A stretch of 64,000 nt of DNA from Rhodocyclaceae bacterium. GTDB taxonomy: Bacteria; Pseudomonadota; Gammaproteobacteria; Burkholderiales; Rhodocyclaceae. Below, piece by piece: positions 1-64,000 of the stretch; within the stretch, counting starts at the first letter, position 1; each line of letters opens with the position of its first letter. Location: contig JAVBYI010000001.1 of NCBI GenBank assembly GCA_030824115.1, positions 1 through 64,000 of the forward strand, written 5' to 3'. The translations under genes and the position numbers were made by a program. Under the pieces are notes generated by a model that made no database searches, was not told the DNA's origin, and worked only from the letters and a program-made list of their open reading frames with translations.

Positions 1-314
1 CACGTTGATCACTCCAATTGCCCCTGCTCACAAATTGAGCAAGGTTAGCTAATCGAGGTGGGTCAGTTTTGGATAAGAATTTCCTGAAAAAGTGGGTCAG
101 TTGTGAACGGCCGTCAACAATGTAGTCCTTCTCAAGGAGGGACTCAAATCCAATGAGGCATCTGTTTTTGGTGCTGGCGAAGTTACCCGTCACGCACAGG
201 TAATTCTTTGGGATCTTCCTGACTGGCATTTGACCACCCCCAATATTCCAATCGAGTGTCCATATTGCCAAAATAGTCCGAGCGACTTCTAGCCCAAATA
301 TCAATAACTCATAT
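1..314. other. Left-edge AT-rich stretch without a gene; possible insertion-sequence remnant
   Basis: No convincing reading frame is present. The base composition is clearly more AT-rich than the region after about 370. Two direct copies of GTGGGTCAGTT lie at 58-68 and 92-102, followed by a short GC-rich tail (about 107-117). Closely spaced direct repeats of this kind resemble the multiple terminal repeats of IS21-like elements, but no transposase gene is in view, so this is only a suggestion. The stretch runs directly into the nucleotide cyclase gene, whose N-terminus appears damaged. Confidence 0.3.
58..102. repeat. Pair of direct repeats GTGGGTCAGTT, 34 bp apart
   Basis: Identical 11-base copies start at 58 and 92. 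They look like repeated transposase-binding sites at an insertion-sequence end. No partner end or transposase lies inside the window, so assignment to a family is a guess. Confidence 0.35.
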
Positions 315-989
315 ATGGAATCGCCATACAATAGGCAATTCTGCGAAGTACTTATCTATTTCACACGGCGCCTTATGACTTTCGCCCGCAATGTTGGCCT
401 CAGTGCCTCGGAAGACCGCCTCGAAATGCTCATTGCCGAACGTCTGCGCCCCAACGCCGACAAGGCCCGGATCGATGCGCGCATCTGGGATTTATTCGGC
501 GAGGAGTGGGCGGTGATGTTTACCGACCTGTCCGGCTTTTCCAGTGGGGTCGCCTCGTTCGGCATCATCCACTTCCTGCAAATCATCTATGAATCGCAGC
601 GCCTGCTGATTCCCTGCATCGACCAGCATGACGGCATCCTGCTAAAACTGGAGGGCGACAGCATGCTGGTGATCTTCCGCAATGTCGCCAAAGCGATCGA
701 TTGCGCACGAGCGATGCAGAAAACCTGTCAGGACTACAGCGCAACGCGCGAGGCGACCGAGCAGGTGCGCCTGTGTGTCGGCCTGGGCTTTGGTCGCGTG
801 TTGCGCATCGGCGACCGCGACGTCTTCGGCAGCGAGGTGAATGCCGCAGCCAAGCTCGGCGAGGATATTGCCAAGGCGGGAGACATCCTTGTCACGGAAG
901 CGGTACGCGATGCCACCGCGGCTACCCACGCCTTTGCACCAATCGACCAGGTTCCGCCGGGCGCGAGTGCCGCATTTCGCCTTCTGTGA
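315..989 (+). CDS. Class III adenylate/guanylate cyclase domain protein, N-terminus uncertain
   Basis: This is a soluble protein with one class III nucleotide cyclase catalytic domain. VMFTDLSGFS supplies the first metal-binding Asp, LEGDSMLVIF the second conserved acidic segment, and DVFGSEVNAAAKLGEDI the late VNxAAxL-type motif. It would make a cyclic nucleotide from ATP or GTP. The first roughly 20 residues do not look like the family and lie in the AT-rich flank. An internal ATG at 375 is an alternative start, and neither has a clear ribosome binding site. The coding signal begins near 370, so the gene may have lost its native 5' end through an insertion. Cyclase identity is secure, the start is not. 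Confidence 0.7.
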   Translation: MESPYNRQFCEVLIYFTRRLMTFARNVGLSASEDRLEMLIAERLRPNADKARIDARIWDLFGEEWAVMFTDLSGFSSGVASFGIIHFLQIIYESQRLLIPCIDQHDGILLKLEGDSMLVIFRNVAKAIDCARAMQKTCQDYSATREATEQVRLCVGLGFGRVLRIGDRDVFGSEVNAAAKLGEDIAKAGDILVTEAVRDATAATHAFAPIDQVPPGASAAFRLL

Positions 990-1091
990 TCCAGCGACGC
1001 CGCCATCTCGCCGTGCACCAATAGCCCATTCCCGATTATTTCAATCGGGAATACAATCGACGCACCATAACAATCCACCGAGGAGAGAACC

Positions 1092-1517
1092 ATGATGCGC
1101 CGAGCTTTTATTGCCACCATCCTTGCCGCTGCCACCTTGCTGTTGACTGCCCCGCCGTCTCTCGCCCAGGCGGCCAAACAGGGCGTCGTGGTGCAGGTCA
1201 GCGACGACAGCGAAACCAACTGGAATCAAGCCATCAACGTCGTACGCAACATCCAGAACGCCTATGGCAAGGACAAGGTCGATGTCGAGCTGGTGGTATT
1301 CGGCAATGGCGCCGGTCTGCTCAAGTTCGATTCATCACTGGCCGGGCGGATCGACGATACGCTCGCCAATGGCGCACAAGTCGTGATGTGCGAAAACTCG
1401 ATGAAGGCCCGCAAGCTCACGCCTGCGGACATGCACGCCAAGATCGGTTATGTGAAAGCCGGCGTGGTGGAAATCATCGAACGGCAGAAACAGGGCTGGG
1501 CCGTCATTCGCCCCTGA
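1092..1517 (+). CDS. Periplasmic DsrE/DsrF-like protein
   Basis: This 141-residue protein has a clear signal peptide (hydrophobic core ILAAATLLLTA, cleavage near SLAQA). A DsrE-like fold follows: QVSDDSETNWNQAINVVRNIQNAYG, VDVELVVFGNGAGLL, and CENSMKARKLTPADM with the single Cys found in many members. Such proteins are thought to bind or relay sulfane sulfur, and the exported versions are poorly characterised. GAGGAGAG just upstream is a good ribosome binding site and fixes the start. It stands alone, convergent with the next gene. The exact function is unknown. The sulfur genes at 31-36 kb make a sulfur role plausible. Confidence 0.75.
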   Translation: MMRRAFIATILAAATLLLTAPPSLAQAAKQGVVVQVSDDSETNWNQAINVVRNIQNAYGKDKVDVELVVFGNGAGLLKFDSSLAGRIDDTLANGAQVVMCENSMKARKLTPADMHAKIGYVKAGVVEIIERQKQGWAVIRP

Positions 1518-1529
1518 CGACCGGACTTT

Positions 1530-2054
1530 TTAGCGCGCCGCGCGCTGGGCGAAGCATTTGTCCAGCGCGTCGATGGACTTGACCGTATTCTGGCCGCTTA
1601 AGTCGCACTCGCCCTGCGGATTGGGCAAATAGACCTGCTTGCCGTTATCCACTGTCTCACGGTATTTCTCGTCGGAGATGCCCACCGGGACGGGCTTTTC
1701 CTGAGCGGTCGGAGTCGCCATGCCGGTGGAGCCACCGCCACCACGCGTACGATCATTCGCCAGATCGCGTCCTCCCTTGAAGCTCACCGCTGCACCCCGT
1801 CCGGGATGATCCGGCCAATCGATTACATTCGATGATGGAATCCGCGTGCGGGCATTATTGTAGGCGGGCGGTGGCGGCGTGCTCGCATCGATAAACACCG
1901 CCTGTGGCTTTCTGTCCCCCTTGTCGAAATAGTTCGCCACAAAGAAGATGAAGGCCATTGATCCGCCCACGAGCGCCACCAACCCGGTGGTTATGCCGAG
2001 CATACGCAACAGGGAACGCCACCAAGGCTGTTCGACGTCGGTTTCGGAATTCAT
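1530..2054 (-). CDS. Hypothetical single-pass membrane protein
   Basis: This is a 174-residue protein. Residues about 17-40 form one strong membrane segment (GLVALVGGSMAFIFFVANYF) and the remainder should be periplasmic. The soluble part is Pro/Gly-rich and low complexity (STPPPPAYN, TRGGGGSTG), ending in a small segment with two Cys (GECDL and DKCF) that could form a disulfide. I recognise no domain. It converges with the DsrE-like gene and lies just downstream of ahpF in the same direction, separated by a dispersed repeat copy. Confidence 0.6.
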   Translation of the reverse strand: MNSETDVEQPWWRSLLRMLGITTGLVALVGGSMAFIFFVANYFDKGDRKPQAVFIDASTPPPPAYNNARTRIPSSNVIDWPDHPGRGAAVSFKGGRDLANDRTRGGGGSTGMATPTAQEKPVPVGISDEKYRETVDNGKQVYLPNPQGECDLSGQNTVKSIDALDKCFAQRAAR

Positions 2055-2087
2055 GCCAACATAATACCGGTTTGGACGGCAAATGGT

Positions 2088-2107
2088 GCCGTCCCGCCAG
2101 CGCCGAT
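2088..2107 (-). repeat. Dispersed 20-bp element, short form, copy 1
   Basis: Reads ATCGGCGCTGGCGGGACGGC on the minus strand, one mismatch from the core. It starts 2 bp after the ahpF stop codon. Confidence 0.8.
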
Positions 2108-2109
2108 AT

Positions 2110-3663
2110 TTACTTTTCTGACGTACGAATCAAATGGTCAAACGCGCTCAATGACGCCTTCGCGCCCTCACCCATCGCGATGATGATCTGCTTGTAAGGC
2201 ACCGTGGTGCAATCACCCGCCGCAAACACGCCCGGTACGGAGGTATGGCACTTGGCATCCACCTCAATTTCACCGTACTTGGTTAGATTCAAGGTGCCCT
2301 TGAGGAAATCGGTGTTGGGCAGCAAACCGATCTGCACGAAGATCCCTTCCAGTTCAATGCGCTGGCTTGCGTTGGTCGTACGGTCGGTATAGACGAGACC
2401 GTTCACCTTATTGCCGTCACCGCTCACTTCGGTAGACATGGCGCTCTTGATGATCGTCACGTTCGGCAGACTGGCAAGCTTTTGCTGCAGCACAGCATCG
2501 GCACGCAGGGTGTCAGCAAATTCGAGCAGGGTGACATGGGACACGATGCCGGCCAGATCGATCGCCGCCTCGACACCCGAGTTGCCGCCGCCGATCACCG
2601 CCACGCGCTTGCCCTTGAACAGCGGGCCGTCGCAGTGCGGGCAGTAGGCCACGCCCTTGCCGCGATAGTGATTTTCGCCGGGCACATTCATTTCGCGCCA
2701 GCGCGCACCGGTCGCAAGGATGATGTTTCTTGCCTTGAGCGAACCGCCACCGGCCATCTTCACCTCATGCAATTTTTCGCCGGGCACGAGCGACTCGACA
2801 CGCTGCATGTTCATGATGTCGACGCCGTATTCCTTGACATGCTCTTCCAGCGCCGACGCCAGACGCGGGCCTTCGGTATGGGTGACGGAAATGAAGTTCT
2901 CGATGGCGAGGGTATCGAGCACCTGACCGCCAAAGCGCTCAGCCACCACGCCAGTGCGGATACCCTTGCGCGCTGCGTAAATGGCGGCGGCTGCACCGGC
3001 CGGACCACCGCCGACGACGAGTACATCGAACGGTTCTTTGGCATCGAGCTTGGCCGCCATGTCGGCACTCGCGCCGGTGTCCACCTTGGCGAGAATTTCT
3101 TCGAGGCTGCTGCGGCCCTGACCAAAATGTTCGCCATTCAGGAACACCATCGGCACGGCCAGCACGTTCTTCGACTCAACCTCGGCACGGAACAACGAGC
3201 CGTCGATCATCGTGCTGGTGATGCCGGGATTCAGCACCGCCATCAGGTTGAGCGCCTGGATCACATCCGGGCAGTTGTGGCAGTCGAGCGAGACATAGGT
3301 TTCAAAGGCAAGCTGTCCCTTGAGTCCCTTGATGCGGGCGATGGTCTCGGCCTCCACCTTGGGCGGATAGCCACCGCTTTGCAACAGGGCGAGAATCAGC
3401 GAGGTGAACTCGTGGCCCATCGGGATGCCGGCAAAACGGATGCGTGGCGCGGCACCGGGAGCGCCGACGCTGAAGGAGGGACGACGGGCATCGTTGCCAT
3501 CAAAACGCATGCTGATCTTGTCTGACAAACCCGCCAGATCTTCCAGCAGGCCGCGCATTTCCTGCGCGCTCTTGCCCTCATCCAGCGTGGCCACCACCTC
3601 GATCGGGGTCACCAGCTTTTCGAGATATGCACGTACCTGGGCTTTTGTATTGTCGTCAAGCAT
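2110..3663 (-). CDS. ahpF: Alkyl hydroperoxide reductase subunit F (NADH:peroxiredoxin oxidoreductase)
   Basis: This flavoprotein passes electrons from NADH to AhpC. The ATG at 3663 gives 517 residues, close to the family length of about 520. It has an AGGAG site upstream and is preferred over the TTG at 3684. In order: an N-terminal double thioredoxin-fold domain with the CHNCP redox pair, a FAD-binding [17 protein letters not shown] segment, the catalytic CPHCDGP disulfide, the NAD-binding [15 protein letters not shown] segment, and the C-terminal [14 protein letters not shown] motif. It follows ahpC in the same direction with a hairpin between them. Everything needed for activity appears intact. 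Confidence 0.96.
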
Positions 3664-3710
3664 CGCCAACTCCTTAGTAATCAATTTTCACTATCGTCTG
3701 GGTCAAATAA

Positions 3711-3740
3711 GGGGCACCCTCGCGAGTGCCCCTGCTTTTT
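3711..3740 (-). terminator. Hairpin between ahpC and ahpF (attenuator-like)
   Basis: GGGGCAC (3711-3717) pairs perfectly with GTGCCCC (3726-3732) around an 8-base loop. T-rich sequence lies on both sides, so it could act in either direction. On the ahpC-to-ahpF transcript it may stop part of transcription and keep ahpC mRNA more abundant than ahpF. Confidence 0.65.
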
Positions 3741-3769
3741 ACGCTCTGTTGGGATTGGAGGTGTTGTTA

Positions 3770-4333
3770 TTAGATTTTGCCAACCAGGTCGAGGGAAGGC
3801 TTGAGGGTGGCAGCGCCTTCCTTCCACTTGGCGGGACAGACTTCGCCCGGGTGCGAAGCCACATACTGGGCTGCCTTGACCTTGCGCAGCAGTTCAGATG
3901 CGTCACGACCGATACCCAGATCGTGCACTTCGCAAACCTTGATGACACCCTGCGGATCGACCAGGAAGGTACCGCGCAATGCCAAGCCAGCCTCCTCGAT
4001 CATCACGTCAAAGTTGCGGGTGATCGTGCCGGTGGGATCGCCGAGCATCGGGTACTTGATCTTCTTGATGGTCTCGGAAGCATCGGCCCAGGCCTTGTGG
4101 GTGAAGTGGGTGTCGGTCGACACGCCATATACCTCGACGCCAATCTTCTGGAACTCGCCATACAGGTCGGCCATGTCGCCCAGTTCGGTCGGGCAGACGA
4201 AGGTGAAGTCGGCCGGGTAGAAAAAGAACACGGACCACTTGCCCTTGACGGCGGCTTCGGTCACTTCGAAGAATTTGCCATTCTGATAAGCCTGCGCCTT
4301 GAACGGCTTGATTTCGGTATTGATGAGAGACAT
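3770..4333 (-). CDS. ahpC: Peroxiredoxin AhpC, 2-Cys type
   Basis: This 187-residue peroxiredoxin reduces hydrogen peroxide and organic hydroperoxides and is recycled by AhpF. The peroxidatic Cys is at about residue 47 in DFTFVCPTE. The resolving Cys is at about 166 in GEVCPAKW. The Thr and Pro of the active site are present. An AGGAG sequence sits 7-8 bases before the ATG. It is transcribed divergently from the dihaem peroxidase gene, and an OxyR-like site lies in the shared spacer at 4424-4460. The downstream partner is ahpF. Confidence 0.97.
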
Positions 4334-4423
4334 GCGTTTTCTCCTGATGATTTGAGGGTCTGCGGTTCAAAAGTTTTTCAACAGCACGGGGCGTATCTTA
4401 TGCGTGCCGAAAATATGTTTCCA

Positions 4424-4460
4424 ATTGATTGCTACGATGCATGCAATAGCGGTTGCCTAT
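4424..4460. promoter_or_regulatory. Predicted OxyR binding site upstream of ahpC
   Basis: On the plus strand the tetranucleotides ATTG, CGAT, ATAG and CTAT are each separated by exactly 7 bases. This is the spacing of the classical OxyR motif (ATAG-N7-CTAT-N7-ATAG-N7-CTAT). The right half matches fully and the left half is degenerate. The site lies between ahpC and the divergent dihaem peroxidase, so it could serve either gene. An oxyR gene is present at 29462. Confidence 0.7.
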
Positions 4461-4537
4461 CGTCCATTGCGCTTGGCTGATATTAGCGCCGATAAATGAA
4501 GCCGGTATGAACTGGGCAGCCGGCCTAAAATAGACAC

Positions 4538-5566
4538 ATGAACACACGGGTTATACCCATTCTCCTGGCGTTGCTGGCCGCCGTGGCCGTCATGGTCACC
4601 TTGTTGTGGCCAGGATATCAATCCGCACCCCCCGCCAGTCCAGCATTCGCCCGCACCCTGGCTGATCCTGCGCACGGCCGTGAGGCGCTGCAGCCCTTGC
4701 CGCCCGTGCCCGTGTTATCGCCTGAGAAAGTCGCCTTGGGCGAGCGCCTGTTCTTCGACAAGCGACTCTCGAAAGACAATTCGATCGCCTGCGCCAGTTG
4801 CCATGACTTCACCCGGGGAGGGAGCGACCGCCTGCCGGTTTCGATCGGCGTCGACGGCAAGCATGGCCCGATCAACGCGCCCACCGTCTTCAATGCCGCC
4901 TTGAATTTCGTGCAGTTCTGGGATGGCCGTGCCGCCAGCCTTGAGGAGCAGGCCGCAGGGCCAGTGCACAATCCGCTCGAAATGGCGTCGAACTGGGCTG
5001 AAGTCCTGCCCAAGCTGCGCAGCGATGCCGGTTATCGCGATGCCTTCCAGCGCCTTTATCCACAACAGGGCATGCGTGGCGAGACTATCGTCGATGCCAT
5101 CGCAACTTACGAACGCACGCTGATCACCACCAACAGCCGCTTCGATCGCTTCCTGCAAGGCGAAGCGACCGCCCTCAGCGCACTGGAGCAGAACGGTTAT
5201 CAGCGTTTCCTCGACTATGGCTGTGCCAGTTGTCACCAGGGTGCACTGCTCGGCGGCAACATGTATCAGCGCTTTGGCGTAATGGGTGACTACTTCGCGG
5301 GACGCAGCCCAAACGGGGCCGACCTCGGGCGCTTCAACGTCACTGGCCGCACGGAAGACCGCCATGTCTTCAAAGTACCCGGCCTGCGCAATGTCGCCGT
5401 CACCGGACCCTATTTCCACGACGCCTCGGCGAGTTCGCTGGAAGAGGCCGTCATCATCATGGGGCGCTACCAGCTTGGTCGTGATTTATCCGGCGCAGAT
5501 GTGGCGTCAATCAGCGCCTTTCTGCGTACCCTCACCGGCGAATGGCAAGGTCGTCTGCTGGAATGA
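4538..5566 (+). CDS. Dihaem cytochrome c peroxidase / MauG-family protein
   Basis: This 342-residue protein has an N-terminal hydrophobic segment (ILLALLAAVAVMVTLLWPG) that exports or anchors it in the periplasm. It carries two haem c motifs: CASCH at about residue 87, followed by the family sequence FTRGGSDRLPVSIGVDGKHGPINAPTVFNAA in part, and CASCH near residue 229. Members reduce hydrogen peroxide with electrons from c-type cytochromes or, as in MauG, oxidise proteins. It is a paralogue of the peroxidase at 28308. Its stop overlaps the start of the downstream GGDEF/EAL gene (ATGA), which indicates translational coupling. The upstream OxyR-like site fits a peroxide role. Confidence 0.9.
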   Translation: MNTRVIPILLALLAAVAVMVTLLWPGYQSAPPASPAFARTLADPAHGREALQPLPPVPVLSPEKVALGERLFFDKRLSKDNSIACASCHDFTRGGSDRLPVSIGVDGKHGPINAPTVFNAALNFVQFWDGRAASLEEQAAGPVHNPLEMASNWAEVLPKLRSDAGYRDAFQRLYPQQGMRGETIVDAIATYERTLITTNSRFDRFLQGEATALSALEQNGYQRFLDYGCASCHQGALLGGNMYQRFGVMGDYFAGRSPNGADLGRFNVTGRTEDRHVFKVPGLRNVAVTGPYFHDASASSLEEAVIIMGRYQLGRDLSGADVASISAFLRTLTGEWQGRLLE

Positions 5567-8562
5567 ACGATCCGACATCCCAAAATATTTCCTACCGCTG
5601 GCTGTTCGCGATTGGCGCGGGCGTCGTGCTGTTCTTCGTTGCCCTGGCCGCGCTTTACCAGCGCGCCGAAATGGTCAGTCCCGAGCAGCACTTTGCCTAT
5701 ACGCAAAGCTTGCGCGACCTGCGCGAAATCGACACCCGTATCGAGAGCGAGCTGCTCGCCAATCGCCTCGAACTCTCGCGCAATTACGATGCCCTGACCC
5801 GCCACACCCTCGACGCCACAGGCCTCGGCACCCAGATACTCGCCACCCCCACCTTCCTGGCGGACAGTGACCGCGAGACGGTTCAGTCGGCCGCGCGTGC
5901 CTTGCAGGTCAGCCTGGCAGACAAGGGCGACCTGGTCGATCGCTTCAAGCGCCACGATGCCGTGCTGCGTAACTCGCTGGCTTACTTCCCGGTCGAGGCA
6001 GCCGATTTTCTTGACCATGAAAATGGCTTCAGCGGCGCGGGGCGTTTGGCGGTGGATCGCTATGTCCGTGCCGTGCTGGCTTTTGCCCGCGCCCCCAGTG
6101 ATGCGGGGCACGACACGGTTACCCGTGCCCAGGCGACGCTGGACAAGCCCGGCTTGACGTCCGTTCAACGCCTGCGTCTCAACAACCTGCGCCAGCATGG
6201 CGACGTGATCGTGGCGCACCTCTCCGATCTCGACCAGCTGATTGAGGACATTTTCACGCTGAATACCAGCCAACAGATTGAGGCACTCAATCGTCAGTAC
6301 GCCACAGGTCATGTCCGGGCCCTCGCCACGGCTGACCGCTACCGCCGCCTGCTTTACGCGCTGGTCATCCTGCTGACCATTTACCTGGCGTGGACGTTTG
6401 CGCGCCTCGACCGCACACGGCGCTCACTCGAAGCGGCCCACCGCGAAGTCAGCAGCCGCTATACCGCACAGCTCGCCGCCGAAAAGCAGTTGAAGCTGCA
6501 TGCCACCGCCTTCCGCAGCGCCCACGACGGTATCACCCTGACCGATGCCGCCGGCAACATTCTTGATGTCAATCCGGCTTTCAGCCGCATCACTGGCTAT
6601 GAGCGCAGCGAAGTCATCGGTCGCAACCCGCGCGTGCTCAAGTCCGGTCGCCACGACCATGAGTTTTACGCAGCGATGTGGAAGAACATCAACGAATCCG
6701 GCAGCTGGCGCGGTGAAATCTGGAACCGCAACAAGTATGGCGAAATCTACCCCGAGCTGCTCTCGATCTCCGCCGTGCGCGATGAAAGTACCGGCCAACT
6801 CACCAACTACGTGGCCGTCTTTGCCGACATCGGGCGTCTCAAGGCACAGGAAAAGCAACTCACGCAGATGGCCTACTTCGACGCCCTCACCGAGCTGCCC
6901 AACCGTACCCTGCTGGCCGACCGCCTCGTCCAGGGCATCGCCCAGTCGCGCCGCAGCGAAACGCTGATGGCCATCTGCTATCTCGACCTCGACGGTTTCA
7001 AGCCAATCAACGACACTTGGGGCCACGATTTCGGCGACAAGGTGCTGATCGAAATCGCCAGCCGCCTCAAGGAAGCCCTGCGCGGCGGTGATACCGTGGC
7101 GCGTCTCGGCGGCGACGAATTTGTCCTGCTTCTGCTCGGCCTCGGCAGCGAGGATGAATGCATTGCGGCCGTCGAGCGCCTGCTCCTGGAAATCGCCAAG
7201 CCGCTGGGTTGCCTGCCCGAACCGTCGGCGGTCTCGGCCAGCATCGGCGTCACCCTGTTTCCGCTCGACGACGACGATCCCGACACGCTCATGCGCCATG
7301 CCGATCAGGCCATGTACCAAGCCAAGCAGAGCGGCAAGAATGGCTACCATCTCTTTGATGCCGAACAGGATCGTTCGGTGCGCACCCGCTTTGATCGGGT
7401 CGCCCGCATTCGTCAGGCGCTGGAAAACCACGAACTGCTGCTCTACTACCAGCCCAAGGTCAATATGCGCGAAGGCCGGGTGATCGGCGCCGAAGCGCTG
7501 ATTCGCTGGAATCACCCCGAGCGCGGCATCCTGCCACCGATCGAATTCCTGCCGCTGATCGAGGACGACGATCTGATCAAGCTGATCGGTGACTGGGTGA
7601 TCGAGACTGCACTGATCCAGCTCGAAGTCTGGCGCGCGATGGGTCTGGAATTGCAGGTCAGCGTCAACGTCGCCGGGCGCCAGTTGCAGGCACCGGAGTT
7701 CGTGGAAAAGCTCAAGGTGGCGCTGTTCCTCCACCCGACCGTGGCCCATCAGCTCGAGCTCGAAGTGTTGGAAACCGCAGCACTGGAAGATGTCGTCAAG
7801 ACCTCGCGCGTCATCGATGAATGTCGTGCGCTCGGCGTGCATTTTTCACTCGACGATTTTGGCACCGGCTATTCATCGCTCACCTATCTCAAGCGCCTGC
7901 CGGCCGAAACGATCAAGATCGATCAGAGTTTCGTGCGCGAAATCCTCAGCGATCACAACAACCTCGTCATCGTCCAGGGCGTCATCGGTCTGGCCAATGC
8001 GTTCCAGCGTCACATCATTGCCGAAGGCGTCGAAACCGCCGAGCATGGCCGCCTGCTGATGCAACTCAACTGTGACGAGGCTCAGGGTTACGGCATTGCC
8101 AAGCCGATGCCGAGCGAACAACTCGCCAACTGGGTCAAACACTGGCAACCCGACCCCAGTTGGCAAGGTGCCCGCGACCTTTACTGGGAAGACTTCGACT
8201 ACCCGATCATGATCGCCGAGGTAGAGCATCGCAACTGGGTGGCGCAGCTTGTGTACGCCATCAACGAGGGTTTACCGCCCCCCCAGCGGCATCTTGCCGA
8301 TCCGCAACATTGCCGCTTTGGCCTCTGGTATTACGGACGCAGCCGCAGTCGCCACACGGCCCAGCCCGCCTATGCCGCCATCGAGCGTCCCCACCGACGG
8401 GTGCATGAAGTGGCGCAGCGCATGGACGAACACTGGCGGGATGGTCATCTTGATGCGGCACGCGCACTGATTCCAGAACTGCTGACCGCCCGCGATCAGA
8501 CCTTGGATGCCTTGCGTGCGCTGCAACTCGCCGTCGCCGTGCGGCGCACGGACGACCGATGA
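5563..8562 (+). CDS. Membrane PAS-GGDEF-EAL protein with C-terminal CZB zinc domain
   Basis: This is a cyclic-di-GMP enzyme of about 999 residues. An N-terminal membrane helix precedes a helical periplasmic region resembling the DAHL sensor, a second membrane helix near residue 270, and a PAS domain (about 310-430). The GGDEF domain has an intact GGDEF near 516. The EAL domain has GAEALIRW near 642 and DDFGTGYSSL near 770. The C-terminal 110 residues (HRNW, CRFGLWYYG near 916, PHRRVHE) match the CZB zinc-binding fold seen in zinc-sensing chemoreceptors and diguanylate cyclases. Both catalytic motifs look intact. The start at 5563 overlaps the preceding stop. Zinc-controlled c-di-GMP turnover is an inference from domain order. 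Confidence 0.88.
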   Translation: MNDPTSQNISYRWLFAIGAGVVLFFVALAALYQRAEMVSPEQHFAYTQSLRDLREIDTRIESELLANRLELSRNYDALTRHTLDATGLGTQILATPTFLADSDRETVQSAARALQVSLADKGDLVDRFKRHDAVLRNSLAYFPVEAADFLDHENGFSGAGRLAVDRYVRAVLAFARAPSDAGHDTVTRAQATLDKPGLTSVQRLRLNNLRQHGDVIVAHLSDLDQLIEDIFTLNTSQQIEALNRQYATGHVRALATADRYRRLLYALVILLTIYLAWTFARLDRTRRSLEAAHREVSSRYTAQLAAEKQLKLHATAFRSAHDGITLTDAAGNILDVNPAFSRITGYERSEVIGRNPRVLKSGRHDHEFYAAMWKNINESGSWRGEIWNRNKYGEIYPELLSISAVRDESTGQLTNYVAVFADIGRLKAQEKQLTQMAYFDALTELPNRTLLADRLVQGIAQSRRSETLMAICYLDLDGFKPINDTWGHDFGDKVLIEIASRLKEALRGGDTVARLGGDEFVLLLLGLGSEDECIAAVERLLLEIAKPLGCLPEPSAVSASIGVTLFPLDDDDPDTLMRHADQAMYQAKQSGKNGYHLFDAEQDRSVRTRFDRVARIRQALENHELLLYYQPKVNMREGRVIGAEALIRWNHPERGILPPIEFLPLIEDDDLIKLIGDWVIETALIQLEVWRAMGLELQVSVNVAGRQLQAPEFVEKLKVALFLHPTVAHQLELEVLETAALEDVVKTSRVIDECRALGVHFSLDDFGTGYSSLTYLKRLPAETIKIDQSFVREILSDHNNLVIVQGVIGLANAFQRHIIAEGVETAEHGRLLMQLNCDEAQGYGIAKPMPSEQLANWVKHWQPDPSWQGARDLYWEDFDYPIMIAEVEHRNWVAQLVYAINEGLPPPQRHLADPQHCRFGLWYYGRSRSRHTAQPAYAAIERPHRRVHEVAQRMDEHWRDGHLDAARALIPELLTARDQTLDALRALQLAVAVRRTDDR

Positions 8563-8576
8563 TTGCAGTGCTGGGA

Positions 8577-9818
8577 TCAGGCAGCCGGTAGTGTGGTGAT
8601 TTGGCGGACACGCGAAAACCGCCACACGAACAACGCCAGCGCCAGCGCACCCACACCGCCAAAACCGATGGCCAGGCGCAAACCGAAATGTTCCCCGAGA
8701 AAGCCCCCCAGCACGGCGCCGGGGCCGGCCGGCAACAAGGTCATGAAGCGCATGGTGCTGGTCATGCGCGCCAGCAGCGGTGCCGGTGTCAGTGTCTGAC
8801 GGATCGCCAGCATGTTGCTGAAGATCAGCACCGTGCCACTACTGAAGCACAGCAACATGGCAATGAAGGCCACCACACCCAAACCGCCCTCGGGCGACAG
8901 CGCCAGTTGCAGCCAACCGCTGCCGCTGAGTGCCAAACCGAGAATGAAGCAGGGCCCTGGGCCGATGCGGTGCGACAGGCGATGGCCCAAAGAACTGGCG
9001 ATCACCGTCCCCAGACCCGCAGCGGAAAAACACAATCCATATTGGTAAGCGTTCAAGCCGAGCACGCGGGTGGCGAACAACACCTGAACGACCATCGCCG
9101 CCGTTTGAAAGAGTTGCCATGTCGCCACAATCAGCGCCAGCGCAACCAGCGTACGGTGACCGAAGACAAAGCGCAGGCCTTCGCGCAGGTCCGGCCAGAA
9201 TGCCCTGGTACGTACCGTTGGTGGTGCTTCGACGACGCGCACGCCGCGCAACAGCAAAACGCTCACCAGCAACAGGGTGCCATTGGCAAAGAAGGCCAGC
9301 GACGAACCGACCAGCTTGATCAAGGCTCCGGCGGCGGCCGGGCCGGTAATTTCCGCCAGCGAACCGGCCACGCTGTTGCGGGCATGCGCCGCCACCAGTC
9401 GCTCGCGACTGACAATCTGGATCAGCACAATTTGCGCCGCCGTACCCGAGATTACCGAAACGCAACCGGCGGCAAAGGCAATCCCATAGAGGAAACCCAT
9501 GCTCATCAGATCCAGTGCCCACACCAGCGGACAGCTCAGGAGCACCAGTGCCATAGCGGTTTCGCCGGCCCGATAGACGGGCAGCTTGCGCACACGATCA
9601 AGCCACACGCCCACCGGCAGCATGAACAGCACATAAGGCACCGAACCCACCGCCACCAGCAAGCCGATTTCCTGCGGTGTCGCCTGCAATATCATGGCAC
9701 TCGTCAGTGACAAAGCCAACGAGGTGATATGCCCACCAAACGAACTGATCAGGATCGAGAACCAGAGACGCCGGTAATTGTGATCGCGCCACAGATCATC
9801 GGCCGGCAGGTTGAACAC
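8577..9818 (-). CDS. Major facilitator superfamily transporter (MFS_3/EntS-like)
   Basis: This 413-residue protein has about 12 membrane segments and the MFS loop motif (GVWLDRVRKLPVYRAGE near residue 70). The N-terminal sequence LWRDHNYRRLWFSILISSFGGHITSLAL is typical of the exporter subgroup that contains the enterobactin exporter EntS and macrolide exporters. The start codon is GTG with GGAG upstream. The substrate cannot be read from sequence. It is convergent with the GGDEF/EAL gene and divergent from the protease gene, with no operon partner. Confidence 0.85.
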   Translation of the reverse strand: MFNLPADDLWRDHNYRRLWFSILISSFGGHITSLALSLTSAMILQATPQEIGLLVAVGSVPYVLFMLPVGVWLDRVRKLPVYRAGETAMALVLLSCPLVWALDLMSMGFLYGIAFAAGCVSVISGTAAQIVLIQIVSRERLVAAHARNSVAGSLAEITGPAAAGALIKLVGSSLAFFANGTLLLVSVLLLRGVRVVEAPPTVRTRAFWPDLREGLRFVFGHRTLVALALIVATWQLFQTAAMVVQVLFATRVLGLNAYQYGLCFSAAGLGTVIASSLGHRLSHRIGPGPCFILGLALSGSGWLQLALSPEGGLGVVAFIAMLLCFSSGTVLIFSNMLAIRQTLTPAPLLARMTSTMRFMTLLPAGPGAVLGGFLGEHFGLRLAIGFGGVGALALALFVWRFSRVRQITTLPAA

Positions 9819-9853
9819 GCGACTTTGCTCCGTAATTGGATGAGAATAGACGG

Positions 9854-10519
9854 ATGCTACTCATAAAGACCCTCTTGGCGTCCTGCGCAGTCCTCCTGAT
9901 GTGCGGCAAGCTCTCGGCGCAAACGGTACGCGAGCAGGAGATTGTCGAGTGTCGCAGCGATGAGATTGCCGTCTGGCAGGATGGCATCGACCGGCCGGTC
10001 GCGCATGTCGCCCTGCAAGTGACTTATCAGCACGACGGTGCCCCCGGCTGGTTCGACGCGGCACGGGTAGAAAACCTCATCAGTCGCGCCGCACAGGAAT
10101 GGGCAAAATGCGGCATCCCGGTAACAGTTGTCGCACCAAACACCGTCGCCCCGCAGGGAACCGGTACGATCCGGGTGCAATGGAGCGACAAGGGCAGCAT
10201 GGGCAATTTCGGGCTGGCCAATCTCACGCAGCGCACCCTCTCTCTGGGGCCGAAAGCCTTCGGCATGCTGCACGACAGAAATCCATCACACGATGCCATG
10301 CAGACGCTGCAAATGGTCATCTCGCATGAGATGGGGCACTTCTTCGGTCTCATGGCCCACTCGCGGCGCTGTGTCGATGTATTGTCCTACTACCACGACG
10401 GCAAGGGCGCCCAATGCTACAGCCGCGATCCGGCGGGGCTCAAGTCGGTCGTCGAATATCGCCATACCCTGCCAACCGCCTGCGACATCGCCCGCTGCCG
10501 GCGCATTAACGGCCGCTAG
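9854..10519 (+). CDS. Secreted matrixin-like zinc metalloprotease
   Basis: This protein of about 221 residues carries a signal peptide (KTLLASCAVLLMCGKLSAQ). The extended zinc-binding motif HEMGHFFGLMAH near residue 160 is the metzincin pattern HExxHxxGxxH with its three His ligands and catalytic Glu. An upstream strand (TIRVQWSD) fits the matrixin fold. Cys residues (VECRSDE, KCGIP, RRCVD, QCYSRD, ACDIARCRR) suggest several disulfides. I chose the ATG at 9854 because the hydrophobic signal starts there. A TTG 18 bases earlier is possible. The substrate is unknown. Confidence 0.72.
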   Translation: MLLIKTLLASCAVLLMCGKLSAQTVREQEIVECRSDEIAVWQDGIDRPVAHVALQVTYQHDGAPGWFDAARVENLISRAAQEWAKCGIPVTVVAPNTVAPQGTGTIRVQWSDKGSMGNFGLANLTQRTLSLGPKAFGMLHDRNPSHDAMQTLQMVISHEMGHFFGLMAHSRRCVDVLSYYHDGKGAQCYSRDPAGLKSVVEYRHTLPTACDIARCRRINGR

Positions 10520-10575
10520 GGAACTGTCTGCGTGCGGCATTGTCTTCCTCTTTATCGCTTACCGGATGATCCGCC

Positions 10576-11835
10576 ATGTCCAGACACTTTCGCCTGTTAC
10601 TTATATTGGGAGCCTGCATGATGCCGACACTCGCCGCCGCTGAATCGATCGTCCTCGGCATGGGCTGCTTCTGGGGCGCGGAAAAGCGCATGGGCGAGTT
10701 GAATGGCGTACTCGATGTCGAGAGCGGCTATGCCAACGGCGACATCGAAGGCAGCTACGAGGCCGTGCTCGCGCATGAGAAAGCCGTGCAGCGCGGCCAG
10801 ACACAAAAGCGCAACCACGCGGAAGTCATCAAGGTCAGCTTCGACCCGGCCAAGGTCAGTCTTGAAACCGTCCTCGCACGTTTTTGGGAAAGCCATGATC
10901 CCACCCAGGGCAATCGGCAAGGCAACGATGTCGGCACCAACTACCGCAGCGCGATCTATACCAACAGCGACGCACAACTGGCCGCCGCCAACAAGACCCG
11001 CGACATCTATCAGGCAGCCCTCAAGGCAGGCGGGCGCGCTGCCATCACCACCGAGATTGCGCCGCTGAAAAAGTATTTCAAGGCCGAGGAATACCACCAG
11101 GACTACCTGAAGAAAAATCCCAATGGCTACTGCGGACTGGGCGGCACCGGTGTGAAATATCCGGGGTCGGTCGCCTCGGCCAAGGTCGCAGCCCCAGCCA
11201 AGCCGCTCGATCCGAAATCACTCAACCTCAAACGCCAGTTGATCGTCTTCGAAGCTGAGGACTGCCCCTACTGCAAGCAGTTCAAGGCCGAAGTGCTCGA
11301 CAGTTGGAAATCCGCCGTGCCCGTGGCGCGCAGCATGAGTGCCCAAGCGCCAGCCGGCTGGACACTGGAGAAAGCGCTGTTCGCCACGCCGACCATCGTG
11401 CTGTTCGAAAACGGCAAGGAAGTCTCGCGCTTCACCGGCTATAACGGGGAGAAGCCGCGCTTCTGGAAGTGGCTTGGCTTCCACCTGCTCACGCCCGAGC
11501 AACAGAAGATTGCCTTCGAGCAGGGCACCGAGCGGCCCGGCACCGGCTCGCATCTCGACGAGAAACGCCCCGGCACCTTTGTCGATCCGATCACTGGCGC
11601 CGCTTTATTCCGCAGCGATACCAAATTCGACAGCGGCACCGGCTGGCCGAGCTTCTTCAACCCGCAACCGGGCGCGCTGACCGAACATATCGACAACGCC
11701 CACGGCATGCGCCGCGTCGAAGTGCGCAGCGCCAGTTCCGGCATCCATCTCGGCCATGTCTTCGACGACGGCCCGCCGCCCACCGGCAAGCGCTACTGCA
11801 TCAACGGCAATGTGCTGAAGTTCGTGCCGGATTGA
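10576..11835 (+). CDS. msrAB: Methionine sulfoxide reductase fusion: MsrA, thioredoxin-like, MsrB
   Basis: This 419-residue periplasmic repair enzyme has a signal peptide (residues about 1-22). An MsrA domain with catalytic GCFWGAEKRM follows and ends near residue 190 (YCGLGGTG). A thioredoxin-like domain (about 215-305) has a CPYC redox pair. A C-terminal MsrB domain has SGTGWPSFF, GHVF and the catalytic Cys in RYCINGNVLKF. The MsrB zinc CxxC pairs are absent, as in the zinc-free subclass. PilB of Neisseria has the order thioredoxin-MsrA-MsrB. Here the thioredoxin is in the middle. The enzyme should reduce both methionine sulfoxide epimers in exported proteins. Confidence 0.92.
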   Translation: MSRHFRLLLILGACMMPTLAAAESIVLGMGCFWGAEKRMGELNGVLDVESGYANGDIEGSYEAVLAHEKAVQRGQTQKRNHAEVIKVSFDPAKVSLETVLARFWESHDPTQGNRQGNDVGTNYRSAIYTNSDAQLAAANKTRDIYQAALKAGGRAAITTEIAPLKKYFKAEEYHQDYLKKNPNGYCGLGGTGVKYPGSVASAKVAAPAKPLDPKSLNLKRQLIVFEAEDCPYCKQFKAEVLDSWKSAVPVARSMSAQAPAGWTLEKALFATPTIVLFENGKEVSRFTGYNGEKPRFWKWLGFHLLTPEQQKIAFEQGTERPGTGSHLDEKRPGTFVDPITGAALFRSDTKFDSGTGWPSFFNPQPGALTEHIDNAHGMRRVEVRSASSGIHLGHVFDDGPPPTGKRYCINGNVLKFVPD

Positions 11836-11839
11836 AAAT

Positions 11840-11859
11840 GTCGGCGCTGGCGAGACGGC
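11840..11859 (+). repeat. Dispersed 20-bp element, short form, copy 2
   Basis: GTCGGCGCTGGCGAGACGGC, one mismatch from the core, starting 5 bp after the msrAB stop codon. Confidence 0.8.
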
Positions 11860-11922
11860 AATCATCGCTGCCTTTTCGCTGCCATCGTCATCATCGGCCA
11901 GCACTGGTTTCCAGCGCTTGAA

Positions 11923-13221
11923 TCAGCGGCTACCTCCATCGCGCAGGTGCAACCCGCGGCCGACCTGAATCACCGCCGTCTCGCCACGCAGAACCGCCAG
12001 CCCGCGCGCAAAGCTGCCGACGCCCGGCGACTGCACAAACACACAGGGCTTGCCGAGTTTCTTGCAAGCCTCCTTGAGGCGGTAGTAGGCCGCATGCGAA
12101 ACGCAACCGGCCTGACAGACCACGGCATCGGCCGCGCTTACCACCGCATCGATGCGGTGCAGGCTTTCTTCCTGGCCGCCATCGTGGTGCAGGAATTTCC
12201 CGCCTTGCGTTTCAACCAGACGGCGATAGCCATCGACCAGATTGGTCTTGCCGCCAATGCACAACACGCAACGTCCCGCCAGCGCCGCCTCGGCCGGACA
12301 GGTACGCCCGCAGCCGCCGGCACCTGACACGCCCTCGCAGCCTCCGCCGATACCCAAGGCCAGTTCCAGTGCCGTTTCGGCGGCCATCAGGCTGTCTTGT
12401 GCTTCGTTGAGTGCCATCGCCAGTGTTTCGGCACGGCGCACATTCGCGGCATTGCGTTCTTCCAAGGTCTCGATGCGCTGGCTCATCGCTTCGGCACGGC
12501 CGTAGAGATTGCCATAGTCACGCGCGGCCTTGCGCGCTTCGGCCAGTTCCAGTTCGCGATGACCGAGTAGCGCCGCCCGTTGCTCGGCGTCGGCCAGACG
12601 GCGCTGCAGATCGGCAATCGCCTTGTCTTTCTCGCGTTGCGCGACCGCCAGACCCATCTTGAAGGCAGCGGCCTCATTGCGCAGATGGTGGTTCTCCTGC
12701 TTCAACTGCTCCAGTTTGCGCAGGTCAGCACGCACTTCCGCACCCGTCTGATGCGACAGCATGTGCAGGTCGCCATACAGAATCCGGCTGCCCTCCTCGC
12801 TCATGTCGGCATGGCTCCACGCCGCCCACAGCGCGCCGGCAATATCGTTGCCGGCATCAAGCGCCTCCTGCCAGAGGTCCAGCACGGCTTCTTCACCGCG
12901 CATCCGGTTGAAACGCTGCACGGTGGCGGCGTAGCGCTTGTCGAAATAGCGCTGGATCTGCTCGGCCACCTCGGTGCGTGTATCGCAACTGCCGACGAAG
13001 GTCGTATGCAAGGTGTAGTCGGACATTTCACGCTGGTCGAAACCGGCGCGTGTCGCAATCTTGCGCATTTCGGCCACCGGCAGGCAGGTGCCGACCAGAG
13101 GGCAGTGCGAGCGATGCGAAATTTCCCAGAGTTTCTTGCGGCGGCGCCCGGCCACCGAAGGCAACGGAGCTTCGCTGTCGCCGAAGGCGGTTTGAAATAG
13201 CTGGGTCAGTGAGGTCGACAT
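11923..13221 (-). CDS. DUF2325 domain protein with central coiled coil
   Basis: This is a 432-residue cytoplasmic protein. The N-terminal half has RKKLWEISHRSHCPLVGTCL with two Cys and a His. The middle (about 170-290) is a long coiled coil (LEQLKQENHHLRNEAAAFK and following). A Cys-rich linker (GGGCEG, GGCGRTCP) leads to the C-terminal DUF2325 domain (RCVLCIGGKTNLVDGYRRL ... AVVCQAGCVSHAAYYRLK). The domain is widespread and uncharacterised. The Cys/His content suggests metal binding. The ATG at 13221 is preferred over the longer reading frame. Together with the next upstream gene it lies behind a Fur-like site. Confidence 0.75.
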   Translation of the reverse strand: MSTSLTQLFQTAFGDSEAPLPSVAGRRRKKLWEISHRSHCPLVGTCLPVAEMRKIATRAGFDQREMSDYTLHTTFVGSCDTRTEVAEQIQRYFDKRYAATVQRFNRMRGEEAVLDLWQEALDAGNDIAGALWAAWSHADMSEEGSRILYGDLHMLSHQTGAEVRADLRKLEQLKQENHHLRNEAAAFKMGLAVAQREKDKAIADLQRRLADAEQRAALLGHRELELAEARKAARDYGNLYGRAEAMSQRIETLEERNAANVRRAETLAMALNEAQDSLMAAETALELALGIGGGCEGVSGAGGCGRTCPAEAALAGRCVLCIGGKTNLVDGYRRLVETQGGKFLHHDGGQEESLHRIDAVVSAADAVVCQAGCVSHAAYYRLKEACKKLGKPCVFVQSPGVGSFARGLAVLRGETAVIQVGRGLHLRDGGSR

Positions 13222-13299
13222 GATAGGCAGTCTCCAATCGGATGTTGGGCTGGCTGCCTTGATCGCCGACGTGCGGCAAATCTGGGTGGCTGGCAAAAA

Positions 13300-13319
13300 A
13301 TCGGTGCTGGCAGGACGGC
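13300..13319 (+). repeat. Dispersed 20-bp element, short form, copy 3 (degenerate)
   Basis: ATCGGTGCTGGCAGGACGGC, three mismatches. It ends 1 bp from the stop codon of the 99-residue gene on the minus strand. Confidence 0.65.
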
Positions 13320-13320
13320 G

Positions 13321-13620
13321 TCAGAACGTGCCTATCAGCACGCTTTGCGCTTCACGGGCCAGAGCAGGCCGCTCATCGGCGGCCTCGTGACGCGGCACGC
13401 CGTTTTCGCCGTCGCGATCGAGAATCTCGACCAGTTCGCGGGCGTGGCGCCGCAGGTGGTCGTCAGCCTCCACATCATTGGCCACCTTTTCCAGCAACAT
13501 GGCCGCCAGATAGGCGGAACGCTGGCAGCCGGTTTCCATGTGACGGGCCAGATGGGCGAGGGCGCCGGCGACAATGCGGGCCGGCGGTTGCTCAAGGGTT
13601 GCGTGCTGAGTTTCCATCAT
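13321..13620 (-). CDS. Small hypothetical helical protein
   Basis: This 99-residue acidic, mostly helical cytoplasmic protein has the sequence features ALAHLARHMETG, LAAMLLEKVANDVEADDHLRRHARELVEIL. I recognise no domain. An AGGAGC sequence lies just before the ATG. It precedes the DUF2325 gene in the same direction, with about 100 bp between them. The start is separated from the divergent HMA-like gene by about 80 bp containing a Fur-like site, so an iron connection is plausible from context only. Confidence 0.6.
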   Translation of the reverse strand: MMETQHATLEQPPARIVAGALAHLARHMETGCQRSAYLAAMLLEKVANDVEADDHLRRHARELVEILDRDGENGVPRHEAADERPALAREAQSVLIGTF

Positions 13621-13648
13621 TGCTCCTGATCGTTGAAATGCGATTGCA

Positions 13649-13667
13649 GCAGATGATAATCATTCGC
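13649..13667. promoter_or_regulatory. Predicted Fur box in divergent spacer
   Basis: This stretch matches 14 of 19 positions of GATAATGATAATCATTATC, including an uninterrupted TGATAATCATT core. It sits between the minus-strand 13620 gene and the plus-strand HMA-like gene at 13703, and could repress both under iron sufficiency. Confidence 0.6.
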
Positions 13668-13702
13668 ATGTAGAATGTAAATTGTTATTTGGAGATTCCG
13701 CC

Positions 13703-14161
13703 ATGAACCTCATCGCTTCATCCATTCCGGGCCGCCTGCGCCTGCACCACGCAAGCTTGCGCAACCCACGCCATCTGGCGCAACTGGCCGCCGAGATCGG
13801 TGCCTGGCCGCCGGTACTATCCGTCGTCCCCAACGCCAGGGCAGGCAGCCTGCGGGTGCTCTATGATGCAGCGGCACTGCAAGAGGCGGATTGCATCAGC
13901 CGCTGCGAAACCGCCTTGCAGAAGTTGCTGCCCAGCAAAACATCACAGAAACCGGTCCGTACGCGACCAGGCAAGGCAAGCGGCCGGTCAAGCCCGTTCA
14001 GTCCGAACCGTCTGGCCAAACGTGGCATGCTGGCAAGCTTGGCGCTGTCGATGTTGCTCGCCACCACCGGCGCCAAAAAATGGCATGCCCTGACGGGCGT
14101 GTTCTTCCTGCATGCCCTCGGCGTCCATCTCTGGATCTACCGTCACCGGATTCTCAAGTAA
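13703..14161 (+). CDS. Small HMA2-like protein with C-terminal membrane segment
   Basis: This is a protein of about 152 residues. The N-terminal 75 residues (SSIPGRLRLHHASLRNPRH ... SVVPNARAGSLRVLYD) have the GRLRL...xxxVxxxxGSLRVxYD pattern of degenerate heavy-metal-associated domains lacking the CxxC pair. A basic linker follows, then a membrane segment near the C-terminus (LTGVFFLHALGVHLWIY). The start has GGAGATT upstream. The same type of domain recurs at 18393 and at the N-terminus of the ATPase at 15451. That makes this gene, which lies behind a Fur-like site, a likely outlying member of the ferrosome-like set. Confidence 0.65.
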   Translation: MNLIASSIPGRLRLHHASLRNPRHLAQLAAEIGAWPPVLSVVPNARAGSLRVLYDAAALQEADCISRCETALQKLLPSKTSQKPVRTRPGKASGRSSPFSPNRLAKRGMLASLALSMLLATTGAKKWHALTGVFFLHALGVHLWIYRHRILK

Positions 14162-14196
14162 TTCACCGGGTAAAACGGCGGTTGCAACTCCCCCAA

Positions 14197-15350
14197 TCAG
14201 GTCCCGGTGCCGTGGTCGATGGATAGCGGCTTTCCATACAACCAACCTTGCGCCAGGCCGATGCGGCAACCCGACATGACGGTATGCTGGGCCTCCGTTT
14301 CAACGCCTTCCGCCAACACGCGACAGCCGAGTTGCAGGAGGCGCTCGGCGGTGGCGGCAATCGCGGGCACATACGGCGAACCGCGTTCCGCATTGCGCAC
14401 AACGGTAATGCACAGCTTGACGATGTCCGGTCGCAAGACCCGCACGGTCTCCATGTCGGCAAAGCCGCAGCCTGTATCGTCCAGCGCAAGGCCTACACCG
14501 CGCGCGCGCAGGTCATCGACCGCATTCCGCAATTGGTCGGCGCCACCAAGGGGCAGGTGTTCGGTGAGTTCGAACATCAGCTTGTTGGAGCCGGCGAGCG
14601 GCAACAACTCGGCAGCCCGAAGCAAGGCATCGGGACCCAGATTGATGGTCAGGAAGGCGTCTTTGGGCAGCTTGCCGCGCGTCCGCTCCAAAGCCAGCTC
14701 GGCACACAGCAGTTCCATCTCAACCGTGCGGCCAGCGCTGTGGGCCGCTTCAAACAGATAATCCGGGCGCTCCAGCGGCGAATTATTCGGGCCGCGCGAC
14801 AGGGCTTCAAGCCCACCACGGTGCGGTCGCGCATGCGCACGATCGGTTGCAGCACGGTGCTGACCGAGCGGGCAGCCAGGATCGCCTCGATATCGCCCGT
14901 CGGTGCAGGAAACTCAGACAACCGGCGTTGCGGATCGGCGAGCTTTGCGTCCACCCAGGCAAATGGGCAGGTGCCGCCGGCGAGCGCGTCGGACGGCAGC
15001 GGCAGCACTTCCAGACTCAGGGGTATCCGCATGCCGGTACCCATGCCAAACACGGATAACAACAGATCATGGGCCAGCCGACGCCCTGCCCGCTCGATGG
15101 CAGCAAAGGTTTCGCTCGTATCGCGGGGCAGATCGCCCGAAAGAATGCGGAAGTGCGTAGTCCAGCGTGCCTCGGTATCGCGCCATTGACGATCAATGAT
15201 CGTGTGTTGCGCCAGCAGTCGGTCACACAACTCGTGCAGTGCAACGCCGAAATCGGTCATGGCACGGCCCACCGCCTCGTCGCCAAAAATGTCGGTCAGG
15301 CGCTGGTGTTGGGGAATGGTAATGGCAAGCGCGGCAACAGTTTCGGTCAT
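14197..15350 (-). pseudogene. EAL-domain protein split by a one-base frameshift
   Basis: Two overlapping frames together encode one protein of about 384 residues. The upstream frame (15350 to about 14810) has an N-terminal region and the start of an EAL domain (STVLQPIVRMRDRTVVGL). It then leaves frame. Restoring one base near 14807 gives LEALSRGPNNSPLERPDYLFEA in part, which continues as MELLCAELALERTRGKL in the downstream frame. Later motifs are DDTGCGF and AEGVETEAQ. The usual KID after the sixth strand is changed to VKLC, so catalysis is doubtful even in the restored protein. The shift is either a real inactivating mutation or a sequencing error. Confidence 0.75.
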
Positions 15351-15404
15351 CTGGATGGTCGGCAGGTGGAAACGGCTGCGAGTTTATACGCAAAGTTCAT
15401 AAAT

Positions 15405-15424
15405 GTCGGCGTTGGCGAGACGGC
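15405..15424 (+). repeat. Dispersed 20-bp element, short form, copy 4
   Basis: GTCGGCGTTGGCGAGACGGC, two mismatches, in the spacer between the P-type ATPase gene and the split EAL gene. Confidence 0.75.
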
Positions 15425-15450
15425 ATGGCAGGACGGCCATGCCATCGGTA

Positions 15451-17547
15451 TCAGTCTGCCAGCGCGCGCTGCCCGCCAGTCAACGCATTGAGCAGGATGG
15501 CGATGGTGGTGCCGTTGTGCGCCACCGAGGCGGCCACCGGCGTCAGTTGGCCCAGTGCGGCCGCACCCAGAATGGCGCTATTGACACCCACGGTCAGCTT
15601 GAAGGTTTTGTCGATGAGTTGCATCGTGGCATTGGCCAGCTGCTTGGCATCCGCCACGCGCTCGATGCCATCTTCCAGCAGGGCGATGTCCGAGGTCAGG
15701 CGCGCGATGTCGGCGCCCTGCTGCATGGCGATACCGACATGGGCACCAGCCAGCGCCGGGGCATCGTTGATGCCATCGCCGATGAAGGCGATCTTCGCGC
15801 CGGCGGCCTTCATTTGCGCAACCTGTGCCGCCTTCTGCTCGGGCAACAGTTCGGCATGGAAACCGTCAAGGCCCAGTTGTTCGGACAACTCGGCGGCACG
15901 TTCACGGTGATCACCGGTCAGCATGAGGATGCGTTGTGCACCGAGCTTGCGCAGCCGCGCCACCGTGGCGGCACTGGTGGCGCGCACCTCGTCCTTGAGC
16001 GCGATAACGCCGATCAGCCGGCCACCATAGCCGATGTAAAGCAGGGTCTTGCCCGCCCGGAACAGGCGGTCGATGCGCCGCTGCTGCGCGGCAGATATCA
16101 GCACGCCTTCGTCTTCCGCGACGAAGTGGCGCGAGCCGACGACAATGCGCTGGCCGTCAATGACGCTGGCGACACCATGCGCGGCAATGAACTCGACCTC
16201 CTTGTGATCGAAATGGCGGCCCTGATTCTTGCGCGCCGCCTCCACCACGGCCAGCGCAAGCGGATGGAAATAGTGCTCCTCCACCGAGGCGGCCAGATCG
16301 ATCAGATCCTTGGCCGTGTAGTGCGGATCGAAGGCAATGGAATCGGTGACGGCGAGCTTGCCGGTGGTCAGCGTGCCGGTCTTGTCGAACACAAAGGTAT
16401 CGGCTTCGGCGAGGCGCTCCAGCACGTCGGCGCCCTTGATCAGGATGCCCTGCTTGCCGGCGCGGAACATCGCCGACTTGAAGGCAACCGGGGTTGCAAG
16501 TTTCAGCGCACAGGAATAATCGGCCTGCAGCACGGCGGCGGCACGGCGCCAGTCGCCGGTAAGAAACCAGGCCGCACCGGCAAGGCCCAGCACCCCGGGT
16601 ACCAGCTTGTCGGCCAGCTTGGCCGCACCCAGTTGCGCATTACTCTTGGCCGTCAGCGACTGCTCGACATAATCGGCAATGCGTGCCGCCGCCGTCTTGC
16701 GGCCGACGTGCTCGGCATAGATGCGCAGGCGACCCTCTTCCACCACCGTGCCGGACAGCACTGCATCGCCGCGCGTGCGATTGACGGGCACACTCTCGCC
16801 GGTCATCGCGGCTTCGTTGACCAGCGCCTCGCCGCCCAGCACGGTGCCATCGACCGGAATCGTCGCCCCAGCGCCGACAATCACCGTCGCGCCAACGCCG
16901 ACATTTTCGGCCTCGATCTGCTGCTCGACGCCATCCACCTCGACCCAGACCAAGCCGGTATCGGGCCGCAGCAGTTTTTTCAACATGTCGTCCGAACGGC
17001 GGGCGATGGAGTTTTCCAGATACTCGCCGAGTGCCAGCATGAACACTGTCGTGTTGGCGGCCACATAGTCGCGGCTGCCGGTCGAAATGGCGACGGCCAG
17101 CGCTTCGAGCACATGCGAGTTGATGCCTGCCGAGAACAGGTCAGCCAGCGCCCCGCGATAGAGCGGCAGCGACGCCGCCAGCGTGGCCGGCATCTGCAAC
17201 CCAGCGGGCAGCCGGTTGGTGGCGAGCAGCAACGCCGCACTGGCGACCACAGTCGCCAGTTCCTTGTCGGCACCGTTCGGGCTGGCCGGCGTGGCTGATG
17301 GCAAGCTCAGGGCGAGAAGGGCATCCTGCAGGCGCACGCAATCTGTCGTCGCCGGATCAAACGCAATCACCAGCGAACGCGCCGCCGCGTTGAGGCGCAC
17401 CTCTTGAACCCCCGGCAGATTTTCGACCGCCCGCACAATCGGCCGCGCCTCGCAAGGCACCCCTCGTCGCAGACGAAACCGGAAGCGCACACGCGTCGGC
17501 AGGCAGTGCGCCGGCGCCAGCGTGGCGAAGATCGACCACTCGCTCAT
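15451..17547 (-). CDS. P1B-type metal ATPase resembling FezB (ferrosome ATPase)
   Basis: This is a 698-residue metal-transporting P-type ATPase. An N-terminal degenerate HMA2 domain without CxxC (about 15-75) leads to the membrane core. It has TGES at 249-252, SCALKLATP at 345-353 where other P1B pumps have CPC, the phosphorylation site DKTGT at 388-392, and GDGINDAPAL near 590. The absence of CPC, together with the small HMA and hydrophobic neighbours, matches the P1B-6 group that includes FezB of iron-storing ferrosomes. It probably moves iron into an internal membrane compartment. It lies last in the minus-strand train, 8 bp after the preceding gene. Metal specificity is inferred. Confidence 0.82.
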   Translation of the reverse strand: MSEWSIFATLAPAHCLPTRVRFRFRLRRGVPCEARPIVRAVENLPGVQEVRLNAAARSLVIAFDPATTDCVRLQDALLALSLPSATPASPNGADKELATVVASAALLLATNRLPAGLQMPATLAASLPLYRGALADLFSAGINSHVLEALAVAISTGSRDYVAANTTVFMLALGEYLENSIARRSDDMLKKLLRPDTGLVWVEVDGVEQQIEAENVGVGATVIVGAGATIPVDGTVLGGEALVNEAAMTGESVPVNRTRGDAVLSGTVVEEGRLRIYAEHVGRKTAAARIADYVEQSLTAKSNAQLGAAKLADKLVPGVLGLAGAAWFLTGDWRRAAAVLQADYSCALKLATPVAFKSAMFRAGKQGILIKGADVLERLAEADTFVFDKTGTLTTGKLAVTDSIAFDPHYTAKDLIDLAASVEEHYFHPLALAVVEAARKNQGRHFDHKEVEFIAAHGVASVIDGQRIVVGSRHFVAEDEGVLISAAQQRRIDRLFRAGKTLLYIGYGGRLIGVIALKDEVRATSAATVARLRKLGAQRILMLTGDHRERAAELSEQLGLDGFHAELLPEQKAAQVAQMKAAGAKIAFIGDGINDAPALAGAHVGIAMQQGADIARLTSDIALLEDGIERVADAKQLANATMQLIDKTFKLTVGVNSAILGAAALGQLTPVAASVAHNGTTIAILLNALTGGQRALAD

Positions 17548-17555
17548 CGCAACGA

Positions 17556-18062
17556 TCAGGCGCTGTGCTGCTCCGCAGCCATTTCGGCCTGAATGTCGGC
17601 CATCTGCTCCTTGATTTCCTCGAAGCCGCCGGCAACGCCCGTATAGAGCTGCATACCGGCGCGCATCAGCTTGGCGCGCATCGCTTCATCACCCAGCAGA
17701 TACACGGCCGCCGCACCAATCAGTGCACCGGTCAGAAACTGCTGGCCGGTACCGAGCGCAGCCAGACCGGTGGGATGACGTTGCCCCAGCAGGGCTTCGA
17801 GACTTGTCCGATCCAGACCCGCGAGGACGTTCTTGTTCTTGGCTTTTTTCTTCTTGCCCAATTTCAGCTCCTTGTTGAATAGCAGTTCTTCAATGCCCAC
17901 CGCCGTAGAGAGTGCCGTTCCGCCGAGCAGGACGGAACGCAACAGATCCTGGCCCGTGCGCTTGTCCTGCAACGCGGACAGCATGCCGGTGGCAATGGCG
18001 CCGCGCAAAAAGCTGGCGGACAGTTCACGCGGCAAGCCGCCTTTTTTCTTTGCCGGCTTCAT
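17556..18062 (-). CDS. Lys-rich membrane-associated protein of the ferrosome-like cluster
   Basis: This 168-residue protein has two hydrophobic stretches rich in Gly and Ala (FLRGAIATGMLSAL near 20 and FLTGALIGAAAVYLLGDEAM near 115) with small-residue packing motifs. A basic segment (KELKLGKKKKAKNKN) lies between them, and the tail is acidic and amphipathic (EEIKEQMADIQAEMAAEQ). No enzyme motif is visible. Its start overlaps the stop of the upstream gene by 4 bp, and the ATPase gene follows after 8 bp. Membrane-shaping or scaffold proteins of this kind are expected in ferrosome clusters, but assignment to a named Fez protein is not possible by eye. Confidence 0.6.
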   Translation of the reverse strand: MKPAKKKGGLPRELSASFLRGAIATGMLSALQDKRTGQDLLRSVLLGGTALSTAVGIEELLFNKELKLGKKKKAKNKNVLAGLDRTSLEALLGQRHPTGLAALGTGQQFLTGALIGAAAVYLLGDEAMRAKLMRAGMQLYTGVAGGFEEIKEQMADIQAEMAAEQHSA

Positions 18063-18367
18063 GCCACAGCTTTGACCGTTGTTTTCGGCTTGCGGGGTGC
18101 ACGCTTGGCAGCCGGTTTCGCGGCCGGCTTGGTCACGGTCTTTTTCGCCTTGTCCGGCTTTTTGACCGGCGCATCGCTGGCCGAGCGGCGCAGCAGGGCA
18201 AGGCCGGACTGTGCGGCGGAACGTACGCTGCTTTCCGCCGTACCGGCGGCACTACGTAGGCGCGACCCGGTTTCGTTCAGGGCATTTTTGGCACGCTCAC
18301 TGCGCAGCGTGGCAATGGCCGCCGCACCGACGGCCAGTCCGGCAATAAAGGGCAAGAGGGGGATCAT
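18059..18367 (-). CDS. Small membrane protein with Lys/Pro/Ala-rich tail
   Basis: This 102-residue protein starts with a membrane segment of the GxxxGxxA type (PLLPFIAGLAVGAAAIATL). An amphipathic stretch follows (SERAKNALNETGSRLRSAAG), then a strongly basic low-complexity tail rich in K, P and A, comparable to histone-H1-like or polyphosphate/PHA-granule-binding tails. A GGAGAAA ribosome site precedes the ATG. It overlaps the next gene by 4 bp (ATGA). A positively charged tail on a small membrane protein could bind polyanions such as phosphate-rich iron granules. That is inference. Confidence 0.6.
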   Translation of the reverse strand: MIPLLPFIAGLAVGAAAIATLRSERAKNALNETGSRLRSAAGTAESSVRSAAQSGLALLRRSASDAPVKKPDKAKKTVTKPAAKPAAKRAPRKPKTTVKAVA

Positions 18368-18392
18368 GACGTTTCTCCTTTGGACGGTGAAA

Positions 18393-18752
18393 TCAGGGGG
18401 TAGATGTGGCCGCGCTGGTCAGCAGGCCCAGCAAGGTGGCTGCGGCCGGTGTCTGTCTTGCGGCCAGCAAATCCGGCCAGGCCGCATCGGGAATGGTGGT
18501 GGCGTCGTAGGCGACAACACAGGAGCGGGCCAGCAGGTTGAGCGAAATATCCTGCACGCCGCGCACCGTGCCGAGCGCCTGCTTCAGCCGATCGCTGCCC
18601 AACGCCCGCAATGCCGGCTCGTCAAGCGCCGCCGGGTCAAGCTTGAGCCGCACCCGTCCGGAAATCTGATGGGCAATGCGCAAGTAGGGGGCAAATGTCG
18701 AAACGACTTGCCACGGATTGATGCTGGAATGGGTATTTGATTTGTCAGCCAT
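18393..18752 (-). CDS. HMA2-like domain protein, first gene of the ferrosome-like set
   Basis: This is a protein of about 119 residues. HQISGRVRLKLDPAAL and ALGTVRGVQDISLNLLARSCVVAYD form a heavy-metal-associated fold without the CxxC pair (one Cys in SCVVAYD). A hydrophobic C-terminus (AAATLLGLLTSAATS) follows. FezC-type proteins of ferrosome clusters are described as having HMA-like domains, so a similar role is plausible. The ATG at 18752 is preferred over the upstream ATG at 18791. It begins about 150 bp after hemP and is 25 bp before the next gene in the same direction. Confidence 0.6.
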   Translation of the reverse strand: MADKSNTHSSINPWQVVSTFAPYLRIAHQISGRVRLKLDPAALDEPALRALGSDRLKQALGTVRGVQDISLNLLARSCVVAYDATTIPDAAWPDLLAARQTPAAATLLGLLTSAATSTP

Positions 18753-18877
18753 GGTGCCATCAGGTGTCTTTCCCTGGCTGGCTGGCCGCAAGAGGGGGCG
18801 GCTGGCTGGCTACTGGATTGTTACAGCGAGTAATTTAGCATCCGCATCCAGCGCGATGTTGATCCAGATCAGCAAAA

Positions 18878-18897
18878 GTCGGCGCTGGCAAGACGGC
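18878..18897 (+). repeat. Dispersed 20-bp element, short form, copy 5
   Basis: GTCGGCGCTGGCAAGACGGC, two mismatches, 3 bp from the hemP stop codon, between hemP and the HMA2-like gene. Confidence 0.75.
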
Positions 18898-18900
18898 ACC

Positions 18901-19089
18901 TTACTTGGTCAGGATCAGTTTGCCGGCCTTGGTGCGTTGCAGGCGATAAGTCTCTCCGTTGTGCTCAATCCAGACCTCGTGGCTACCGGCAAACAGTTCG
19001 GCGCTGTCGAGTACCGGCAAGCGGTTGGCGGTTACGCCTTGATATTCCGCTAAAGGTTCGGACGCGGTTTTCTTGTCGTCTTCGCTCAA
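18901..19089 (-). CDS. hemP: Hemin uptake protein HemP/HmuP, copy 1
   Basis: This 62-residue protein has the HemP signature SAELFAGSHEVWIEHNGETYRL in part and ends in KLILTK, which is diagnostic of the family. HemP/HmuP proteins act as small regulators of haem and iron uptake genes in proteobacteria. The start codon appears to be TTG, overlapping the TGA of the upstream GGDEF gene (TTGA), so translation is probably coupled. It lies between the ferrous uptake genes and the ferrosome-like genes. A paralogue heads the same gene train at 25705. Confidence 0.88.
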   Translation of the reverse strand: MSEDDKKTASEPLAEYQGVTANRLPVLDSAELFAGSHEVWIEHNGETYRLQRTKAGKLILTK

Positions 19090-20120
19090 GACCGCACCCC
19101 CTTCCGCTCGCGCAATTCGGCATGGAATACGCGGCAGGCGCTACCACCGCAGCGCTTCATCCGGTACATGTTGATATCGGCCAGTTCGAGCAGCCCCTGT
19201 GCCGTGATGCTCATGCCGCAGAAGTAGGCCACGCCGATGCTGGCGCCGACATCGACCTGGGTGTTGGCAAGCTCGAACGGTGCATCGAAAGTCATCAGCA
19301 GCTTCTGCAAAATCGGCGCGCACTCGGCCGGGCCGTCGATGTGATTGAGGATGATGGCAAACTCGTCACCACCGACGCGCGCCACCGTGTCGATTTCGCG
19401 CAGACAGGCCTGCAGGCGTTGTGCCACTTGGCACAGGATTTCATCGCCGGCCAGGTGGCCCCAGGTGTCATTGACCGGCTTGAAGCGATCCAGATCGAGG
19501 CACAGCAGCGCACCGCCATGGCATTCGCGACGTGCCTGCAGCAGGGCACGCTCCAGCCGGTCGAGGAACAAGGTGCGGTTCGGCAGGCCGGTCAGCACAT
19601 CGTGGTGCGCCAGATGCCGCAGGCGATCCTCCTCGCGGATGCGCCGCGTGATTTCCTTCGAGGTGGCGACGAAGTGGGTAATTTCCCCGCTTACCATGCC
19701 CGCCCGAATCGGGCTGATAGTCTTGTGCTCGAAAAAGATTTCGCCATTCCTGCGACGGTTGGCGAACACGCCTTCAAAGACGCGGCCGGCCAGAATCGTG
19801 CGCCACAGTTCGCCGTAAAACGCCGGTTCATGCCGCCCTGACTTGAGAAAATTGAGCGGCTTACCGAGCACATCGGGCGCCTCATACCCGGTCACGCGTT
19901 CGAAGGCCGGATTGACGAATTCGACCTGACCGCGCACATCGGTAACGATCACGGCATCGCCGATCTGCGTCATGACCTGCCTGAAAACTTCTTGTCCGGG
20001 TTGTAAGCCTGACTGTTCCAGCGTGCCCGCTTTCATCAACATTGTCGTGCTCCCGTCGCTTCGTCGTCGAGGACACTGGCTGGGGCTGACCTGGCTGGTG
20101 TGGTTGAACTGCAAATTCAT
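19086..20120 (-). CDS. PAS-GGDEF diguanylate cyclase within the iron operon
   Basis: This is a protein of about 344 residues without obvious membrane segments. A PAS domain (about 50-165) contains QIGDAVIVTDVRGQVEFVN and TGYEAPDVLGKPLNFLKSG. A GGDEF domain follows with DALTGLPNRT-like HHDVLTGLPNRTLFLDRL and RVGGDEFAII near residue 250, and the catalytic Asp/Glu are present. It should make c-di-GMP. The ATG at 20120 comes 1 bp after the stop of the ferredoxin-like ftrD gene, and its own stop overlaps hemP. Its placement inside an iron uptake operon suggests iron-linked c-di-GMP signalling. An alternative start is 20042. Confidence 0.85.
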   Translation of the reverse strand: MNLQFNHTSQVSPSQCPRRRSDGSTTMLMKAGTLEQSGLQPGQEVFRQVMTQIGDAVIVTDVRGQVEFVNPAFERVTGYEAPDVLGKPLNFLKSGRHEPAFYGELWRTILAGRVFEGVFANRRRNGEIFFEHKTISPIRAGMVSGEITHFVATSKEITRRIREEDRLRHLAHHDVLTGLPNRTLFLDRLERALLQARRECHGGALLCLDLDRFKPVNDTWGHLAGDEILCQVAQRLQACLREIDTVARVGGDEFAIILNHIDGPAECAPILQKLLMTFDAPFELANTQVDVGASIGVAYFCGMSITAQGLLELADINMYRMKRCGGSACRVFHAELRERKGVRS

Positions 20121-20121
20121 G

Positions 20122-21573
20122 TCAAAGTCCAAAAATCGCCGGCCACCAGGCGACGCCGACCACCGCGCTGCCGACGATGCCGGGCAGCAACGGCAGCCAC
20201 CGGCGCGTGGCGGGCACGCCCTGACGGGCGAGGATGCGCTCGCCGAGCCAGATACTCCAGACCGCGCCGACAAGGAACATCAGCACCTTGCCGCCCTGCA
20301 CGCCGGCTTCGCCCAGCGGCGTCATGCCCAGCGGCTCGAACAACATGCTGCCGAGGCCGACGATCAGCGAGACCATCGCCACCGGCGCATATTGATAGCC
20401 AAGCTCGGTAAAGCGCTGGCGCAAATCGCCATCGCCGCCGCACAGGCCGGACAGGCGCGCGGCGGCGGCTGTCAGCCCGCCCAATACCACGGCCATTGCC
20501 AGCATGAAACCGCTCATGAATCCGACGATCATCACAAAATCCAGCCACCAGAAAACCTCCGCACGCTCGGGGTGTACGCTCATCAGCCAGGATGGGCCTG
20601 GCACCAGCAGCCACGACCAGTCGCGCTCGATGGCGAATTCGGCAGCGGCCTGACGCATCTGCTGGTACTGCGGCAGGATCAGCCAGAGGAAGCCACCGAG
20701 CGCGATGCCGGTGTCGAGGAAGAGCATCCAGGCTTCGGCGAAGTTGGCGCGGTGGCTGCGAATTTCTTCGATCTCGCTGCCAAGGCGGCGGAACACCATG
20801 CGCACGCTGCCCTTGGCACCGGGGTTGACGCAGCGGAAGCATTCGATGCAGTGGCGCGATTCGGCCTTGAAGGGCAGGTCGATCATGGTCGGGCAGGCGC
20901 CCTTGAGCGAATAGATGTCGCGGCCGGGCACTTTCACCTGCGGCTCGAAATTGACCGGGCCGAGGCGCGAATACAAACCGAGCACGCGACCAATCGGACA
21001 GAGGTGGCGGCACCACGCGCGCTTCTTGCGGCCGTAGAGGAAGCCGACCACTATTGCCAGCGCCATCGTACCGCCGAAGAGAATCGCCGCGCCGTCGGCG
21101 TGGTCGCGCACGCCGAGCGTCTGGCCGAGCAGGGTGACGAGGATGAAACTCACCGCCGGCGTGCCTTCCCAGCGCATCCAGCGCGGAATCTGCCATTGCA
21201 GCCCGACCTTGTTGGTCCACTCGGTCGCCGCGCCCATCGGGCAGAAGATGCCGCACCACGAACGCCCGGTGAAGATCACCGAGAGAAACACCAGCGGGAA
21301 CCACACGCCCCATAGCAGGTAGTTGGCGAAACTCGTGTAATGCGTCCACGGCGTCGCCGTCTCGGGCGGATCGGGCAGGAACAGCGGTACGGCGATGACC
21401 GCGAGAAAGAGCAGGAACATCGCCGCATGCAGCCAGACCAGCTTGTCGCGATGGCGGACGAAGAAAGCCTCGATGAATTCGGAAAGGCGCGAGGTTTGCG
21501 CGCCCTGCCGGATCGCATTCGACTTGACGATGTGGATGGGCTTGGCAACGACGACGGAGTTGGACTCAGACAT
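20122..21573 (-). CDS. ftrD: FtrD-like polyferredoxin membrane protein of ferrous iron uptake
   Basis: This 483-residue membrane protein has many hydrophobic helices and NapH/FixG-like Cys motifs: CGIFCPMG near 107, CRHLCPIG near 192, and CIECFRCVNPG near 252. These could hold iron-sulfur clusters. In FtrABCD systems (known from Bordetella and Brucella) the ferredoxin-like FtrD is proposed to accept or supply electrons during ferroxidase-coupled Fe(II) import through FtrC. It overlaps the upstream membrane-protein gene by 8 bp. Part of the C-terminal half (APVAMVSLIVGLGSMLFEPLG) is additional membrane sequence. Confidence 0.82.
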   Translation of the reverse strand: MSESNSVVVAKPIHIVKSNAIRQGAQTSRLSEFIEAFFVRHRDKLVWLHAAMFLLFLAVIAVPLFLPDPPETATPWTHYTSFANYLLWGVWFPLVFLSVIFTGRSWCGIFCPMGAATEWTNKVGLQWQIPRWMRWEGTPAVSFILVTLLGQTLGVRDHADGAAILFGGTMALAIVVGFLYGRKKRAWCRHLCPIGRVLGLYSRLGPVNFEPQVKVPGRDIYSLKGACPTMIDLPFKAESRHCIECFRCVNPGAKGSVRMVFRRLGSEIEEIRSHRANFAEAWMLFLDTGIALGGFLWLILPQYQQMRQAAAEFAIERDWSWLLVPGPSWLMSVHPERAEVFWWLDFVMIVGFMSGFMLAMAVVLGGLTAAAARLSGLCGGDGDLRQRFTELGYQYAPVAMVSLIVGLGSMLFEPLGMTPLGEAGVQGGKVLMFLVGAVWSIWLGERILARQGVPATRRWLPLLPGIVGSAVVGVAWWPAIFGL

Positions 21574-22453
21574 GGTAGCGGTTCGTCCAGTGGAAGAACA
21601 TCAGCCAGCCATGGATGGCGACCAGTGCCGGCGGAACCAGCCAGAGCAGGCTGGCCACCGCTTTACTTGCCGTCCTGCCAGCGCCGACATTTTCAATCGT
21701 GCGCCAACCCAGCCAGAGCGCACTGCCCACGACCAGCGTCAACAGCGCTGCACGCAGACCGGGCAACCAGTCGAGGTTCGCGCCTTCGCCGCGCAGGTAA
21801 AGAGCAGTATCCATCGTCAGGCCAAGGAACAAGGTCACGGCAGCCAGCGGCAGGAGTGCCTGTGCCAGTACGCGCCAGTCAAGCCGCACCAGCCGCGCCG
21901 CCAGCCGCACGGCAATGAAGGTAGCGCCGCCGGACAGCAGCGACCCGCCGCCGAGCCAGATCAGCAGGGCCGCGCCATCAATCCAGACGAACAGGTTTTC
22001 CGTGACTGTCCAGTGCTCGACCAGCCAAGTGCCCAGCGCCTGCCGCAGACTGACGAAGGCGGGGTTGAGCGTCCACTGAAACCAGGCCGGCGCCAGGCCG
22101 AGCAGGCCGAACGAAATCAGCAGCGCAGACGGCGTCGCGAGCGGACGTCGACTGCGCCTCAACAGTGCGGCGAGCGCGAGCACCGGCAGCAGCAGGCCCC
22201 AGAACAGGTATTTCGCCAGCAGCGCCAGCCGGTCATGCCACTGTGCGACGGTGGGTGCCTTGGTAAAGAGTGCCATGCGGGGTGGCTGACCTTCGATCGG
22301 CGTCATGCAGAAGTTGGGGTCGATGAAATCGGTTGCGCCCCAGCCATCGGAAAGCAGCCGGGCCTCCGGGTGCGGTGCAGGCAAAACAGCGGCCAGCACG
22401 ATCAGCAATCCGCACAGGACGGCCAGACTGCGGGAGGCAACATAGTGGGACAT
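21566..22453 (-). CDS. Membrane protein of the ftr operon, contains an in-frame repeat copy
   Basis: This 295-residue protein has an N-terminal hydrophobic signal or anchor and about six to seven membrane helices. A periplasmic segment after the first helix includes DFIDPNFCMTPIEGQPPRMALFTKAP. I recognise no enzyme family. It lies between the Ftr1 permease and the FtrD-like gene, with 10 bp before it and an 8-bp overlap after it, so it probably belongs to the uptake complex. Residues ENVGAGRTASK, between two helices near 265-270, are encoded by a copy of the dispersed repeat inserted without breaking the frame. Confidence 0.65.
   Translation of the reverse strand: MSHYVASRSLAVLCGLLIVLAAVLPAPHPEARLLSDGWGATDFIDPNFCMTPIEGQPPRMALFTKAPTVAQWHDRLALLAKYLFWGLLLPVLALAALLRRSRRPLATPSALLISFGLLGLAPAWFQWTLNPAFVSLRQALGTWLVEHWTVTENLFVWIDGAALLIWLGGGSLLSGGATFIAVRLAARLVRLDWRVLAQALLPLAAVTLFLGLTMDTALYLRGEGANLDWLPGLRAALLTLVVGSALWLGWRTIENVGAGRTASKAVASLLWLVPPALVAIHGWLMFFHWTNRYHV
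21669..21688 (-). repeat. Dispersed 20-bp element, short form, copy 6, inside a coding sequence
   Basis: Minus strand reads GTCGGCGCTGGCAGGACGGC, one mismatch, translated V-G-A-G-R-T-A in the membrane protein of the ftr operon. Confidence 0.8.
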
Positions 22454-22463
22454 GGCGACAACC

Positions 22464-23288
22464 TTAGCCTTGGGCCAGCGGCTTGCGGTCGCCCTGTTTC
22501 ATCTGCCAGAACGCATAGGCCCAGAACGTCAGGCTGGCCAGCAGCAGCATGCCTGCAGGCTGCGCGCGGTAGCCGACGAAATCGGCGAGGAAGCGGCCGA
22601 CGCCCTGGCCGTCGTTCAACACATCGGACATGTCCCAGACCGGGTCGAGCAGTGGCGGCAGCCATTCCATGGCGATCATGCGGTCGATGCCGTTGGCGAG
22701 CAACGCGTTGGCGATCAGCAGCAAGAGGATTTCGCTGACGCGGAACAGCGTACGGTAATTGAGGTAACGCGCCCCGCGCGCCACCAGCCAGGCGGTTGCC
22801 AGTGCCGCGCCAAAACCCGCAGAGGCTGCCAGCAGCATGTTCATCAATGTGGCGCCTTCGGCTTCAAGGCCGAGACCGTAGAGGAAGACCACGGTTTCCG
22901 CACCTTCGCGCGCCACCGCCAGTGCGGTGATAGCGCCGATACCTAGGGCGCCTGCACGCTTTTCCGCCTGCGCTTCGAGCTCGCGCTTCATTTCGCGGCC
23001 ATGGCGGTGCATCCACAGCACCATCTGCAAAATCAGCCCGGCGGCAACCAACACCATTGCGAGCTGGAATTTTTCCAGCGTTGCGCCGGCAAATTCGCTC
23101 TGGATCGCGTAGGTGGCATAACCGAGCGCCAGGGCCAAGGCCAGACCGGCACCCGCCCCGCCCCACACGCCACGCTTGAGCACAGCTTGCTCGGTAACGG
23201 GCTGGCGCACGATCCATGACAGCAATACGCCAATCACCAACATGGCTTCAAGGCTTTCGCGCCAGACGACGACAAGGGCGTTGAACAT
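22464..23288 (-). CDS. ftrC: FTR1-family high-affinity iron permease (FtrC/EfeU-like)
   Basis: This 274-residue membrane permease for iron has the two REXXE iron-binding motifs of the FTR1 family: RESLE at residues 10-14 and REGAE at 127-131, each at the start of a membrane helix. Seven helices are apparent. It works with the periplasmic P19-type FtrA, the cupredoxin FtrB and the ferredoxin-like FtrD encoded in the same transcript. The start matches the family (MFNALVVVWRESLE). It ends 10 bp before the next gene. Confidence 0.93.
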   Translation of the reverse strand: MFNALVVVWRESLEAMLVIGVLLSWIVRQPVTEQAVLKRGVWGGAGAGLALALALGYATYAIQSEFAGATLEKFQLAMVLVAAGLILQMVLWMHRHGREMKRELEAQAEKRAGALGIGAITALAVAREGAETVVFLYGLGLEAEGATLMNMLLAASAGFGAALATAWLVARGARYLNYRTLFRVSEILLLLIANALLANGIDRMIAMEWLPPLLDPVWDMSDVLNDGQGVGRFLADFVGYRAQPAGMLLLASLTFWAYAFWQMKQGDRKPLAQG

Positions 23289-23309
23289 GATGCTTCTTTC
23301 CGTAACGTT

Positions 23310-23663
23310 TTACTTGGCGACGACCCACATCTTGCCGGTGTCCATGTGGAACTCGTCGATGAATTCGTACTCGCCGGGCTTGAGCTTCGGCAGGACGACA
23401 AAGGAGGATGCGCCGGGTGCGAGCACCTTCTCGACGCGCATGGCGAGGTTCTCGAATTCGATCGGGCCTTTGCCCTGGTTCCTGACGATCAGCTTGATGC
23501 GCTGGCCGACAGGCACTTCGAGCCGCTCGGGGAACAGCCGGCCATCCTTGGCGATGACCTCGAAGGTCGGCAGTTCCTGGGCGTGACTGTCTGCCGCCCA
23601 GCCCAGCCCGAGCCACAGCGCAAAGATCAGGAGCAAATGGAACAGGTAGGACGGGGCAGGCAT
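23310..23663 (-). CDS. ftrB: Periplasmic cupredoxin-like protein FtrB
   Basis: This protein of about 117 residues has a signal peptide (LFHLLLIFALWLGLGWA) and a cupredoxin fold: EVIAKDGRLFPERLEVPVG, LIVRNQGKGPIEFENLAM, VLPKLKPGEYEFIDEFH. Blue-copper ligands are incomplete (no Cys, a Met/His-rich FHMDTGKMW tail). This is usual for the FtrB group, which is thought to help oxidise Fe(II) during transport. The ATG at 23663 has AGGGAG five bases upstream and is preferred over a GTG at 23669. It sits between the porin and the FTR1 permease gene. Confidence 0.82.
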   Translation of the reverse strand: MPAPSYLFHLLLIFALWLGLGWAADSHAQELPTFEVIAKDGRLFPERLEVPVGQRIKLIVRNQGKGPIEFENLAMRVEKVLAPGASSFVVLPKLKPGEYEFIDEFHMDTGKMWVVAK

Positions 23664-23672
23664 GAGCACTCC

Positions 23673-25073
23673 CTAGAAGCCAAGCTTGGCACGCACGCCG
23701 AGGACCTTGACGGTGCTCGCCGTGGCATCGCCACCGGGGTTGCGAATCCACTGGAAGTTGGGCGACAGTTCGATGCCGTCGTTCAGCTTGAAGCGGTAAT
23801 ACAGCTCGGTCTGCTTCTCGCTGCCCGAGGCCTGATAACCATAGTCAGCCGTGGCATCGCCGTCCGCATCGACCGTCAGCGAATCACGCTGGAAGTCTTT
23901 GCTGGTACGCAAACTGCCAAAGGCGATACCCAGCGAATCCGCCGAACGCCGCCATGCTGTCCCCTCCAGTTCGGCGCCCAGGGTCAGTGCGCGGTCAAAC
24001 AGCACGTAACCCGAGGTGTGACGGCCATAGCGGCCGAACAGCGTCAGGTCTTCCAGCACTTTCTGGTCGGCCGAAATGCCCCAGCCCTTGTTGCTCCGCT
24101 GCACGCCGTCGTAATTCTGTGCCCGGCTGTTGCTCCAGACGTAGGCGCGCACGGTTCCCGGCAGCATGTTTAGGCGGGTGTTCATCTCGGCCTGGCCAAT
24201 CACGAACGATGCGCGTGGCGAGCCCGAGAAATTGGCACCATTGTCCGAAGCGAAGGCGCCGAGCGACAAGCCCCACTCGCTGCCCCTTTCCGTCTCGTTC
24301 ACATATTGCAGGATCGCACCCGGCTGGAAGCCGTAAGCATCGGCGCCGATGTCGCCACCCGAATCAAGCAGCGGGTTATGCACAAAGGCGTTGTTCATGA
24401 ACTTGGCCGATTCGTCGTCCGCCGCCGCGTTCTGGTCGAAGAAACCGAAGGGATCGATCTTGCCGACCGTCAGATCCAGACGCTGCCCGGAATCCTTGCC
24501 ACCCAGCGGCATGGCGAGCTGATACCAAGCCTGGGCCAGGATGGCAAAGGAGTCGTCAGCACCGGCACCGGTCTGAAAGGCCGTCGTATTCGGCGTACTG
24601 GTATACGTCGTACGCAAGCCGACACCATTGCCCTGACCGAAGCGGAAGTGGGTGAAGAACTTTCCTTCGCTATCCCCCATCGAGCCAAACGGCATGCTCA
24701 CGGTTAAATCACCGCGATAGTTGGTGCGCGATTCATCCAGGCCACTTGCCGTCCCGCGAGCGCCGACTTTTTGTCCGACGGCAATGAGGCTGCCCTCGAC
24801 TTCGATGCCATCGGTTGCCTCGATCAGCTTGGTGACCGGGCCTTTGACGGCATCGACTTGCGCTTCGAGATGTTTGACGCGCGTCGCCAGCTCGGGTTCT
24901 TTTTCCGATAAACGCTCGGAAGCCAGCGCCTTTTCCAGTTCCTTGTTCTGCTTTTCCAGCATCTCAAGGCGCGCGGACAGACGCTTCAGTTCAGCCAGTA
25001 CCGCGTCGTCGGCTGCCATGGCGGGCATGGCGAAGCTTGCTGCCAGCGCGGCAGCGATCAGTTTCAGACGCAT
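23673..25073 (-). CDS. Outer-membrane porin with N-terminal coiled coil, in the ftr operon
   Basis: This protein of about 466 residues has a signal peptide (LIAAALAASFAMPAMA). A coiled coil of about 45 residues follows (LKRLSARLEMLEKQNKELEKAL), then a beta-barrel region with a terminal Phe (VLGVRAKLGF) typical of outer-membrane insertion. Barrel features (HFRFGQGNG, QAWYQLAMPLGG, IDPFGFFDQN, FQWIRNPGGD) resemble OprB-type porins. Its position between ftrA and ftrB suggests it admits iron or a chelate, since such a gene is not a standard part of ftrABCD. An in-frame repeat copy encodes KVGARGTASG just after the coiled coil, replacing part of the linker before the first barrel strands. Confidence 0.8.
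   Translation of the reverse strand: MRLKLIAAALAASFAMPAMAADDAVLAELKRLSARLEMLEKQNKELEKALASERLSEKEPELATRVKHLEAQVDAVKGPVTKLIEATDGIEVEGSLIAVGQKVGARGTASGLDESRTNYRGDLTVSMPFGSMGDSEGKFFTHFRFGQGNGVGLRTTYTSTPNTTAFQTGAGADDSFAILAQAWYQLAMPLGGKDSGQRLDLTVGKIDPFGFFDQNAAADDESAKFMNNAFVHNPLLDSGGDIGADAYGFQPGAILQYVNETERGSEWGLSLGAFASDNGANFSGSPRASFVIGQAEMNTRLNMLPGTVRAYVWSNSRAQNYDGVQRSNKGWGISADQKVLEDLTLFGRYGRHTSGYVLFDRALTLGAELEGTAWRRSADSLGIAFGSLRTSKDFQRDSLTVDADGDATADYGYQASGSEKQTELYYRFKLNDGIELSPNFQWIRNPGGDATASTVKVLGVRAKLGF
24748..24767 (-). repeat. Dispersed 20-bp element, short form, copy 7, inside the porin gene
   Basis: Minus strand GTCGGCGCTCGCGGGACGGC, one mismatch, translated V-G-A-R-G-T-A near residue 105 of the porin. 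Confidence 0.8.
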
Positions 25074-25075
25074 GA

Positions 25076-25624
25076 TCAATACCCGCCCTTCTTGCCGACG
25101 CCAGCGTAGGTGAATTCATACTCGGCTTCGACCGGCTTGAACCACGGACGGACGCCGGTGGCACGGTCGGTGTGGCGGCCGAACATGTTGCCGGCGGGGT
25201 TTTCCTTGGCGTTGGGCGGGTAGATGGTGAACTTGAGCTTGTACTTGCCCGGTCCCTTGAGCTTGACGTTGTCGCCGTAGTGCGGGCCGTCGGAAGCGAC
25301 CATCGGCATCATGTCGCCCTTGATGACGTCATTGGTGCCAACCTTGGTCAACTCGTACTTGACGAGAATGTGCGGCACCCAGAAGCCTTCGGGAATGCCG
25401 TTCGCATTGTTGGCCAGCGCGTGAATATCGGCTTCAAGGTGGATGTCGGACTCGGCCGCCTTGCGCATGTGGCCTTCCGGCTCCATTTCGATCGGCTGCA
25501 GATAGACGGCGGCGACTTCCATGCCGGCTAAATTCTGCGGAGAGCCAATCGGGTATTCGAGGGCGAAGGATGAAGTCGCCCACAGGGCGGCGACGGACAG
25601 ACAAAGACTACGGATAAAACGCAT
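25076..25624 (-). CDS. ftrA: P19-type periplasmic iron-binding protein FtrA
   Basis: This 182-residue exported protein belongs to the P19/Tp34 family of periplasmic iron transport proteins that bind copper and iron. It has a signal peptide (RFIRSLCLSVAALWATSSFA), EMEPEGHMRK and ESDIHLEADIHAL supplying Met/Glu/His ligands, WVPHILVKYEL, and GPHYGDN with a further His. GGAGG precedes the ATG at 25624, which is preferred over the longer frame. It is the first transport gene after hemP in the train and is followed two bases later by the porin. It would capture Fe(II) or Fe(III) and pass it to FtrB/FtrC. Confidence 0.92.
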   Translation of the reverse strand: MRFIRSLCLSVAALWATSSFALEYPIGSPQNLAGMEVAAVYLQPIEMEPEGHMRKAAESDIHLEADIHALANNANGIPEGFWVPHILVKYELTKVGTNDVIKGDMMPMVASDGPHYGDNVKLKGPGKYKLKFTIYPPNAKENPAGNMFGRHTDRATGVRPWFKPVEAEYEFTYAGVGKKGGY

Positions 25625-25704
25625 GGCAAACCTCCAAAGGTGGAAATGAAAAACACTTTGGCTGGCTTGCCGCGTCACTTGCTGCGGCTGGCTGGCTGGA
25701 AAGA

Positions 25705-25899
25705 CTACTTGGTCAGGATCAGGCGGTTCTGGCGGGTAAGGCGCAGGCGGTAAAGCTCGGCACCGTGAGCGATCACCACTTCACTGCTGTCGGCAAACAG
25801 GGTGCCGCTATTCAGCGGCTGGCTGCTACCCGAAGCGACGGCCATCTTGGCCTGAAATTTATTGAGTCCCAGCAGGGGATCTCTGCGCGTGGTAATCAT
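25705..25899 (-). CDS. hemP: Hemin uptake protein HemP/HmuP, copy 2
   Basis: This protein of about 64 residues has the family core SGTLFADSSEVVIAHGAELYRL in part and the ending RLILTK. An AGGAGG site is 8 bases before the ATG at 25899, and a GTG directly before it is an alternative. The gene is the first of the minus-strand iron train and sits right behind the Fur box at 25942, consistent with iron-repressed expression. Its C-terminal half is closely related to copy 1 at 18901, with a different N-terminal half. Confidence 0.88.
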   Translation of the reverse strand: MITTRRDPLLGLNKFQAKMAVASGSSQPLNSGTLFADSSEVVIAHGAELYRLRLTRQNRLILTK

Positions 25900-25941
25900 C
25901 ACAAATACCTCCTAGAAGATGCGAATAAATCTCATCATACA

Positions 25942-25956
25942 TGAGAATGTTTCTCA
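25942..25956. promoter_or_regulatory. Predicted Fur box heading the iron gene train
   Basis: TGAGAAT-G-TTTCTCA is a 7-1-7 inverted repeat with one mismatch, the form common in Fur-controlled proteobacterial promoters. A second overlapping inverted repeat, TCTCAT-N5-ATGAGA, covers 25930-25946, suggesting two overlapping Fur dimers. It lies about 40 bp upstream of the hemP start. Confidence 0.75.
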
Positions 25957-25988
25957 GATGCAAGATAAAATTTACCTACTGCTGACTC

Positions 25989-26025
25989 ATAGCAATCCCC
26001 TATTACTGTTATCCGCACAATCAAC
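25989..26025. promoter_or_regulatory. Predicted OxyR binding site upstream of katG
   Basis: ATAG, CTAT, ATCC and CAAC occur at exact 7-base spacing. The left half matches the OxyR consensus fully and the right half partly. It lies about 60 bp before the katG start and close to the Fur box of the divergent hemP operon. Confidence 0.68.
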
Positions 26026-26056
26026 TAGATTGAATGTCGCCCAACCTCTAAGATGA

Positions 26057-28246
<2,190 letters not shown>

Positions 28247-28260
28247 GAAATTGCGGACGA

Positions 28261-28284
28261 AAAAAAGCCCCGGCTTGCCGGGGC
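28261..28284 (-). terminator. Intrinsic terminator between convergent katG and cytochrome c peroxidase genes
   Basis: GCCCCGG (28267-28273) and CCGGGGC (28278-28284) form a 7-bp GC stem with a 4-base loop. On the minus strand it is followed by six T residues, so it mainly ends the peroxidase transcript. It may also slow katG transcripts. Confidence 0.85.
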
Positions 28285-28307
28285 CAAATAAATCCCGAAG
28301 AAACGAA

Positions 28308-29303
28308 TTACTTCGAGAAGGGGGTCGGACGCGGGGTCTTGTCGCTGGAAGGCGGCAGAATCGGCATCAGGAACTGCGGCTGGTCACCGGTCAGCGTCTT
28401 CAGGAAGGCCACCACCTTGGCATTTTCGTCAGCGGTGAACTTCTTGCCGAGCTGGATGCGGCCCATGATATCCACCGCTTCGGTCAGGGTGTTGGCGGCG
28501 CCGTCATGGAAGTAGGGATAAGTCATTTCCACGTTGCGCAGGGTCGGTACCTTGTAGTTGAAGCGGTCGGCGTCCTTGCCGGTCACAGCACTGCGGCCTT
28601 CGACCTTGTCATTGGCCTTGTAGGCCGAAACGACACCCATCTTCTGGAACGAGGCGCCACCGACGGCTTCGCCGTTATGGCAGGCAACGCAGCCGCTTTC
28701 CTTGAACAGCTTGTAGCCGGTCTTCTCATCCGCTGTGAGAGCATCGGCCTTGCCGAGCAGCCACTGGTCGAAGCGCGAATTGGGCGTCACCAGGGTCTTC
28801 TCGAATTCGGCGATGGCCAGCGTCACCTGGTCGATGTCGATCTTGTCCTTGCCGAAGACCACCTTGAATTCGCGCACATACTGCGGGATCGACTCCAGCA
28901 CATTGAGCGCCAGGGTGTGGGTAAAGGCCATTTCGCCCGGGTTGGCGATCGGGCCGCCGGCCTGCGCCTTCAGGTCAGCCGCGCGGCCATCCCAGAACTG
29001 GGCGACGTTAAGGCTGGAGTTCAGCACGGTGGGGGCGTTGATCGGGCCTTGCTGCCACTTGTCGCCCACGGAGGTCGGGATGTTGTCGGTGCCGCCCATC
29101 GAGAGGTTGTGGCAACTGTTGCAGGACATGATGCCGGACTTGGACAGACGCGGGTCGAAGTAGAGCTTCTTGCCGAGCTCGACCATGCCGAGGTTGATCT
29201 GCGACGGCGGTTTGATCGGAGAGATGGGTTCATTGGCCTGGGCCACGGAGATACCGGCGACACCAACCACCATCAGGGACGCAACGAGGGTACGGATTTT
29301 CAT
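28308..29303 (-). CDS. ccpA: Dihaem cytochrome c peroxidase
   Basis: This is a periplasmic enzyme of 331 residues reducing hydrogen peroxide with electrons from small c-type cytochromes. It has a signal peptide (RTLVASLMVVGVAGISVAQA) and haem motifs CNSCH near residue 60 and CVACH near 206. The family segments QGPINAPTVLNSSLN and FWDGRAADLKAQAGGPI are present, as is the calcium/activation region. AAGGAG stands before the ATG at 29303. The longer frame upstream overlaps the regulatory region and is rejected. It is divergent from oxyR, with a perfect OxyR motif between them. Confidence 0.95.
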   Translation of the reverse strand: MKIRTLVASLMVVGVAGISVAQANEPISPIKPPSQINLGMVELGKKLYFDPRLSKSGIMSCNSCHNLSMGGTDNIPTSVGDKWQQGPINAPTVLNSSLNVAQFWDGRAADLKAQAGGPIANPGEMAFTHTLALNVLESIPQYVREFKVVFGKDKIDIDQVTLAIAEFEKTLVTPNSRFDQWLLGKADALTADEKTGYKLFKESGCVACHNGEAVGGASFQKMGVVSAYKANDKVEGRSAVTGKDADRFNYKVPTLRNVEMTYPYFHDGAANTLTEAVDIMGRIQLGKKFTADENAKVVAFLKTLTGDQPQFLMPILPPSSDKTPRPTPFSK

Positions 29304-29414
29304 AAACACTCCTTTACTGGAAAAAATGGGGGCAAACAAGCTTGCGCGAGACGGCAAGATACCCATACAATGCCTACGGGTGTTGACGTAAGTCAATGAT
29401 TTATAAGATAATTT

Positions 29415-29451
29415 ATAGCATTTGCCTATCTGCTGCATAGCCTAACCCTAT
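29415..29451. promoter_or_regulatory. Perfect OxyR binding motif between ccp and oxyR
   Basis: The four tetranucleotides ATAG, CTAT, ATAG and CTAT each follow at exactly 7 bases, with no mismatch to the OxyR consensus. The right end is 11 bp before the oxyR ATG, a position expected for autorepression, and the site is about 110 bp upstream of the peroxidase start. Confidence 0.9.
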
Positions 29452-29461
29452 AAGGTCATTC

Positions 29462-30370
29462 ATGAAGCTTTCTTCCCTGCGCTATCTCGTTGCCTTCGCC
29501 GATGAAGGCTCTTTCAGTAAAGCCGCCGAGCGTTGCCATGTCAGCCAGCCGACCATGAGCGTGGCGCTCAAGAACCTCGAAGACGAATTGGGTGTCTCCC
29601 TGATCGAGCGCAACAAGGGCCATGTCTCACTGACCGAACTGGGCTGGCAGGTCGCCGGCCAGGCACGCAAAACCCTCGACGAAGCGCGCCGCGTCGAACA
29701 GGTGGCACAACTCGGCAAGGATCCGCTCAACGGCAATCTGCGCCTCGGTGTCATCCACACCATCGGCCCCTATCTGCTGCCGGAACTGATCGGCGCAATG
29801 CGCAAGGTGGCGCCGGATACCCACCTCTACATCGAGGAAAGCATGACCGCGCTGCTTTCCGACTATCTGAAATACGGCACGGTGGATGCGGCGATCATCG
29901 CCCTGCCCTTCGACGTGCCGGGTATCCGGGTGCACCCGCTCTACGACGAGCCTTTCAAGGTCGTCGTGCCCAAGGGCCACCCGCTGGCCAAGCGCAAGAA
30001 GCTGTTGTCCAAGGACATTCGCGGCAACGATGTGCTGGTGCTCAAGGCAGGCAACTGCTTTCGCGAGCAGGTGCTCGATGCCTGCCCCGAGATCAGCCAT
30101 GCCGACGGCTCCGCCCACGAGGGCCACTCGATCGAAACCGTGCGCTGCATGGTCGCCTCGGGTTATGGCATTTCCGTCCTGCCGGCCGGCGCGCTCGGCG
30201 GCATCTACACCAGCGACCTGGTCGTGCCGATTCCCTTTGAAGCCCCCGCCCCCTCACGCCGTATCGCGCTGGCTTGGCGCCAAGGCTTCACCCGCCCGCA
30301 AGCCATCGACGCCATCATCAAGGCGGTTGGCCTGATCGATAACCCGAGCTACAAGCATCTGCCAAACTAA
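29462..30370 (+). CDS. oxyR: Hydrogen peroxide sensor and regulator OxyR
   Basis: This 302-residue LysR-family regulator has an N-terminal winged helix-turn-helix (LRYLVAFADEGSFSKAAERC, SQPTMSVALKNLEDELG). The effector domain contains the redox-sensing pair in GNCFREQVLDACPE, aligned with Cys199 and Cys208 of E. coli OxyR (GHCLRDQAMGFC). Disulfide formation by peroxide should activate transcription. Candidate targets in this window are ahpC, the dihaem peroxidase at 4538, katG and ccp, all with matching sites. The gene overlaps its own operator region. Confidence 0.95.
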   Translation: MKLSSLRYLVAFADEGSFSKAAERCHVSQPTMSVALKNLEDELGVSLIERNKGHVSLTELGWQVAGQARKTLDEARRVEQVAQLGKDPLNGNLRLGVIHTIGPYLLPELIGAMRKVAPDTHLYIEESMTALLSDYLKYGTVDAAIIALPFDVPGIRVHPLYDEPFKVVVPKGHPLAKRKKLLSKDIRGNDVLVLKAGNCFREQVLDACPEISHADGSAHEGHSIETVRCMVASGYGISVLPAGALGGIYTSDLVVPIPFEAPAPSRRIALAWRQGFTRPQAIDAIIKAVGLIDNPSYKHLPN

Positions 30371-30382
30371 CCATGCCATACC

Positions 30383-30428
30383 GCCATAAATGACATGGAA
30401 GGCCGCCAGTATTGGTGTCATTTATGGC
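30383..30428. repeat. Perfect 13-bp inverted repeat downstream of oxyR
   Basis: GCCATAAATGACA (30383-30395) and its exact complement TGTCATTTATGGC (30416-30428) are separated by 20 bases. It could be a rho-independent-like hairpin for oxyR mRNA, although no T tract follows, or an operator for the Rieske gene about 130 bp downstream. Confidence 0.6.
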
Positions 30429-30558
30429 ATCAGAAACTATCGATAAAATATTTCTTGTTTTATTTCATTAAGTTAATGTAAGTCCTTGGCTGTCTACATG
30501 GTGGCATGTTCCTTGTGTAGGTCTGACATACAGACCCATAACACGCAAGGACCCCAAC

Positions 30559-31170
30559 GTGACCACCTGCACCGCCTCCTGCCAATGCGGCGAACTTGAC
30601 CCGAAACGTCGCCAACTGCTGTTCGCCACCAGTGCAGCGGCCGCGGCTGCAGGTGCCGCCGTCGCTTTCCCGTTCGTCAATACCTTCGCCCCCTCGGAGC
30701 GCGCCAAAGCGGCCGGGGCACCGGTCGAAGTCGATATCTCCAAACTCGCCCCCGGCGAGATGATGACCATCGAGTGGCGCGGCAAACCGGTCTGGATCGT
30801 CAATCGCACGCCGGCGATGCTCGCTTCGCTGAAAAAAGTCGAGTCCAAGTTAGCCGACCCGCAATCCGCCCGTCCGCAGCAACCGGATTACGCCACCAAC
30901 GAACACCGTTCGATCAAGCCGGAAATCTTCATCGCCGTTGGTATCTGTACGCACCTGGGCTGCTCGCCGAGCGAGAAATTCCAGACCGGCGCCGCGCAAG
31001 GCATGTCACCCGACTGGGACGGTGGCTTCTTCTGCCCCTGCCACGGTTCGCAGTTCGACCTGGCCGGGCGCGTGCTGGCCAACATGCCGGCGCCGACCAA
31101 CCTCGAAATCCCGCCGCACCAATACCTCGCCGAAGCGCGTCTGCTGATCGGCGAGGACAAAAACACCTGA
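30559..31170 (+). CDS. petA: Rieske iron-sulfur protein, stand-alone
   Basis: This 203-residue protein resembles the Rieske subunit of the cytochrome bc1 complex. An N-terminal twin-arginine-like segment (KRRQLLFATSAAAAAAGAAVAF) targets it to the membrane/periplasm. The cluster ligands are in CTHLGC near 136 and CPCHGS near 163. The start is GTG. No cytochrome b or c1 gene follows, which is unusual for petA. Instead a convergent b-type cytochrome and octahaem cytochrome operon lies next door. It may serve an alternative complex or a bc1 encoded elsewhere. Confidence 0.85.
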   Translation: MTTCTASCQCGELDPKRRQLLFATSAAAAAAGAAVAFPFVNTFAPSERAKAAGAPVEVDISKLAPGEMMTIEWRGKPVWIVNRTPAMLASLKKVESKLADPQSARPQQPDYATNEHRSIKPEIFIAVGICTHLGCSPSEKFQTGAAQGMSPDWDGGFFCPCHGSQFDLAGRVLANMPAPTNLEIPPHQYLAEARLLIGEDKNT

Positions 31171-31180
31171 TCGCCCAAAT

Positions 31181-31200
31181 GTCGGCGCTGGCGGGACGGC
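31181..31200 (+). repeat. Dispersed 20-bp element, short form, copy 8 (perfect core)
   Basis: Exact core GTCGGCGCTGGCGGGACGGC, 10 bp after the Rieske gene stop and directly before a terminator hairpin. Confidence 0.85.
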
Positions 31201-31203
31201 ATG

Positions 31204-31230
31204 AAAAAGCCCCGCCGCAGCGGGGCTTTC
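31204..31230. terminator. Bidirectional terminator between convergent Rieske and cytochrome b genes
   Basis: AGCCCCGC and GCGGGGCT form an 8-bp stem with loop CGCA. It has five A residues on the left and TTTC on the right, so it can terminate both converging transcripts, more strongly on the minus strand. Confidence 0.85.
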
Positions 31231-31248
31231 GGGCAGAGAAAAGTCGTC

Positions 31249-31845
31249 CTAGTGCACTTCTTCCCAGCCGGTAATCATCGCCTTGAGGTGTGAAGTCAGC
31301 GTCGCCCCGGCGGTAATCAGGTAGATGTGGGCAATCAGGAACAGCAGCATCATGAAGGCGCCCAGCACATGGAAGGTGGCCACCCAGTACAGGCTCAGGC
31401 TGCCCAGACCCCACGCCGCCCACTGGTCGTAGAACAGGTAGAGCCAGCCGGTTGTCCAGAGCAGCGGGCTGATGAACAGCAACACGCCCAGATAGGCGAG
31501 GCGCTGTAGCGGGTTGTGCTTGGACAGTTGCGTTTGACGATGCGGGTGCGGGGCATCCTTGAAAATGCCCGACAGATAGTACTGAATCATCGCCACGACG
31601 TTCTTGGTCGTCGGCACATACTGACGCCATTCACCGGTGGTGAGGTGCCAGAAGATCGCAAAGATCCATAGCCCCACTAGCGTCCAGGCGGCCGTGGTGT
31701 GATAACCCACCGCCTTCTCGAAGCCGAAGTTGCTGTAAGAGCCGTGGATCTCGAAGCCGGTCAGCATCAGGAAAATGATCAATGCCGCCTGCGACCAGTG
31801 CCAGAAGCGCTCGAATTTTTTGAAGATATAGATTTTTTCGCTCAT
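31249..31845 (-). CDS. Cytochrome b561-type membrane subunit paired with the octahaem cytochrome
   Basis: This is a 198-residue membrane protein with four to five helices and His residues typical of b-type haem ligation (FERFWHWSQAALIIF, YHTTAAWTLVG, FHVLGAFMMLLFLIAHIYL). It is similar to the cytochrome b subunits of thiosulfate reductase and formate dehydrogenase. It probably transfers electrons between the quinone pool and the octahaem cytochrome encoded 11 bp upstream. GAGGAG precedes the ATG at 31845. The much longer reading frame is not the real start. Confidence 0.82.
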   Translation of the reverse strand: MSEKIYIFKKFERFWHWSQAALIIFLMLTGFEIHGSYSNFGFEKAVGYHTTAAWTLVGLWIFAIFWHLTTGEWRQYVPTTKNVVAMIQYYLSGIFKDAPHPHRQTQLSKHNPLQRLAYLGVLLFISPLLWTTGWLYLFYDQWAAWGLGSLSLYWVATFHVLGAFMMLLFLIAHIYLITAGATLTSHLKAMITGWEEVH

Positions 31846-31856
31846 GTCAGTTCTCC

Positions 31857-33455
31857 TCAGGCTTTCTTGCTGGCGATGATGCGGATGAAGCCGTGGCCCA
31901 GCACGCCAAGTAGCGTGAGCAGTGCCAGAATCCAGCCACCCTGGGTGATCCAGGGATGGACATCCCCGCGACCGGGCAGATAGACCCCTTCGATGCCTTC
32001 GAGACGCCCGCCCTTGGCATGACACTCGGTACAGCCCAGTGCCTTGTCCTTGGCCGCCACCATGTGGGTGGTTGGCCAGTACATCTCGGTCTCGATGAAG
32101 TCGACCTTGCCGGAGAACGGCGCACCGGAACTCTTCATGCCGGTTTCAATGGCCTTTTCCCAGTTCAGGTTCTTCCAGAAGCCCGTATCGTCATTGCCGG
32201 CCGTATGTGGCGTGACGAGCGTCTTGTTGACCGGATCGTAAGGCTGCTTGCCGCGCATGATCTTCATCGGCCAGATCAGCGACTTGCCGTCCGTGGCGCT
32301 GCCGCCGATGCGGTTGATCTGCGTTGGCTTGTCACCCTTCTCGACCTTGTCGCCGAGCAGGGTGTAGGTCACCTCGCCGTTGAACCAGCGATATTCCGGC
32401 TTGACGTTGGTGCCCATGACAAAGTCGCCCTTGTGGGAGGCATAGACCACATGGCCATGCTCATCCTTCTTGGAGAACTGCTTGCCATCCTTGTCGAGCT
32501 TGCCGGCGGTTGACCAGTCCCAGACCATCTTGGTGGGAATACCACCGCGAGCGAACTCGGGAATGTGGCAGGTCTGGCAAGCCACCTTCTTGGCATGGTG
32601 ATTGAGGCGCTCGGCCTGCTTGGCCTTCTTGTGCGGCGTATTGTCGTGACAGGCGACACAAGTGGCCGGATTGCCCTGCTTCTCCTTGCCACGGATGTGC
32701 GCACCGCCCTTGTCGATCGCCGTCGGCGTGTAACGACTGCCCGGTACATCATGGCTCGATGCCTTGTGACAGGTACCGCAGGTGAAATCGAGGCCCTCGG
32801 CATCCATGTGGATATCGACGGCTGCCGTCGGTGCGGCCAGCGAGGTATCCATGTCACCGTGCTTGACGCCGTCACCGCCGCCGCCGCTGAAGTGGCAGGC
32901 GCCGCAGGTGTCGCGGCTGGTCTTGCCGACCTTTTGCGCCACCTTGCTCAGGTCAACCGGCTTGAGCATCTTGCCGGAACCGGGCGGCAACTCGATCGGG
33001 GCGCCGACCACCGGGTTACCCGCCAGGCCGGGCGGCTTGGAATAGGTGCCGGTGGTGTCGTGGCAGACCACGCAGTCGACGTTCTCTTCCTTGCTGAAGT
33101 CGAAATCCTTGTCCTTCCAGCCATAGCCCACGTGACAGGCGGTACAGGCCGCATAGTTCGAGGGAATCGAGATGCAGAAGTTATTGACAACGTTCTTTTT
33201 GCCCAGCTTCTGCTGGTTGTCGGGATTCATGAACTCCCAAGTCCAGTGCTTGGTCTTGTGCACCTGCTTGGCCGCTTCGGTATGGCAGGACAGGCAGGCC
33301 TTGGTTACCTCGGGGCCGGACTTGAACACCTGCTGCAGTTCCTTGAACTTGCTGTGATCTGCGGTGGACTTGCTCTGGGCAAAAGCCTGCAGCGGGCTGG
33401 TGCATAAAGCGATGGCGGCAGCCATGAAGACTGCCAGATGGCGTGTGCGTAGCAT
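31857..33455 (-). CDS. Octahaem tetrathionate-reductase-type cytochrome c (OTR)
   Basis: This 532-residue exported cytochrome has eight CXXCH motifs in order: CLSCH, CTACH, CVVCH, CGACH, CGTCH, CVACH, CQTCH, CTECH. A signal peptide is at the N-terminus and a single membrane helix at the C-terminus (WILALLTLLGVLGHGFIRII). The arrangement and C-terminal half (PEYRWFNGEVTYTLLGD, GTNVKPEY) match the octahaem tetrathionate reductase family, whose members reduce tetrathionate, nitrite or hydroxylamine in vitro. The physiological substrate is uncertain. The downstream cytochrome b makes a quinol-linked periplasmic reductase likely. Confidence 0.9.
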   Translation of the reverse strand: MLRTRHLAVFMAAAIALCTSPLQAFAQSKSTADHSKFKELQQVFKSGPEVTKACLSCHTEAAKQVHKTKHWTWEFMNPDNQQKLGKKNVVNNFCISIPSNYAACTACHVGYGWKDKDFDFSKEENVDCVVCHDTTGTYSKPPGLAGNPVVGAPIELPPGSGKMLKPVDLSKVAQKVGKTSRDTCGACHFSGGGGDGVKHGDMDTSLAAPTAAVDIHMDAEGLDFTCGTCHKASSHDVPGSRYTPTAIDKGGAHIRGKEKQGNPATCVACHDNTPHKKAKQAERLNHHAKKVACQTCHIPEFARGGIPTKMVWDWSTAGKLDKDGKQFSKKDEHGHVVYASHKGDFVMGTNVKPEYRWFNGEVTYTLLGDKVEKGDKPTQINRIGGSATDGKSLIWPMKIMRGKQPYDPVNKTLVTPHTAGNDDTGFWKNLNWEKAIETGMKSSGAPFSGKVDFIETEMYWPTTHMVAAKDKALGCTECHAKGGRLEGIEGVYLPGRGDVHPWITQGGWILALLTLLGVLGHGFIRIIASKKA

Positions 33456-33601
33456 GGATCTCCCCTGATTTGAGCTACAAGGCTTTCAGCCTAGACCTTG
33501 CCCCACCGATCATTCAATTCCCCATTTGGGTTATAAGGACGATTTGGCTTGCGGGTAAGATGAGCAGCTACATTAGTCGTTTTCATCCGAGGAGAGTCGC
33601 C

Positions 33602-33988
33602 ATGAAACTACGTTTTGTCCTGCCTGTTCTGACTGCCACTGCCTTGTTTTCTTCTGCTGCCCAGGCCTACGATCCCGACTGGAAACGCGGCCGCATCTAC
33701 TACCGCAGCGTGTGCACGTCCTGCCATGTGGCTTCACCAATCGGCCAGATCAACCCGAGCAGCAAGACCAAGGCCGAATGGGCCGCCTACGTGAAGGCCG
33801 ACAAGCACGAAAAAGGCAAGAACACCGTCAAGCAATTCGCCAGCAAAGACTATCGCGCCAGCATCAAGGCCGCCAACAAGGCCGCCGAGAAATTCGCCGA
33901 TGTGCCCGATCAGGAACTGCTCGAAGACGTCACCCTGTTCCTGCAGCGCGGCGCCAAGGACGGCGAAGCCCCGGCCAGCTGTAGCTGA
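33602..33988 (+). CDS. Small monohaem cytochrome c
   Basis: This is a 128-residue periplasmic cytochrome. It has a signal peptide (RFVLPVLTATALFSSAAQA) and one haem motif CTSCH about 40 residues in. A helical region rich in Lys follows (DKHEKGKNTVKQFASKDYR), and the end is CS, suggesting a possible C-terminal Cys pair with another residue. GAGGAG lies before the ATG at 33602. It is transcribed divergently from the octahaem cytochrome, followed by a terminator, then the YeeE gene. It may be an electron donor or acceptor in the sulfur cluster. Confidence 0.85.
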   Translation: MKLRFVLPVLTATALFSSAAQAYDPDWKRGRIYYRSVCTSCHVASPIGQINPSSKTKAEWAAYVKADKHEKGKNTVKQFASKDYRASIKAANKAAEKFADVPDQELLEDVTLFLQRGAKDGEAPASCS

Positions 33989-34010
33989 TCGTCCATCGAC
34001 GTTGAGCCTT

Positions 34011-34040
34011 CGCCTGCCTCGCGCGAGGGGCAGGCGTTTT
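34011..34040 (+). terminator. Terminator after the monohaem cytochrome c gene
   Basis: CGCCTGCC and GGCAGGCG form an 8-bp stem around TCGCGCGAGG, followed by TTTTG. It separates the cytochrome c gene from the YeeE/YedE transporter gene. Confidence 0.8.
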
Positions 34041-34068
34041 GTCGCATGCAAAAAATGGGGGATTGCCA

Positions 34069-35295
34069 ATGAGCTGGGTCAGTGGCTTCAAGGAAGATTA
34101 CGAGAAGATTTTTGTCGAACCCTGGTCGCCCTATCTCGGCGCCATCTTGCTGGTCGTGGTGGTGGCGGGCTTGATGATCAACGGCCTGTTCTGGGGCGTC
34201 TTCGGTGGCGTGAAATACTGGGGTGACCAGATCAACCACCTGATCGGTCTCGCCCCCGTGCTCGGCATCGCCCAGCCTGACGAAGGCTGGCTCACCCATC
34301 GCATGTCGCTGATGAACATCATGCTGCTGCTGGGTGCCTTCTCTGCCGCACTGATGTCGCGCCAGTTTCAGCCCAACCGCCCACCGAAACTCGAACTGAT
34401 CTGGGCAGCGCTCGGCGGCTCACTACTCGGCATCGGCGCTTCACTGGCCGGCGGCTGCACCACCGGCGGCTTCTTCAATCCGGTGCTGCACTCCTCACCG
34501 GCCGGCTGGATGATGTGGGCCGGGCTGCTCGCCGGTGCCGTGATCGGCCTCAAGCTCCTGTTGTGGACGCTCGACAATATCGAATGGGGCATGGAAGCAC
34601 CCCCGCGCATCAACATCCCCGACAACGTGCTGCGCATCTTCCCCTTCTTTGGCCTCGCCGTCATTATCGGCATGCTGGTCTGGGCGACCCGCTGGTACGC
34701 CTCGGAGGACACGGTCGAAGTCACCCGTGCCGTGATCATCGTGCTCGGCTTCCTGATCGGCTTCATCATGCACCGCGCCCGCCTGTGCTTCGCGCGCGCC
34801 TTCCGTGAGCCTTTCATGACCGCCGAAGGCGACATGACCAAGGCCGTGATCCTTGCGCTGGCCATCGGCATCCCGCTCGCCGCCTTCCTGTTCGAAAAGA
34901 AGGTGATTGATCCCTACATTGCCATCCCGCCCACGTTCTGGATCGGCTCGCTGATCGGCGGCCTGATTTTCGGCATCGGCATGATCTTCGCCGGCGGTTG
35001 CGCTTCGGGCTCGCTCTGGCGCATGGGCGAAGGCCACTTCAAGCTGTGGGTGACGATGTTCTTCTTCGCCTGGGTCGGCTCCATCGCCAGTGCCGTGTTC
35101 AAGAAGCTCGGCTGGACGTCCGTCGATCCCGACAACATGGAGACTTTCGAAATCACCAAGGTCGGCTATCAGGCCTTCTGGCCCGATCTCATGCCGGGCT
35201 GGGGCTGGACACTGCTCATCGGCGGCGCCTTGTTGCTGGTCTGGTACGCCTTCGTGCGCTATAACGAATCCACCGAGAAATTCACCGTGCTGTAA
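34069..35295 (+). CDS. YeeE/YedE-family sulfur-compound transporter
   Basis: This is a 408-residue membrane protein with about 10-12 helices. It has two repeats of the family signature around conserved Cys residues: LAGGCTTGGFFNPVLH near 144 and FAGGCASGSLWRMGEG near 308. A third Cys segment is HRARLCFARAF. YeeE of E. coli and related bacteria carries thiosulfate through such Cys residues. The start at 34069 has GGGGGA upstream. The triple rhodanese gene follows 31 bp later, so uptake of thiosulfate or related sulfane sulfur coupled to sulfur transfer is likely. Confidence 0.87.
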   Translation: MSWVSGFKEDYEKIFVEPWSPYLGAILLVVVVAGLMINGLFWGVFGGVKYWGDQINHLIGLAPVLGIAQPDEGWLTHRMSLMNIMLLLGAFSAALMSRQFQPNRPPKLELIWAALGGSLLGIGASLAGGCTTGGFFNPVLHSSPAGWMMWAGLLAGAVIGLKLLLWTLDNIEWGMEAPPRINIPDNVLRIFPFFGLAVIIGMLVWATRWYASEDTVEVTRAVIIVLGFLIGFIMHRARLCFARAFREPFMTAEGDMTKAVILALAIGIPLAAFLFEKKVIDPYIAIPPTFWIGSLIGGLIFGIGMIFAGGCASGSLWRMGEGHFKLWVTMFFFAWVGSIASAVFKKLGWTSVDPDNMETFEITKVGYQAFWPDLMPGWGWTLLIGGALLLVWYAFVRYNESTEKFTVL

Positions 35296-35326
35296 CCCGT
35301 TTTCAACGATCTTGAGGGAGATTGAC

Positions 35327-36517
35327 ATGAAACACAAACCACTGTTCATCGCGCTATCCATCGCAGCGCTGGCCTTTGCGCCGCTGGCCTATTCACCGGA
35401 TGTGGCCGCACAAGCGGCTGCCGTGCAGCCCAAGGAAGGCTGGTACAAGCATCTTGTCGAATTCGACGCCGTCAAACCGCACGCCACAATGCCCAGGGAT
35501 GAAAAGGCCACCCTGCTGGTCGATTCGCGTCCGGCCGCACGCCGCTACGACACCGGCCATATCCCGCTGGCGATCAACATTCCCGAATCGCAGTTCGACA
35601 AGCTCGCACCGACGATGCTGCCGGCCGACAAGGCTGCCCCCATCATCTTTTACTGCCAGGGCTACGAGTGTGATCTCTCGCACAAATCCGCCTTCAAGGC
35701 TGAAGCGCTCGGCTACACCAATGTGAAGGTCTATGCCGCCGGCCAGCCCGAATGGGAAGCCAGGGGCGAACTCGTCGCGGTCAGCATGGCCCACATCAAG
35801 AAGCTGATGGAAGAAAAGGCCGACATGGTGCTGATCGATTCGCGCCCGGAGCGGGCCTTCGGCCAAGGCAGCATCCCCGGCGCCATCAACATCTCCGACA
35901 GCAAGTTCGACAAGGAAACTGCCAAGCTCCCCGCCAGCAAGGACACCACGCTGATCTTCTACTGCGGCGGCCTCAAGTGTGACCTCTCTGCCAAGTCGGC
36001 CGTCAAGGCCAAGGCACTCGGCTACAAGAAAGTCTTCCTCTATCCTGAAGGCTACCCGGCCTGGCAGGCAGCGCACCCTGTTGCAAACCCCGCCGCTGCC
36101 ATGGGCCAGGCGATGCAGGCAATGACCGGCACCATGACCTCAGCCATGGGCACGGCGATGGGTGCGGCCGCCGTGATCATCGAAAGCGGCAAGGAAAAAG
36201 GCAGCATCAGCGTGCCCTCCTTCGAGCGCATCCTCAAGGAAAACCCCTCGCAAGTCCTGATCGTCGATGTGCGTGACGCAAAGGATGTCAAGAAAGGTAC
36301 TTTCCCGGGCGCCATCAACATCCCGATCAACGAGCTTGAGAAGAAGCTGGCGAGCCTGCCCAAGGACAAGCCGGTGGTGTTTACCTGTGCGACCGGTGCC
36401 CGCTCGGGTGAAGCCTACGACACCGTCAGCACGCTCGGCAGCGGCATCAAGGCCTACTTCCTCGATGCCGATGTCAGTTGTAACGACAGCAATATGTGCA
36501 CCATCAAGGGACGCTGA
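35327..36517 (+). CDS. Exported protein with three tandem rhodanese domains
   Basis: This is a 396-residue periplasmic protein. After a signal peptide (IALSIAALAFAPLAY) it has rhodanese domain 1 (about 55-140, active loop CQGYECDLS), domain 2 (about 155-245, CGGLKCDLS) and domain 3 (about 300-385, canonical CATGARSG). The first two domains are close copies of each other and carry a second Cys in the loop. The third is a standard single-Cys rhodanese. A Met/Ala-rich linker (MGQAMQAMTGTMTSAMG) separates 2 and 3. It would bind and transfer sulfane sulfur in the periplasm, next to the YeeE transporter. GAGGGA marks the start. Confidence 0.88.
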   Translation: MKHKPLFIALSIAALAFAPLAYSPDVAAQAAAVQPKEGWYKHLVEFDAVKPHATMPRDEKATLLVDSRPAARRYDTGHIPLAINIPESQFDKLAPTMLPADKAAPIIFYCQGYECDLSHKSAFKAEALGYTNVKVYAAGQPEWEARGELVAVSMAHIKKLMEEKADMVLIDSRPERAFGQGSIPGAINISDSKFDKETAKLPASKDTTLIFYCGGLKCDLSAKSAVKAKALGYKKVFLYPEGYPAWQAAHPVANPAAAMGQAMQAMTGTMTSAMGTAMGAAAVIIESGKEKGSISVPSFERILKENPSQVLIVDVRDAKDVKKGTFPGAINIPINELEKKLASLPKDKPVVFTCATGARSGEAYDTVSTLGSGIKAYFLDADVSCNDSNMCTIKGR

Positions 36518-36544
36518 TCCCTTCCCTTGCCAGCGCCTACAAAA

Positions 36545-36564
36545 GTCGGCGCTGGCGGGACGGC
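36545..36564 (+). repeat. Dispersed 20-bp element, short form, copy 9 (perfect core)
   Basis: Exact core preceded by AAAA, 27 bp after the triple-rhodanese stop codon. Confidence 0.85.
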
Positions 36565-36735
36565 GTGCAGAGCACCATCAATTTGAATGGCTGGTTTTCG
36601 GAGCGAACTTGCATATCCAATGAGTACTTCCGACCCGAAGCGGAAGTTACTGCCTAAGTTAGCGGACGCTCAACGTTTGAGGTGGCAGCTGTCGATGCGT
36701 GAAGTACAGAGGGGGCCAGCATCTCGGCCAACGTC

Positions 36736-37353
36736 TTAGGATTTTGTCGCACCATCAGGAGACAACACTCCTTCTTTACGAAGGCGCCGAAGCAATTCAG
36801 AAACCATTGATTTCAGCTCGGTGTGGCTTTTCTTTAAGGAAGATGCGTATTGAATTAGAGATTGATAGCGAGCTTGGGCATTAGCCTTGTGCAACTCACT
36901 CTGAGACTCTTGAAACAGGAGGTGCGCATACTCCCATTTCTGCAAAAGATCGTTATTCATTCGGTATGAATCAATTAGTCCTCTGGCCTTTGCGTAAGTA
37001 GCTACGATTTGTTTCCTTAGGTCGTGGTCTTTGATCTTGCCGATGAAAAACGCATTGGTGTTGTAAATAGTGAAGTAATCCTGTGTCAGTGGCCAATACA
37101 TAAGCATTGGGTTCCCATCACGAAGAGCTTCGATCTGAGCACCAGCAGTAGCCAAATAGGATTCCCACAGCGTTTCAATTTCATCATGGATGGCCTGCAA
37201 GAGTCCAAGAAGGTGTTCAGCATCTTTTCGCGCCGACTCTTGCTTCTCAAGCGAGTGTGCGAGCCATGCGCCAGCAAGCGTTAGAGCACTACCGATAAAG
37301 GCACCAACACCAGATGAGAGCAGTGCATCGGCATTCCATACAAAATCAGCCAT
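36736..37353 (-). CDS. Orphan membrane-anchored coiled-coil protein, AT-rich
   Basis: This 205-residue protein has one N-terminal membrane helix (GVGAFIGSALTLAGAWLAHSL) and a long, mostly helical cytoplasmic part (KQESARKDAEHLLGLLQAIHDEIETLW, YASSLKKSHTELKSMVSELLRRL). I recognise no domain. The base composition is markedly more AT-rich than neighbouring genes and codon use is different, so recent transfer is likely. Flanking repeat copies lie at 36545 and 37494 in opposite orientation. Similar short membrane coiled-coil proteins occur in accessory and phage-defence loci, but nothing here proves such a role. Confidence 0.6.
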   Translation of the reverse strand: MADFVWNADALLSSGVGAFIGSALTLAGAWLAHSLEKQESARKDAEHLLGLLQAIHDEIETLWESYLATAGAQIEALRDGNPMLMYWPLTQDYFTIYNTNAFFIGKIKDHDLRKQIVATYAKARGLIDSYRMNNDLLQKWEYAHLLFQESQSELHKANAQARYQSLIQYASSLKKSHTELKSMVSELLRRLRKEGVLSPDGATKS

Positions 37354-37493
37354 ACAATCTCCAGAGTATCAGAGGGACAATGTTCGCATTTTCACTAGCG
37401 CCCCAAGGCAAGAAACGCCGACAGCATACCCGTAGCACAGCCAATTGTCCGCTTCGGGGCAAAGTGATCGACGGCCGCTCCTGGCCGTATACC

Positions 37494-37513
37494 GCCGTCC
37501 TGCCAGCGCCGAC
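37494..37513 (-). repeat. Dispersed 20-bp element, short form, copy 10
   Basis: Minus strand GTCGGCGCTGGCAGGACGGC, one mismatch, starting 2 bp after the stop codon of the gene at 37516. Confidence 0.8.
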
Positions 37514-37515
37514 TT

Positions 37516-37842
37516 TTACTTGGATTCGCGCTCCCGCGCCGACCACAGCGAGCGTGCCAGGGCTTTCCAGACCGCACCCCCGTGGGTCTCGACTCCCTGG
37601 CCGGCGCTCTCGGCCATCACTTGCAGCATCAGATGAATGAGGCCAAACAGTTCGTGGCGGATATGTTGCTGCGGATCGTCATGATCGCAGTCGAGTTCAT
37701 TCGGCTTGCACGCCAGCGCTTCTTGCGCAAGCGACTGCACTTCGATGGGATCGTCCCAATCGATTCCGAGCGCGATGCCCTTGCGGATGATCTCGCGCTC
37801 GATCTCTTGTGCCTGACGGGAGAAGTTTTCGAAGCCGCTCAT
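37516..37842 (-). CDS. Small conserved hypothetical protein downstream of pepN
   Basis: This is a cytoplasmic protein of 108 residues: MSGFENFSRQAQEIEREI, IDWDDPIEVQSLAQEAL, then an acidic DCDHDDPQQHIRHELFGLIHLMLQVMAESA segment with several His and Asp residues that might bind metal. I recognise no family. The ATG at 37842 overlaps the pepN stop codon by 4 bp (ATGA), so the two are translated together. The longer frame upstream lies inside pepN and is not used. Confidence 0.65.
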   Translation of the reverse strand: MSGFENFSRQAQEIEREIIRKGIALGIDWDDPIEVQSLAQEALACKPNELDCDHDDPQQHIRHELFGLIHLMLQVMAESAGQGVETHGGAVWKALARSLWSARERESK

Positions 37843-40490
37843 GATCGCAAGGCATTGCCCACGACTTCCGCCACATCCTTGGCGAAGTTCTCGCAAGCCT
37901 GAATGCGTTCAAGCGCGGCCCGCGCCTTGGCCTGCCGCCCCGCATCGAACTGGCGCCAGCGATCGAAACTGCGGGCGATGCGCGAGGCGACTTGCGGATT
38001 CATTGCCTGCAATTCAATGATCACATCGGCCGCCAACTCATAGCCACTGCCATCGGCGGCATGGAAGTGACGCGGGTTGGCGCCGCAGAAGGCGCGCACG
38101 AGGGAATAGACCTTGTTCGGGTTCTTCAGATCGAAGGCCGGATGCTGCATCAGATCGCGCACGCGGGCGCCCGTGTCGGGCAGGCGCGAGGTGGCCTGCA
38201 CCTGCAGCCACTTGTCGACCACCAGCGCCTCGTCGCGCCACATCTCGTAGAAGGCGGCGAGGGCAATGCCACGCTCGGGCACGTCGAGATTGGCGAGGGT
38301 GCCGAGCGCGGCGATCACGTCGGTCATGTTGTCGCCACGGCCGAACTGCTCCATGAGGCGCGGCACGCTGACCGTCAGATCCGCTTCGGCCAGATAGGCG
38401 AGACAGGCATTGCGCAGCGCCCGACGGCCGACCTGCGTGCCCTCGGGCGAGTAGGGTTCATGGGTAGCAAGCGCCTGCCACAAGGACTCGAAGCGTCCAG
38501 ACAACTGCGTGGCGAGATGTGTGCGTAACGCAAGGCGCGCGTTGAAGATTGTCTCAGGGTCGATGGCGTGGCCCTGGGCGACAACCTCTTCAGCCAGCAC
38601 CGCTTCGGCCGGCAAGGCCAGTGCTTCGGCTGCAAAAGCCGGATCAGCCAAGCCGTCGTCGAGCACGCGTGCGAAGGCAGTGACAAGGCTATTGGGAATC
38701 CATGCCGTCCCGCCAGCGCCGACCTCATTGCCAACCTTTATGCCCGCCAGCAGCACGCGCGTGGCCAACCGTTGGCCGGCTTCCCAGCGGTTGAACGGAT
38801 CGCTGTCATGCGCCATCAGGTGCGCGAGTTCAGCGTCGGACTGATCGAAATCCAGATGCACCGGCGCCGAGAAACCGCGCAGTACCGAGGCCACTGGTTG
38901 AGTCGGCACGTTCTCGAAAACGAAGGTCTGGGTCGGCTCAGTCAGCGAGAGGATGCGTGTAGGAAAGGCATCCGCACCATCGGACAGCACGAGACCGACC
39001 GCCACGGGAATATGCAGCGGCCCGTCCTCGACGGCGATGCCGGCTTCCTTCAGGCGCTGTTCGTAAGCGGTGGGCGCCAGCGATTGCGTCAATGTCAGCG
39101 TGTAGCGCTGTGCCGCTGTCTCGTAACGGCCTTCTGCCTTCAAGCGTGGCGTGCCAGCGCGGGCGTACCAGCGGCGGAACTGGGTGAGATCGACACCCGA
39201 AGCCGCCTGCATGGCGGCGACAAAATCCTCGCAAGTCACCGCCTGCCCATCATGACGCGCGAAATACAGATCCATGCCCTTGCGGAAATTCGCGCGGCCG
39301 ATCAGCGTCTCGATCATGCGAATGATCTGTGCGCCCTTCTCGTACACCGTGGCGGTGTAGAAGTTGTTGATCTCGGCATACGAGGCGGGGCGGATCGGAT
39401 GCGCCATCGGGCCGGCATCCTCGGGAAACTGGGCGACGCGCAGGGTGCGCACTTCCTGAATGCGCGTCACCGCACGCGAATGCAGGTCTTCGCCGAATTC
39501 CTGATCGCGATAGACGGTAAGACCTTCCTTCAGCGAAAGCTGGAACCAGTCGCGACAGGTCACACGATTGCCGGTCCAGTTGTGGAAATACTCGTGGGCA
39601 ACGACGCGGTCGATGTTCTGGTAGTCGGTATCGGTGGCCGTGTCCGGGCGCGCCAGCACGTACTTGGTGTTGAAGATGTTGAGGCCCTTGTTCTCCATCG
39701 CCCCCATGTTGAAGTCGCCGACCGCAACGATCATATAGATGTCGAGATCCATCTCCAGGCCGAAGCGTTCCTCGTCCCACTTCATGGATTTCTTCAGTGC
39801 CGCCATGGCGTGCGCACACTGGTCAAGCTTGCCCGGCTCGACATACACCGCACAACGCACGGTGCGGCTGGACTTGGTGACAAACGTATCTTCGAGTACA
39901 TCGAGCTTCGCTGCCACCAGTGCAAACAGGTAGCAGGGCTTGGCAAAGGGGTCTTCCCACTTGGCCCAATGCCTGCCGTTCGGAGCATCGCCCGTTTCGA
40001 CCAGATTGCCATTGGACAGCAACTGCGGAAAGCGTGCGCGATCCGCCTCGATGGTGCAGGTGAAGCGCGCCATCACATCGGGACGATCCAGGTAGAAGGT
40101 GATGCGCCGGAAGCCCTCGGCCTCGCACTGCGTGAAGTAGCCGTCCTTCGACTTGTAGAGGCCGGAGAGTTGGGTGTTTTTGTCCGGCTCGATGCGCACA
40201 ATGGTTTCCAGCACGAACTGTTCGGGCAGCGGGCCATGTACCGTCAGCGTTTCTTCGCCCAAGGTATAGCGTGCCGCCGGCAGCGCCTGGTCGTCGATGC
40301 CAATGGCTTCGAGTGCCAGTTCCTCACCGTTCAAGACAAGGTCGCCCTCCGTGTTTTTGCGGCAAACCAGACGGCTGCGCACCAGCGCATAACCATCATG
40401 GATGGCGATATGAAGATCGACACACTCAACCCACCAGGCCGGCGGCGCGTAGTCCTTGAGGTAAATCACTTGAGGAGTATCAGTACGCAT
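37839..40490 (-). CDS. pepN: Aminopeptidase N (M1 family)
   Basis: This is an 883-residue zinc aminopeptidase that trims N-terminal residues from peptides, slightly longer than E. coli PepN (870). The substrate-anchoring GAMENKGLNIF motif is followed by zinc site HEYFHNWTGNR with the third ligand Glu in KEGLTVYRDQEF. The C-terminal helical domain is complete. Residues about 590-596 (EVGAGGTA within GIKVGNEVGAGGTAWIPNS) come from an in-frame copy of the dispersed repeat between two helices. This is the only clear departure from the family. It is followed by the overlapping small gene at 37516. Confidence 0.96.
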   Translation of the reverse strand: MRTDTPQVIYLKDYAPPAWWVECVDLHIAIHDGYALVRSRLVCRKNTEGDLVLNGEELALEAIGIDDQALPAARYTLGEETLTVHGPLPEQFVLETIVRIEPDKNTQLSGLYKSKDGYFTQCEAEGFRRITFYLDRPDVMARFTCTIEADRARFPQLLSNGNLVETGDAPNGRHWAKWEDPFAKPCYLFALVAAKLDVLEDTFVTKSSRTVRCAVYVEPGKLDQCAHAMAALKKSMKWDEERFGLEMDLDIYMIVAVGDFNMGAMENKGLNIFNTKYVLARPDTATDTDYQNIDRVVAHEYFHNWTGNRVTCRDWFQLSLKEGLTVYRDQEFGEDLHSRAVTRIQEVRTLRVAQFPEDAGPMAHPIRPASYAEINNFYTATVYEKGAQIIRMIETLIGRANFRKGMDLYFARHDGQAVTCEDFVAAMQAASGVDLTQFRRWYARAGTPRLKAEGRYETAAQRYTLTLTQSLAPTAYEQRLKEAGIAVEDGPLHIPVAVGLVLSDGADAFPTRILSLTEPTQTFVFENVPTQPVASVLRGFSAPVHLDFDQSDAELAHLMAHDSDPFNRWEAGQRLATRVLLAGIKVGNEVGAGGTAWIPNSLVTAFARVLDDGLADPAFAAEALALPAEAVLAEEVVAQGHAIDPETIFNARLALRTHLATQLSGRFESLWQALATHEPYSPEGTQVGRRALRNACLAYLAEADLTVSVPRLMEQFGRGDNMTDVIAALGTLANLDVPERGIALAAFYEMWRDEALVVDKWLQVQATSRLPDTGARVRDLMQHPAFDLKNPNKVYSLVRAFCGANPRHFHAADGSGYELAADVIIELQAMNPQVASRIARSFDRWRQFDAGRQAKARAALERIQACENFAKDVAEVVGNALRS
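38704..38723 (-). repeat. Dispersed 20-bp element, short form, copy 11, inside pepN (perfect core)
   Basis: Exact core on the minus strand, translated V-G-A-G-G-T-A in the PepN C-terminal region. Confidence 0.85.
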
Positions 40491-40495
40491 AACAA

Positions 40496-41746
40496 TTAGA
40501 GCGTCAGATCAAGTCGGAATCCGACGAGTTTTGCATTGGGCGTACCCACCATGCCACCAGGATTGCGGACATATTGCGCATTGGGCTGAATTGCCAAGTA
40601 TGGCGTAATGACATAGCGATAAGTCAGCTCGGTGATGTCCTCGCGACGATGCGTCGGGTCGGTTTGAGCACTACGCCACTTTCCGGAAAGGTCGGCACGA
40701 GACCAAGCCAGGCCAAGGATGTCATCCGGACGCGAGGCGATCGGGCCTTTGAGATGCAGACCAAGGTTAAGGGTATTCTCGACCGCCGTCGAATCCCCAT
40801 CGGTCCATGTGTAACGTGCAAATCCGGAGAGAAAGCGATCCTGCTCACCATTCAGATTCAACAAAGTGCGCTCACCCAATACATAACCCCCTTGAGAGCG
40901 TCGCGTCTGCGTCGCATCCAGTTGATCAGTCACCCTGGCGCTGTAACCCCAAAAACCCAAGGCAAGCTTGGCATGCCCCTTGAACTGGTCATTCTCTGCT
41001 TCCGGCAACCAGCCAATTTCACCGATACTGAAACTGCCTTCCCCTTTCTTGAATCGAACCGTCGTCCGCTTCGGATGGGCCGGGTCATTGGGCACGCCAT
41101 CAAGTACGGCACCCATGGCATAAATACTTGGGGTGATCTCCCAACGGGCGCGCATACCGAAACCCGAATTGTTGAAGATCGATGGTCCCGTTCCACCCTT
41201 GGTCTGCGCCAGATCGGCAGGCGTACCATACTGTGGGCCTAGAAAAACACCTGCCGATTCCACGGTAAAGAACTCGCTATCGATTGGGTATAGACCAACC
41301 AACACAGCCAACTGCTTATCGAACAGTTCCTTTTGTATCCACGCCTGGAACAGACGTGTCGTTGTCGGCGCCCCCACCTCAATATTCGTGACACCCATCT
41401 GGTTATTGATATATGTCGGCGCCAGCCCCTTCCCGGAGTCACTGACGATATTGATCATCGCCGTTGTGCCATCCCAACCTGCCGCCTTTTCAAGATCCAT
41501 GTTGAGCTGCAAATCAAGGTGGCTCACTGATCTGGTACCGTTCTTCTGGGCACCACGGTTACGCAAGGTATCGACCTTGAGTCCCCCCTCCCAACTAAAA
41601 CCTCTTTGGGCCGCTGCACTACGCATGCCGCCCCAATCCCCCATCAATGTCTCTTCAGCAAAATTAACCGTCGCATCTTCAGCCCGCACCACATGCGAGT
41701 GAAATGCAAGCAGGATTCCAGCGGTAATTAGGGAACAACGAATCAT
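40496..41746 (-). CDS. OprB-family carbohydrate-selective porin
   Basis: This is a 416-residue outer-membrane porin. A signal peptide (RCSLITAGILLAFHSHVVRA) is followed by the OprB opening segment ETLMGDWGGMRSAAAQRGFSWEGGLKVD in part. Barrel strands include FQAWIQKELFDKQLAVLVGLY and YVITPYLAIQPNAQYVRNPGG, ending DLTL. OprB porins admit glucose and other sugars. AGGAGG precedes the ATG at 41746. It lies 5 bp before pepN starts and 30 bp after the phosphoethanolamine transferase, all in one direction. Confidence 0.85.
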   Translation of the reverse strand: MIRCSLITAGILLAFHSHVVRAEDATVNFAEETLMGDWGGMRSAAAQRGFSWEGGLKVDTLRNRGAQKNGTRSVSHLDLQLNMDLEKAAGWDGTTAMINIVSDSGKGLAPTYINNQMGVTNIEVGAPTTTRLFQAWIQKELFDKQLAVLVGLYPIDSEFFTVESAGVFLGPQYGTPADLAQTKGGTGPSIFNNSGFGMRARWEITPSIYAMGAVLDGVPNDPAHPKRTTVRFKKGEGSFSIGEIGWLPEAENDQFKGHAKLALGFWGYSARVTDQLDATQTRRSQGGYVLGERTLLNLNGEQDRFLSGFARYTWTDGDSTAVENTLNLGLHLKGPIASRPDDILGLAWSRADLSGKWRSAQTDPTHRREDITELTYRYVITPYLAIQPNAQYVRNPGGMVGTPNAKLVGFRLDLTL

Positions 41747-41775
41747 TGCATTCCTCCTTGAATGACGAAATAGCA

Positions 41776-43383
41776 TCAGTTTTCTGGTCGACGGACATTT
41801 TCCAGCATATCCATGTCCTTGCGGTAGACCGTCGATTCAATTTCCAGAAAACCCAATACCGTATGAAACAGATGGTCATGTGAAAACCGCTGCCCACGCT
41901 TGCCGCGCAAGGCGGAAACATCAATTTCGTCAAAATCTGGCGCAAACCACATCAGTGCCGGCACATGCAGTTGCGCTACCGGGGCCATCGCCTTGGGCAA
42001 ACCATGCAAATACACCCCGCCTTCGCCAAGCGATTCGCCGTGATCGCTGACATAAAACATTCCGGCCTCAAACTGCTTGCTGTTGCGGCGTAGCAGTTCG
42101 ATAACCTTTGCCAAAAAGTAATCGGTGTAAAAAATCGCGTTGTCATACGCATTGATGATTTCGTCTTGACTGCATTGGCTCAGATCATTGCTGCGGCAAA
42201 CCGGGGTGAATTTCTCAAATGCTGACGGATAGCGCCGGTAGTAGGCAGGGCCGTGATTGCCCATCTGGTGCAGGACGATGAAGATATCCCCCTTGGGATG
42301 GCTATCGATGTATGCCTGCAAGCCCGTCAACATGCCCTCATCGCGACACTCTTCATCGCAGACCGGATTAACATCTGGTGAACGATAGTTCATGTAGGGC
42401 ACCCGCAGGGCAACGCCCTTGGAGTCGGAATTATTGTCGAGCCACAACACATTTACGTCAGCATGCTGCAAGACATCGAGCAGGTTTTCATGCGGCCCCT
42501 GTCCGGTTGCCTGCTGGTCGGCAAACATGCAGGGGACAGACACAGCCGTCGAGGTTCCGCAGGCCCAAAAATCCGTAAAGCTGATTACGCCCAGTTGGCG
42601 TAACAGCGGATTGGTTTCGCGTGAGTAGCCATTCAGTGAGAAATGATCTACTCGTGCCGTTTCTCCGACTACCAGGATGATCAACTCTCGATCGTCATCG
42701 TCACCCGGTACGCGGGCATCAGTGCCATGAGAGATGAGTCGCACAGCCCCTGATACCTGCGAACCGCCAAGGTATCGCATCGCCGAGTAGACGTAGTAAG
42801 CGGGATTCGCGTAGGAACGCAATGCTTTATGCTCACGCACAAACGATGCGTAAAAGCTGCCAAAAACAAGCACCAGTCCAACCAGTACCAGCAGACTGAG
42901 TCCTACCAATTTGGCTCTTGCCAACAGTTCACAACCCCAGCCTCGCCAAACCAGCTTTACACGGACAATCCCAATTGATGGCAGCACACTAAGGACCAGC
43001 AGATAGGCAAATAGCTTCAAACTGAATAGATCGCTTGCTTCGTCCGGATTAGTCTGCGCAAGATTCTGCAGCATGTCGACATTAATCACGACACCGTAGC
43101 TATCCATGAAATACGCCGCCAGCGCAGACAAAATCAGGACGCCGGCCAGAATTGGCTTGAGGATGTATCGAAAGCCAACGAAGGCCAGCAGCAATACATT
43201 CACTGCAACCACCACTACTACCAGCGATAGCAAAGCGGGGGCGTGGTTGTGCAGCTCATAGGCCCTCAACACCTGACTGAAGAAACTGAAATTTCCAAGT
43301 ACTGCCAGAAAGACGGATACCAGAAGAATCAGGTGGCTTTCCGTCAGCGCTTTCAGATGGGTAGGTCTCGTCGAATCAGTCAT
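41776..43383 (-). CDS. eptA: Lipid A phosphoethanolamine transferase, EptA family
   Basis: This is a 535-residue inner-membrane enzyme that adds phosphoethanolamine to lipid A or related surface glycans. Five N-terminal helices precede the periplasmic sulfatase-like domain. VVGETARVDHFSLNGY carries the catalytic Glu, CGTSTAVSVPCMF the nucleophile Thr and a disulfide, HQMGNHGP and SDHGESLGE the remaining zinc ligands. Further Cys pairs (NPVCDEECRDEG) are typical. The ATG at 43383 is chosen. The longer frame is the relic of a histidine kinase. Such enzymes confer cationic-peptide resistance when expressed. Confidence 0.9.
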   Translation of the reverse strand: MTDSTRPTHLKALTESHLILLVSVFLAVLGNFSFFSQVLRAYELHNHAPALLSLVVVVVAVNVLLLAFVGFRYILKPILAGVLILSALAAYFMDSYGVVINVDMLQNLAQTNPDEASDLFSLKLFAYLLVLSVLPSIGIVRVKLVWRGWGCELLARAKLVGLSLLVLVGLVLVFGSFYASFVREHKALRSYANPAYYVYSAMRYLGGSQVSGAVRLISHGTDARVPGDDDDRELIILVVGETARVDHFSLNGYSRETNPLLRQLGVISFTDFWACGTSTAVSVPCMFADQQATGQGPHENLLDVLQHADVNVLWLDNNSDSKGVALRVPYMNYRSPDVNPVCDEECRDEGMLTGLQAYIDSHPKGDIFIVLHQMGNHGPAYYRRYPSAFEKFTPVCRSNDLSQCSQDEIINAYDNAIFYTDYFLAKVIELLRRNSKQFEAGMFYVSDHGESLGEGGVYLHGLPKAMAPVAQLHVPALMWFAPDFDEIDVSALRGKRGQRFSHDHLFHTVLGFLEIESTVYRKDMDMLENVRRPEN

Positions 43384-43500
43384 GAACAGGTAATGTGAGT
43401 TGCACACGCAGCCCCCGATTATCCCTTGCATTCTCCAGCACAAGTGCGCACCATGCAGTTCAGCAATGCGCGCCACAATCGACAGGCCCAGCCCGCTACC
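43376..43500 (-). pseudogene. C-terminal relic of a QseC/PmrB-type histidine kinase
   Basis: The minus strand reads GSGLGLSIVARIAELHGAHL, almost identical to the end of the kinase at 50651 (GSGLGLSIVARIAELHHA). After a frameshift it continues as ALVLENARDNRGLRVQLTLP in part and ends VHD-stop, with the stop at 43376-43378 overlapping the eptA start. A stop codon directly precedes the GSGLG motif, so only the ATP-binding tail survives. It suggests an ancestral kinase-eptA gene pair whose kinase was deleted. Confidence 0.72.
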
Positions 43501-43607
43501 TTACCTCCCGAGACCAAACAAGCTAGCCAGATCCAACCGCATATCACCCGCGATCGTTCGTGGTTGAGCGAACAATAGGCCGCCTACACCGGCGATAGGC
43601 AACTCTG

Positions 43608-45593
43608 TTAGCTGGTAAAGAACCCCGTTCCAACCAGCACCAGCAGAATCAGGCCACAGGCGATCAGCGTCAGGCCGAGGATCACCGAACCCAGGTGCAT
43701 CTGCGGCGATGGCGCATCCACCAGATACTTTTCCAGTTCGCCCGTATCGATCATGCGCTGGTAATGCGCCGGATGGTCATGGCGGAATTCTTCAAGTGAC
43801 TGTGTGCCGGTGAACATCACCACGTCGGGCGGCGGCAGCTTGTCGGGACGGAAGTGGTTATTGAAGAAGTGCACCGTGAAGAGGAACACCGCCGCGAGGA
43901 AGGCTTCTTCGCCATGCACCAGCGTGGCGACGTTGAACACCCAGCCCGGCAGGTAAGTCGCGGTGACATGCGGGAAGGCCAGCATCAGGCCGCTCCAGCC
44001 GATCACATTGACGCCCCAGAACACCGCCCAGTAGTCAAACTTCTCGTAGTAGGCCCAGCGTTCGAAACGCGGCTTTTCTCCCTTGCCGACAAACCACTTG
44101 AACATGCCCCAGCAGTCGGCGAGATCCTTCCAGTTCGGGATCAGCGAATCGGGGCCGAACCAACGGAAGGTCTTGCTGCGCAGCAGCTTCTGCATCACAT
44201 AGACGAAGTGGATGAGGAAGATGCCGATGAACAGGGCAGCGGCGACACGATGGATGAGGCCGAGCATCTTCGGCCCGCCGAGCGCCTTGGCGACCACGGG
44301 TGCCCAGGCACTTTCGGCAAAGAGCGCACTGGTACCGGTCAGCACCAGCGTCATCGTCACCAGTGCAAAGACCAAGTGGGCAATCCGCCAGCCGACGGGG
44401 AAGCGCTGGAAGTGCTGCGTCTTCTCGTCAAGCTGCATTCCCTTGGTGTCGACACGGGCGTGATGCTTGCCCTGCTTGCGATCCTGCCACTCACGGTAAT
44501 ACCAGAGACCGGAATGCAGCCAGAAGAAGGCAAACACGCCGATCAGCAGCGCGATCATGAACTTCGAGGCGATGTACATCTCTGGATACTTCTTGAAATT
44601 GTGCGTGTTGGCATGCGGGCCAAACGAGGCGAAGCCCGGCGTGGCATCGCGCATGCCCGGCTTCTTGTCATTGTGACACTTCATGCAGGTCTTCATCCGG
44701 TTCTTCGGATGCACCTTCGATTTCGGATCATCAGCGGCACGGATGCCATGGCTGTCGTGGCAGTCGGCACACTTGGCCGTATACGCACCGCCAAGTCGAT
44801 TGACCTGGCCGTGATAAGTATCGGTATAGCTCGCCAGCTGCTCCTTGTGGCAATCGCCACAGGTGTTCACATTGCCAAGCTTGAATTTCTCGGAGGAAGT
44901 ATTGATGACCTGGTGAGCCGAGTGGCAGTCGGTACACACCGCGCCTTTCATATTGTTCTTGTCGAGCACCTCCTCGCCGTGGACGGATGCCGCATAAGAC
45001 TCAAGCTGGTCTTCGTGGCACTTCGCGCCGCAGGTGTCGGGAATTTCCTTGTGCCAGGCGGTACGGCGCTCACTTCCCTTTGGCGGAACATTGAAGTCGT
45101 GACTGCTATGGCACTCTTCGCAAGTAGCCTTGGCCTTGTCCGGATTGTCTTCATCAGGACGGGCGTGGAAGGAATTCTTGTAGTCCTCGATGTTCTTGAC
45201 GACGAGGCCAAGACGCTCTTTTTCCTGCGCCTGCCCGGCTTTCTGGGCGGCCGCCCACAGCGATTCGTGACAGCTGATGCAGTTGGGCGCTTGCGCCGCA
45301 GGGTTTTTCTTGTGCTTCGCCTGGTTATCGGTGATATCGGTGTGGCAGGCCACACATTGCATGTCGGCATGCACGCTCTTGCCAAACTTGCGTGCATCGA
45401 TATGACCGAGCGTCCGTTTCTCGTCATCCCTGCCGGAAACCTCGATCTTCTGGCGCTTACCCTCGTGACAGCTCAGGCAGCCTGCATTGTCGAGTTTCGC
45501 GGCAACCGCCCATACCGGCGTACTACCAAGAAAGGCCAACAGAAAACCAAGAAACCCCGCAATACGCAGGGTTCGGACGCTCGATACATTCAT
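43608..45593 (-). CDS. Multihaem cytochrome c fused to a membrane cytochrome b
   Basis: This is a protein of about 661 residues. A signal segment is followed by a periplasmic part with eight CXXCH motifs (CLSCH, CVACH, CISCH, CEECH, CTDCH, CGDCH, CADCH, CMKCH). One CXXXCH (CGAKCH) lies between the fourth and fifth, giving up to nine haems. From about residue 345 it continues as a cytochrome b-type membrane domain with His-bearing helices (FFWLHSGLWYY, RIAHLVFALVTMTLVL, HRVAAALFIGIFLIHFVYV, LVHGEEAFLAAVFLFTVHFFNNHF). It should connect quinones to periplasmic carriers. The ATG at 45593 is preferred over TTG at 45602. It is the last gene of a three-gene sigma-54 operon. Confidence 0.85.
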   Translation of the reverse strand: MNVSSVRTLRIAGFLGFLLAFLGSTPVWAVAAKLDNAGCLSCHEGKRQKIEVSGRDDEKRTLGHIDARKFGKSVHADMQCVACHTDITDNQAKHKKNPAAQAPNCISCHESLWAAAQKAGQAQEKERLGLVVKNIEDYKNSFHARPDEDNPDKAKATCEECHSSHDFNVPPKGSERRTAWHKEIPDTCGAKCHEDQLESYAASVHGEEVLDKNNMKGAVCTDCHSAHQVINTSSEKFKLGNVNTCGDCHKEQLASYTDTYHGQVNRLGGAYTAKCADCHDSHGIRAADDPKSKVHPKNRMKTCMKCHNDKKPGMRDATPGFASFGPHANTHNFKKYPEMYIASKFMIALLIGVFAFFWLHSGLWYYREWQDRKQGKHHARVDTKGMQLDEKTQHFQRFPVGWRIAHLVFALVTMTLVLTGTSALFAESAWAPVVAKALGGPKMLGLIHRVAAALFIGIFLIHFVYVMQKLLRSKTFRWFGPDSLIPNWKDLADCWGMFKWFVGKGEKPRFERWAYYEKFDYWAVFWGVNVIGWSGLMLAFPHVTATYLPGWVFNVATLVHGEEAFLAAVFLFTVHFFNNHFRPDKLPPPDVVMFTGTQSLEEFRHDHPAHYQRMIDTGELEKYLVDAPSPQMHLGSVILGLTLIACGLILLVLVGTGFFTS

Positions 45594-45606
45594 GATATTC
45601 AACCTG

Positions 45607-45945
45607 TCAGCGATTCAGCATCCACTTGGCAACCGCCGTTTGCACCGCGACATCCTTGGTGTCGATGATCTTGTGGTCCTCTTCCGTGCCATCGTCCAGC
45701 TTGACCTTCTTGCCACCGGTCATGTGCTTCATCGCTTCCTTCTCGTCAAGTTTCTTGTCCTTGTACTTGGCCGCGATTTTTGCCAGGGACGGGCCCTTCT
45801 TGGCCTTGGTGGCGTGGTGGCACTTGTGGCAGTCGTTTTCCTTGAAGACCTCTTCGGCATCCACCTGGGCGAGGGCCGGTGTGGCAAGGCACAGGCTGCC
45901 GACGGTGGCGGACACAATGAGGGCGTACATGTTGGTCTTGATCAT
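45607..45945 (-). CDS. Class I monohaem cytochrome c
   Basis: This is a 112-residue periplasmic carrier. It has a signal peptide (YALIVSATVGSLCLATPALA) and the haem motif CHKCH near residue 39, with KKGPSLAKIAAKYKDK following. The Met ligand is probably in MKHMTGG, and the C-terminal helix VQTAVAKWMLNR is present. It should shuttle electrons between the fusion cytochrome encoded 13 bp downstream and the lipoprotein encoded upstream. Confidence 0.88.
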   Translation of the reverse strand: MIKTNMYALIVSATVGSLCLATPALAQVDAEEVFKENDCHKCHHATKAKKGPSLAKIAAKYKDKKLDEKEAMKHMTGGKKVKLDDGTEEDHKIIDTKDVAVQTAVAKWMLNR

Positions 45946-45969
45946 TTTCTACTCCTGATGCTTAAGAAA

Positions 45970-45991
45970 CCGGCCGTCCACAGACGGCCGG
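45970..45991 (-). terminator. Strong hairpin between the haem lipoprotein and cytochrome c genes
   Basis: CCGGCCGTC and GACGGCCGG pair over 9 bp around CACA. On the transcript it is followed only by TTTC, so it more likely reduces downstream expression or protects mRNA ends than terminates fully. Confidence 0.55.
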
Positions 45992-46002
45992 CAGGATGGG
46001 AA

Positions 46003-47325
46003 TCAGTTCAGCTTGACAGCCGTGATGTCGGCCTTGGCGCCAATGCCCAGCGTCTTGGTATAGGACACGTGGTGACCACGGCCGGTCATGTTGTCGTCAT
46101 GGACGGCGAAGCCGACGTTATAGACACCGCCCGGCTTGAGCGCCTTGTCATCCGCATTGGCAAGGCCGAGCGGACGGATGAAGACAACTGTCTGCACCCC
46201 ATTCTTCCACTCGGAAAGCGCCTTGTTGTCGGCAGCAGAACCTGCGGCATCTTCCGCACTCAGGATGTACTGCGGCAGGATGTCACCCTCTTTCCAGCCC
46301 GCATTCGGGTCAAACGGCACGGCATTAGCCCCCTTGATGAGGATCATCTCCTTCTTGCCGTAATCGCCTGCGGTGTAGGCCTTGGTGCCTGCTTTCGCCT
46401 GATCGAACATGAACTTCGGCAGCTTGGTCTTGCTGTCCATGTTCGAATTGAAGTGGTTCTTGCCGGCGTCGAAGTTGCGATACTCCAGCACGAAGCCGTC
46501 GTCCGCACCACCCACCTTGTCGCTGCGGTGGGCACGCCACTGCATCAGCTCAAGAAACTCGCCGTTGGCCTTCATCTTGGCAATTTCCTCCAGCGGCTTG
46601 CCGGTCGACCAGTCCATCGGATTGGTGCGCGTGCCCGGAATGAACTTGCGTACATCCGACTTCTTGATGGCCTTCATCAAGGCATTGGCCTCGACCTGAT
46701 CCTTGGTCGGTTCCTTCTGCATGTCGCGCTCGCCGTCATGGCAAGTCAGCCAGCAACCCTGCTGGGCGAAACCCGGCACCTTGCCATCGTCCAGCATGAT
46801 ATTCACGCGATTCTCATAGACGGTCGCCGTCTTGCCGGCCAGCACGTTCTTGTTGAGGCGCATGCCACCGAAAGCCTTCCATTCCTTGCCGTCAAAGCGA
46901 TAGCCAGGATAGTCGTTGCCCGGATGGTTCGGATTGTGGGTCTTGTACTGGAAGCGCAGGTAGGCATTCTTGTCATCGTAGGCCGCCTGCACCGTCATGT
47001 CGATATGGCCGTTCTTGCCCTTGATTGCGGCAGCATGGGGCTCAAGCGGATGCTTGCCACTGAGAATCTTGGCGCCTTGGCGCTGCTCTTCCTTGGGATC
47101 GTCATGACAGGAGGTGCAGGCATCGCCACGCGCCGTTTCCTTGGCGGCGCCGGCATGGGCCTCGCTACGCAGCCACTGGTAAGAAGACTGGCCGGGGTAG
47201 AACAAGGCGACCTTGGTGGCGGGAACCTTGTCCCAGTTGATGGCCTGTGGCCCCGTTGCCACGGAAGCACAGCCGGCGGCAATGGCCGAAAGGGAAATGC
47301 CGATCATCAATGCACGTTTTTTCAT
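46003..47325 (-). CDS. Ethylbenzene-dehydrogenase-type haem lipoprotein with c-type haem motifs
   Basis: This is a lipoprotein of 440 residues (lipobox AIAAGCAS). It contains CTSCH near residue 68 and an unusual CXXXCH (CWLTCH) near 190. The overall fold features (VTQAAYDDKNAYLRFQYK-like strand, KVPGFAQQGCW, LELMQWRAHRSDKVGGADDGFVLEYR, YNVGFAVHDDNMTGRGHHVSY) match the haem-binding domain related to the ethylbenzene dehydrogenase gamma subunit. Start at 47325 with AGAGGTG upstream. It is the first gene behind the sigma-54 promoter at 47367. It probably is an electron carrier on the outer face of a membrane. The substrate side is unknown. Confidence 0.78.
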   Translation of the reverse strand: MKKRALMIGISLSAIAAGCASVATGPQAINWDKVPATKVALFYPGQSSYQWLRSEAHAGAAKETARGDACTSCHDDPKEEQRQGAKILSGKHPLEPHAAAIKGKNGHIDMTVQAAYDDKNAYLRFQYKTHNPNHPGNDYPGYRFDGKEWKAFGGMRLNKNVLAGKTATVYENRVNIMLDDGKVPGFAQQGCWLTCHDGERDMQKEPTKDQVEANALMKAIKKSDVRKFIPGTRTNPMDWSTGKPLEEIAKMKANGEFLELMQWRAHRSDKVGGADDGFVLEYRNFDAGKNHFNSNMDSKTKLPKFMFDQAKAGTKAYTAGDYGKKEMILIKGANAVPFDPNAGWKEGDILPQYILSAEDAAGSAADNKALSEWKNGVQTVVFIRPLGLANADDKALKPGGVYNVGFAVHDDNMTGRGHHVSYTKTLGIGAKADITAVKLN

Positions 47326-47366
47326 ATCACTCACCTCTTGTAGGGTTATTACCTGGGTGAATCGAC

Positions 47367-47381
47367 GCAATCTTCGCGCCA
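47367..47381 (-). promoter_or_regulatory. Predicted sigma-54 promoter
   Basis: Minus strand reads TGGCGCG-AAGA-TTGC, matching the -24/-12 consensus TGGCACG-N4-TTGC at all but one base, with the required GG and GC at exact spacing. The start of the haem lipoprotein gene is about 42 bp downstream. Confidence 0.82.
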
Positions 47382-47445
47382 TGCGTACTCTGCACTGAAA
47401 TCAGAGGGAAATACGCCAATGTGGGAGATGCGGTTCGCTTAATAT

Positions 47446-47483
47446 GTGTCACTCATTCGTGACACTCGTCACTTTTCGGTGAC
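47446..47483. promoter_or_regulatory. Pair of palindromic activator sites (GTCAC-N6-GTGAC)
   Basis: GTCAC-TCATTC-GTGAC (47448-47463, extendable to GTGTCAC/GTGACAC) and GTCAC-TTTTCG-GTGAC (47468-47483) are tandem palindromes with centres 20 bp apart. They lie about 75-95 bp upstream of the sigma-54 promoter, the normal place for NtrC-type activator binding. The second overlaps the 3' end of the regulator gene itself. Confidence 0.78.
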
Positions 47484-48848
47484 AATTTCCCAGCGCTTCA
47501 TCCGTACATAAAGGTTCTGCCGCGGGATACCCGATAGCCGCGCGGCTTCCGACACATTGCCGCCGGCCTGATCGAACAGGCGACGCAGATAATCGCGTTC
47601 AAACGCGGCCCGAGCTTCCTGATAACCCAGGGGGGCCGAAGTATCTGGCATGGCCTCTGGTGCCGCTTCATCCAGCGGCGTCCCATCCACCGGACACAGA
47701 TGCAGGTGATCAATCGGGCCGCCTGTATGCAACGCAACCGCACGCTCGATGCAGTGCTGCAGCTGCCGCACGTTTCCCTCCCAGCGACAGGCTTCCAGTA
47801 CCTGCACCGCCGCCGGCGTAAGCGGGCCACAGGTCTTGCCGAATTTATTGTTGTAATGATCGAGAAAGTGCATGGCCAGCGGCACGATATCGCCCGCACG
47901 CTCACGCAACGGCGGCATGCGCACGGCAACCACCGCGATGCGGTAATACAGATCCTCACGGAAGCGCCCCGCCTTGACCTCGGCCAGCAGCGGCCGGTTG
48001 GTGGCACAGATCAGACGGAAATCGGCCTTGCGCGGCTGCGTGCTGCCGATGCGCGTAAAGCTGTGATCCTGCAGCACGCGCAGCAGACTGCTCTGCAGCT
48101 TGGGGCTCATGTCGGCGATTTCGTCGAGGAACAAATTACCGCCATGGGCCTTTTCAAAGTAGCCGGCATTGGCTTGACCAGCCCCCGTAAATGCCCCCTT
48201 CTCGTAGCCAAACAGCAGGCTTTCCAGCAGGGTTTCCGGTAGCCCGCCGCAGTTAACCTCAAGGAAGGGCTTGTCTGCGCGCGTGCTCAGCGTGTGGATC
48301 AACTTGGCCGCGAGATCCTTGCCGGTGCCACTCTCGCCCTCCAGCAACACGGTGGTATCCAGCCCCGCTACCTGACGTATCTGACCGATCACACGCTCCA
48401 TCGCCAACGACTGACCGATCAGCGCCGGCTGACCGGACTCGCTGGCCAGTTGCGCACGCAAGCCATCAATTTCCCGATAGGCACGATCGAGTTCGAGGGC
48501 CTTGCCGATGACGGCTTCCAGCGCCTCAATATCCTCAAACGGCTTGGTCAGATAGTCGAACAAGCCCTCGCGCACAGCGGCAACGGCATCGCGCACGTCG
48601 GCAAAACCGGTCATCAGGATCGCTACCAAACGCGGGCGGCGGGCGCGAAATTCGCGTAGCAAGTCGATGCCATTGGCGTCAGGCAGACACTGATCCATCA
48701 GCACCAGGTTGAAATCATCGGCGGCGAACAGGCGGCGCGCTTCGGCGCCATCCGTCGCCATGCTCACCCTGGCGCTATTGGCCAGCAGCCGCTCAAGCAA
48801 GGTGCGGGTGTGACGGTCATCATCAACAACCAGTATTTTTGGCGGCAT
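47469..48848 (-). CDS. NtrC-family sigma-54-dependent response regulator
   Basis: This is a 459-residue activator. It has a receiver domain with the phosphorylated Asp in LVLMDQCLPDANG. The AAA+ domain has Walker A GESGTGKD, the sigma-54-contacting KGAFTGAG and Walker B NLFLDEIADM. A Fis-type helix-turn-helix ends the protein (GNVSEAARLSGIPRQNLYVRMKRWEI). The ATG at 48848 is 1 bp after the stop of the sensor kinase gene. Its likely sites and target promoter lie just downstream at 47446-47483 and 47367-47381, so it should drive the multihaem cytochrome operon. Confidence 0.93.
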   Translation of the reverse strand: MPPKILVVDDDRHTRTLLERLLANSARVSMATDGAEARRLFAADDFNLVLMDQCLPDANGIDLLREFRARRPRLVAILMTGFADVRDAVAAVREGLFDYLTKPFEDIEALEAVIGKALELDRAYREIDGLRAQLASESGQPALIGQSLAMERVIGQIRQVAGLDTTVLLEGESGTGKDLAAKLIHTLSTRADKPFLEVNCGGLPETLLESLLFGYEKGAFTGAGQANAGYFEKAHGGNLFLDEIADMSPKLQSSLLRVLQDHSFTRIGSTQPRKADFRLICATNRPLLAEVKAGRFREDLYYRIAVVAVRMPPLRERAGDIVPLAMHFLDHYNNKFGKTCGPLTPAAVQVLEACRWEGNVRQLQHCIERAVALHTGGPIDHLHLCPVDGTPLDEAAPEAMPDTSAPLGYQEARAAFERDYLRRLFDQAGGNVSEAARLSGIPRQNLYVRMKRWEIVTEK

Positions 48849-48849
48849 A

Positions 48850-50628
48850 TCAGGCAGAGGGGGAGGAAACTTCCGGCAAGCATTCAGGCAACCAGATCGC
48901 AAAACGCGTGCCATGTCCTGGTTCGCTATGTACCGTCACCTGGCCATCGTGCAGTAACGCCACATGCTGCACCACGGGCAATCCCAGCCCGGTACCGTCA
49001 CTGCGCGTGGTGAAAAAAGGCACAAAGATTTTTTCGAGCACCGCTGGGGGCATGCCGCGACCATGGTCCGTCACACTCAGGGACCAGCCGGGCAGATTGC
49101 GCACCGCATCCACCTCGCGTTGCAGCGAGATCACAATGGCGCCCTGCGACTCCGTGGCCTGCGCCGCATTCACCAGCAGGTTAAACAGGGCATGGCGGAT
49201 CAGAATGGGATCGACCGTCAGCACCACCGGTTCATCCGGCAACTGCACGTCTACGGGCAAATGCCGCTTCTCGGTCTGACGGAACAACAGTACCGTATCC
49301 TCGATCAGATCAGCCATCGGCGTCGGCCGACTCTCAAAGCTGGACACCTTGGTAAACGCCAGCATGCGCTTGACGAAGGCACGGCAGTCCTCGCCCGCAC
49401 TGCGAATGTCGCGCAGCAACTCGCGCGTGCGCCCCGGATCGTCGGCGCCACGCTCGGCCAGTTGGGCCAGATTGACCACGCCGACCAGCGGATTGTTGAG
49501 TTGATGGGCAATGCTGCCCACCATGGTGCCCAGTGCGGAAAGCTTTTCCATCTGCAAGATACGGCGATGCTCGGTATCCAGCCGCAGTAACTGGTGCTCA
49601 AGATCATGCTGGCGCTGGTAGTCGCGCTCAACCCGGTCAAGCGCCAGGTAGAAAATTCCCAGCACGCCTGCGGCCGCCAGCAGACTGACCAGCATTACCG
49701 TTAGGATTGAGCCATGAAAGGTACCCACCAAGGCCGTGATATCGCGCATCACCACCAGATCACCAAGGTGCCGCCCACCGGCATCGTGGATCGGCACGGT
49801 GGCCAGGTGCAGGGTGCGGCCCGCGTCCTCGATTTCGGTTGTCTGCCCGGCCAGTAACCTGCTCACGCGTTTGTCGTCGAGTGCATCGGGCAATTTTGCC
49901 GCTGTCTGCGCCAGCACCGCATGTGCTCGAAAACGATCCCAGTTTCCGCTGCGCTTCATCATCGCCTGACCGCGCGTCCACTGCTCCACCGTCAGATACT
50001 GCTTGTCGACCAGCACCAGCAAATCGACTTTCAGGCTATTGTGAATTTCATCGATCAGATGCTCGATCTCCTCGCCGATTTCGATGTAGCCGATCAACTC
50101 GCCGTTGCGCTGCCACGGCATAACGAGTCGTAAGGTCAGCGTCCCCATCACCCCCAGTTCGAGACCATGGATGGCGCGCTGACTATCCCTTGCCTGCGCC
50201 AGGACGACGCGCGAAATTACATCACCATATTCATCCGGGCTGTGAAACCGATAGACATTGACGTAATCGGGGCGGGTCAGATAGAGATGGGTAATCCGAT
50301 GCTCGTCGCGCAACGCCGCAAACAGCGCACTGCCCTGACGCGCAATTCCAGCGCGATCACCCTGACGAAACGCAGCCTCCATCGCCGCATTGGTCATCAT
50401 GGCACGCATGGTCGCCATCATCAGGTTGGTGTCCTTGTCGAGCTTTTGGGCAAACAGGTTGGCCACCGCCGCTGAACGCTCGGCAAGATCACGCTCGCGG
50501 ATATGCGTCCCGACCCAGTAGAAGGCCAGCGAGAAAACCATCAGGATGAACAGCAAGGCCACGGTGAAGGGGCCGATGAATCTGGCCTTGACGCGCCGTG
50601 GCTGGGGGATGACCGAAACAGAGTTCAT
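48850..50628 (-). CDS. Membrane sensor histidine kinase with periplasmic dCache-like domain
   Basis: This is a 592-residue kinase. Two membrane helices (about 17-40 and 305-330) flank a periplasmic domain of about 260 residues resembling the dCache/DctB type. The segment FHSPDEYGDVISRVVLAQARDSQRA is typical of sensors of small organic acids or electron acceptors. The phospho-accepting His is in GSIAHQLNNPLVG. ATP-binding motifs DHGRGMP and GTGLGLPVVQH follow. It pairs with the NtrC-type regulator encoded immediately downstream. The signal sensed is unknown. Confidence 0.9.
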   Translation of the reverse strand: MNSVSVIPQPRRVKARFIGPFTVALLFILMVFSLAFYWVGTHIRERDLAERSAAVANLFAQKLDKDTNLMMATMRAMMTNAAMEAAFRQGDRAGIARQGSALFAALRDEHRITHLYLTRPDYVNVYRFHSPDEYGDVISRVVLAQARDSQRAIHGLELGVMGTLTLRLVMPWQRNGELIGYIEIGEEIEHLIDEIHNSLKVDLLVLVDKQYLTVEQWTRGQAMMKRSGNWDRFRAHAVLAQTAAKLPDALDDKRVSRLLAGQTTEIEDAGRTLHLATVPIHDAGGRHLGDLVVMRDITALVGTFHGSILTVMLVSLLAAAGVLGIFYLALDRVERDYQRQHDLEHQLLRLDTEHRRILQMEKLSALGTMVGSIAHQLNNPLVGVVNLAQLAERGADDPGRTRELLRDIRSAGEDCRAFVKRMLAFTKVSSFESRPTPMADLIEDTVLLFRQTEKRHLPVDVQLPDEPVVLTVDPILIRHALFNLLVNAAQATESQGAIVISLQREVDAVRNLPGWSLSVTDHGRGMPPAVLEKIFVPFFTTRSDGTGLGLPVVQHVALLHDGQVTVHSEPGHGTRFAIWLPECLPEVSSPSA

Positions 50629-50650
50629 GCCCGGGAGTGTGCCCCAGTCC

Positions 50651-52009
50651 CTAGTCCGAAGGCAACGGGAAGCCGACTTGTACGCTCAGCCCGGACGCGC
50701 CCATGCCATCGGCCAGTGTCACAGACGCATGATGCAACTCGGCGATGCGCGCCACAATCGACAAGCCAAGCCCGCTGCCCTCAGTCTCCTGTCCAGCCAG
50801 CCGATGAAAGCGGCGCATGACGTTATCCCGCTCGGCAGGCGGAATCCCCGGCCCGCTGTCGCTGACGGTAAGGCACACCACACCTTTTTGTGCCGTCACG
50901 CCAACGCCGACTTTTCCGCCGGCGGGCGTGTAACGCAAAGCATTGTCGAGCAGGTTGCGCAGCAGCACGCCCAGCATATCCGCATGACCCATGACCAGAG
51001 TCGCTTGCGGTGCATCGAGTTCGAGCGTGATGTGCTTGTCGAGCGCCAAACCGCCATGATCGGCACACACTTCCGCAGCTAGCTGATCCAGACGCAGCAC
51101 TTCCTTGTCAAGGCCGGCCGCCGGATCAAGGCGCGCCAGCAATAGCAGTTGCTCGACCAGACGGCCGGCACGCCGGCTGCTCGCGGCAATCTGCGCCAGC
51201 GCCTGGTCACGCTCGGCCGCATCGCGTGCACGACTTGCCACCTGCGCTTGCGTCACAATCGCTGCCAGCGGTGTGCGCAACTCGTGGGCCGCATCTGCAG
51301 TAAAACGCCGTTCGTTATCGAGTGCGCCTTCGACGCGGCCAAAGAGATCGTTCAGCGCATCGATCAGCGGCCGGATTTCCTGCGGTGCAGTAACCGGAGC
51401 TAGCGCTTTCAGATGTTCCGGGGCACGCCGGGCCACCTGTTCTGTCACGGTGGCAATCGGTGCGATGCCGCGCCGGATGGCAAACCAGACCCACAGCCCC
51501 AGGAGTGGCAAGCCAAATACGGCCGGGGCCAGCAGGCGCAGGGCAATGCTGCCGGAAAGCTCTTCGCGTACATGATGGTTTTCACCCACCTGAACGTGCA
51601 ACTGGTGCTGCGCATCCCACTGGCTGTAGTAACGCCAGCGCTCACCCTGCTCATTGACCTGTTCGGAAAATCCGTCTTCTGCCGTCAGGGGCTTGATCGG
51701 TGCCTCGCGTGAACGCAACAGCAAATGCCCCTGGTTATCCCAAAGCTGAAAGACAACTTTCTTCTGATACTTGTGCCCATCGCCCGACAGTTCGGCAATG
51801 TCGTCATCGTCGTCATACTCACTCGCCAGAGCGAGCAGCGTCTGGGCTGCCTGCGCGAGTTGCGCATCGAACAACTCATCGATTTCGTGATGCGCATCGA
51901 AATAGGAAAAGCTCATGGTCGCCAGCCAGCCGATCGTCACGCCGCCCATCAGCAAGGCCAGCAAACGACGCTGCAGCGAGAACCAGCGCGTCGTCATTTG
52001 GGTACTCAT
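50651..52009 (-). CDS. qseC: QseC-type sensor histidine kinase
   Basis: This is a 452-residue kinase with two membrane helices (about 13-33 and 155-178) flanking a short periplasmic domain with an acidic run (SEYDDDDDIAEL). The HAMP-like region leads to the H box FTADAAHELRTPLAAI. ATP-binding motifs are NALRYTPAGG, DSGPGIPP and GSGLGLSIVARI. The start overlaps the stop of the response regulator gene by 3-4 bp. KVGVGVTAQ near residue 375 is encoded by a degenerate match to the dispersed repeat, in the usual frame. The qse name follows the known linkage of SHP/DHC operons with QseBC-like systems. Confidence 0.85.
   Translation of the reverse strand: MSTQMTTRWFSLQRRLLALLMGGVTIGWLATMSFSYFDAHHEIDELFDAQLAQAAQTLLALASEYDDDDDIAELSGDGHKYQKKVVFQLWDNQGHLLLRSREAPIKPLTAEDGFSEQVNEQGERWRYYSQWDAQHQLHVQVGENHHVREELSGSIALRLLAPAVFGLPLLGLWVWFAIRRGIAPIATVTEQVARRAPEHLKALAPVTAPQEIRPLIDALNDLFGRVEGALDNERRFTADAAHELRTPLAAIVTQAQVASRARDAAERDQALAQIAASSRRAGRLVEQLLLLARLDPAAGLDKEVLRLDQLAAEVCADHGGLALDKHITLELDAPQATLVMGHADMLGVLLRNLLDNALRYTPAGGKVGVGVTAQKGVVCLTVSDSGPGIPPAERDNVMRRFHRLAGQETEGSGLGLSIVARIAELHHASVTLADGMGASGLSVQVGFPLPSD
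50892..50911 (-). repeat. Possible degenerate copy of the 20-bp element inside the qseC-type gene
   Basis: Minus strand GTCGGCGTTGGCGTGACGGC, two mismatches, with AAAA before it as in other copies. The protein sequence could also arise from the normal kinase beta strand, so this copy is uncertain. Confidence 0.5.
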
Positions 52010-52662
52010 TTAGGTACCATGTAACCGATGCCGCGCAAGGTCTTGATGCGCTCGGTACCGATCTTTTTGCGCAGATGATGGATGTGCACTTCGAGTGCAT
52101 TGCTGTCCGGCTCGTCGCGCCAGCCATACAGCGAATCCTCGATCTGGGCGCGCGTCATGACACGCCCGGCATTCTCGACCAGCAGTTGCAGCAGCGAGAA
52201 TTCCCGCACCGACAACTCCACCGGCATGCCGGCCAGCGTGACCTGATGCGCGGCCGGATCGATCACCAGATCCCCCAGACTCAGCAACGGCTGCGCGCGC
52301 CCGACGGAGCGGCGCGTCAGGGCACGCACGCGGGCCGCGAGTTCATCGATATCGATTGGCTTGATAAGGTAGTCGTCGGCCCCACTGTCGAGGCCGGCAA
52401 TCTTGTCGCCCGTCGCATCGCGGGCCGTCAGGATCAGCACCGGTAGCGTCTGGCCACGTCCGCGCAGACGGCTCAACACGGCCAGGCCATCGAGGCGCGG
52501 CAGGCCGAGGTCGAGCACCAGCAGGTCATAACTTTCATTCAGCAGCGCCAGGTCGGCCGCCACCCCATCCTTGACCCAATCGACGGCATAGCCGGCCTGA
52601 CGCAGACCAACCGTGAGGCCGTCACCCAGTTGTGGATCGTCTTCAGCAATCAGCAGGCGCAT
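52006..52662 (-). CDS. qseB: QseB/PmrA-type OmpR-family response regulator
   Basis: This is a 218-residue regulator. The receiver domain starts MRLLIAEDD and has the phospho-Asp in LLVLDLGLPRLDG, Thr in LILTARD and Lys in LIKPIDIDEL. A winged-helix DNA-binding domain follows (VELSVREFSLLQLLVENAG, EVHIHHLRKKIG, RGIGYMVPK). The ATG at 52662 is used. The upstream extension comes from a repeat copy. PmrA/QseB-type regulators bind direct repeats of CTTAA-like half-sites 11 bp apart, and such arrays occur at four promoters in the following 9 kb. Confidence 0.9.
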   Translation of the reverse strand: MRLLIAEDDPQLGDGLTVGLRQAGYAVDWVKDGVAADLALLNESYDLLVLDLGLPRLDGLAVLSRLRGRGQTLPVLILTARDATGDKIAGLDSGADDYLIKPIDIDELAARVRALTRRSVGRAQPLLSLGDLVIDPAAHQVTLAGMPVELSVREFSLLQLLVENAGRVMTRAQIEDSLYGWRDEPDSNALEVHIHHLRKKIGTERIKTLRGIGYMVPK

Positions 52663-52694
52663 GATGTCCGATTCTAATAGGCTGGCCTGTAAAT

Positions 52695-52753
52695 ATCGGC
52701 GCAGCCTCTTCGGGCCGCTTCCGGCCTGATGGCCTCCCTGCTGGCGGGACGGC
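52695..52753 (+). repeat. Dispersed element, long 59-bp form, copy 12
   Basis: Begins ATCGGC and ends GCTGGCGGGACGGC, with 39 extra bases between the two halves of the short form. The insert can form a GGCCG-CTTC-CGGCC hairpin. It lies in the spacer between the divergent qseB-type gene and cytochrome c' gene. Confidence 0.85.
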
Positions 52754-52795
52754 ATGATCTAATGCGGCCTGCATCGACCGAAACAAGGAACTCAC

Positions 52796-53239
52796 ATGAA
52801 GCGCACTCTCTCTGTTTTGTTGCTCCTCGCCGGCCTTGGCTCCCTCGGCATTCAGCCCGCCTTCGCCGAAGACAGCCGTCAATTGGCTCCCCTGACGCCG
52901 GCGGCGCAGGAAACCCTGCGGCTGGAAATGCTCGACAACCTGCTGGCCTTCAACGAAATTCTCACGCTGCTCGCCGCCAACAAGGTGAAGGAAGCAGGCC
53001 AGGTGGCCGAAACCCGGCTTGGCAAAACCGCCATGGGAAAGAATGCACGGCTGCCATTCGATGCCCGCCCCGGCCCGCAGATGCCCGCTGCCATGCACGA
53101 ACTGGGACGCAATGGCCATGCCGTCGCCAGTGAGTTCGCGCAGATTGCCAGCAGCGGCAACCAACAGGCGGCGCTTGAAAAATTGCCAGCGCTGCTGAAT
53201 ACCTGCATCGGCTGCCACGCTAGCTACCGTACCCGCTAG
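52796..53239 (+). CDS. Cytochrome c' / c-556-type periplasmic cytochrome
   Basis: This is a 147-residue exported four-helix cytochrome. A signal peptide (LSVLLLLAGLGSLGIQPAFA) is followed by helices, with the haem motif near the C-terminus (CIGCHASYRTR), the typical position for cytochrome c' and c-556. The residue before the bundle (LDNLLAFNEIL) includes Met/Leu positions for the distal side. Such proteins bind nitric oxide or act as electron carriers. It is divergent from the two-component genes, convergent with the cytochrome b gene. Confidence 0.85.
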   Translation: MKRTLSVLLLLAGLGSLGIQPAFAEDSRQLAPLTPAAQETLRLEMLDNLLAFNEILTLLAANKVKEAGQVAETRLGKTAMGKNARLPFDARPGPQMPAAMHELGRNGHAVASEFAQIASSGNQQAALEKLPALLNTCIGCHASYRTR

Positions 53240-53257
53240 ACACAACGCTTGGCGCAT

Positions 53258-53863
53258 TCAACGCGCCAGCCACCAGGCAATCGCGCTTATCCATCCCAGC
53301 ATGACGAGCGCCACCAGCGGTTTGGCGCTGTCGATGGCCTCTGCGGGATTGCCCTGTTTTTTGCCGGTCAGCATCGCCCGCACCAGATTCTCGCGATGGG
53401 CCAGGCTGCCGACAACGACACCGGCGAGGTGAAGCAGCACCACCGCAAGCATTGCAGTGGCCAGGCCCTCGTGCAGTTCCGCGACGCTATCCCCGCCCAT
53501 GTCCTGGTAGATCAGCCAGCCACTCGCCCCGGTCAGCAGTCCAAGCGTCAGCAGCGCAACGATGGCCCAGCCACCGGCAGGATTGTGACCGACCGTATGC
53601 ACCGCCCGGCCGGTCAGCAGGCCCTTGAGATAGCCTAGCGCGGCATCCGGCCCACGCATGAAACTGCCGAAGCGCGCATGCCGCGTGCCCATCACGCCCC
53701 AGAGAAGGCGAAACAGGATGATGCCCACAAAGGCCCCACCGGCATAGGCATGGACAAGACGCCACGTTTCGCTTTCGCTGGTCAGCCAGGCCAGCGCAAA
53801 AGCGCCGACCAGCAGCCAGTGACCGATGCGCACCGGCCAATCCCAGACCAGAATCCTGTTCAT
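53258..53863 (-). CDS. Cytochrome b561-type membrane protein of the SHP/DHC operon
   Basis: This is a 201-residue membrane protein with four core helices and haem-ligating His residues (WDWPVRIGHWLLVGAFALAWL, VHAYAGGAFVGIILFRLLWG, ELHEGLATAMLAVVLLHLAGV). An additional C-terminal helix follows (ALVMLGWISAIAWWL). It is the membrane component that would pass electrons from quinol to the dihaem cytochrome c encoded just upstream. The ATG at 53863 is 1 bp past the stop of that gene. Confidence 0.88.
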   Translation of the reverse strand: MNRILVWDWPVRIGHWLLVGAFALAWLTSESETWRLVHAYAGGAFVGIILFRLLWGVMGTRHARFGSFMRGPDAALGYLKGLLTGRAVHTVGHNPAGGWAIVALLTLGLLTGASGWLIYQDMGGDSVAELHEGLATAMLAVVLLHLAGVVVGSLAHRENLVRAMLTGKKQGNPAEAIDSAKPLVALVMLGWISAIAWWLAR

Positions 53864-53864
53864 C

Positions 53865-54398
53865 TCAGTCTTCCCACTTGCGCCCATCGGGCATCACAAT
53901 TTCCCGCTCGCGGTAGCTGCCCGCCGCCGCCTTGGTATGGCAGGCCGCGCAGTTGGCCGGTGTCTTCACCTTGGCATGCGTCCAGTCGGCCTTCGCCACC
54001 TCATGGTGCTTGCGCTTGAACCAGGCACTCGTCGTGATGCGTGGCAGTTCAGCACCCTCTGCCGTCCCGCCAGCAGGGAGGCCGTCAGGCCGGAAGCGGC
54101 CCGAAGAGGCTGCGCCGACTTTTTTCGGACTGCCTGCATTCCTGACCAGAAAGTTCTCCAGAGCAAGACGCGTTTTCTCATCAAGGCTGGCATTGTCCCC
54201 ATAGTGCTTGTCGAGCGTCGCCATCACCCGGCGCCAATCGTCTGCCGCCATCAACTGCGGCGGAAAAGCGAGGTGACAACTCGTGCACTCGGCCTGAAAG
54301 GCCGGCGGTGCATCGGTCGGCAACGACAACTTGTCGGCATAGGCCGCACAGGATGCAAACAGGAGGGCATAACCCACCACAAATCCCGGGGGTTTCAT
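53865..54398 (-). CDS. dhc: Dihaem cytochrome c DHC carrying a translated long repeat
   Basis: This is a 177-residue periplasmic cytochrome. It has a signal peptide (VVGYALLFASCAAYA), haem motif CTSCH near residue 39 with FPPQLMAADDWRRVMATLDKH in the usual DHC arrangement, and CAACH near 151 followed by YREREIVMPDGRKWED. Between the two haem domains, residues about 93-115 (KVGAASSGRFRPDGLPAGGTA) are encoded by a long copy of the dispersed repeat. The frame is kept. DHC transfers electrons from cytochrome b to SHP. Confidence 0.88.
   Translation of the reverse strand: MKPPGFVVGYALLFASCAAYADKLSLPTDAPPAFQAECTSCHLAFPPQLMAADDWRRVMATLDKHYGDNASLDEKTRLALENFLVRNAGSPKKVGAASSGRFRPDGLPAGGTAEGAELPRITTSAWFKRKHHEVAKADWTHAKVKTPANCAACHTKAAAGSYREREIVMPDGRKWED
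54061..54119 (-). repeat. Dispersed element, long 59-bp form, copy 13, inside the dhc gene
   Basis: Minus strand begins GTCGGC and ends GCTGGCGGGACGGC with the 39-base insert. It has no stop codon in the dhc frame and adds about 20 residues between the haem domains. Confidence 0.88.
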
Positions 54399-54399
54399 G

Positions 54400-54804
54400 T
54401 CAACGCCCTCCCATCAGATAAGCCACGAAGTCTGCCTTCTCGGCGGCGTTGCATTCACGTCCGACAACCTCGGTGCAATTGCGCCGGAACCACTTTTCCA
54501 CCTTGGCCGAATCACTGAAGCGGTCGGCATTCGCGCTCGGTGCCAGCGGCTTGATCGCCTTGTCGGTCACCGCATGACGTCCCGGCTGTGCAGGACTGTC
54601 GGTATGGCAACTGGTGCACGCCGGCATCTTCGCCGACACATTGAACTGCCGCTTGTAGAACTCGGCGCCGCGCTGGGCCGAGGGCTGGAAGCCGGCAGTT
54701 TGTTTGGCCGCCTCGGCCTGGTAACCCGCCAGTATTTCAGCAGGCGCCGCCGCCTGGGCCGCCGTGGCACAGACAATGGCGAGTATGGAAAATACGGTTT
54801 TCAT
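54400..54804 (-). CDS. shp: SHP-like oxygen-binding cytochrome c (DUF1924)
   Basis: This is a 134-residue exported monohaem cytochrome. It has a signal peptide (TVFSILAIVCATAAQA) and haem motif CTSCH near 62. The segment KWFRRNCTEVVGRECNAAEK holds the Asn that is the labile haem ligand in SHP and a Cys pair that forms a disulfide. SHP binds oxygen and nitric oxide in the reduced form. It is followed by dhc (1-bp gap) and cytochrome b, the recognised three-gene SHP operon. Its promoter carries a CTTAAG array. Confidence 0.85.
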   Translation of the reverse strand: MKTVFSILAIVCATAAQAAAPAEILAGYQAEAAKQTAGFQPSAQRGAEFYKRQFNVSAKMPACTSCHTDSPAQPGRHAVTDKAIKPLAPSANADRFSDSAKVEKWFRRNCTEVVGRECNAAEKADFVAYLMGGR

Positions 54805-54856
54805 GATCAGGCTCCTTGGGTACGGTTGAACATGGTATGCAGTATGCGAAGCCAAG

Positions 54857-54895
54857 CTTAGGGCGCGATTAAGGCGACCTTAAGGCCGGCTTAAC
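54857..54895. promoter_or_regulatory. CTTAAG-type array A upstream of the SHP operon
   Basis: Half-sites CTTAGG, ATTAAG, CTTAAG and CTTAAC start at 54857, 54868, 54879 and 54890, exactly 11 bp apart. The last overlaps the stop codon of the ferric-reductase-like gene. The pattern fits tandem binding of a PmrA/QseB-type regulator. Confidence 0.75.
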
Positions 54896-56210
54896 GCATC
54901 TCGAATGCCTCCTGATGGAAACGCAATTTGCCTTTCCATGTCATTGCCAGTCCTTGCCTGAAAGCGTCTGCCAAGCCCTGTGGGCCACAGAACCAGACCT
55001 CCGCCTTGCGCGCTGACGCATTCGCCAGATCCAGCGCCGCCGCGTCGAGCCGCTCGCCCTGCTGTGCGCCATGCACCAGAAGACGAACACCCGGCAGAGC
55101 AGCACACAGCGTGTGCAAACGTTCAACAAAAGGATCGGCGCTGCGGTCGCGCGTGCAGTAGTGAAGGTCTACCTGTGGTGCTTGCTCGGGGTGTGCCTGC
55201 AATGATTCCAGCCAAGCAAGAAAGGGGGTCACGCCGATGCCGCCCGCAACCCATATCTGGCGCCACGTCGCATCATGCCGATCAAATTGGAAGCGGCCAT
55301 AAGGGCCTTCAACCTGCACCGACTGGCCGACTTGCACGCGCTGCGCAAGGGTCTTTGTGTAATCACCCAGCCCCTTGATACAGAAGCGGATCGTCCCGTC
55401 GCCCTGATCGGCGCTGGCAATCGTAAAGGGGTGGGGCGCTTCCTCGCGATCAAAACGGATAAACGCAAACTGCCCGGCACGATGACGACGCCACTTGCCG
55501 GCGAGCTGGCAGGTGATTTCGGTCACTTCCCCCATTTGCTGTACGGCAACAACCGATCCGGCCGCTTGCCGGCTGCGCCCGATCCAGCCAGCCAGCGCAA
55601 TCGCGGCGGAAATGGTTCCGATCACCAGACAAGTCGCCAGCAGCATGCCCACCGGCTGCGTCCAGTAGGCGGACGGTGCCAGCAGCGCGGCATGCAGCAC
55701 CAACATCAGGTACAGCACCGGCATCGCCCGATGAATAGTGCGCCAAAGATGATAGGGAAAGCGCTTCCACAAGGTCAGCACCAGAATTGCCAGCGCCGCA
55801 TAGAGCGCCCATTCGCCCATATCTTCCGCCAGCTTGCGCATCTGCTCAAGCAAGCCGATGTACTTCTCCTTCGGCACGCGACCGACCTTGCCGATCGAGG
55901 TCTTGATCAGGTCACTCGCCATTTCGACCAGCCAGTGGCCGGCACCCAGACCAATCGCCAGCATGCCTGACCACTTGTGCAGGCGGTAGATACGATCCAT
56001 CCCGCCGAGCGGTTTTTCCAGCCAGACCGGCCGGGTCGCCAGCAGCATGGTGAGGGACATCAGCACGACCGATCCCAGACCGGTGAGATGCAGGGCTTCC
56101 CGCCACACAATCCACGGCAGCGTACTGCCCTCCGGAAAGCTGGTTGCAGTAAAGGCGACATACCAGACAGCCGCCACCAGCATCAGGATGCTCGACAGTA
56201 TCAGCTTCAT
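54891..56210 (-). CDS. Ferric-reductase-like transmembrane flavocytochrome
   Basis: This is a 439-residue protein. Six membrane helices (about 1-210) contain His residues for two b haems (RLHKWSGMLAIGLGAGHWLVE, LWRTIHRAMPVLYLMLVLHAALL). A cytoplasmic FAD/NAD(P)H-binding reductase module follows: RAGQFAFIRF, HPFTIAS, GPYGRF, VAGGIGVTPFLAWLES, CGPQGLADAFR. It should move electrons from NAD(P)H across the inner membrane. The ATG at 56210 is used (a GTG precedes it). It follows a small secreted-protein gene in the same direction. Confidence 0.87.
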   Translation of the reverse strand: MKLILSSILMLVAAVWYVAFTATSFPEGSTLPWIVWREALHLTGLGSVVLMSLTMLLATRPVWLEKPLGGMDRIYRLHKWSGMLAIGLGAGHWLVEMASDLIKTSIGKVGRVPKEKYIGLLEQMRKLAEDMGEWALYAALAILVLTLWKRFPYHLWRTIHRAMPVLYLMLVLHAALLAPSAYWTQPVGMLLATCLVIGTISAAIALAGWIGRSRQAAGSVVAVQQMGEVTEITCQLAGKWRRHRAGQFAFIRFDREEAPHPFTIASADQGDGTIRFCIKGLGDYTKTLAQRVQVGQSVQVEGPYGRFQFDRHDATWRQIWVAGGIGVTPFLAWLESLQAHPEQAPQVDLHYCTRDRSADPFVERLHTLCAALPGVRLLVHGAQQGERLDAAALDLANASARKAEVWFCGPQGLADAFRQGLAMTWKGKLRFHQEAFEMR

Positions 56211-56222
56211 CACGCGCCCCGC

Positions 56223-56510
56223 TCAATCGTCGTCATGCTCGCGATGTTTGCTGCGGCGGGAGGGCCGGTCATCCTTGGGCATTGGCTTGTCACCCCAGGC
56301 GGCGCGGTAGGCTTCGGCACCGGTGAAGCGACATTTGCGGTTCGCACCCACCTTGCTGAGCAGCGCCGTGTTCGGCTTGTCCGGCACACCCGCATGGGCC
56401 TTGATCTGGGTACGGATCTGGTCGCAGGATTCAGCTGGGGAATCGACGGGGGCGGCTGCATGTACGGTTCCGATGCAGAACAGCAGGAGGGATAGTGTGG
56501 CAAGTTTCAT
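56223..56510 (-). CDS. Small exported protein with two conserved-looking cysteines
   Basis: This is a 95-residue protein. A signal peptide (KLATLSLLLFCIGTVHAAA) is followed by ESCDQIRTQIKAH and ANRKCRFTGAEAYRAAWGDKPMP, with two Cys likely forming a disulfide, and a charged His/Asp tail (SKHREHDDD) that might bind metal. I recognise no named family. It is the first gene of the operon with the flavocytochrome and sits behind CTTAAG array B. Confidence 0.65.
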   Translation of the reverse strand: MKLATLSLLLFCIGTVHAAAPVDSPAESCDQIRTQIKAHAGVPDKPNTALLSKVGANRKCRFTGAEAYRAAWGDKPMPKDDRPSRRSKHREHDDD

Positions 56511-56563
56511 GGCGGATCTCCTTTGGCGTGCGTTGAACATGCACCGCAGTTTGAGGCCCGAAA

Positions 56564-56602
56564 CTTAAGACGGGCTTAGCCTTCCCTTATGGGGTGCTTA
56601 AA
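56564..56602. promoter_or_regulatory. CTTAAG-type array B upstream of the flavocytochrome operon
   Basis: Half-sites CTTAAG, CTTAGC, CTTATG and CTTAAA start at 56564, 56575, 56586 and 56597, all 11 bp apart. Confidence 0.75.
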
Positions 56603-56613
56603 CGGCCGGGAGG

Positions 56614-57372
56614 TCAATCATCGTCGTCATGCTTCCTGCCCTCACGCTTCCGCTCACCCTTGCCCCCATTACTGTAGGGGCCGCGAATATCGTGCTCGTC
56701 GGCATTGCGGTGGCACTCTGTACAGTTGTCGTAATCGCGGATGCCTTCTTCGATATGTTCGCGACGGATTTTCTGCGGCGAGTGCTCGTGGCAGCCGTAG
56801 CAGGTGTAGCGGCTGTAGTCGTTGCGCTCGTGGCAGGTGACGCATTTCGCATTGTGGTCGCGGTCCAGTTCGAAATACTTGGCGTGATCGAAGGTCGCCG
56901 GCGTCCATTTCTCCTGGCTGTGGCACTGGCTGCAATTGCCGGTGATCTGCTGGTGGAGCGAGTCCTTCGGGGACTTGTGGCAACCCTGGCATTCGTCGCG
57001 GGTCGCCTTCTGTAACAGACGATGGTTGAAGTGCCCGGTGGGACGAAAACGCTTCACGCCGGCATGGTCACTGTGACAGGCCACGCAGTCGTCATTGACC
57101 AATTTCTGGTGGAAGGGCGTGCTGGTGAGCGGCTTGGCGATGGGCAGACCCAACGTATTCAGGCGGCCGATGTCTGCCGGCTTGTGACAGGTGATGCAGC
57201 GTGGTGAATCGGCGCCGGTGAAGGACGCGTGGCAGGCAAAGCAGTCGGCCTCCAGCTTGGCATGCCCGGGAATCAGCTTGCCTGGGCCTACCATCAGGTG
57301 CGGATAAACAAACGCCAGCACGGCCAGCATCAGCAGATTCGCGGCAAGAACCCATTTCACGGTGCGGCTCAT
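56614..57372 (-). CDS. Octahaem cytochrome c with N-terminal membrane anchor
   Basis: This is a 252-residue protein. An uncleaved-looking N-terminal helix (WVLAANLLMLAVLAFVYPHLM) precedes eight CXXCH motifs: CFACH, CITCH, CVACH, CQGCH, CSQCH, CVTCH, CYGCH, CTECH. The spacing is dense, as in class III or NapC-like tandem cytochromes. The tail is strongly charged (KGERKREGRKHDDDD). It is a periplasmic electron conduit. The ATG overlaps the stop of the upstream cytochrome b gene by 3 bp, so it is the third gene of an operon with a flavin/2Fe-2S reductase. Confidence 0.88.
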   Translation of the reverse strand: MSRTVKWVLAANLLMLAVLAFVYPHLMVGPGKLIPGHAKLEADCFACHASFTGADSPRCITCHKPADIGRLNTLGLPIAKPLTSTPFHQKLVNDDCVACHSDHAGVKRFRPTGHFNHRLLQKATRDECQGCHKSPKDSLHQQITGNCSQCHSQEKWTPATFDHAKYFELDRDHNAKCVTCHERNDYSRYTCYGCHEHSPQKIRREHIEEGIRDYDNCTECHRNADEHDIRGPYSNGGKGERKREGRKHDDDD

Positions 57373-57947
57373 ACCCACCCCCAGAACAGGAAGATGCTGA
57401 TGATGTGGCCCAGCGCCAGCACGGCAAAGACGATGAAGATTGGGATGTGCACCTTGCGCCATTGGGTCATGGCATCGAGCGTGACGGCATCCCAGAACAC
57501 CGCACGCTCCACCTCGGCTTTCGACAGGCCGCGCAACTGGTAGTGATCACGCTGCCCCAGCACATGTTCGCGTGAACGCGCCAGCAGCAGTTTGCCGACC
57601 ATGCCGCTGATCACATTGACGCCCATCGCCACCGTCGCCAGCCAGGGCAGGATGGCGTTGAAGTGGATGCCGGCATGCAGCAGCACCATCAGCGAACCGA
57701 GCCAGGTGCCGATCTCGTGCATGTTCAACCAGGATTTGACGTTGCCGGAGGTGATGATCTTGCGCTTGCGCAGCGAGTAGACCAGTGAGCCGATGATCAG
57801 CAGGGTGCCGGGAATGCCGAGGTAGCGGCCGACCCAGACGAGGTTCAAGCGATGGAGCAGCCAGTCGCCGGCCAGCGTGGCAGCGGCCAGCAGGCCGAGC
57901 AACAGCGTAAAGGGCAGGATATGGCGATACCAAAGTGTCTTTGTCAT
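57369..57947 (-). CDS. Cytochrome b-type membrane protein (DUF4405-like)
   Basis: This is a 192-residue protein with four main helices and His pairs suited to b-haem binding (SWLNMHEIGTWLGSLMVLLHAGIHFNA, WRKVHIPIFIVFAVLALGHIISIFLFWGW). An insert with charged residues (SREHVLGQRDHYQLRGLSKAEVE) sits between helices 3 and 4. Its ATG at 57947 overlaps the TGA of the reductase gene by one base. It probably bridges the cytoplasmic-side reductase and the periplasmic octahaem cytochrome. Confidence 0.78.
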   Translation of the reverse strand: MTKTLWYRHILPFTLLLGLLAAATLAGDWLLHRLNLVWVGRYLGIPGTLLIIGSLVYSLRKRKIITSGNVKSWLNMHEIGTWLGSLMVLLHAGIHFNAILPWLATVAMGVNVISGMVGKLLLARSREHVLGQRDHYQLRGLSKAEVERAVFWDAVTLDAMTQWRKVHIPIFIVFAVLALGHIISIFLFWGWV

Positions 57948-59194
57948 CAGGCCTCCAGAGTCACGCTGGTCTTCGGCGTGCAGGTGCACAGCAGGCAGGT
58001 TCCCGGTTCGGGATCGTAATCCGGCGGGTTGCGATAGGCGACCTCGCCGGACTGGATCGTCGTCTGACAACTGCCACAACCGCCGCCACGACAGCCGGAA
58101 TCGACGCGGACGCCATTGGCCTCGGCAAAGTCGAGCAAGCTGCCGGAAGCGGGCTGCCAAGGCAGTTGCTTGCCGGATTTAGCGAACGTCACCACGATGT
58201 CACTCTGCTGCGCCGGGTTTTCCACTGTCGCCGCCGGCTTGCGCTTGATCGAGGCCGGGCCGAAGGCCTCGAAGTGGATGTGTGCATCCGGCACACCCCA
58301 TTCCTCCAGCGCCATGACCAGACTTTCCATCATCGGCGTCGGGCCGCAGATATAGAAGTGATAGGGCCTGAGTGGCAACTGCCGGCGCAGCAGATCGACA
58401 TCGACACGGCCGTGATGCTGGTAATCGCGTCCCATCTGGTCTTCCGGCAGCGGGTCGCTGAAGCAGAAGCGCAAATGAAAATTCGGATGGGCAGCCGCCA
58501 ATGCTTCGAGCTGTGCCTGCATCACGGGCTCACGGCGATTGCGCACACCGTAGAACAGCCAGACCTCGCGTCCCGGCTGTTCGGCGAGGCACCAGTGCAA
58601 CATCGAGAGCATCGGCGTGATGCCGATGCCGCCACCGATCAGCACCACCGGCGCATCGCTGCGGTCGATATGAAAATGGCCGCCGGGCGCGCGTACCTGC
58701 AGGATGTCACCGACCGCGACATGATCATGGAAGTGATTCGATGAACGCCCCGGGGGGACATCGCAACCCGCAGGTGGCGGGACGCGCTTGATCGACACCC
58801 GGTAGCAGTCCGGGCGGGGCGCATCCGACAGCGAATAGCAGCGGATGAGCTGCTCCGTCGGCAGATCCAGCCGGAAGGTGAGAAATTGTCCGGGCAGGAA
58901 GGCGGGTAGCGGCTTGCCATCTTCGGGGGCGAGATGGAAGGAACAGATTGTCCCGGCCGCATCCTCGATCACCCTGCGTTCGACGCGGAAAGGCCGGAAA
59001 CCCGTCCACGCCGCCACATGTGCCGGCTCCCTCGCCTCTGCTGGTGTCGCCTCCGCCGGCACTACCTGTCCCGGCATACCGCCACGCAGGGACTGATATT
59101 CCCGCCACGTTCGCCAAAAGCTGATACCCAGCCACAGCGCAAGTTGTAACGCGATGCCGAGGACAATCCACAGGAGCAGCGAGAATGAAGTCAT
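57947..59194 (-). CDS. Membrane-anchored ferredoxin-NAD(P) reductase with C-terminal 2Fe-2S domain
   Basis: This is a 415-residue protein. An N-terminal helix (LLLWIVLGIALQLALWLGISF) is followed by an FAD domain (LIRCYSLSDAP), an NAD(P)-binding domain (LIGGGIGITPMLSML, YICGPTPMMESL) and a plant-type 2Fe-2S ferredoxin domain (SGCRGGGCGSCQ, later CLLC). The layout resembles NADH-dependent reductase components of oxygenases and hybrid-cluster reductases. In this operon it probably feeds electrons to the cytochrome b and octahaem cytochrome. It is divergent from a small secreted-protein gene across CTTAAG array C. Confidence 0.88.
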   Translation of the reverse strand: MTSFSLLLWIVLGIALQLALWLGISFWRTWREYQSLRGGMPGQVVPAEATPAEAREPAHVAAWTGFRPFRVERRVIEDAAGTICSFHLAPEDGKPLPAFLPGQFLTFRLDLPTEQLIRCYSLSDAPRPDCYRVSIKRVPPPAGCDVPPGRSSNHFHDHVAVGDILQVRAPGGHFHIDRSDAPVVLIGGGIGITPMLSMLHWCLAEQPGREVWLFYGVRNRREPVMQAQLEALAAAHPNFHLRFCFSDPLPEDQMGRDYQHHGRVDVDLLRRQLPLRPYHFYICGPTPMMESLVMALEEWGVPDAHIHFEAFGPASIKRKPAATVENPAQQSDIVVTFAKSGKQLPWQPASGSLLDFAEANGVRVDSGCRGGGCGSCQTTIQSGEVAYRNPPDYDPEPGTCLLCTCTPKTSVTLEA

Positions 59195-59217
59195 GGGGAC
59201 ATGATGTCAAACGAAGC

Positions 59218-59256
59218 TTAAGAATCGCTTATGACGACCTTAAGCTTCTCTTAAGC
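59218..59256. promoter_or_regulatory. CTTAAG-type array C between divergent operons
   Basis: Half-sites CTTAAG, CTTATG, CTTAAG and CTTAAG start at 59218, 59229, 59240 and 59251, all 11 bp apart. It lies between the reductase/octahaem operon and the exported-protein gene at 59326, and could control both. Confidence 0.8.
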
Positions 59257-59325
59257 CTTCCGATGACAAAAGCCCCTAGCCTCTCTTCTGCTTCATTTCA
59301 TCAACCCTCATGGAGAAACCTCCGC

Positions 59326-59796
59326 ATGAAACGTCATATCCTCAGCGCCCTGATCGTCACCTTCCTCGCTGCCGGCGCACCTGCGTTTGCCGCCAATGAT
59401 GCGCACGATCACGGTCATGCCACGGCAACCGCCACCCTGCAACTGAATGCCGGCAAGCAATGGGAAACCGACGCGGCGCTGCGCAAGGCCATGGGCGAGA
59501 TTCGCCAGTCGATGGCATCCTCGCTGCACGCGATCCATGAAAACAAGCTGTCGCCCAAGGCTTACGGTGCGTTGGCGAAAAAGGTAGAGCGCAGCGTCGG
59601 CGACATCGTCGCCAACTGCAAGCTGCCGCCTGCCGCCGACGCCCAACTGCACATCGTCATCGCCGAACTGTTGGCCGGTGCGGAACAGATGGCGGGCAAA
59701 GCCAAACGCATGGACGGCGCCGTCAAGGTGATCGGCGCGCTCGACAACTACGGCAAGTATTTTGACGACCCCGGCTTCCAGCCGATCGCGCATTGA
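59326..59796 (+). CDS. Exported helical protein of unknown function
   Basis: This is a 156-residue periplasmic protein. A signal peptide (ILSALIVTFLAAGAPAFA) is followed by a His-rich start (NDAHDHGHATATATLQLN) that may bind metal. Helices follow (AALRKAMGEIRQSMASSLHAIHENKLSPKAYGALAKKVERSVGDIV), with a single Cys (NCKLPPAADAQLHIVIAELLAGAEQM). The pattern resembles a cytochrome-c'-like bundle without haem. I cannot name the family with confidence. It is behind array C and convergent with the BON lipoprotein gene. Confidence 0.7.
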   Translation: MKRHILSALIVTFLAAGAPAFAANDAHDHGHATATATLQLNAGKQWETDAALRKAMGEIRQSMASSLHAIHENKLSPKAYGALAKKVERSVGDIVANCKLPPAADAQLHIVIAELLAGAEQMAGKAKRMDGAVKVIGALDNYGKYFDDPGFQPIAH

Positions 59797-59808
59797 GACA
59801 ATGCAAAC

Positions 59809-60159
59809 CTAACTGCCTGACTTTCTCAAGCCAAGCTCATCATGGATGCTATGCGCACCGTCGATACTGCGGGCCAGCTCAATCACTTGGTCGATCTGGC
59901 GCTGGTTGTCGACCAGGCCCGTGAGCCGGACATCGCCGTTGCGCGTGGCAACCTCGATATCGAACCGATTGAGGTTGGTATCCCCATGCAGCGCCGCCTT
60001 GACCTTTGCCGTCACACTGGCGTCCCGCTCAGGGGGCCGGCTAGTGCTCTGAGCCAGTTTCTCGACCAGATCCGGGGGCATGTTGCAGCCACCGAGCGGT
60101 AGCGCCAGCATGCCGGCCAGCGTTGCTCCCCGGAAGAGTAATCCTGTGCGCATTTTCAT
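59809..60159 (-). CDS. BON-domain lipoprotein
   Basis: This is a 116-residue lipoprotein (lipobox LPLGGC, signal from MKMRTGLLFRGATLAGML). It has one BON domain: VTAKVKAALHGDTNLNRFDIEVATRNGDVRLTGLVDN in part, ending QVIELARSIDGAHSIHDELGLR. BON proteins such as OsmY bind phospholipid and stabilise the envelope under stress. It stands alone between the exported-protein gene and a long repeat copy. Confidence 0.85.
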   Translation of the reverse strand: MKMRTGLLFRGATLAGMLALPLGGCNMPPDLVEKLAQSTSRPPERDASVTAKVKAALHGDTNLNRFDIEVATRNGDVRLTGLVDNQRQIDQVIELARSIDGAHSIHDELGLRKSGS

Positions 60160-60224
60160 TGGGTAATTTCCTTTTGCAAACGTTTATCAAACCATCCGTT
60201 CAGCTTGACGGCCCTGCTGTCATT

Positions 60225-60283
60225 GCCGTCTCGCCAGCAGGGAGGCCGCTAGGCCGGAAGCGGCCCGAAGAGGCTGCGCCGAC
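60225..60283 (-). repeat. Dispersed element, long 59-bp form, copy 14
   Basis: Minus strand begins GTCGGC and ends GCTGGCGAGACGGC with the 39-base insert. It lies between the BON gene and the end of the HD-GYP gene, about 20 bp after the HD-GYP stop codon. Confidence 0.85.
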
Positions 60284-60304
60284 TTTTCAGAGCGTAATGT
60301 CAGA

Positions 60305-61573
60305 CTACATTTCGAAATGCAGGCGGATACGTGCTTCCAGCAGTGTCCGGGCGGTGGCCTCGGTGCTGTCCTGCAACTGCTCGCGGATTTCATTGGCAAT
60401 TTTTTCGAAGACCTTGATGATGCCCGGATCGAAATGCGTGCCGGCATCCTTGCCAAGAATTGCCATGACCTGCTCGAAAGGCATCGGTTCCTTGTAGGGC
60501 CGCTTCGAGGACAACGCATCGAACACATCGGCGACCGCAAAAATGCGCGCCGACAGGGGAATCGCTTCGCGCGCCAACTGGCGCGGATAACCGTTGCCCG
60601 CCCACTTCTCGTGGTGCGCAGCCACTACCTCATGGGCGCCATCAAGCCAGCCGATGCCACGGACGATCTCCTCGCCCAATGCCACGTGCGTCCGCATCGT
60701 TTCCATTTCGGCCTCATCCAGCCGCCCTGGCTTGAGCAGGATGGCATCGGGAATGCCGATCTTGCCGACATCATGCAGAAAGCTGCCGGCGATCAGCGCC
60801 TGCATGGTGCTGCCTGACAGACCGACCTCCTCGCCGATGCGCGCGGCAATCCAGGCGACGCGGTAGTTGTGGGCGCCGGTATCCGAATCGCGCTTGGCAA
60901 TCGCACGGCCGAGCGCCTCCATCATCGAGATGTGCGAGTCGAGCACTTCGCGCGCCTTGCGTTCGTTATCGGCCGACAGCCGCACCACAATCGGGTAGAT
61001 GGTGGCCCCGCACAGCAGCGCGGCCAGGCAGGCCATCAGGGCCACATTGAAAGCCGCCGACTGGATCGCCTGCTGTTGCCATGCCGGGACTATGCGCACC
61101 CCTTCGAAGTACCCGGTGACAGGCGCTATCTCCCGTGCATCATGGCCACGCAGGGGAATGAAGACGCGCAATACCCAGCGCTGATCGGGCAATTGCAGGC
61201 TTTCGTAGGAGGCTTTGGTGTAAGACGGACGGCCATGCTTGGGAAGCTGTGACTCGACTTGCTCTCCTGCTTCCGTTACGGCTTCGGCCATCTTCCTGCC
61301 GGCCTGATCATAAATTTCGGCAATGTCGAAGATGCCACCAGCGATGGTCTCGGCGGCTTCCCTGGCATGTTCTGCCGCCGCTGGCCCGTTCATATCGACC
61401 GCATCGAAGTGGCGCAGAAAGCGATTGGACTCTTCCATGGCCAGGGCCACGACCTCGTCCTCGGCACTCTCCGTCGCCATGAACCAGGCGATTGGCGCTG
61501 AAATGCCGGCCAGCACAACACTCACCGCAGCAATCCGCAGCGCGGCACGTTTGTTGAATTGGTTCAAGCTCAA
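60305..61573 (-). CDS. Membrane HD-GYP cyclic-di-GMP phosphodiesterase
   Basis: This is a 422-residue protein. Two membrane helices (about 12-33 and 170-200) bracket a periplasmic domain. An HD-GYP domain follows: DSDTGAHNYRVAWIA, FLHDVGKIGIPDAILLKPG, HHEKWAGNGYPRQL with the intact GYP, and ADVFDALSSKRPYKEPM. It should degrade c-di-GMP. It is divergent from the thermostable-haemolysin-like gene across CTTAAG array D. Confidence 0.92.
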   Translation of the reverse strand: MSLNQFNKRAALRIAAVSVVLAGISAPIAWFMATESAEDEVVALAMEESNRFLRHFDAVDMNGPAAAEHAREAAETIAGGIFDIAEIYDQAGRKMAEAVTEAGEQVESQLPKHGRPSYTKASYESLQLPDQRWVLRVFIPLRGHDAREIAPVTGYFEGVRIVPAWQQQAIQSAAFNVALMACLAALLCGATIYPIVVRLSADNERKAREVLDSHISMMEALGRAIAKRDSDTGAHNYRVAWIAARIGEEVGLSGSTMQALIAGSFLHDVGKIGIPDAILLKPGRLDEAEMETMRTHVALGEEIVRGIGWLDGAHEVVAAHHEKWAGNGYPRQLAREAIPLSARIFAVADVFDALSSKRPYKEPMPFEQVMAILGKDAGTHFDPGIIKVFEKIANEIREQLQDSTEATARTLLEARIRLHFEM

Positions 61574-61613
61574 GGCATTCCTCCGATAACTTTCTGAATT
61601 ATGCGGCAGGCAG

Positions 61614-61669
61614 CTTAAGTAACCCTTAATTCAGGCTTTTTCCTGTGCCAGCCTTAAGAATGGTTTAAG
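61614..61669. promoter_or_regulatory. CTTAAG-type array D between divergent HD-GYP and haemolysin-like genes
   Basis: Pairs CTTAAG/CTTAAT (61614, 61625) and CTTAAG/TTTAAG (61653, 61664) each keep the 11-bp step. A weaker CTTTTT at 61636 continues the first pair. Two pairs in one divergent spacer suggest one regulator site for each gene. Confidence 0.68.
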
Positions 61670-61715
61670 CAGCCGCCCCTAATCTGCGCCCCATACCAAT
61701 GCAATGGGGTGTTCC

Positions 61716-62318
61716 ATGAACGTTGCCTGCAGGGCCTTGAATCCGGCGAAAGCCTCGTTGGTTCGGGTGTCTCATCACGATGAAGGTTCGCCGCGACGAG
61801 TCGCGGTCGAGTCTTTCATCCGGTCGATTTTCTCCCGCCACTACGGGGCAAATGTCCGCTCGTTTGCACCACAATTGCTGTTCGTGGAAAACAGCCTGGG
61901 ACCGGTTGCAGCGGCCGGCTGGCGCAGCGCCAAAGACTCGGCACTGTTTCTCGAAAACTATCTCGACCAGCCGATCGAACTGGCGATGGCCAAGCTGGCC
62001 GATCAGCCGATCGAGCGCAGCCGCCTCGTCGAGGTCGGACATCTGGCTGCCAAACGAAATGGCGGCAGCTTGCATGTGATCCTGGCGCTGGCCGCGCATC
62101 TCCATCGTCATGGTCACGAATGGGTGGTGTTCACGGCCACCCGGGAGTTGGTCGGCATTTTTGCTCGTCTGGGCTTGCCCTTGCTCGCCCTGGCCAAGGC
62201 CGACCCTGCCCGCCTGGGTGACGCAGCCCGCGACTGGGGAAGCTATTACGATACCGAACCGGTGATTGTCGCCGGCCGCATCCGGCTGGCCCTGGAGCGA
62301 CTGGGGAGAGCACCGTGA
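61716..62318 (+). CDS. Thermostable haemolysin-like protein
   Basis: This is a protein of about 200 residues matching the thermostable haemolysin family of Vibrio and Pseudomonas: RVAVESFIRSIFSRHYGANVRSFAPQLLFVEN in part, GWRSAKDSALFLENYLDQPIE, SRLVEVGHLAAKRNGG, WVVFTATRELVGIFARLGLPLLALA. The fold is acetyltransferase-like and the haemolysin name is historical. The start at 61716 follows GGGG; ATG 61704 is possible. The acyl-ligase gene overlaps its stop (GTGA), so the two are coupled. Confidence 0.82.
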   Translation: MNVACRALNPAKASLVRVSHHDEGSPRRVAVESFIRSIFSRHYGANVRSFAPQLLFVENSLGPVAAAGWRSAKDSALFLENYLDQPIELAMAKLADQPIERSRLVEVGHLAAKRNGGSLHVILALAAHLHRHGHEWVVFTATRELVGIFARLGLPLLALAKADPARLGDAARDWGSYYDTEPVIVAGRIRLALERLGRAP

Positions 62319-63790
62319 ACGCAGCCTCCCTGCTCGATGCCATTGCGTCACAAGCCGACCGGACATTGCTGCGACAGGGGGACAGGGCGTGGACGGGGCA
62401 ACAGTTGCTCGACGCGGCGACCGAATTCGGCCAGCAGTTGGTGTCGACACGGGTGTTGGGCGTGTTGGCGGACAATGGTCCCGCTTGGGCGATTGCCGAT
62501 CTGGCGGCATGGCAGGGTGGCATCGTCCATCTGCCTTTGCCAACTTTCTTCAGCGCGCCACAGTTGATTCACGCCCTGAATGAAACCGGCTGCGACACGC
62601 TTCTGACGGATCAGCCGCAACGCATCGAAGCGCTCGGCCTCGGTTTCTCGGTTGCAGATGGCTGGCTTGGCTTGTCCGTGCTGAAACGCTCATGTGCCGC
62701 CATTCGTCTGCCGGCGGGAACAACGAAGATTTCTTTTACTTCCGGCAGTACCGGCAACCCCAAAGGGGTCTGTCTGAGTGCCGATGGCCTGTTCGACACC
62801 GCCACCGCCGTGGCGCAGCGCCTCGGCGACCTGCCACTGCAAAGGCATCTGGCGGTGCTGCCCTTGGCGCTGTTGCTGGAGAATGTCGCCGGCCTGTATG
62901 CGCCCTGGTTGCTCGGCAGTGAAGTCCGGCTGCCGGGGCTGGCCGACATGGGATGGCGCGGCATGGCGGGATTCGATCCGGCGGCCCTGCAGACCATGGC
63001 CGCCGGGACGGAGGCCAACAGCGTCATCCTCGTGCCGGAGCTGCTCAAGGCCTGGACCCTGTATCTGAAGGCAACGGGGCAGCAGGCACCCGCCAGCCTC
63101 GTCATGGTGGCCGTCGGGGGGGCGCACGTCAGCCCGGTGCTGCTGGCCGAAGCACGCTCACTCGGCATTCCGGCTTATCAGGGCTACGGGTTGACCGAAT
63201 GCGGTTCAGTAGTCAGCCTCAATCGCCCCGGCGACGACGGGCTTGCGGTCGGCAGGCCGCTGCAACATGCCCGTGTGTCGGTCACCAATGGTGAAGTGCA
63301 GGTCAAAACCCGTGCCTTCCTCGGTTATCTGAACGGTGGCAGCGCATGCAGCGATACTGCCTTCGCCACGGGCGACCTCGGGCATCTGGACGCGGATGGC
63401 CATCTCCATCTGTCGGGGCGCCGCAAGCATCTCCTGATCACTTCCTTTGGCCGCAACATTGCCCCTGAGTGGGTCGAGGCCGCGCTGCTGGCGCAACCGG
63501 CGATTGCCCAGGTACTGGTGGCTGGCGATGCCCGACCGTGGCTGAGCGCGCTGGTGGTACCCGCCAAGGGCCATGGGGAACAGGAAATCCGTCGGGCCAT
63601 CGCCGTCGCCAATGCCGCCTTGCCGGACTATGCCCGGATCGGGGGTTGGGCGCTTGCCGAAGCTTTTACGCTGCACAACGGCTTGAGCACCGGCAATGGC
63701 CGCCCGGTCCGTCAAGCCATTCTGAGACATCACGCCGCGCATATCGCGGCACTTTACGCAAGAGAGGAAACCCCTGATGAAGTTCTATGA
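62315..63790 (+). CDS. AMP-dependent acyl-CoA synthetase-like ligase
   Basis: This is a 491-residue adenylate-forming enzyme. AMP-binding motif FTSGSTGNPKGV near 147, YGLTECGSVVSLN near 295, GDLGHLDADGHLHLSGRRKHLLITS near 355 and a C-terminal TGNGRPVRQAI with an expected catalytic Lys region altered (R in place of K in NGRPVR). It would activate a carboxylic acid, probably a fatty acid. The start codon is GTG after GGGGAGAG. It overlaps both neighbours, linking the haemolysin-like and TenA-like genes into one unit. Confidence 0.85.
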   Translation: MNAASLLDAIASQADRTLLRQGDRAWTGQQLLDAATEFGQQLVSTRVLGVLADNGPAWAIADLAAWQGGIVHLPLPTFFSAPQLIHALNETGCDTLLTDQPQRIEALGLGFSVADGWLGLSVLKRSCAAIRLPAGTTKISFTSGSTGNPKGVCLSADGLFDTATAVAQRLGDLPLQRHLAVLPLALLLENVAGLYAPWLLGSEVRLPGLADMGWRGMAGFDPAALQTMAAGTEANSVILVPELLKAWTLYLKATGQQAPASLVMVAVGGAHVSPVLLAEARSLGIPAYQGYGLTECGSVVSLNRPGDDGLAVGRPLQHARVSVTNGEVQVKTRAFLGYLNGGSACSDTAFATGDLGHLDADGHLHLSGRRKHLLITSFGRNIAPEWVEAALLAQPAIAQVLVAGDARPWLSALVVPAKGHGEQEIRRAIAVANAALPDYARIGGWALAEAFTLHNGLSTGNGRPVRQAILRHHAAHIAALYAREETPDEVL

Positions 63791-64000
63791 GCAATTGATC
63801 GCGAACACGGCTGCTGATCGCCAGTATTTAATGTCAGCGCCGGTAATTGCCGATTGTCTGGAAGGACGCGTGACACAGAAAAGTTATCTGGCATTTCTCG
63901 AACAGGCCTATCACCACGTCAAGCACACGACGCCCCTGCTGATGTTGCTGGGCGGCGGCCTGCCCGAACGGCTGGCCTCGCTGCGGCGCGCTGTCGCCCA
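63777..64000 (+). CDS. TenA/haem-oxygenase-like iron-dependent protein, partial at window edge
   Basis: Only the first 74 residues are inside the window. MKFYEQLIANTAADRQYLMSAP and YLAFLEQAYHHVKHTTPLLML (in part) match the start of the haem-oxygenase-like diiron or iron-redox family, with the His residues of helix 2 visible. The ATG overlaps the end of the ligase gene by 14 bp, with GAGAGG upstream. Members of this superfamily perform oxidative reactions on fatty acids or amino acids. The activity here cannot be assigned from the fragment. Confidence 0.75.
   Translation, partial: MKFYEQLIANTAADRQYLMSAPVIADCLEGRVTQKSYLAFLEQAYHHVKHTTPLLMLLGGGLPERLASLRRAVA

Follow-up and report, generated by a model that had tools for sequence, protein, structure and literature searches.

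A minus-strand gene train with an Ftr-type ferrous iron importer, two hemP genes and a ferrosome-like cluster in a Rhodocyclaceae bacterium

Genes of the train

The window analysed here is a 64-kb stretch of DNA from a Rhodocyclaceae bacterium. The minus strand carries all 13 genes of the train (15451-25956), in the order given by an earlier sequence-only reading (Table 1). As that reading had described, the genes follow each other closely, ten of the 12 intergenic spacings being overlaps or gaps of at most 25 nt. The exceptions, 80 nt between hemP1 and ftrA and 148 nt between hemP2 and the HMA-type gene, are both found directly behind a hemP gene. The continuity of the single unit that had been proposed is doubtful, since the 148-nt gap contains a promoter-like leader, which is also present ahead of fez in some relatives. 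Read-through from hemP1 into the fez half may nevertheless occur.

Table 1. Features of the gene train and their positions in the window
Feature	Position	Strand	Basis
Fur box TGAGAAACATTCTCA ahead of hemP1	25942..25956	-	1 mismatch
Second, weaker Fur site	25920-25934	-	2 mismatches
hemP1, HemP/HmuP small regulator	25705..25902	-	Pfam hemP, 54.8 bits
HPRE-like element 1, between hemP1 and ftrA	25660..25693	-	AGCCAGCC repeats; published HPRE type
ftrA, P19 type, Iron_transport	25076..25624	-	Pfam, above cut-off; ATG at 25624
OprB-family porin, in the slot of the P gene of FtrAPBCD	23673..25079	-	Pfam; position argument
ftrB, single-domain cupredoxin	23310..23663	-	Pfam Cupredoxin_1; ATG at 23663
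ftrC, FTR1 permease	22464..23288	-	Pfam FTR1; NCBIfam EfeU match below cut-off
Membrane protein akin to membrane parts of relatives' FtrD-type proteins	21566..22453	-	Sequence matches
ftrD-like polyferredoxin	20122..21573	-	Fer4_5, 47.7 bits
PAS-GGDEF diguanylate cyclase	19086..20120	-	Pfam PAS and GGDEF; start at 20120 chosen
hemP2	18901..19089	-	Pfam hemP, 69.0 bits
FNR-like box CTGATCTGGATCAA in the 148-nt gap	18859..18872	-	1 mismatch
Extended -10-like sequence TGCTAAATT	18832..18840	-	18 nt after FNR-like box
HPRE-like element 2, leader of the fez half	18776..18807	-	AGCCAGCC repeats
Degenerate HMA-type protein (HMA_2-like), first fez gene	18393..18752	-	HMA_2, 26.2 bits (cut-off 30)
Small protein, GxxxG-containing hydrophobic start and basic tail	18059..18367	-	Sequence; homologs in same slot
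Fusion of two small fez membrane proteins	17556..18062	-	Mostly two separate genes in the relatives examined
FezB-like P1B-6-type ATPase	15451..17547	-	E1-E2 ATPase Pfam; motif DYSCALKLATP; HNGTT in last helix

Pfam assignments identify the first half of the train as a ferrous importer of the FtrABCD type, accompanied by an OprB-like porin, the P19, cupredoxin, FTR1 and ferredoxin genes lying in a single run; the second half is a compact ferrosome-like (fez) cluster of four genes. The order P19, cupredoxin, FTR1 and polyferredoxin is that of the FtrABCD/FtrAPBCD systems of Brucella, Bordetella, Burkholderia and Rubrivivax. In the available part of its description, the five-part FtrAPBCD has its A and B genes separated by an additional one, to which the window porin is matched by position only (PMC11966278), and a hemP gene ahead of ftr is likewise described for Burkholderia in the accessible part of PMC7377471. 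Unlike in these systems, the function of FtrD is apparently split over two genes in the window, and the train continues with the cyclase, the second hemP and fez. The 21566 protein matched no Fe-S family and no Pfam family above cut-off; its matches in relatives fall within or beside their ftrD places. The cyclase had been counted as part of the unit. The PAS-GGDEF gene does lie in the train, and both the GGDEF motif and the RxxD site read intact in its sequence, but none of the five other sampled genomes of the family with Ftr beside fez carries a diguanylate cyclase inside the cluster. It is a window-specific addition, outside the recurring Ftr-fez set.

Control sequences around the hemP genes

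The Fur box announced at 25942 is present, and the search for such boxes returned three sites in the 64-kb window versus a shuffle mean of 0.25. Moreover, each of the two large gaps holds one AGCCAGCC-N-AGCCAGCC element directly behind a hemP gene, at a distance of 35 nt (element 1) or 23 nt (element 2) from the following start codon. The exact arrangement AGCCAGCC-N4..30-AGCCAGCC has two copies in the whole assembly and none outside this train, which also contains both of the hemP genes that were detected there. The AGCCAGCC repeats match the published HmuP-responsive element (HPRE) of Chromobacterium chuR. The train thus combines a HemP-family protein with AGCCAGCC direct repeats upstream of an iron gene. 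The ChuP/HmuP-HPRE systems (chuP-chuR of Chromobacterium violaceum, shmR of Ensifer) also have hemP and then AGCCAGCC repeats just upstream of the start codon of the target; the HPRE of chuR lies between chuP and chuR, -26 nt from the start codon. They differ from the window, which has two hemP genes and two elements and in which a ferrous importer and a storage cluster would take the place of the heme receptor as targets. In C. violaceum ChuP did not bind the DNA, and the HemP of Burkholderia multivorans is described as a transcriptional activator in the available part of PMC9241770.

An HPRE-like leader with at most one mismatch was found ahead of fez in 11 of 45 loci (window included), versus 0.04% of shuffles; in 30 of the 45 leaders no HPRE was recognised even with two mismatches allowed. 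In the five other Ftr-fez relatives neither ftrA nor hma2 is preceded by an HPRE, and in two of them (G163 and G196) no hemP gene was found; HPRE-like sites are present in G196, whose ftr contig starts just before ftrA. Elsewhere in the family HPREs precede ftrA, TonB receptors, TonB, an ECF sigma factor and ferritin. Since these 26 loci (27 elements) were hand-picked among the hits of the element search, favouring nearby iron genes or hairpin-like spacers, they illustrate which genes may follow such an element, but not how frequently this is the case. The downstream start codons, chosen by script, lie 19-37 nt behind the element in 26 of 27 cases and at 100 nt in one. Ten of the downstream proteins were tested with Pfam, eight of them having an accepted family, and the other names were given by eye.

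The elements might instead be leftovers rather than HemP sites, if a duplication of hemP had put the Ftr block between two copies of hemP plus flank. Both window elements come after a hemP gene, and the two HemP proteins as well as the loops of the two elements differ in sequence, as old copies would. However, a AGCCAGCC element precedes hma2 in L008 and L014 without a hemP directly in front, and such elements are also found ahead of TonB receptors, ferritin and the sigma factor, where the distance to hemP was measured for few. We therefore consider duplication quite improbable.

The FNR-like box of the 148-nt gap belongs to a type whose count in the window is at chance level. Ahead of fez, it was found with at most one mismatch in 6 of 45 loci (window included) versus 0.3% of shuffles, and the 18-nt spacing between the box and TGnTA is shared by the window, L014, L026 and L035. 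In the nearest fez relative (L008/G187) the HPRE is not accompanied by an FNR-like box. As to a promoter or terminator between hemP2 and the HMA-type gene, a simple scan, whose overall counts are at chance level, listed neither a sigma-70-type promoter nor a terminator-like site in this gap. The FNR-like box and the extended -10-like sequence are located there. No Rfam family reached the gathering score in the window, and the relaxed threshold gave two chance matches in the gap.

The ATPase and its small partners

The SCA motif noted in the ATPase was seen in the sequence, and we take this motif to be the definition of a P1B-6 or FezB-type ATPase. In a tree of 66 rows, a branch with an SH-aLRT of 99 separates 50 SCA-type ATPases from 10 Cu-type, one Cd-type, one SPC, two CPG and two CPCATV sequences; near-duplicates, two non-P1B genome paralogs, one fragment and one CPCS-motif row, 18 sequences altogether, were left out of the tree beforehand. 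The window ATPase is found on the SCA side, where it groups with those of Solidesulfovibrio and clostridia, and on this position a copper or cadmium identity was rejected. Judged by SCA in the M4 (TM6) motif and by its grouping apart from the Cu, Cd and SPC pumps, in a tree that contains neither a characterised FezB nor a P1B-5 sequence, the ATPase is of the P1B-6/FezB type. The P1B-6 group is given as Fe(II) in a table of PMC7558416. Beyond the family the spread of the ATPase is thin, with matches at E 1e-150 in 7 of 399 genomes of the order sample and at E 1e-120 in 1 of 369 genomes of the class sample (window counted in each).

The first fez gene had been labelled HMA2. An HMA_2 match does exist in its protein, but it stays below the cut-off, and CxxC is absent from the sequence. 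Its structure was predicted with a pLDDT of 86.4; no hit of the fold search reached E < 0.001, those to HMA domains being weak, with a probability of up to 0.97. The 18059 and 17556 proteins have no Pfam family above cut-off. The latter, a candidate for the FezA-like protein, could be aligned (25%) to a small protein of Solidesulfovibrio adjoining its ATPase, and for this type of small protein a profile comparison with the clostridial ATPase neighbours yielded a weak match (E 0.019, probability 2.4%). The proposed resemblance of the last four genes to a ferrosome set is supported by the clade of the ATPase and by a cluster anatomy that is shared by Magnetospirillum and partly by Solidesulfovibrio.

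The ferrosome clusters of the literature (Desulfovibrio magneticus; Rhodopseudomonas palustris RPA2333-2338; Clostridioides difficile fezA/fezB) likewise have a FezB-type ferrous ATPase beside small membrane proteins, and for C. difficile fez repression by Fur is reported, as far as the available parts of PMC12574912, PMC12016538 and PMC10979944 describe them. The window set is likened to those of D. magneticus, C. difficile and R. palustris by description. Unlike them, it is compact, with four genes and two small proteins fused, is coupled to Ftr, has an HPRE-like and FNR-like leader and lacks a DUF4405/FezC match, none having been returned for any of the 13 proteins in the profile search. 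The accessible accounts assign FezC to D. magneticus and Desulfurispirillum; since the C. difficile account, in its available part, names FezA and FezB alone as required, FezC may be dispensable in places.

Import beside storage and its possible control

The fez-type genes were said to stand directly behind an import system, and the Ftr importer does precede them. The further claim that this arrangement is new had to be given up: the Ftr-fez order is found in five further genomes of the family sample, and fez-type ATPases have FeoB as a neighbour in Thauera, Magnetospirillum, Oligella and a clostridial genome, which rules out uniqueness. These latter neighbours likewise place a ferrous importer beside fez-type genes, though Feo and not Ftr, and in 16 of 33 named loci FeoB and the ATPase share a strand and are no more than 10 kb apart. 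The recurrent joining of fez with Ftr or FeoAB argues for a compartment fed by ferrous import.

A safety valve beside FeoAB or Ftr would also explain the recurring neighbourhood, if the P1B-6-type ATPase and its small partners exported surplus Fe(II) over the cell membrane, with no storage compartment. In the available parts of the literature the P1B-5 ATPase Nia is linked to Ni and Fe detoxification, and the P1B-type PmtA is an Fe(II)/Co(II) exporter. However, the window ATPase groups with the SCA ATPases named above, it is repeatedly accompanied by small membrane proteins and HMA-type partners, for which a simple efflux pump would presumably have no use, and the Fur box at the head of the train suits expression at low rather than high iron. 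Efflux thus appears somewhat unlikely.

The two halves could also be unrelated neighbours, an Ftr operon and a fez operon side by side with their own promoters and no functional tie. The promoter-like leader in the 148-nt gap would fit this, as would the 8 of 14 sampled family genomes with both systems in which these are far apart or on different contigs. Against it, Ftr lies within 10 kb of fez in the remaining 6 of 14 (the window and five others), in genomes of about 3-4.5 Mb and in three lineages of the ATPase tree; in the five others fez comes after ftr without such a leader, with feoB or DUF2325 between them in three; and one type of element is present in both halves of the window train. 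The FTR1 proteins of the Ftr-fez genomes do not form one clade (AU p 2.8e-51). A mere coincidence of neighbours is in our view rather improbable.

We somewhat favour the reading of the train as a module for import plus storage under the control of Fur, in which HemP would act on both halves, perhaps on two transcripts. The same type of regulator gene and the same control sequence before each half suggest that uptake and storage are set together. Under low iron, Fur would leave the promoter and HemP would be made, which, through the two HPREs carried on the mRNA, would lead to more Ftr importer and more fez output. Following the model of the Ftr literature, Ftr would oxidise ferrous iron in the periplasm and carry it inward. 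Small membrane compartments, formed with the help of the HMA-type and the basic small proteins, would then be loaded with Fe(II) by FezB. With a second promoter, of the FNR type, in front of the fez half, anoxia could raise storage by itself. The import and storage halves would have a common regulation, for which a single transcript is not required. More tentatively, at a little under even chances, we propose that HemP, via the HPREs, might be a common mRNA-level switch for ferrous import and the storage compartment, to which the FNR-type promoter would add anaerobic control of storage.

Ferrosomes are a young topic, and the regulation by HemP known so far concerns receptors for heme and siderophores. 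Should HemP control fez by way of the HPREs, a regulator of heme uptake would set iron storage as well.

The gene train and its parts

The window holds a ferrous importer and a ferrosome-type (fez) cluster in a single run, each with its own hemP gene and an element resembling the HmuP-responsive element (HPRE); the functions are ones that we infer. Gene calls bore out the thirteen minus-strand genes counted in the sequence-only reading. Pfam-type families were recognized in the first hemP, FtrA (Iron_transport), the porin (OprB), FtrB (Cupredoxin_1), the permease (FTR1), the FtrD-like protein (Fer4_5), the PAS-GGDEF cyclase and the second hemP, and none was assigned in this search to the membrane protein at 21566. 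The last four genes encode a protein whose HMA_2 match falls short of the Pfam cut-off, two small proteins without a family and a P1B-type ATPase. FtrD appears to be split into two genes in the window, since the 21566 protein is similar to the membrane parts of FtrD-type proteins in relatives. The cyclase has both GGDEF and an RxxD site, and no cyclase gene lies inside the cluster in five relatives that also join Ftr and fez genes. Of the twelve intergenic gaps, ten are overlaps or no longer than 25 nt, while the remaining two (80 and 148 nt) each lie directly behind one hemP gene.

FtrABCD and the five-part FtrAPBCD have already been published (PMC11966278, partial text), as has hemP upstream of ftr in Burkholderia (PMC7377471, partial text). 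The component parts of the train are of known kinds, and the pairing of importer and fez genes recurs elsewhere.

Features of the train, its flanks and the remaining genome (G000, genome of the window)
Feature	Position	Strand	Remark
DUF2325-like protein gene	11971-13251	-	37% to a fez-linked DUF2325 protein; DUF2325 genes are frequent neighbours of fez
Fur box	13654-13668		one mismatch; upstream of the next gene
Small HMA-plus-membrane protein gene	13703-14161	+	homologs adjoin fez genes in many relatives
EAL-type gene	14197-15350	-	directly behind ATPase gene; apparently frame-broken, EAL part and upstream part in two overlapping frames
Gene train	15451-25956	-	
Small membrane protein gene of fez set	17556-18062	-	protein is a fusion of relatives' two small membrane proteins
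Fur box	25942-25956		one mismatch to consensus
katG-like gene (catalase-peroxidase, by eye)	26087-28246	+	divergent from first hemP; Fur-boxed intergenic stretch common to both
Another FeoB-like gene	G000:C5:48599-50236		30% to fez-linked type
One ferritin-family gene	G000:C1:194112-194528		elsewhere in the genome

The fez genes and the ATPase

In many relatives the common fez order is HMA-type protein, ferritin-like protein, basic small protein, two small membrane proteins and ATPase; the more compact set of the window lacks the ferritin-like gene. Residues H28, G32, R33 and R35 of the HMA-type protein are invariant among 16 aligned sequences, and the protein has no CxxC. Its structure model is confident (pLDDT 86.4), and a structure search with it gave weak matches to HMA domains. 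In profile comparison the fez small protein gave no more than a weak, uncertain match to the neighbours of clostridial ATPases, and family searches of the train proteins gave no match to DUF4405/FezC. At another locus (L127, genome G237), the ATPase gene is separated from the small fez protein match by about 3.2 kb of additional DNA.

The window ATPase carries the motifs DYSCALKLATP and HNGTT. The ATPase phylogeny proposed in the sequence-only reading, here a quick tree of 66 sequences with SH-aLRT support only and containing neither P1B-5 nor any experimentally characterised FezB (the ferrosome ATPase), placed it among 50 SCA-type ATPases, including those of clostridia and of Solidesulfovibrio (the present genus of D. 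magneticus), which a branch supported at 99 separates from the rest. Outside this group were three copper-type paralogs of the window's own genome, copper, silver and cadmium pumps of plasmid origin, one SPC pump, two CPG pumps and, as the closest outsiders, two Solidesulfovibrio CPCATV pumps. A table in the partial text of PMC7558416 gives P1B-6 as Fe(II).

Importer and fez genes in other genomes

Storage behind import had been taken for a new arrangement, which is not right at the level of genomes, because Ftr-fez and FeoB-fez neighbourhoods recur. Among 249 genomes of the family sample, 27 have the ATPase and 67 the FTR1 permease (E 1e-25); 14 have both, a co-occurrence above chance (Fisher p 0.003, not corrected for phylogeny), and six of these 14 (the window, G053, G106, G142, G163 and G196) carry both on one strand, no more than 10 kb apart. 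In a named collection of 33 loci, several of them short and one (L040) not SCA-type, 16 have a same-strand FeoB match no more than 10 kb from the ATPase; two have another FTR1 type and none the Ftr type of the window. A FeoB match separates ftrD from the fez genes in G106 and G196, in the latter accompanied by a small gene that is feoA-like by eye; in G163 a DUF2325 gene takes that place. Loci L100 and L102 read ftrA, porin, ftrB, FTR1, ftrD, feoB, HMA, small proteins and ATPase, i.e., two ferrous importers and fez in one run. The linkage of importer and storage was not found in the partial texts of the ferrosome literature searched (PMC10979944, PMC12574912, PMC12004955, PMC12016538), though the founding ferrosome papers may mention it.

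The six fez-linked FTR1 proteins were rejected as a single clade (AU p 2.8e-51), and in the FTR1 tree, which took in sequences from 34 of the 67 FTR1 genomes, well-supported branches force at least three changes between linked and unlinked. By ATPase phylogeny the window is placed with the Feo-linked L008, its nearest fez relative, and not with the other Ftr-linked loci. Since the linked FTR1 proteins are not monophyletic and the window ATPase stands beside L008, fez genes would have been joined to an importer more than once, or once with frequent loss.

Elements behind hemP and ahead of fez

Both large gaps contain AGCCAGCCGC-N-GCGGC-N-AGCCAGCC. The looser pattern AGCCAGCC-N4..30-AGCCAGCC has exactly two matches in the whole assembly (3.0 Mb, 24 contigs, completeness 92%), both in the train gaps; the search for hemP genes in the assembly found two, each immediately upstream of one of these matches. 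The elements match the HPRE form of C. violaceum chuR, CCCGCAAGCCAGCCGACAGCCAGCCAGCG, which is located between chuP (a hemP) and chuR; ChuP binds heme, its binding to DNA was not detected, and full chuR and vbuA mRNA levels require it (PMC9131926, partial text). PMC9241770 (partial text) reports direct-repeat HPREs from alpha- and betaproteobacteria and describes HemP of B. multivorans as a transcriptional activator, so that the level at which HemP acts is disputed.

An HPRE at up to one mismatch in 16 nt was found in 11 of 45 fez leaders (dinucleotide shuffles 0.04%), four of them from Thauera-type relatives, and at up to two mismatches in 15 (shuffles 1.1%). The leaders were the 300 nt upstream of the HMA-type gene at the 45 loci, window included, that remained after one lacking this gene and four duplicates had been removed from 50. 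Across 67 chosen family and order genomes the pattern occurs 110 times against 28 for the reversed control, many of the 110 likely in coding DNA; 9 of the 34 with ftr have an element within 5 kb of an ftr match (lists judged by reading). Of 27 elements at hand-picked loci, 26 stand 19-37 nt upstream of a start codon, and the products of the genes behind them include FtrA, TonB receptors, TonB, an ECF sigma factor, a DUF2325 protein and ferritin (ten proteins Pfam-tested, eight assigned). A DUF2325 gene of G159 (L212) has such an element in front.

A genome search found no hemP in G196 and G163, which counts against a HemP-HPRE reading. The ftr contig of G196, however, begins only about 0.5 kb upstream of ftrA, in the region that carries TonB-type genes and, at a greater distance, hemP in relatives.

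An FNR-like box at up to one mismatch is present in 6 of the 45 fez leaders (shuffles 0.3%). In the window, L014, L026 and L035 an extended -10-like sequence, TGnTA, lies exactly 18 nt downstream of it, and in L012 20 nt downstream; the 41 nt after the box contain no TGnTA in L110, L124, L028 and L017, and the leader of L008 has no box. By count alone such boxes are at chance level in the window (2 found, 1.27 expected). Since the five Ftr-fez relatives have neither HPRE nor FNR-like box upstream of the fez part, their fez genes probably depend on an upstream promoter, and the window looks like a hybrid. Neither an FNR-like fez leader nor a link of HemP and HPRE to storage was found in the literature searched, including the partial texts of PMC9131926, PMC9241770 and PMC11442138. 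At L190 and L223 a ferritin-family gene has an HPRE-like element about 30 nt upstream of its start codon; HemP may govern this second storage protein as well.
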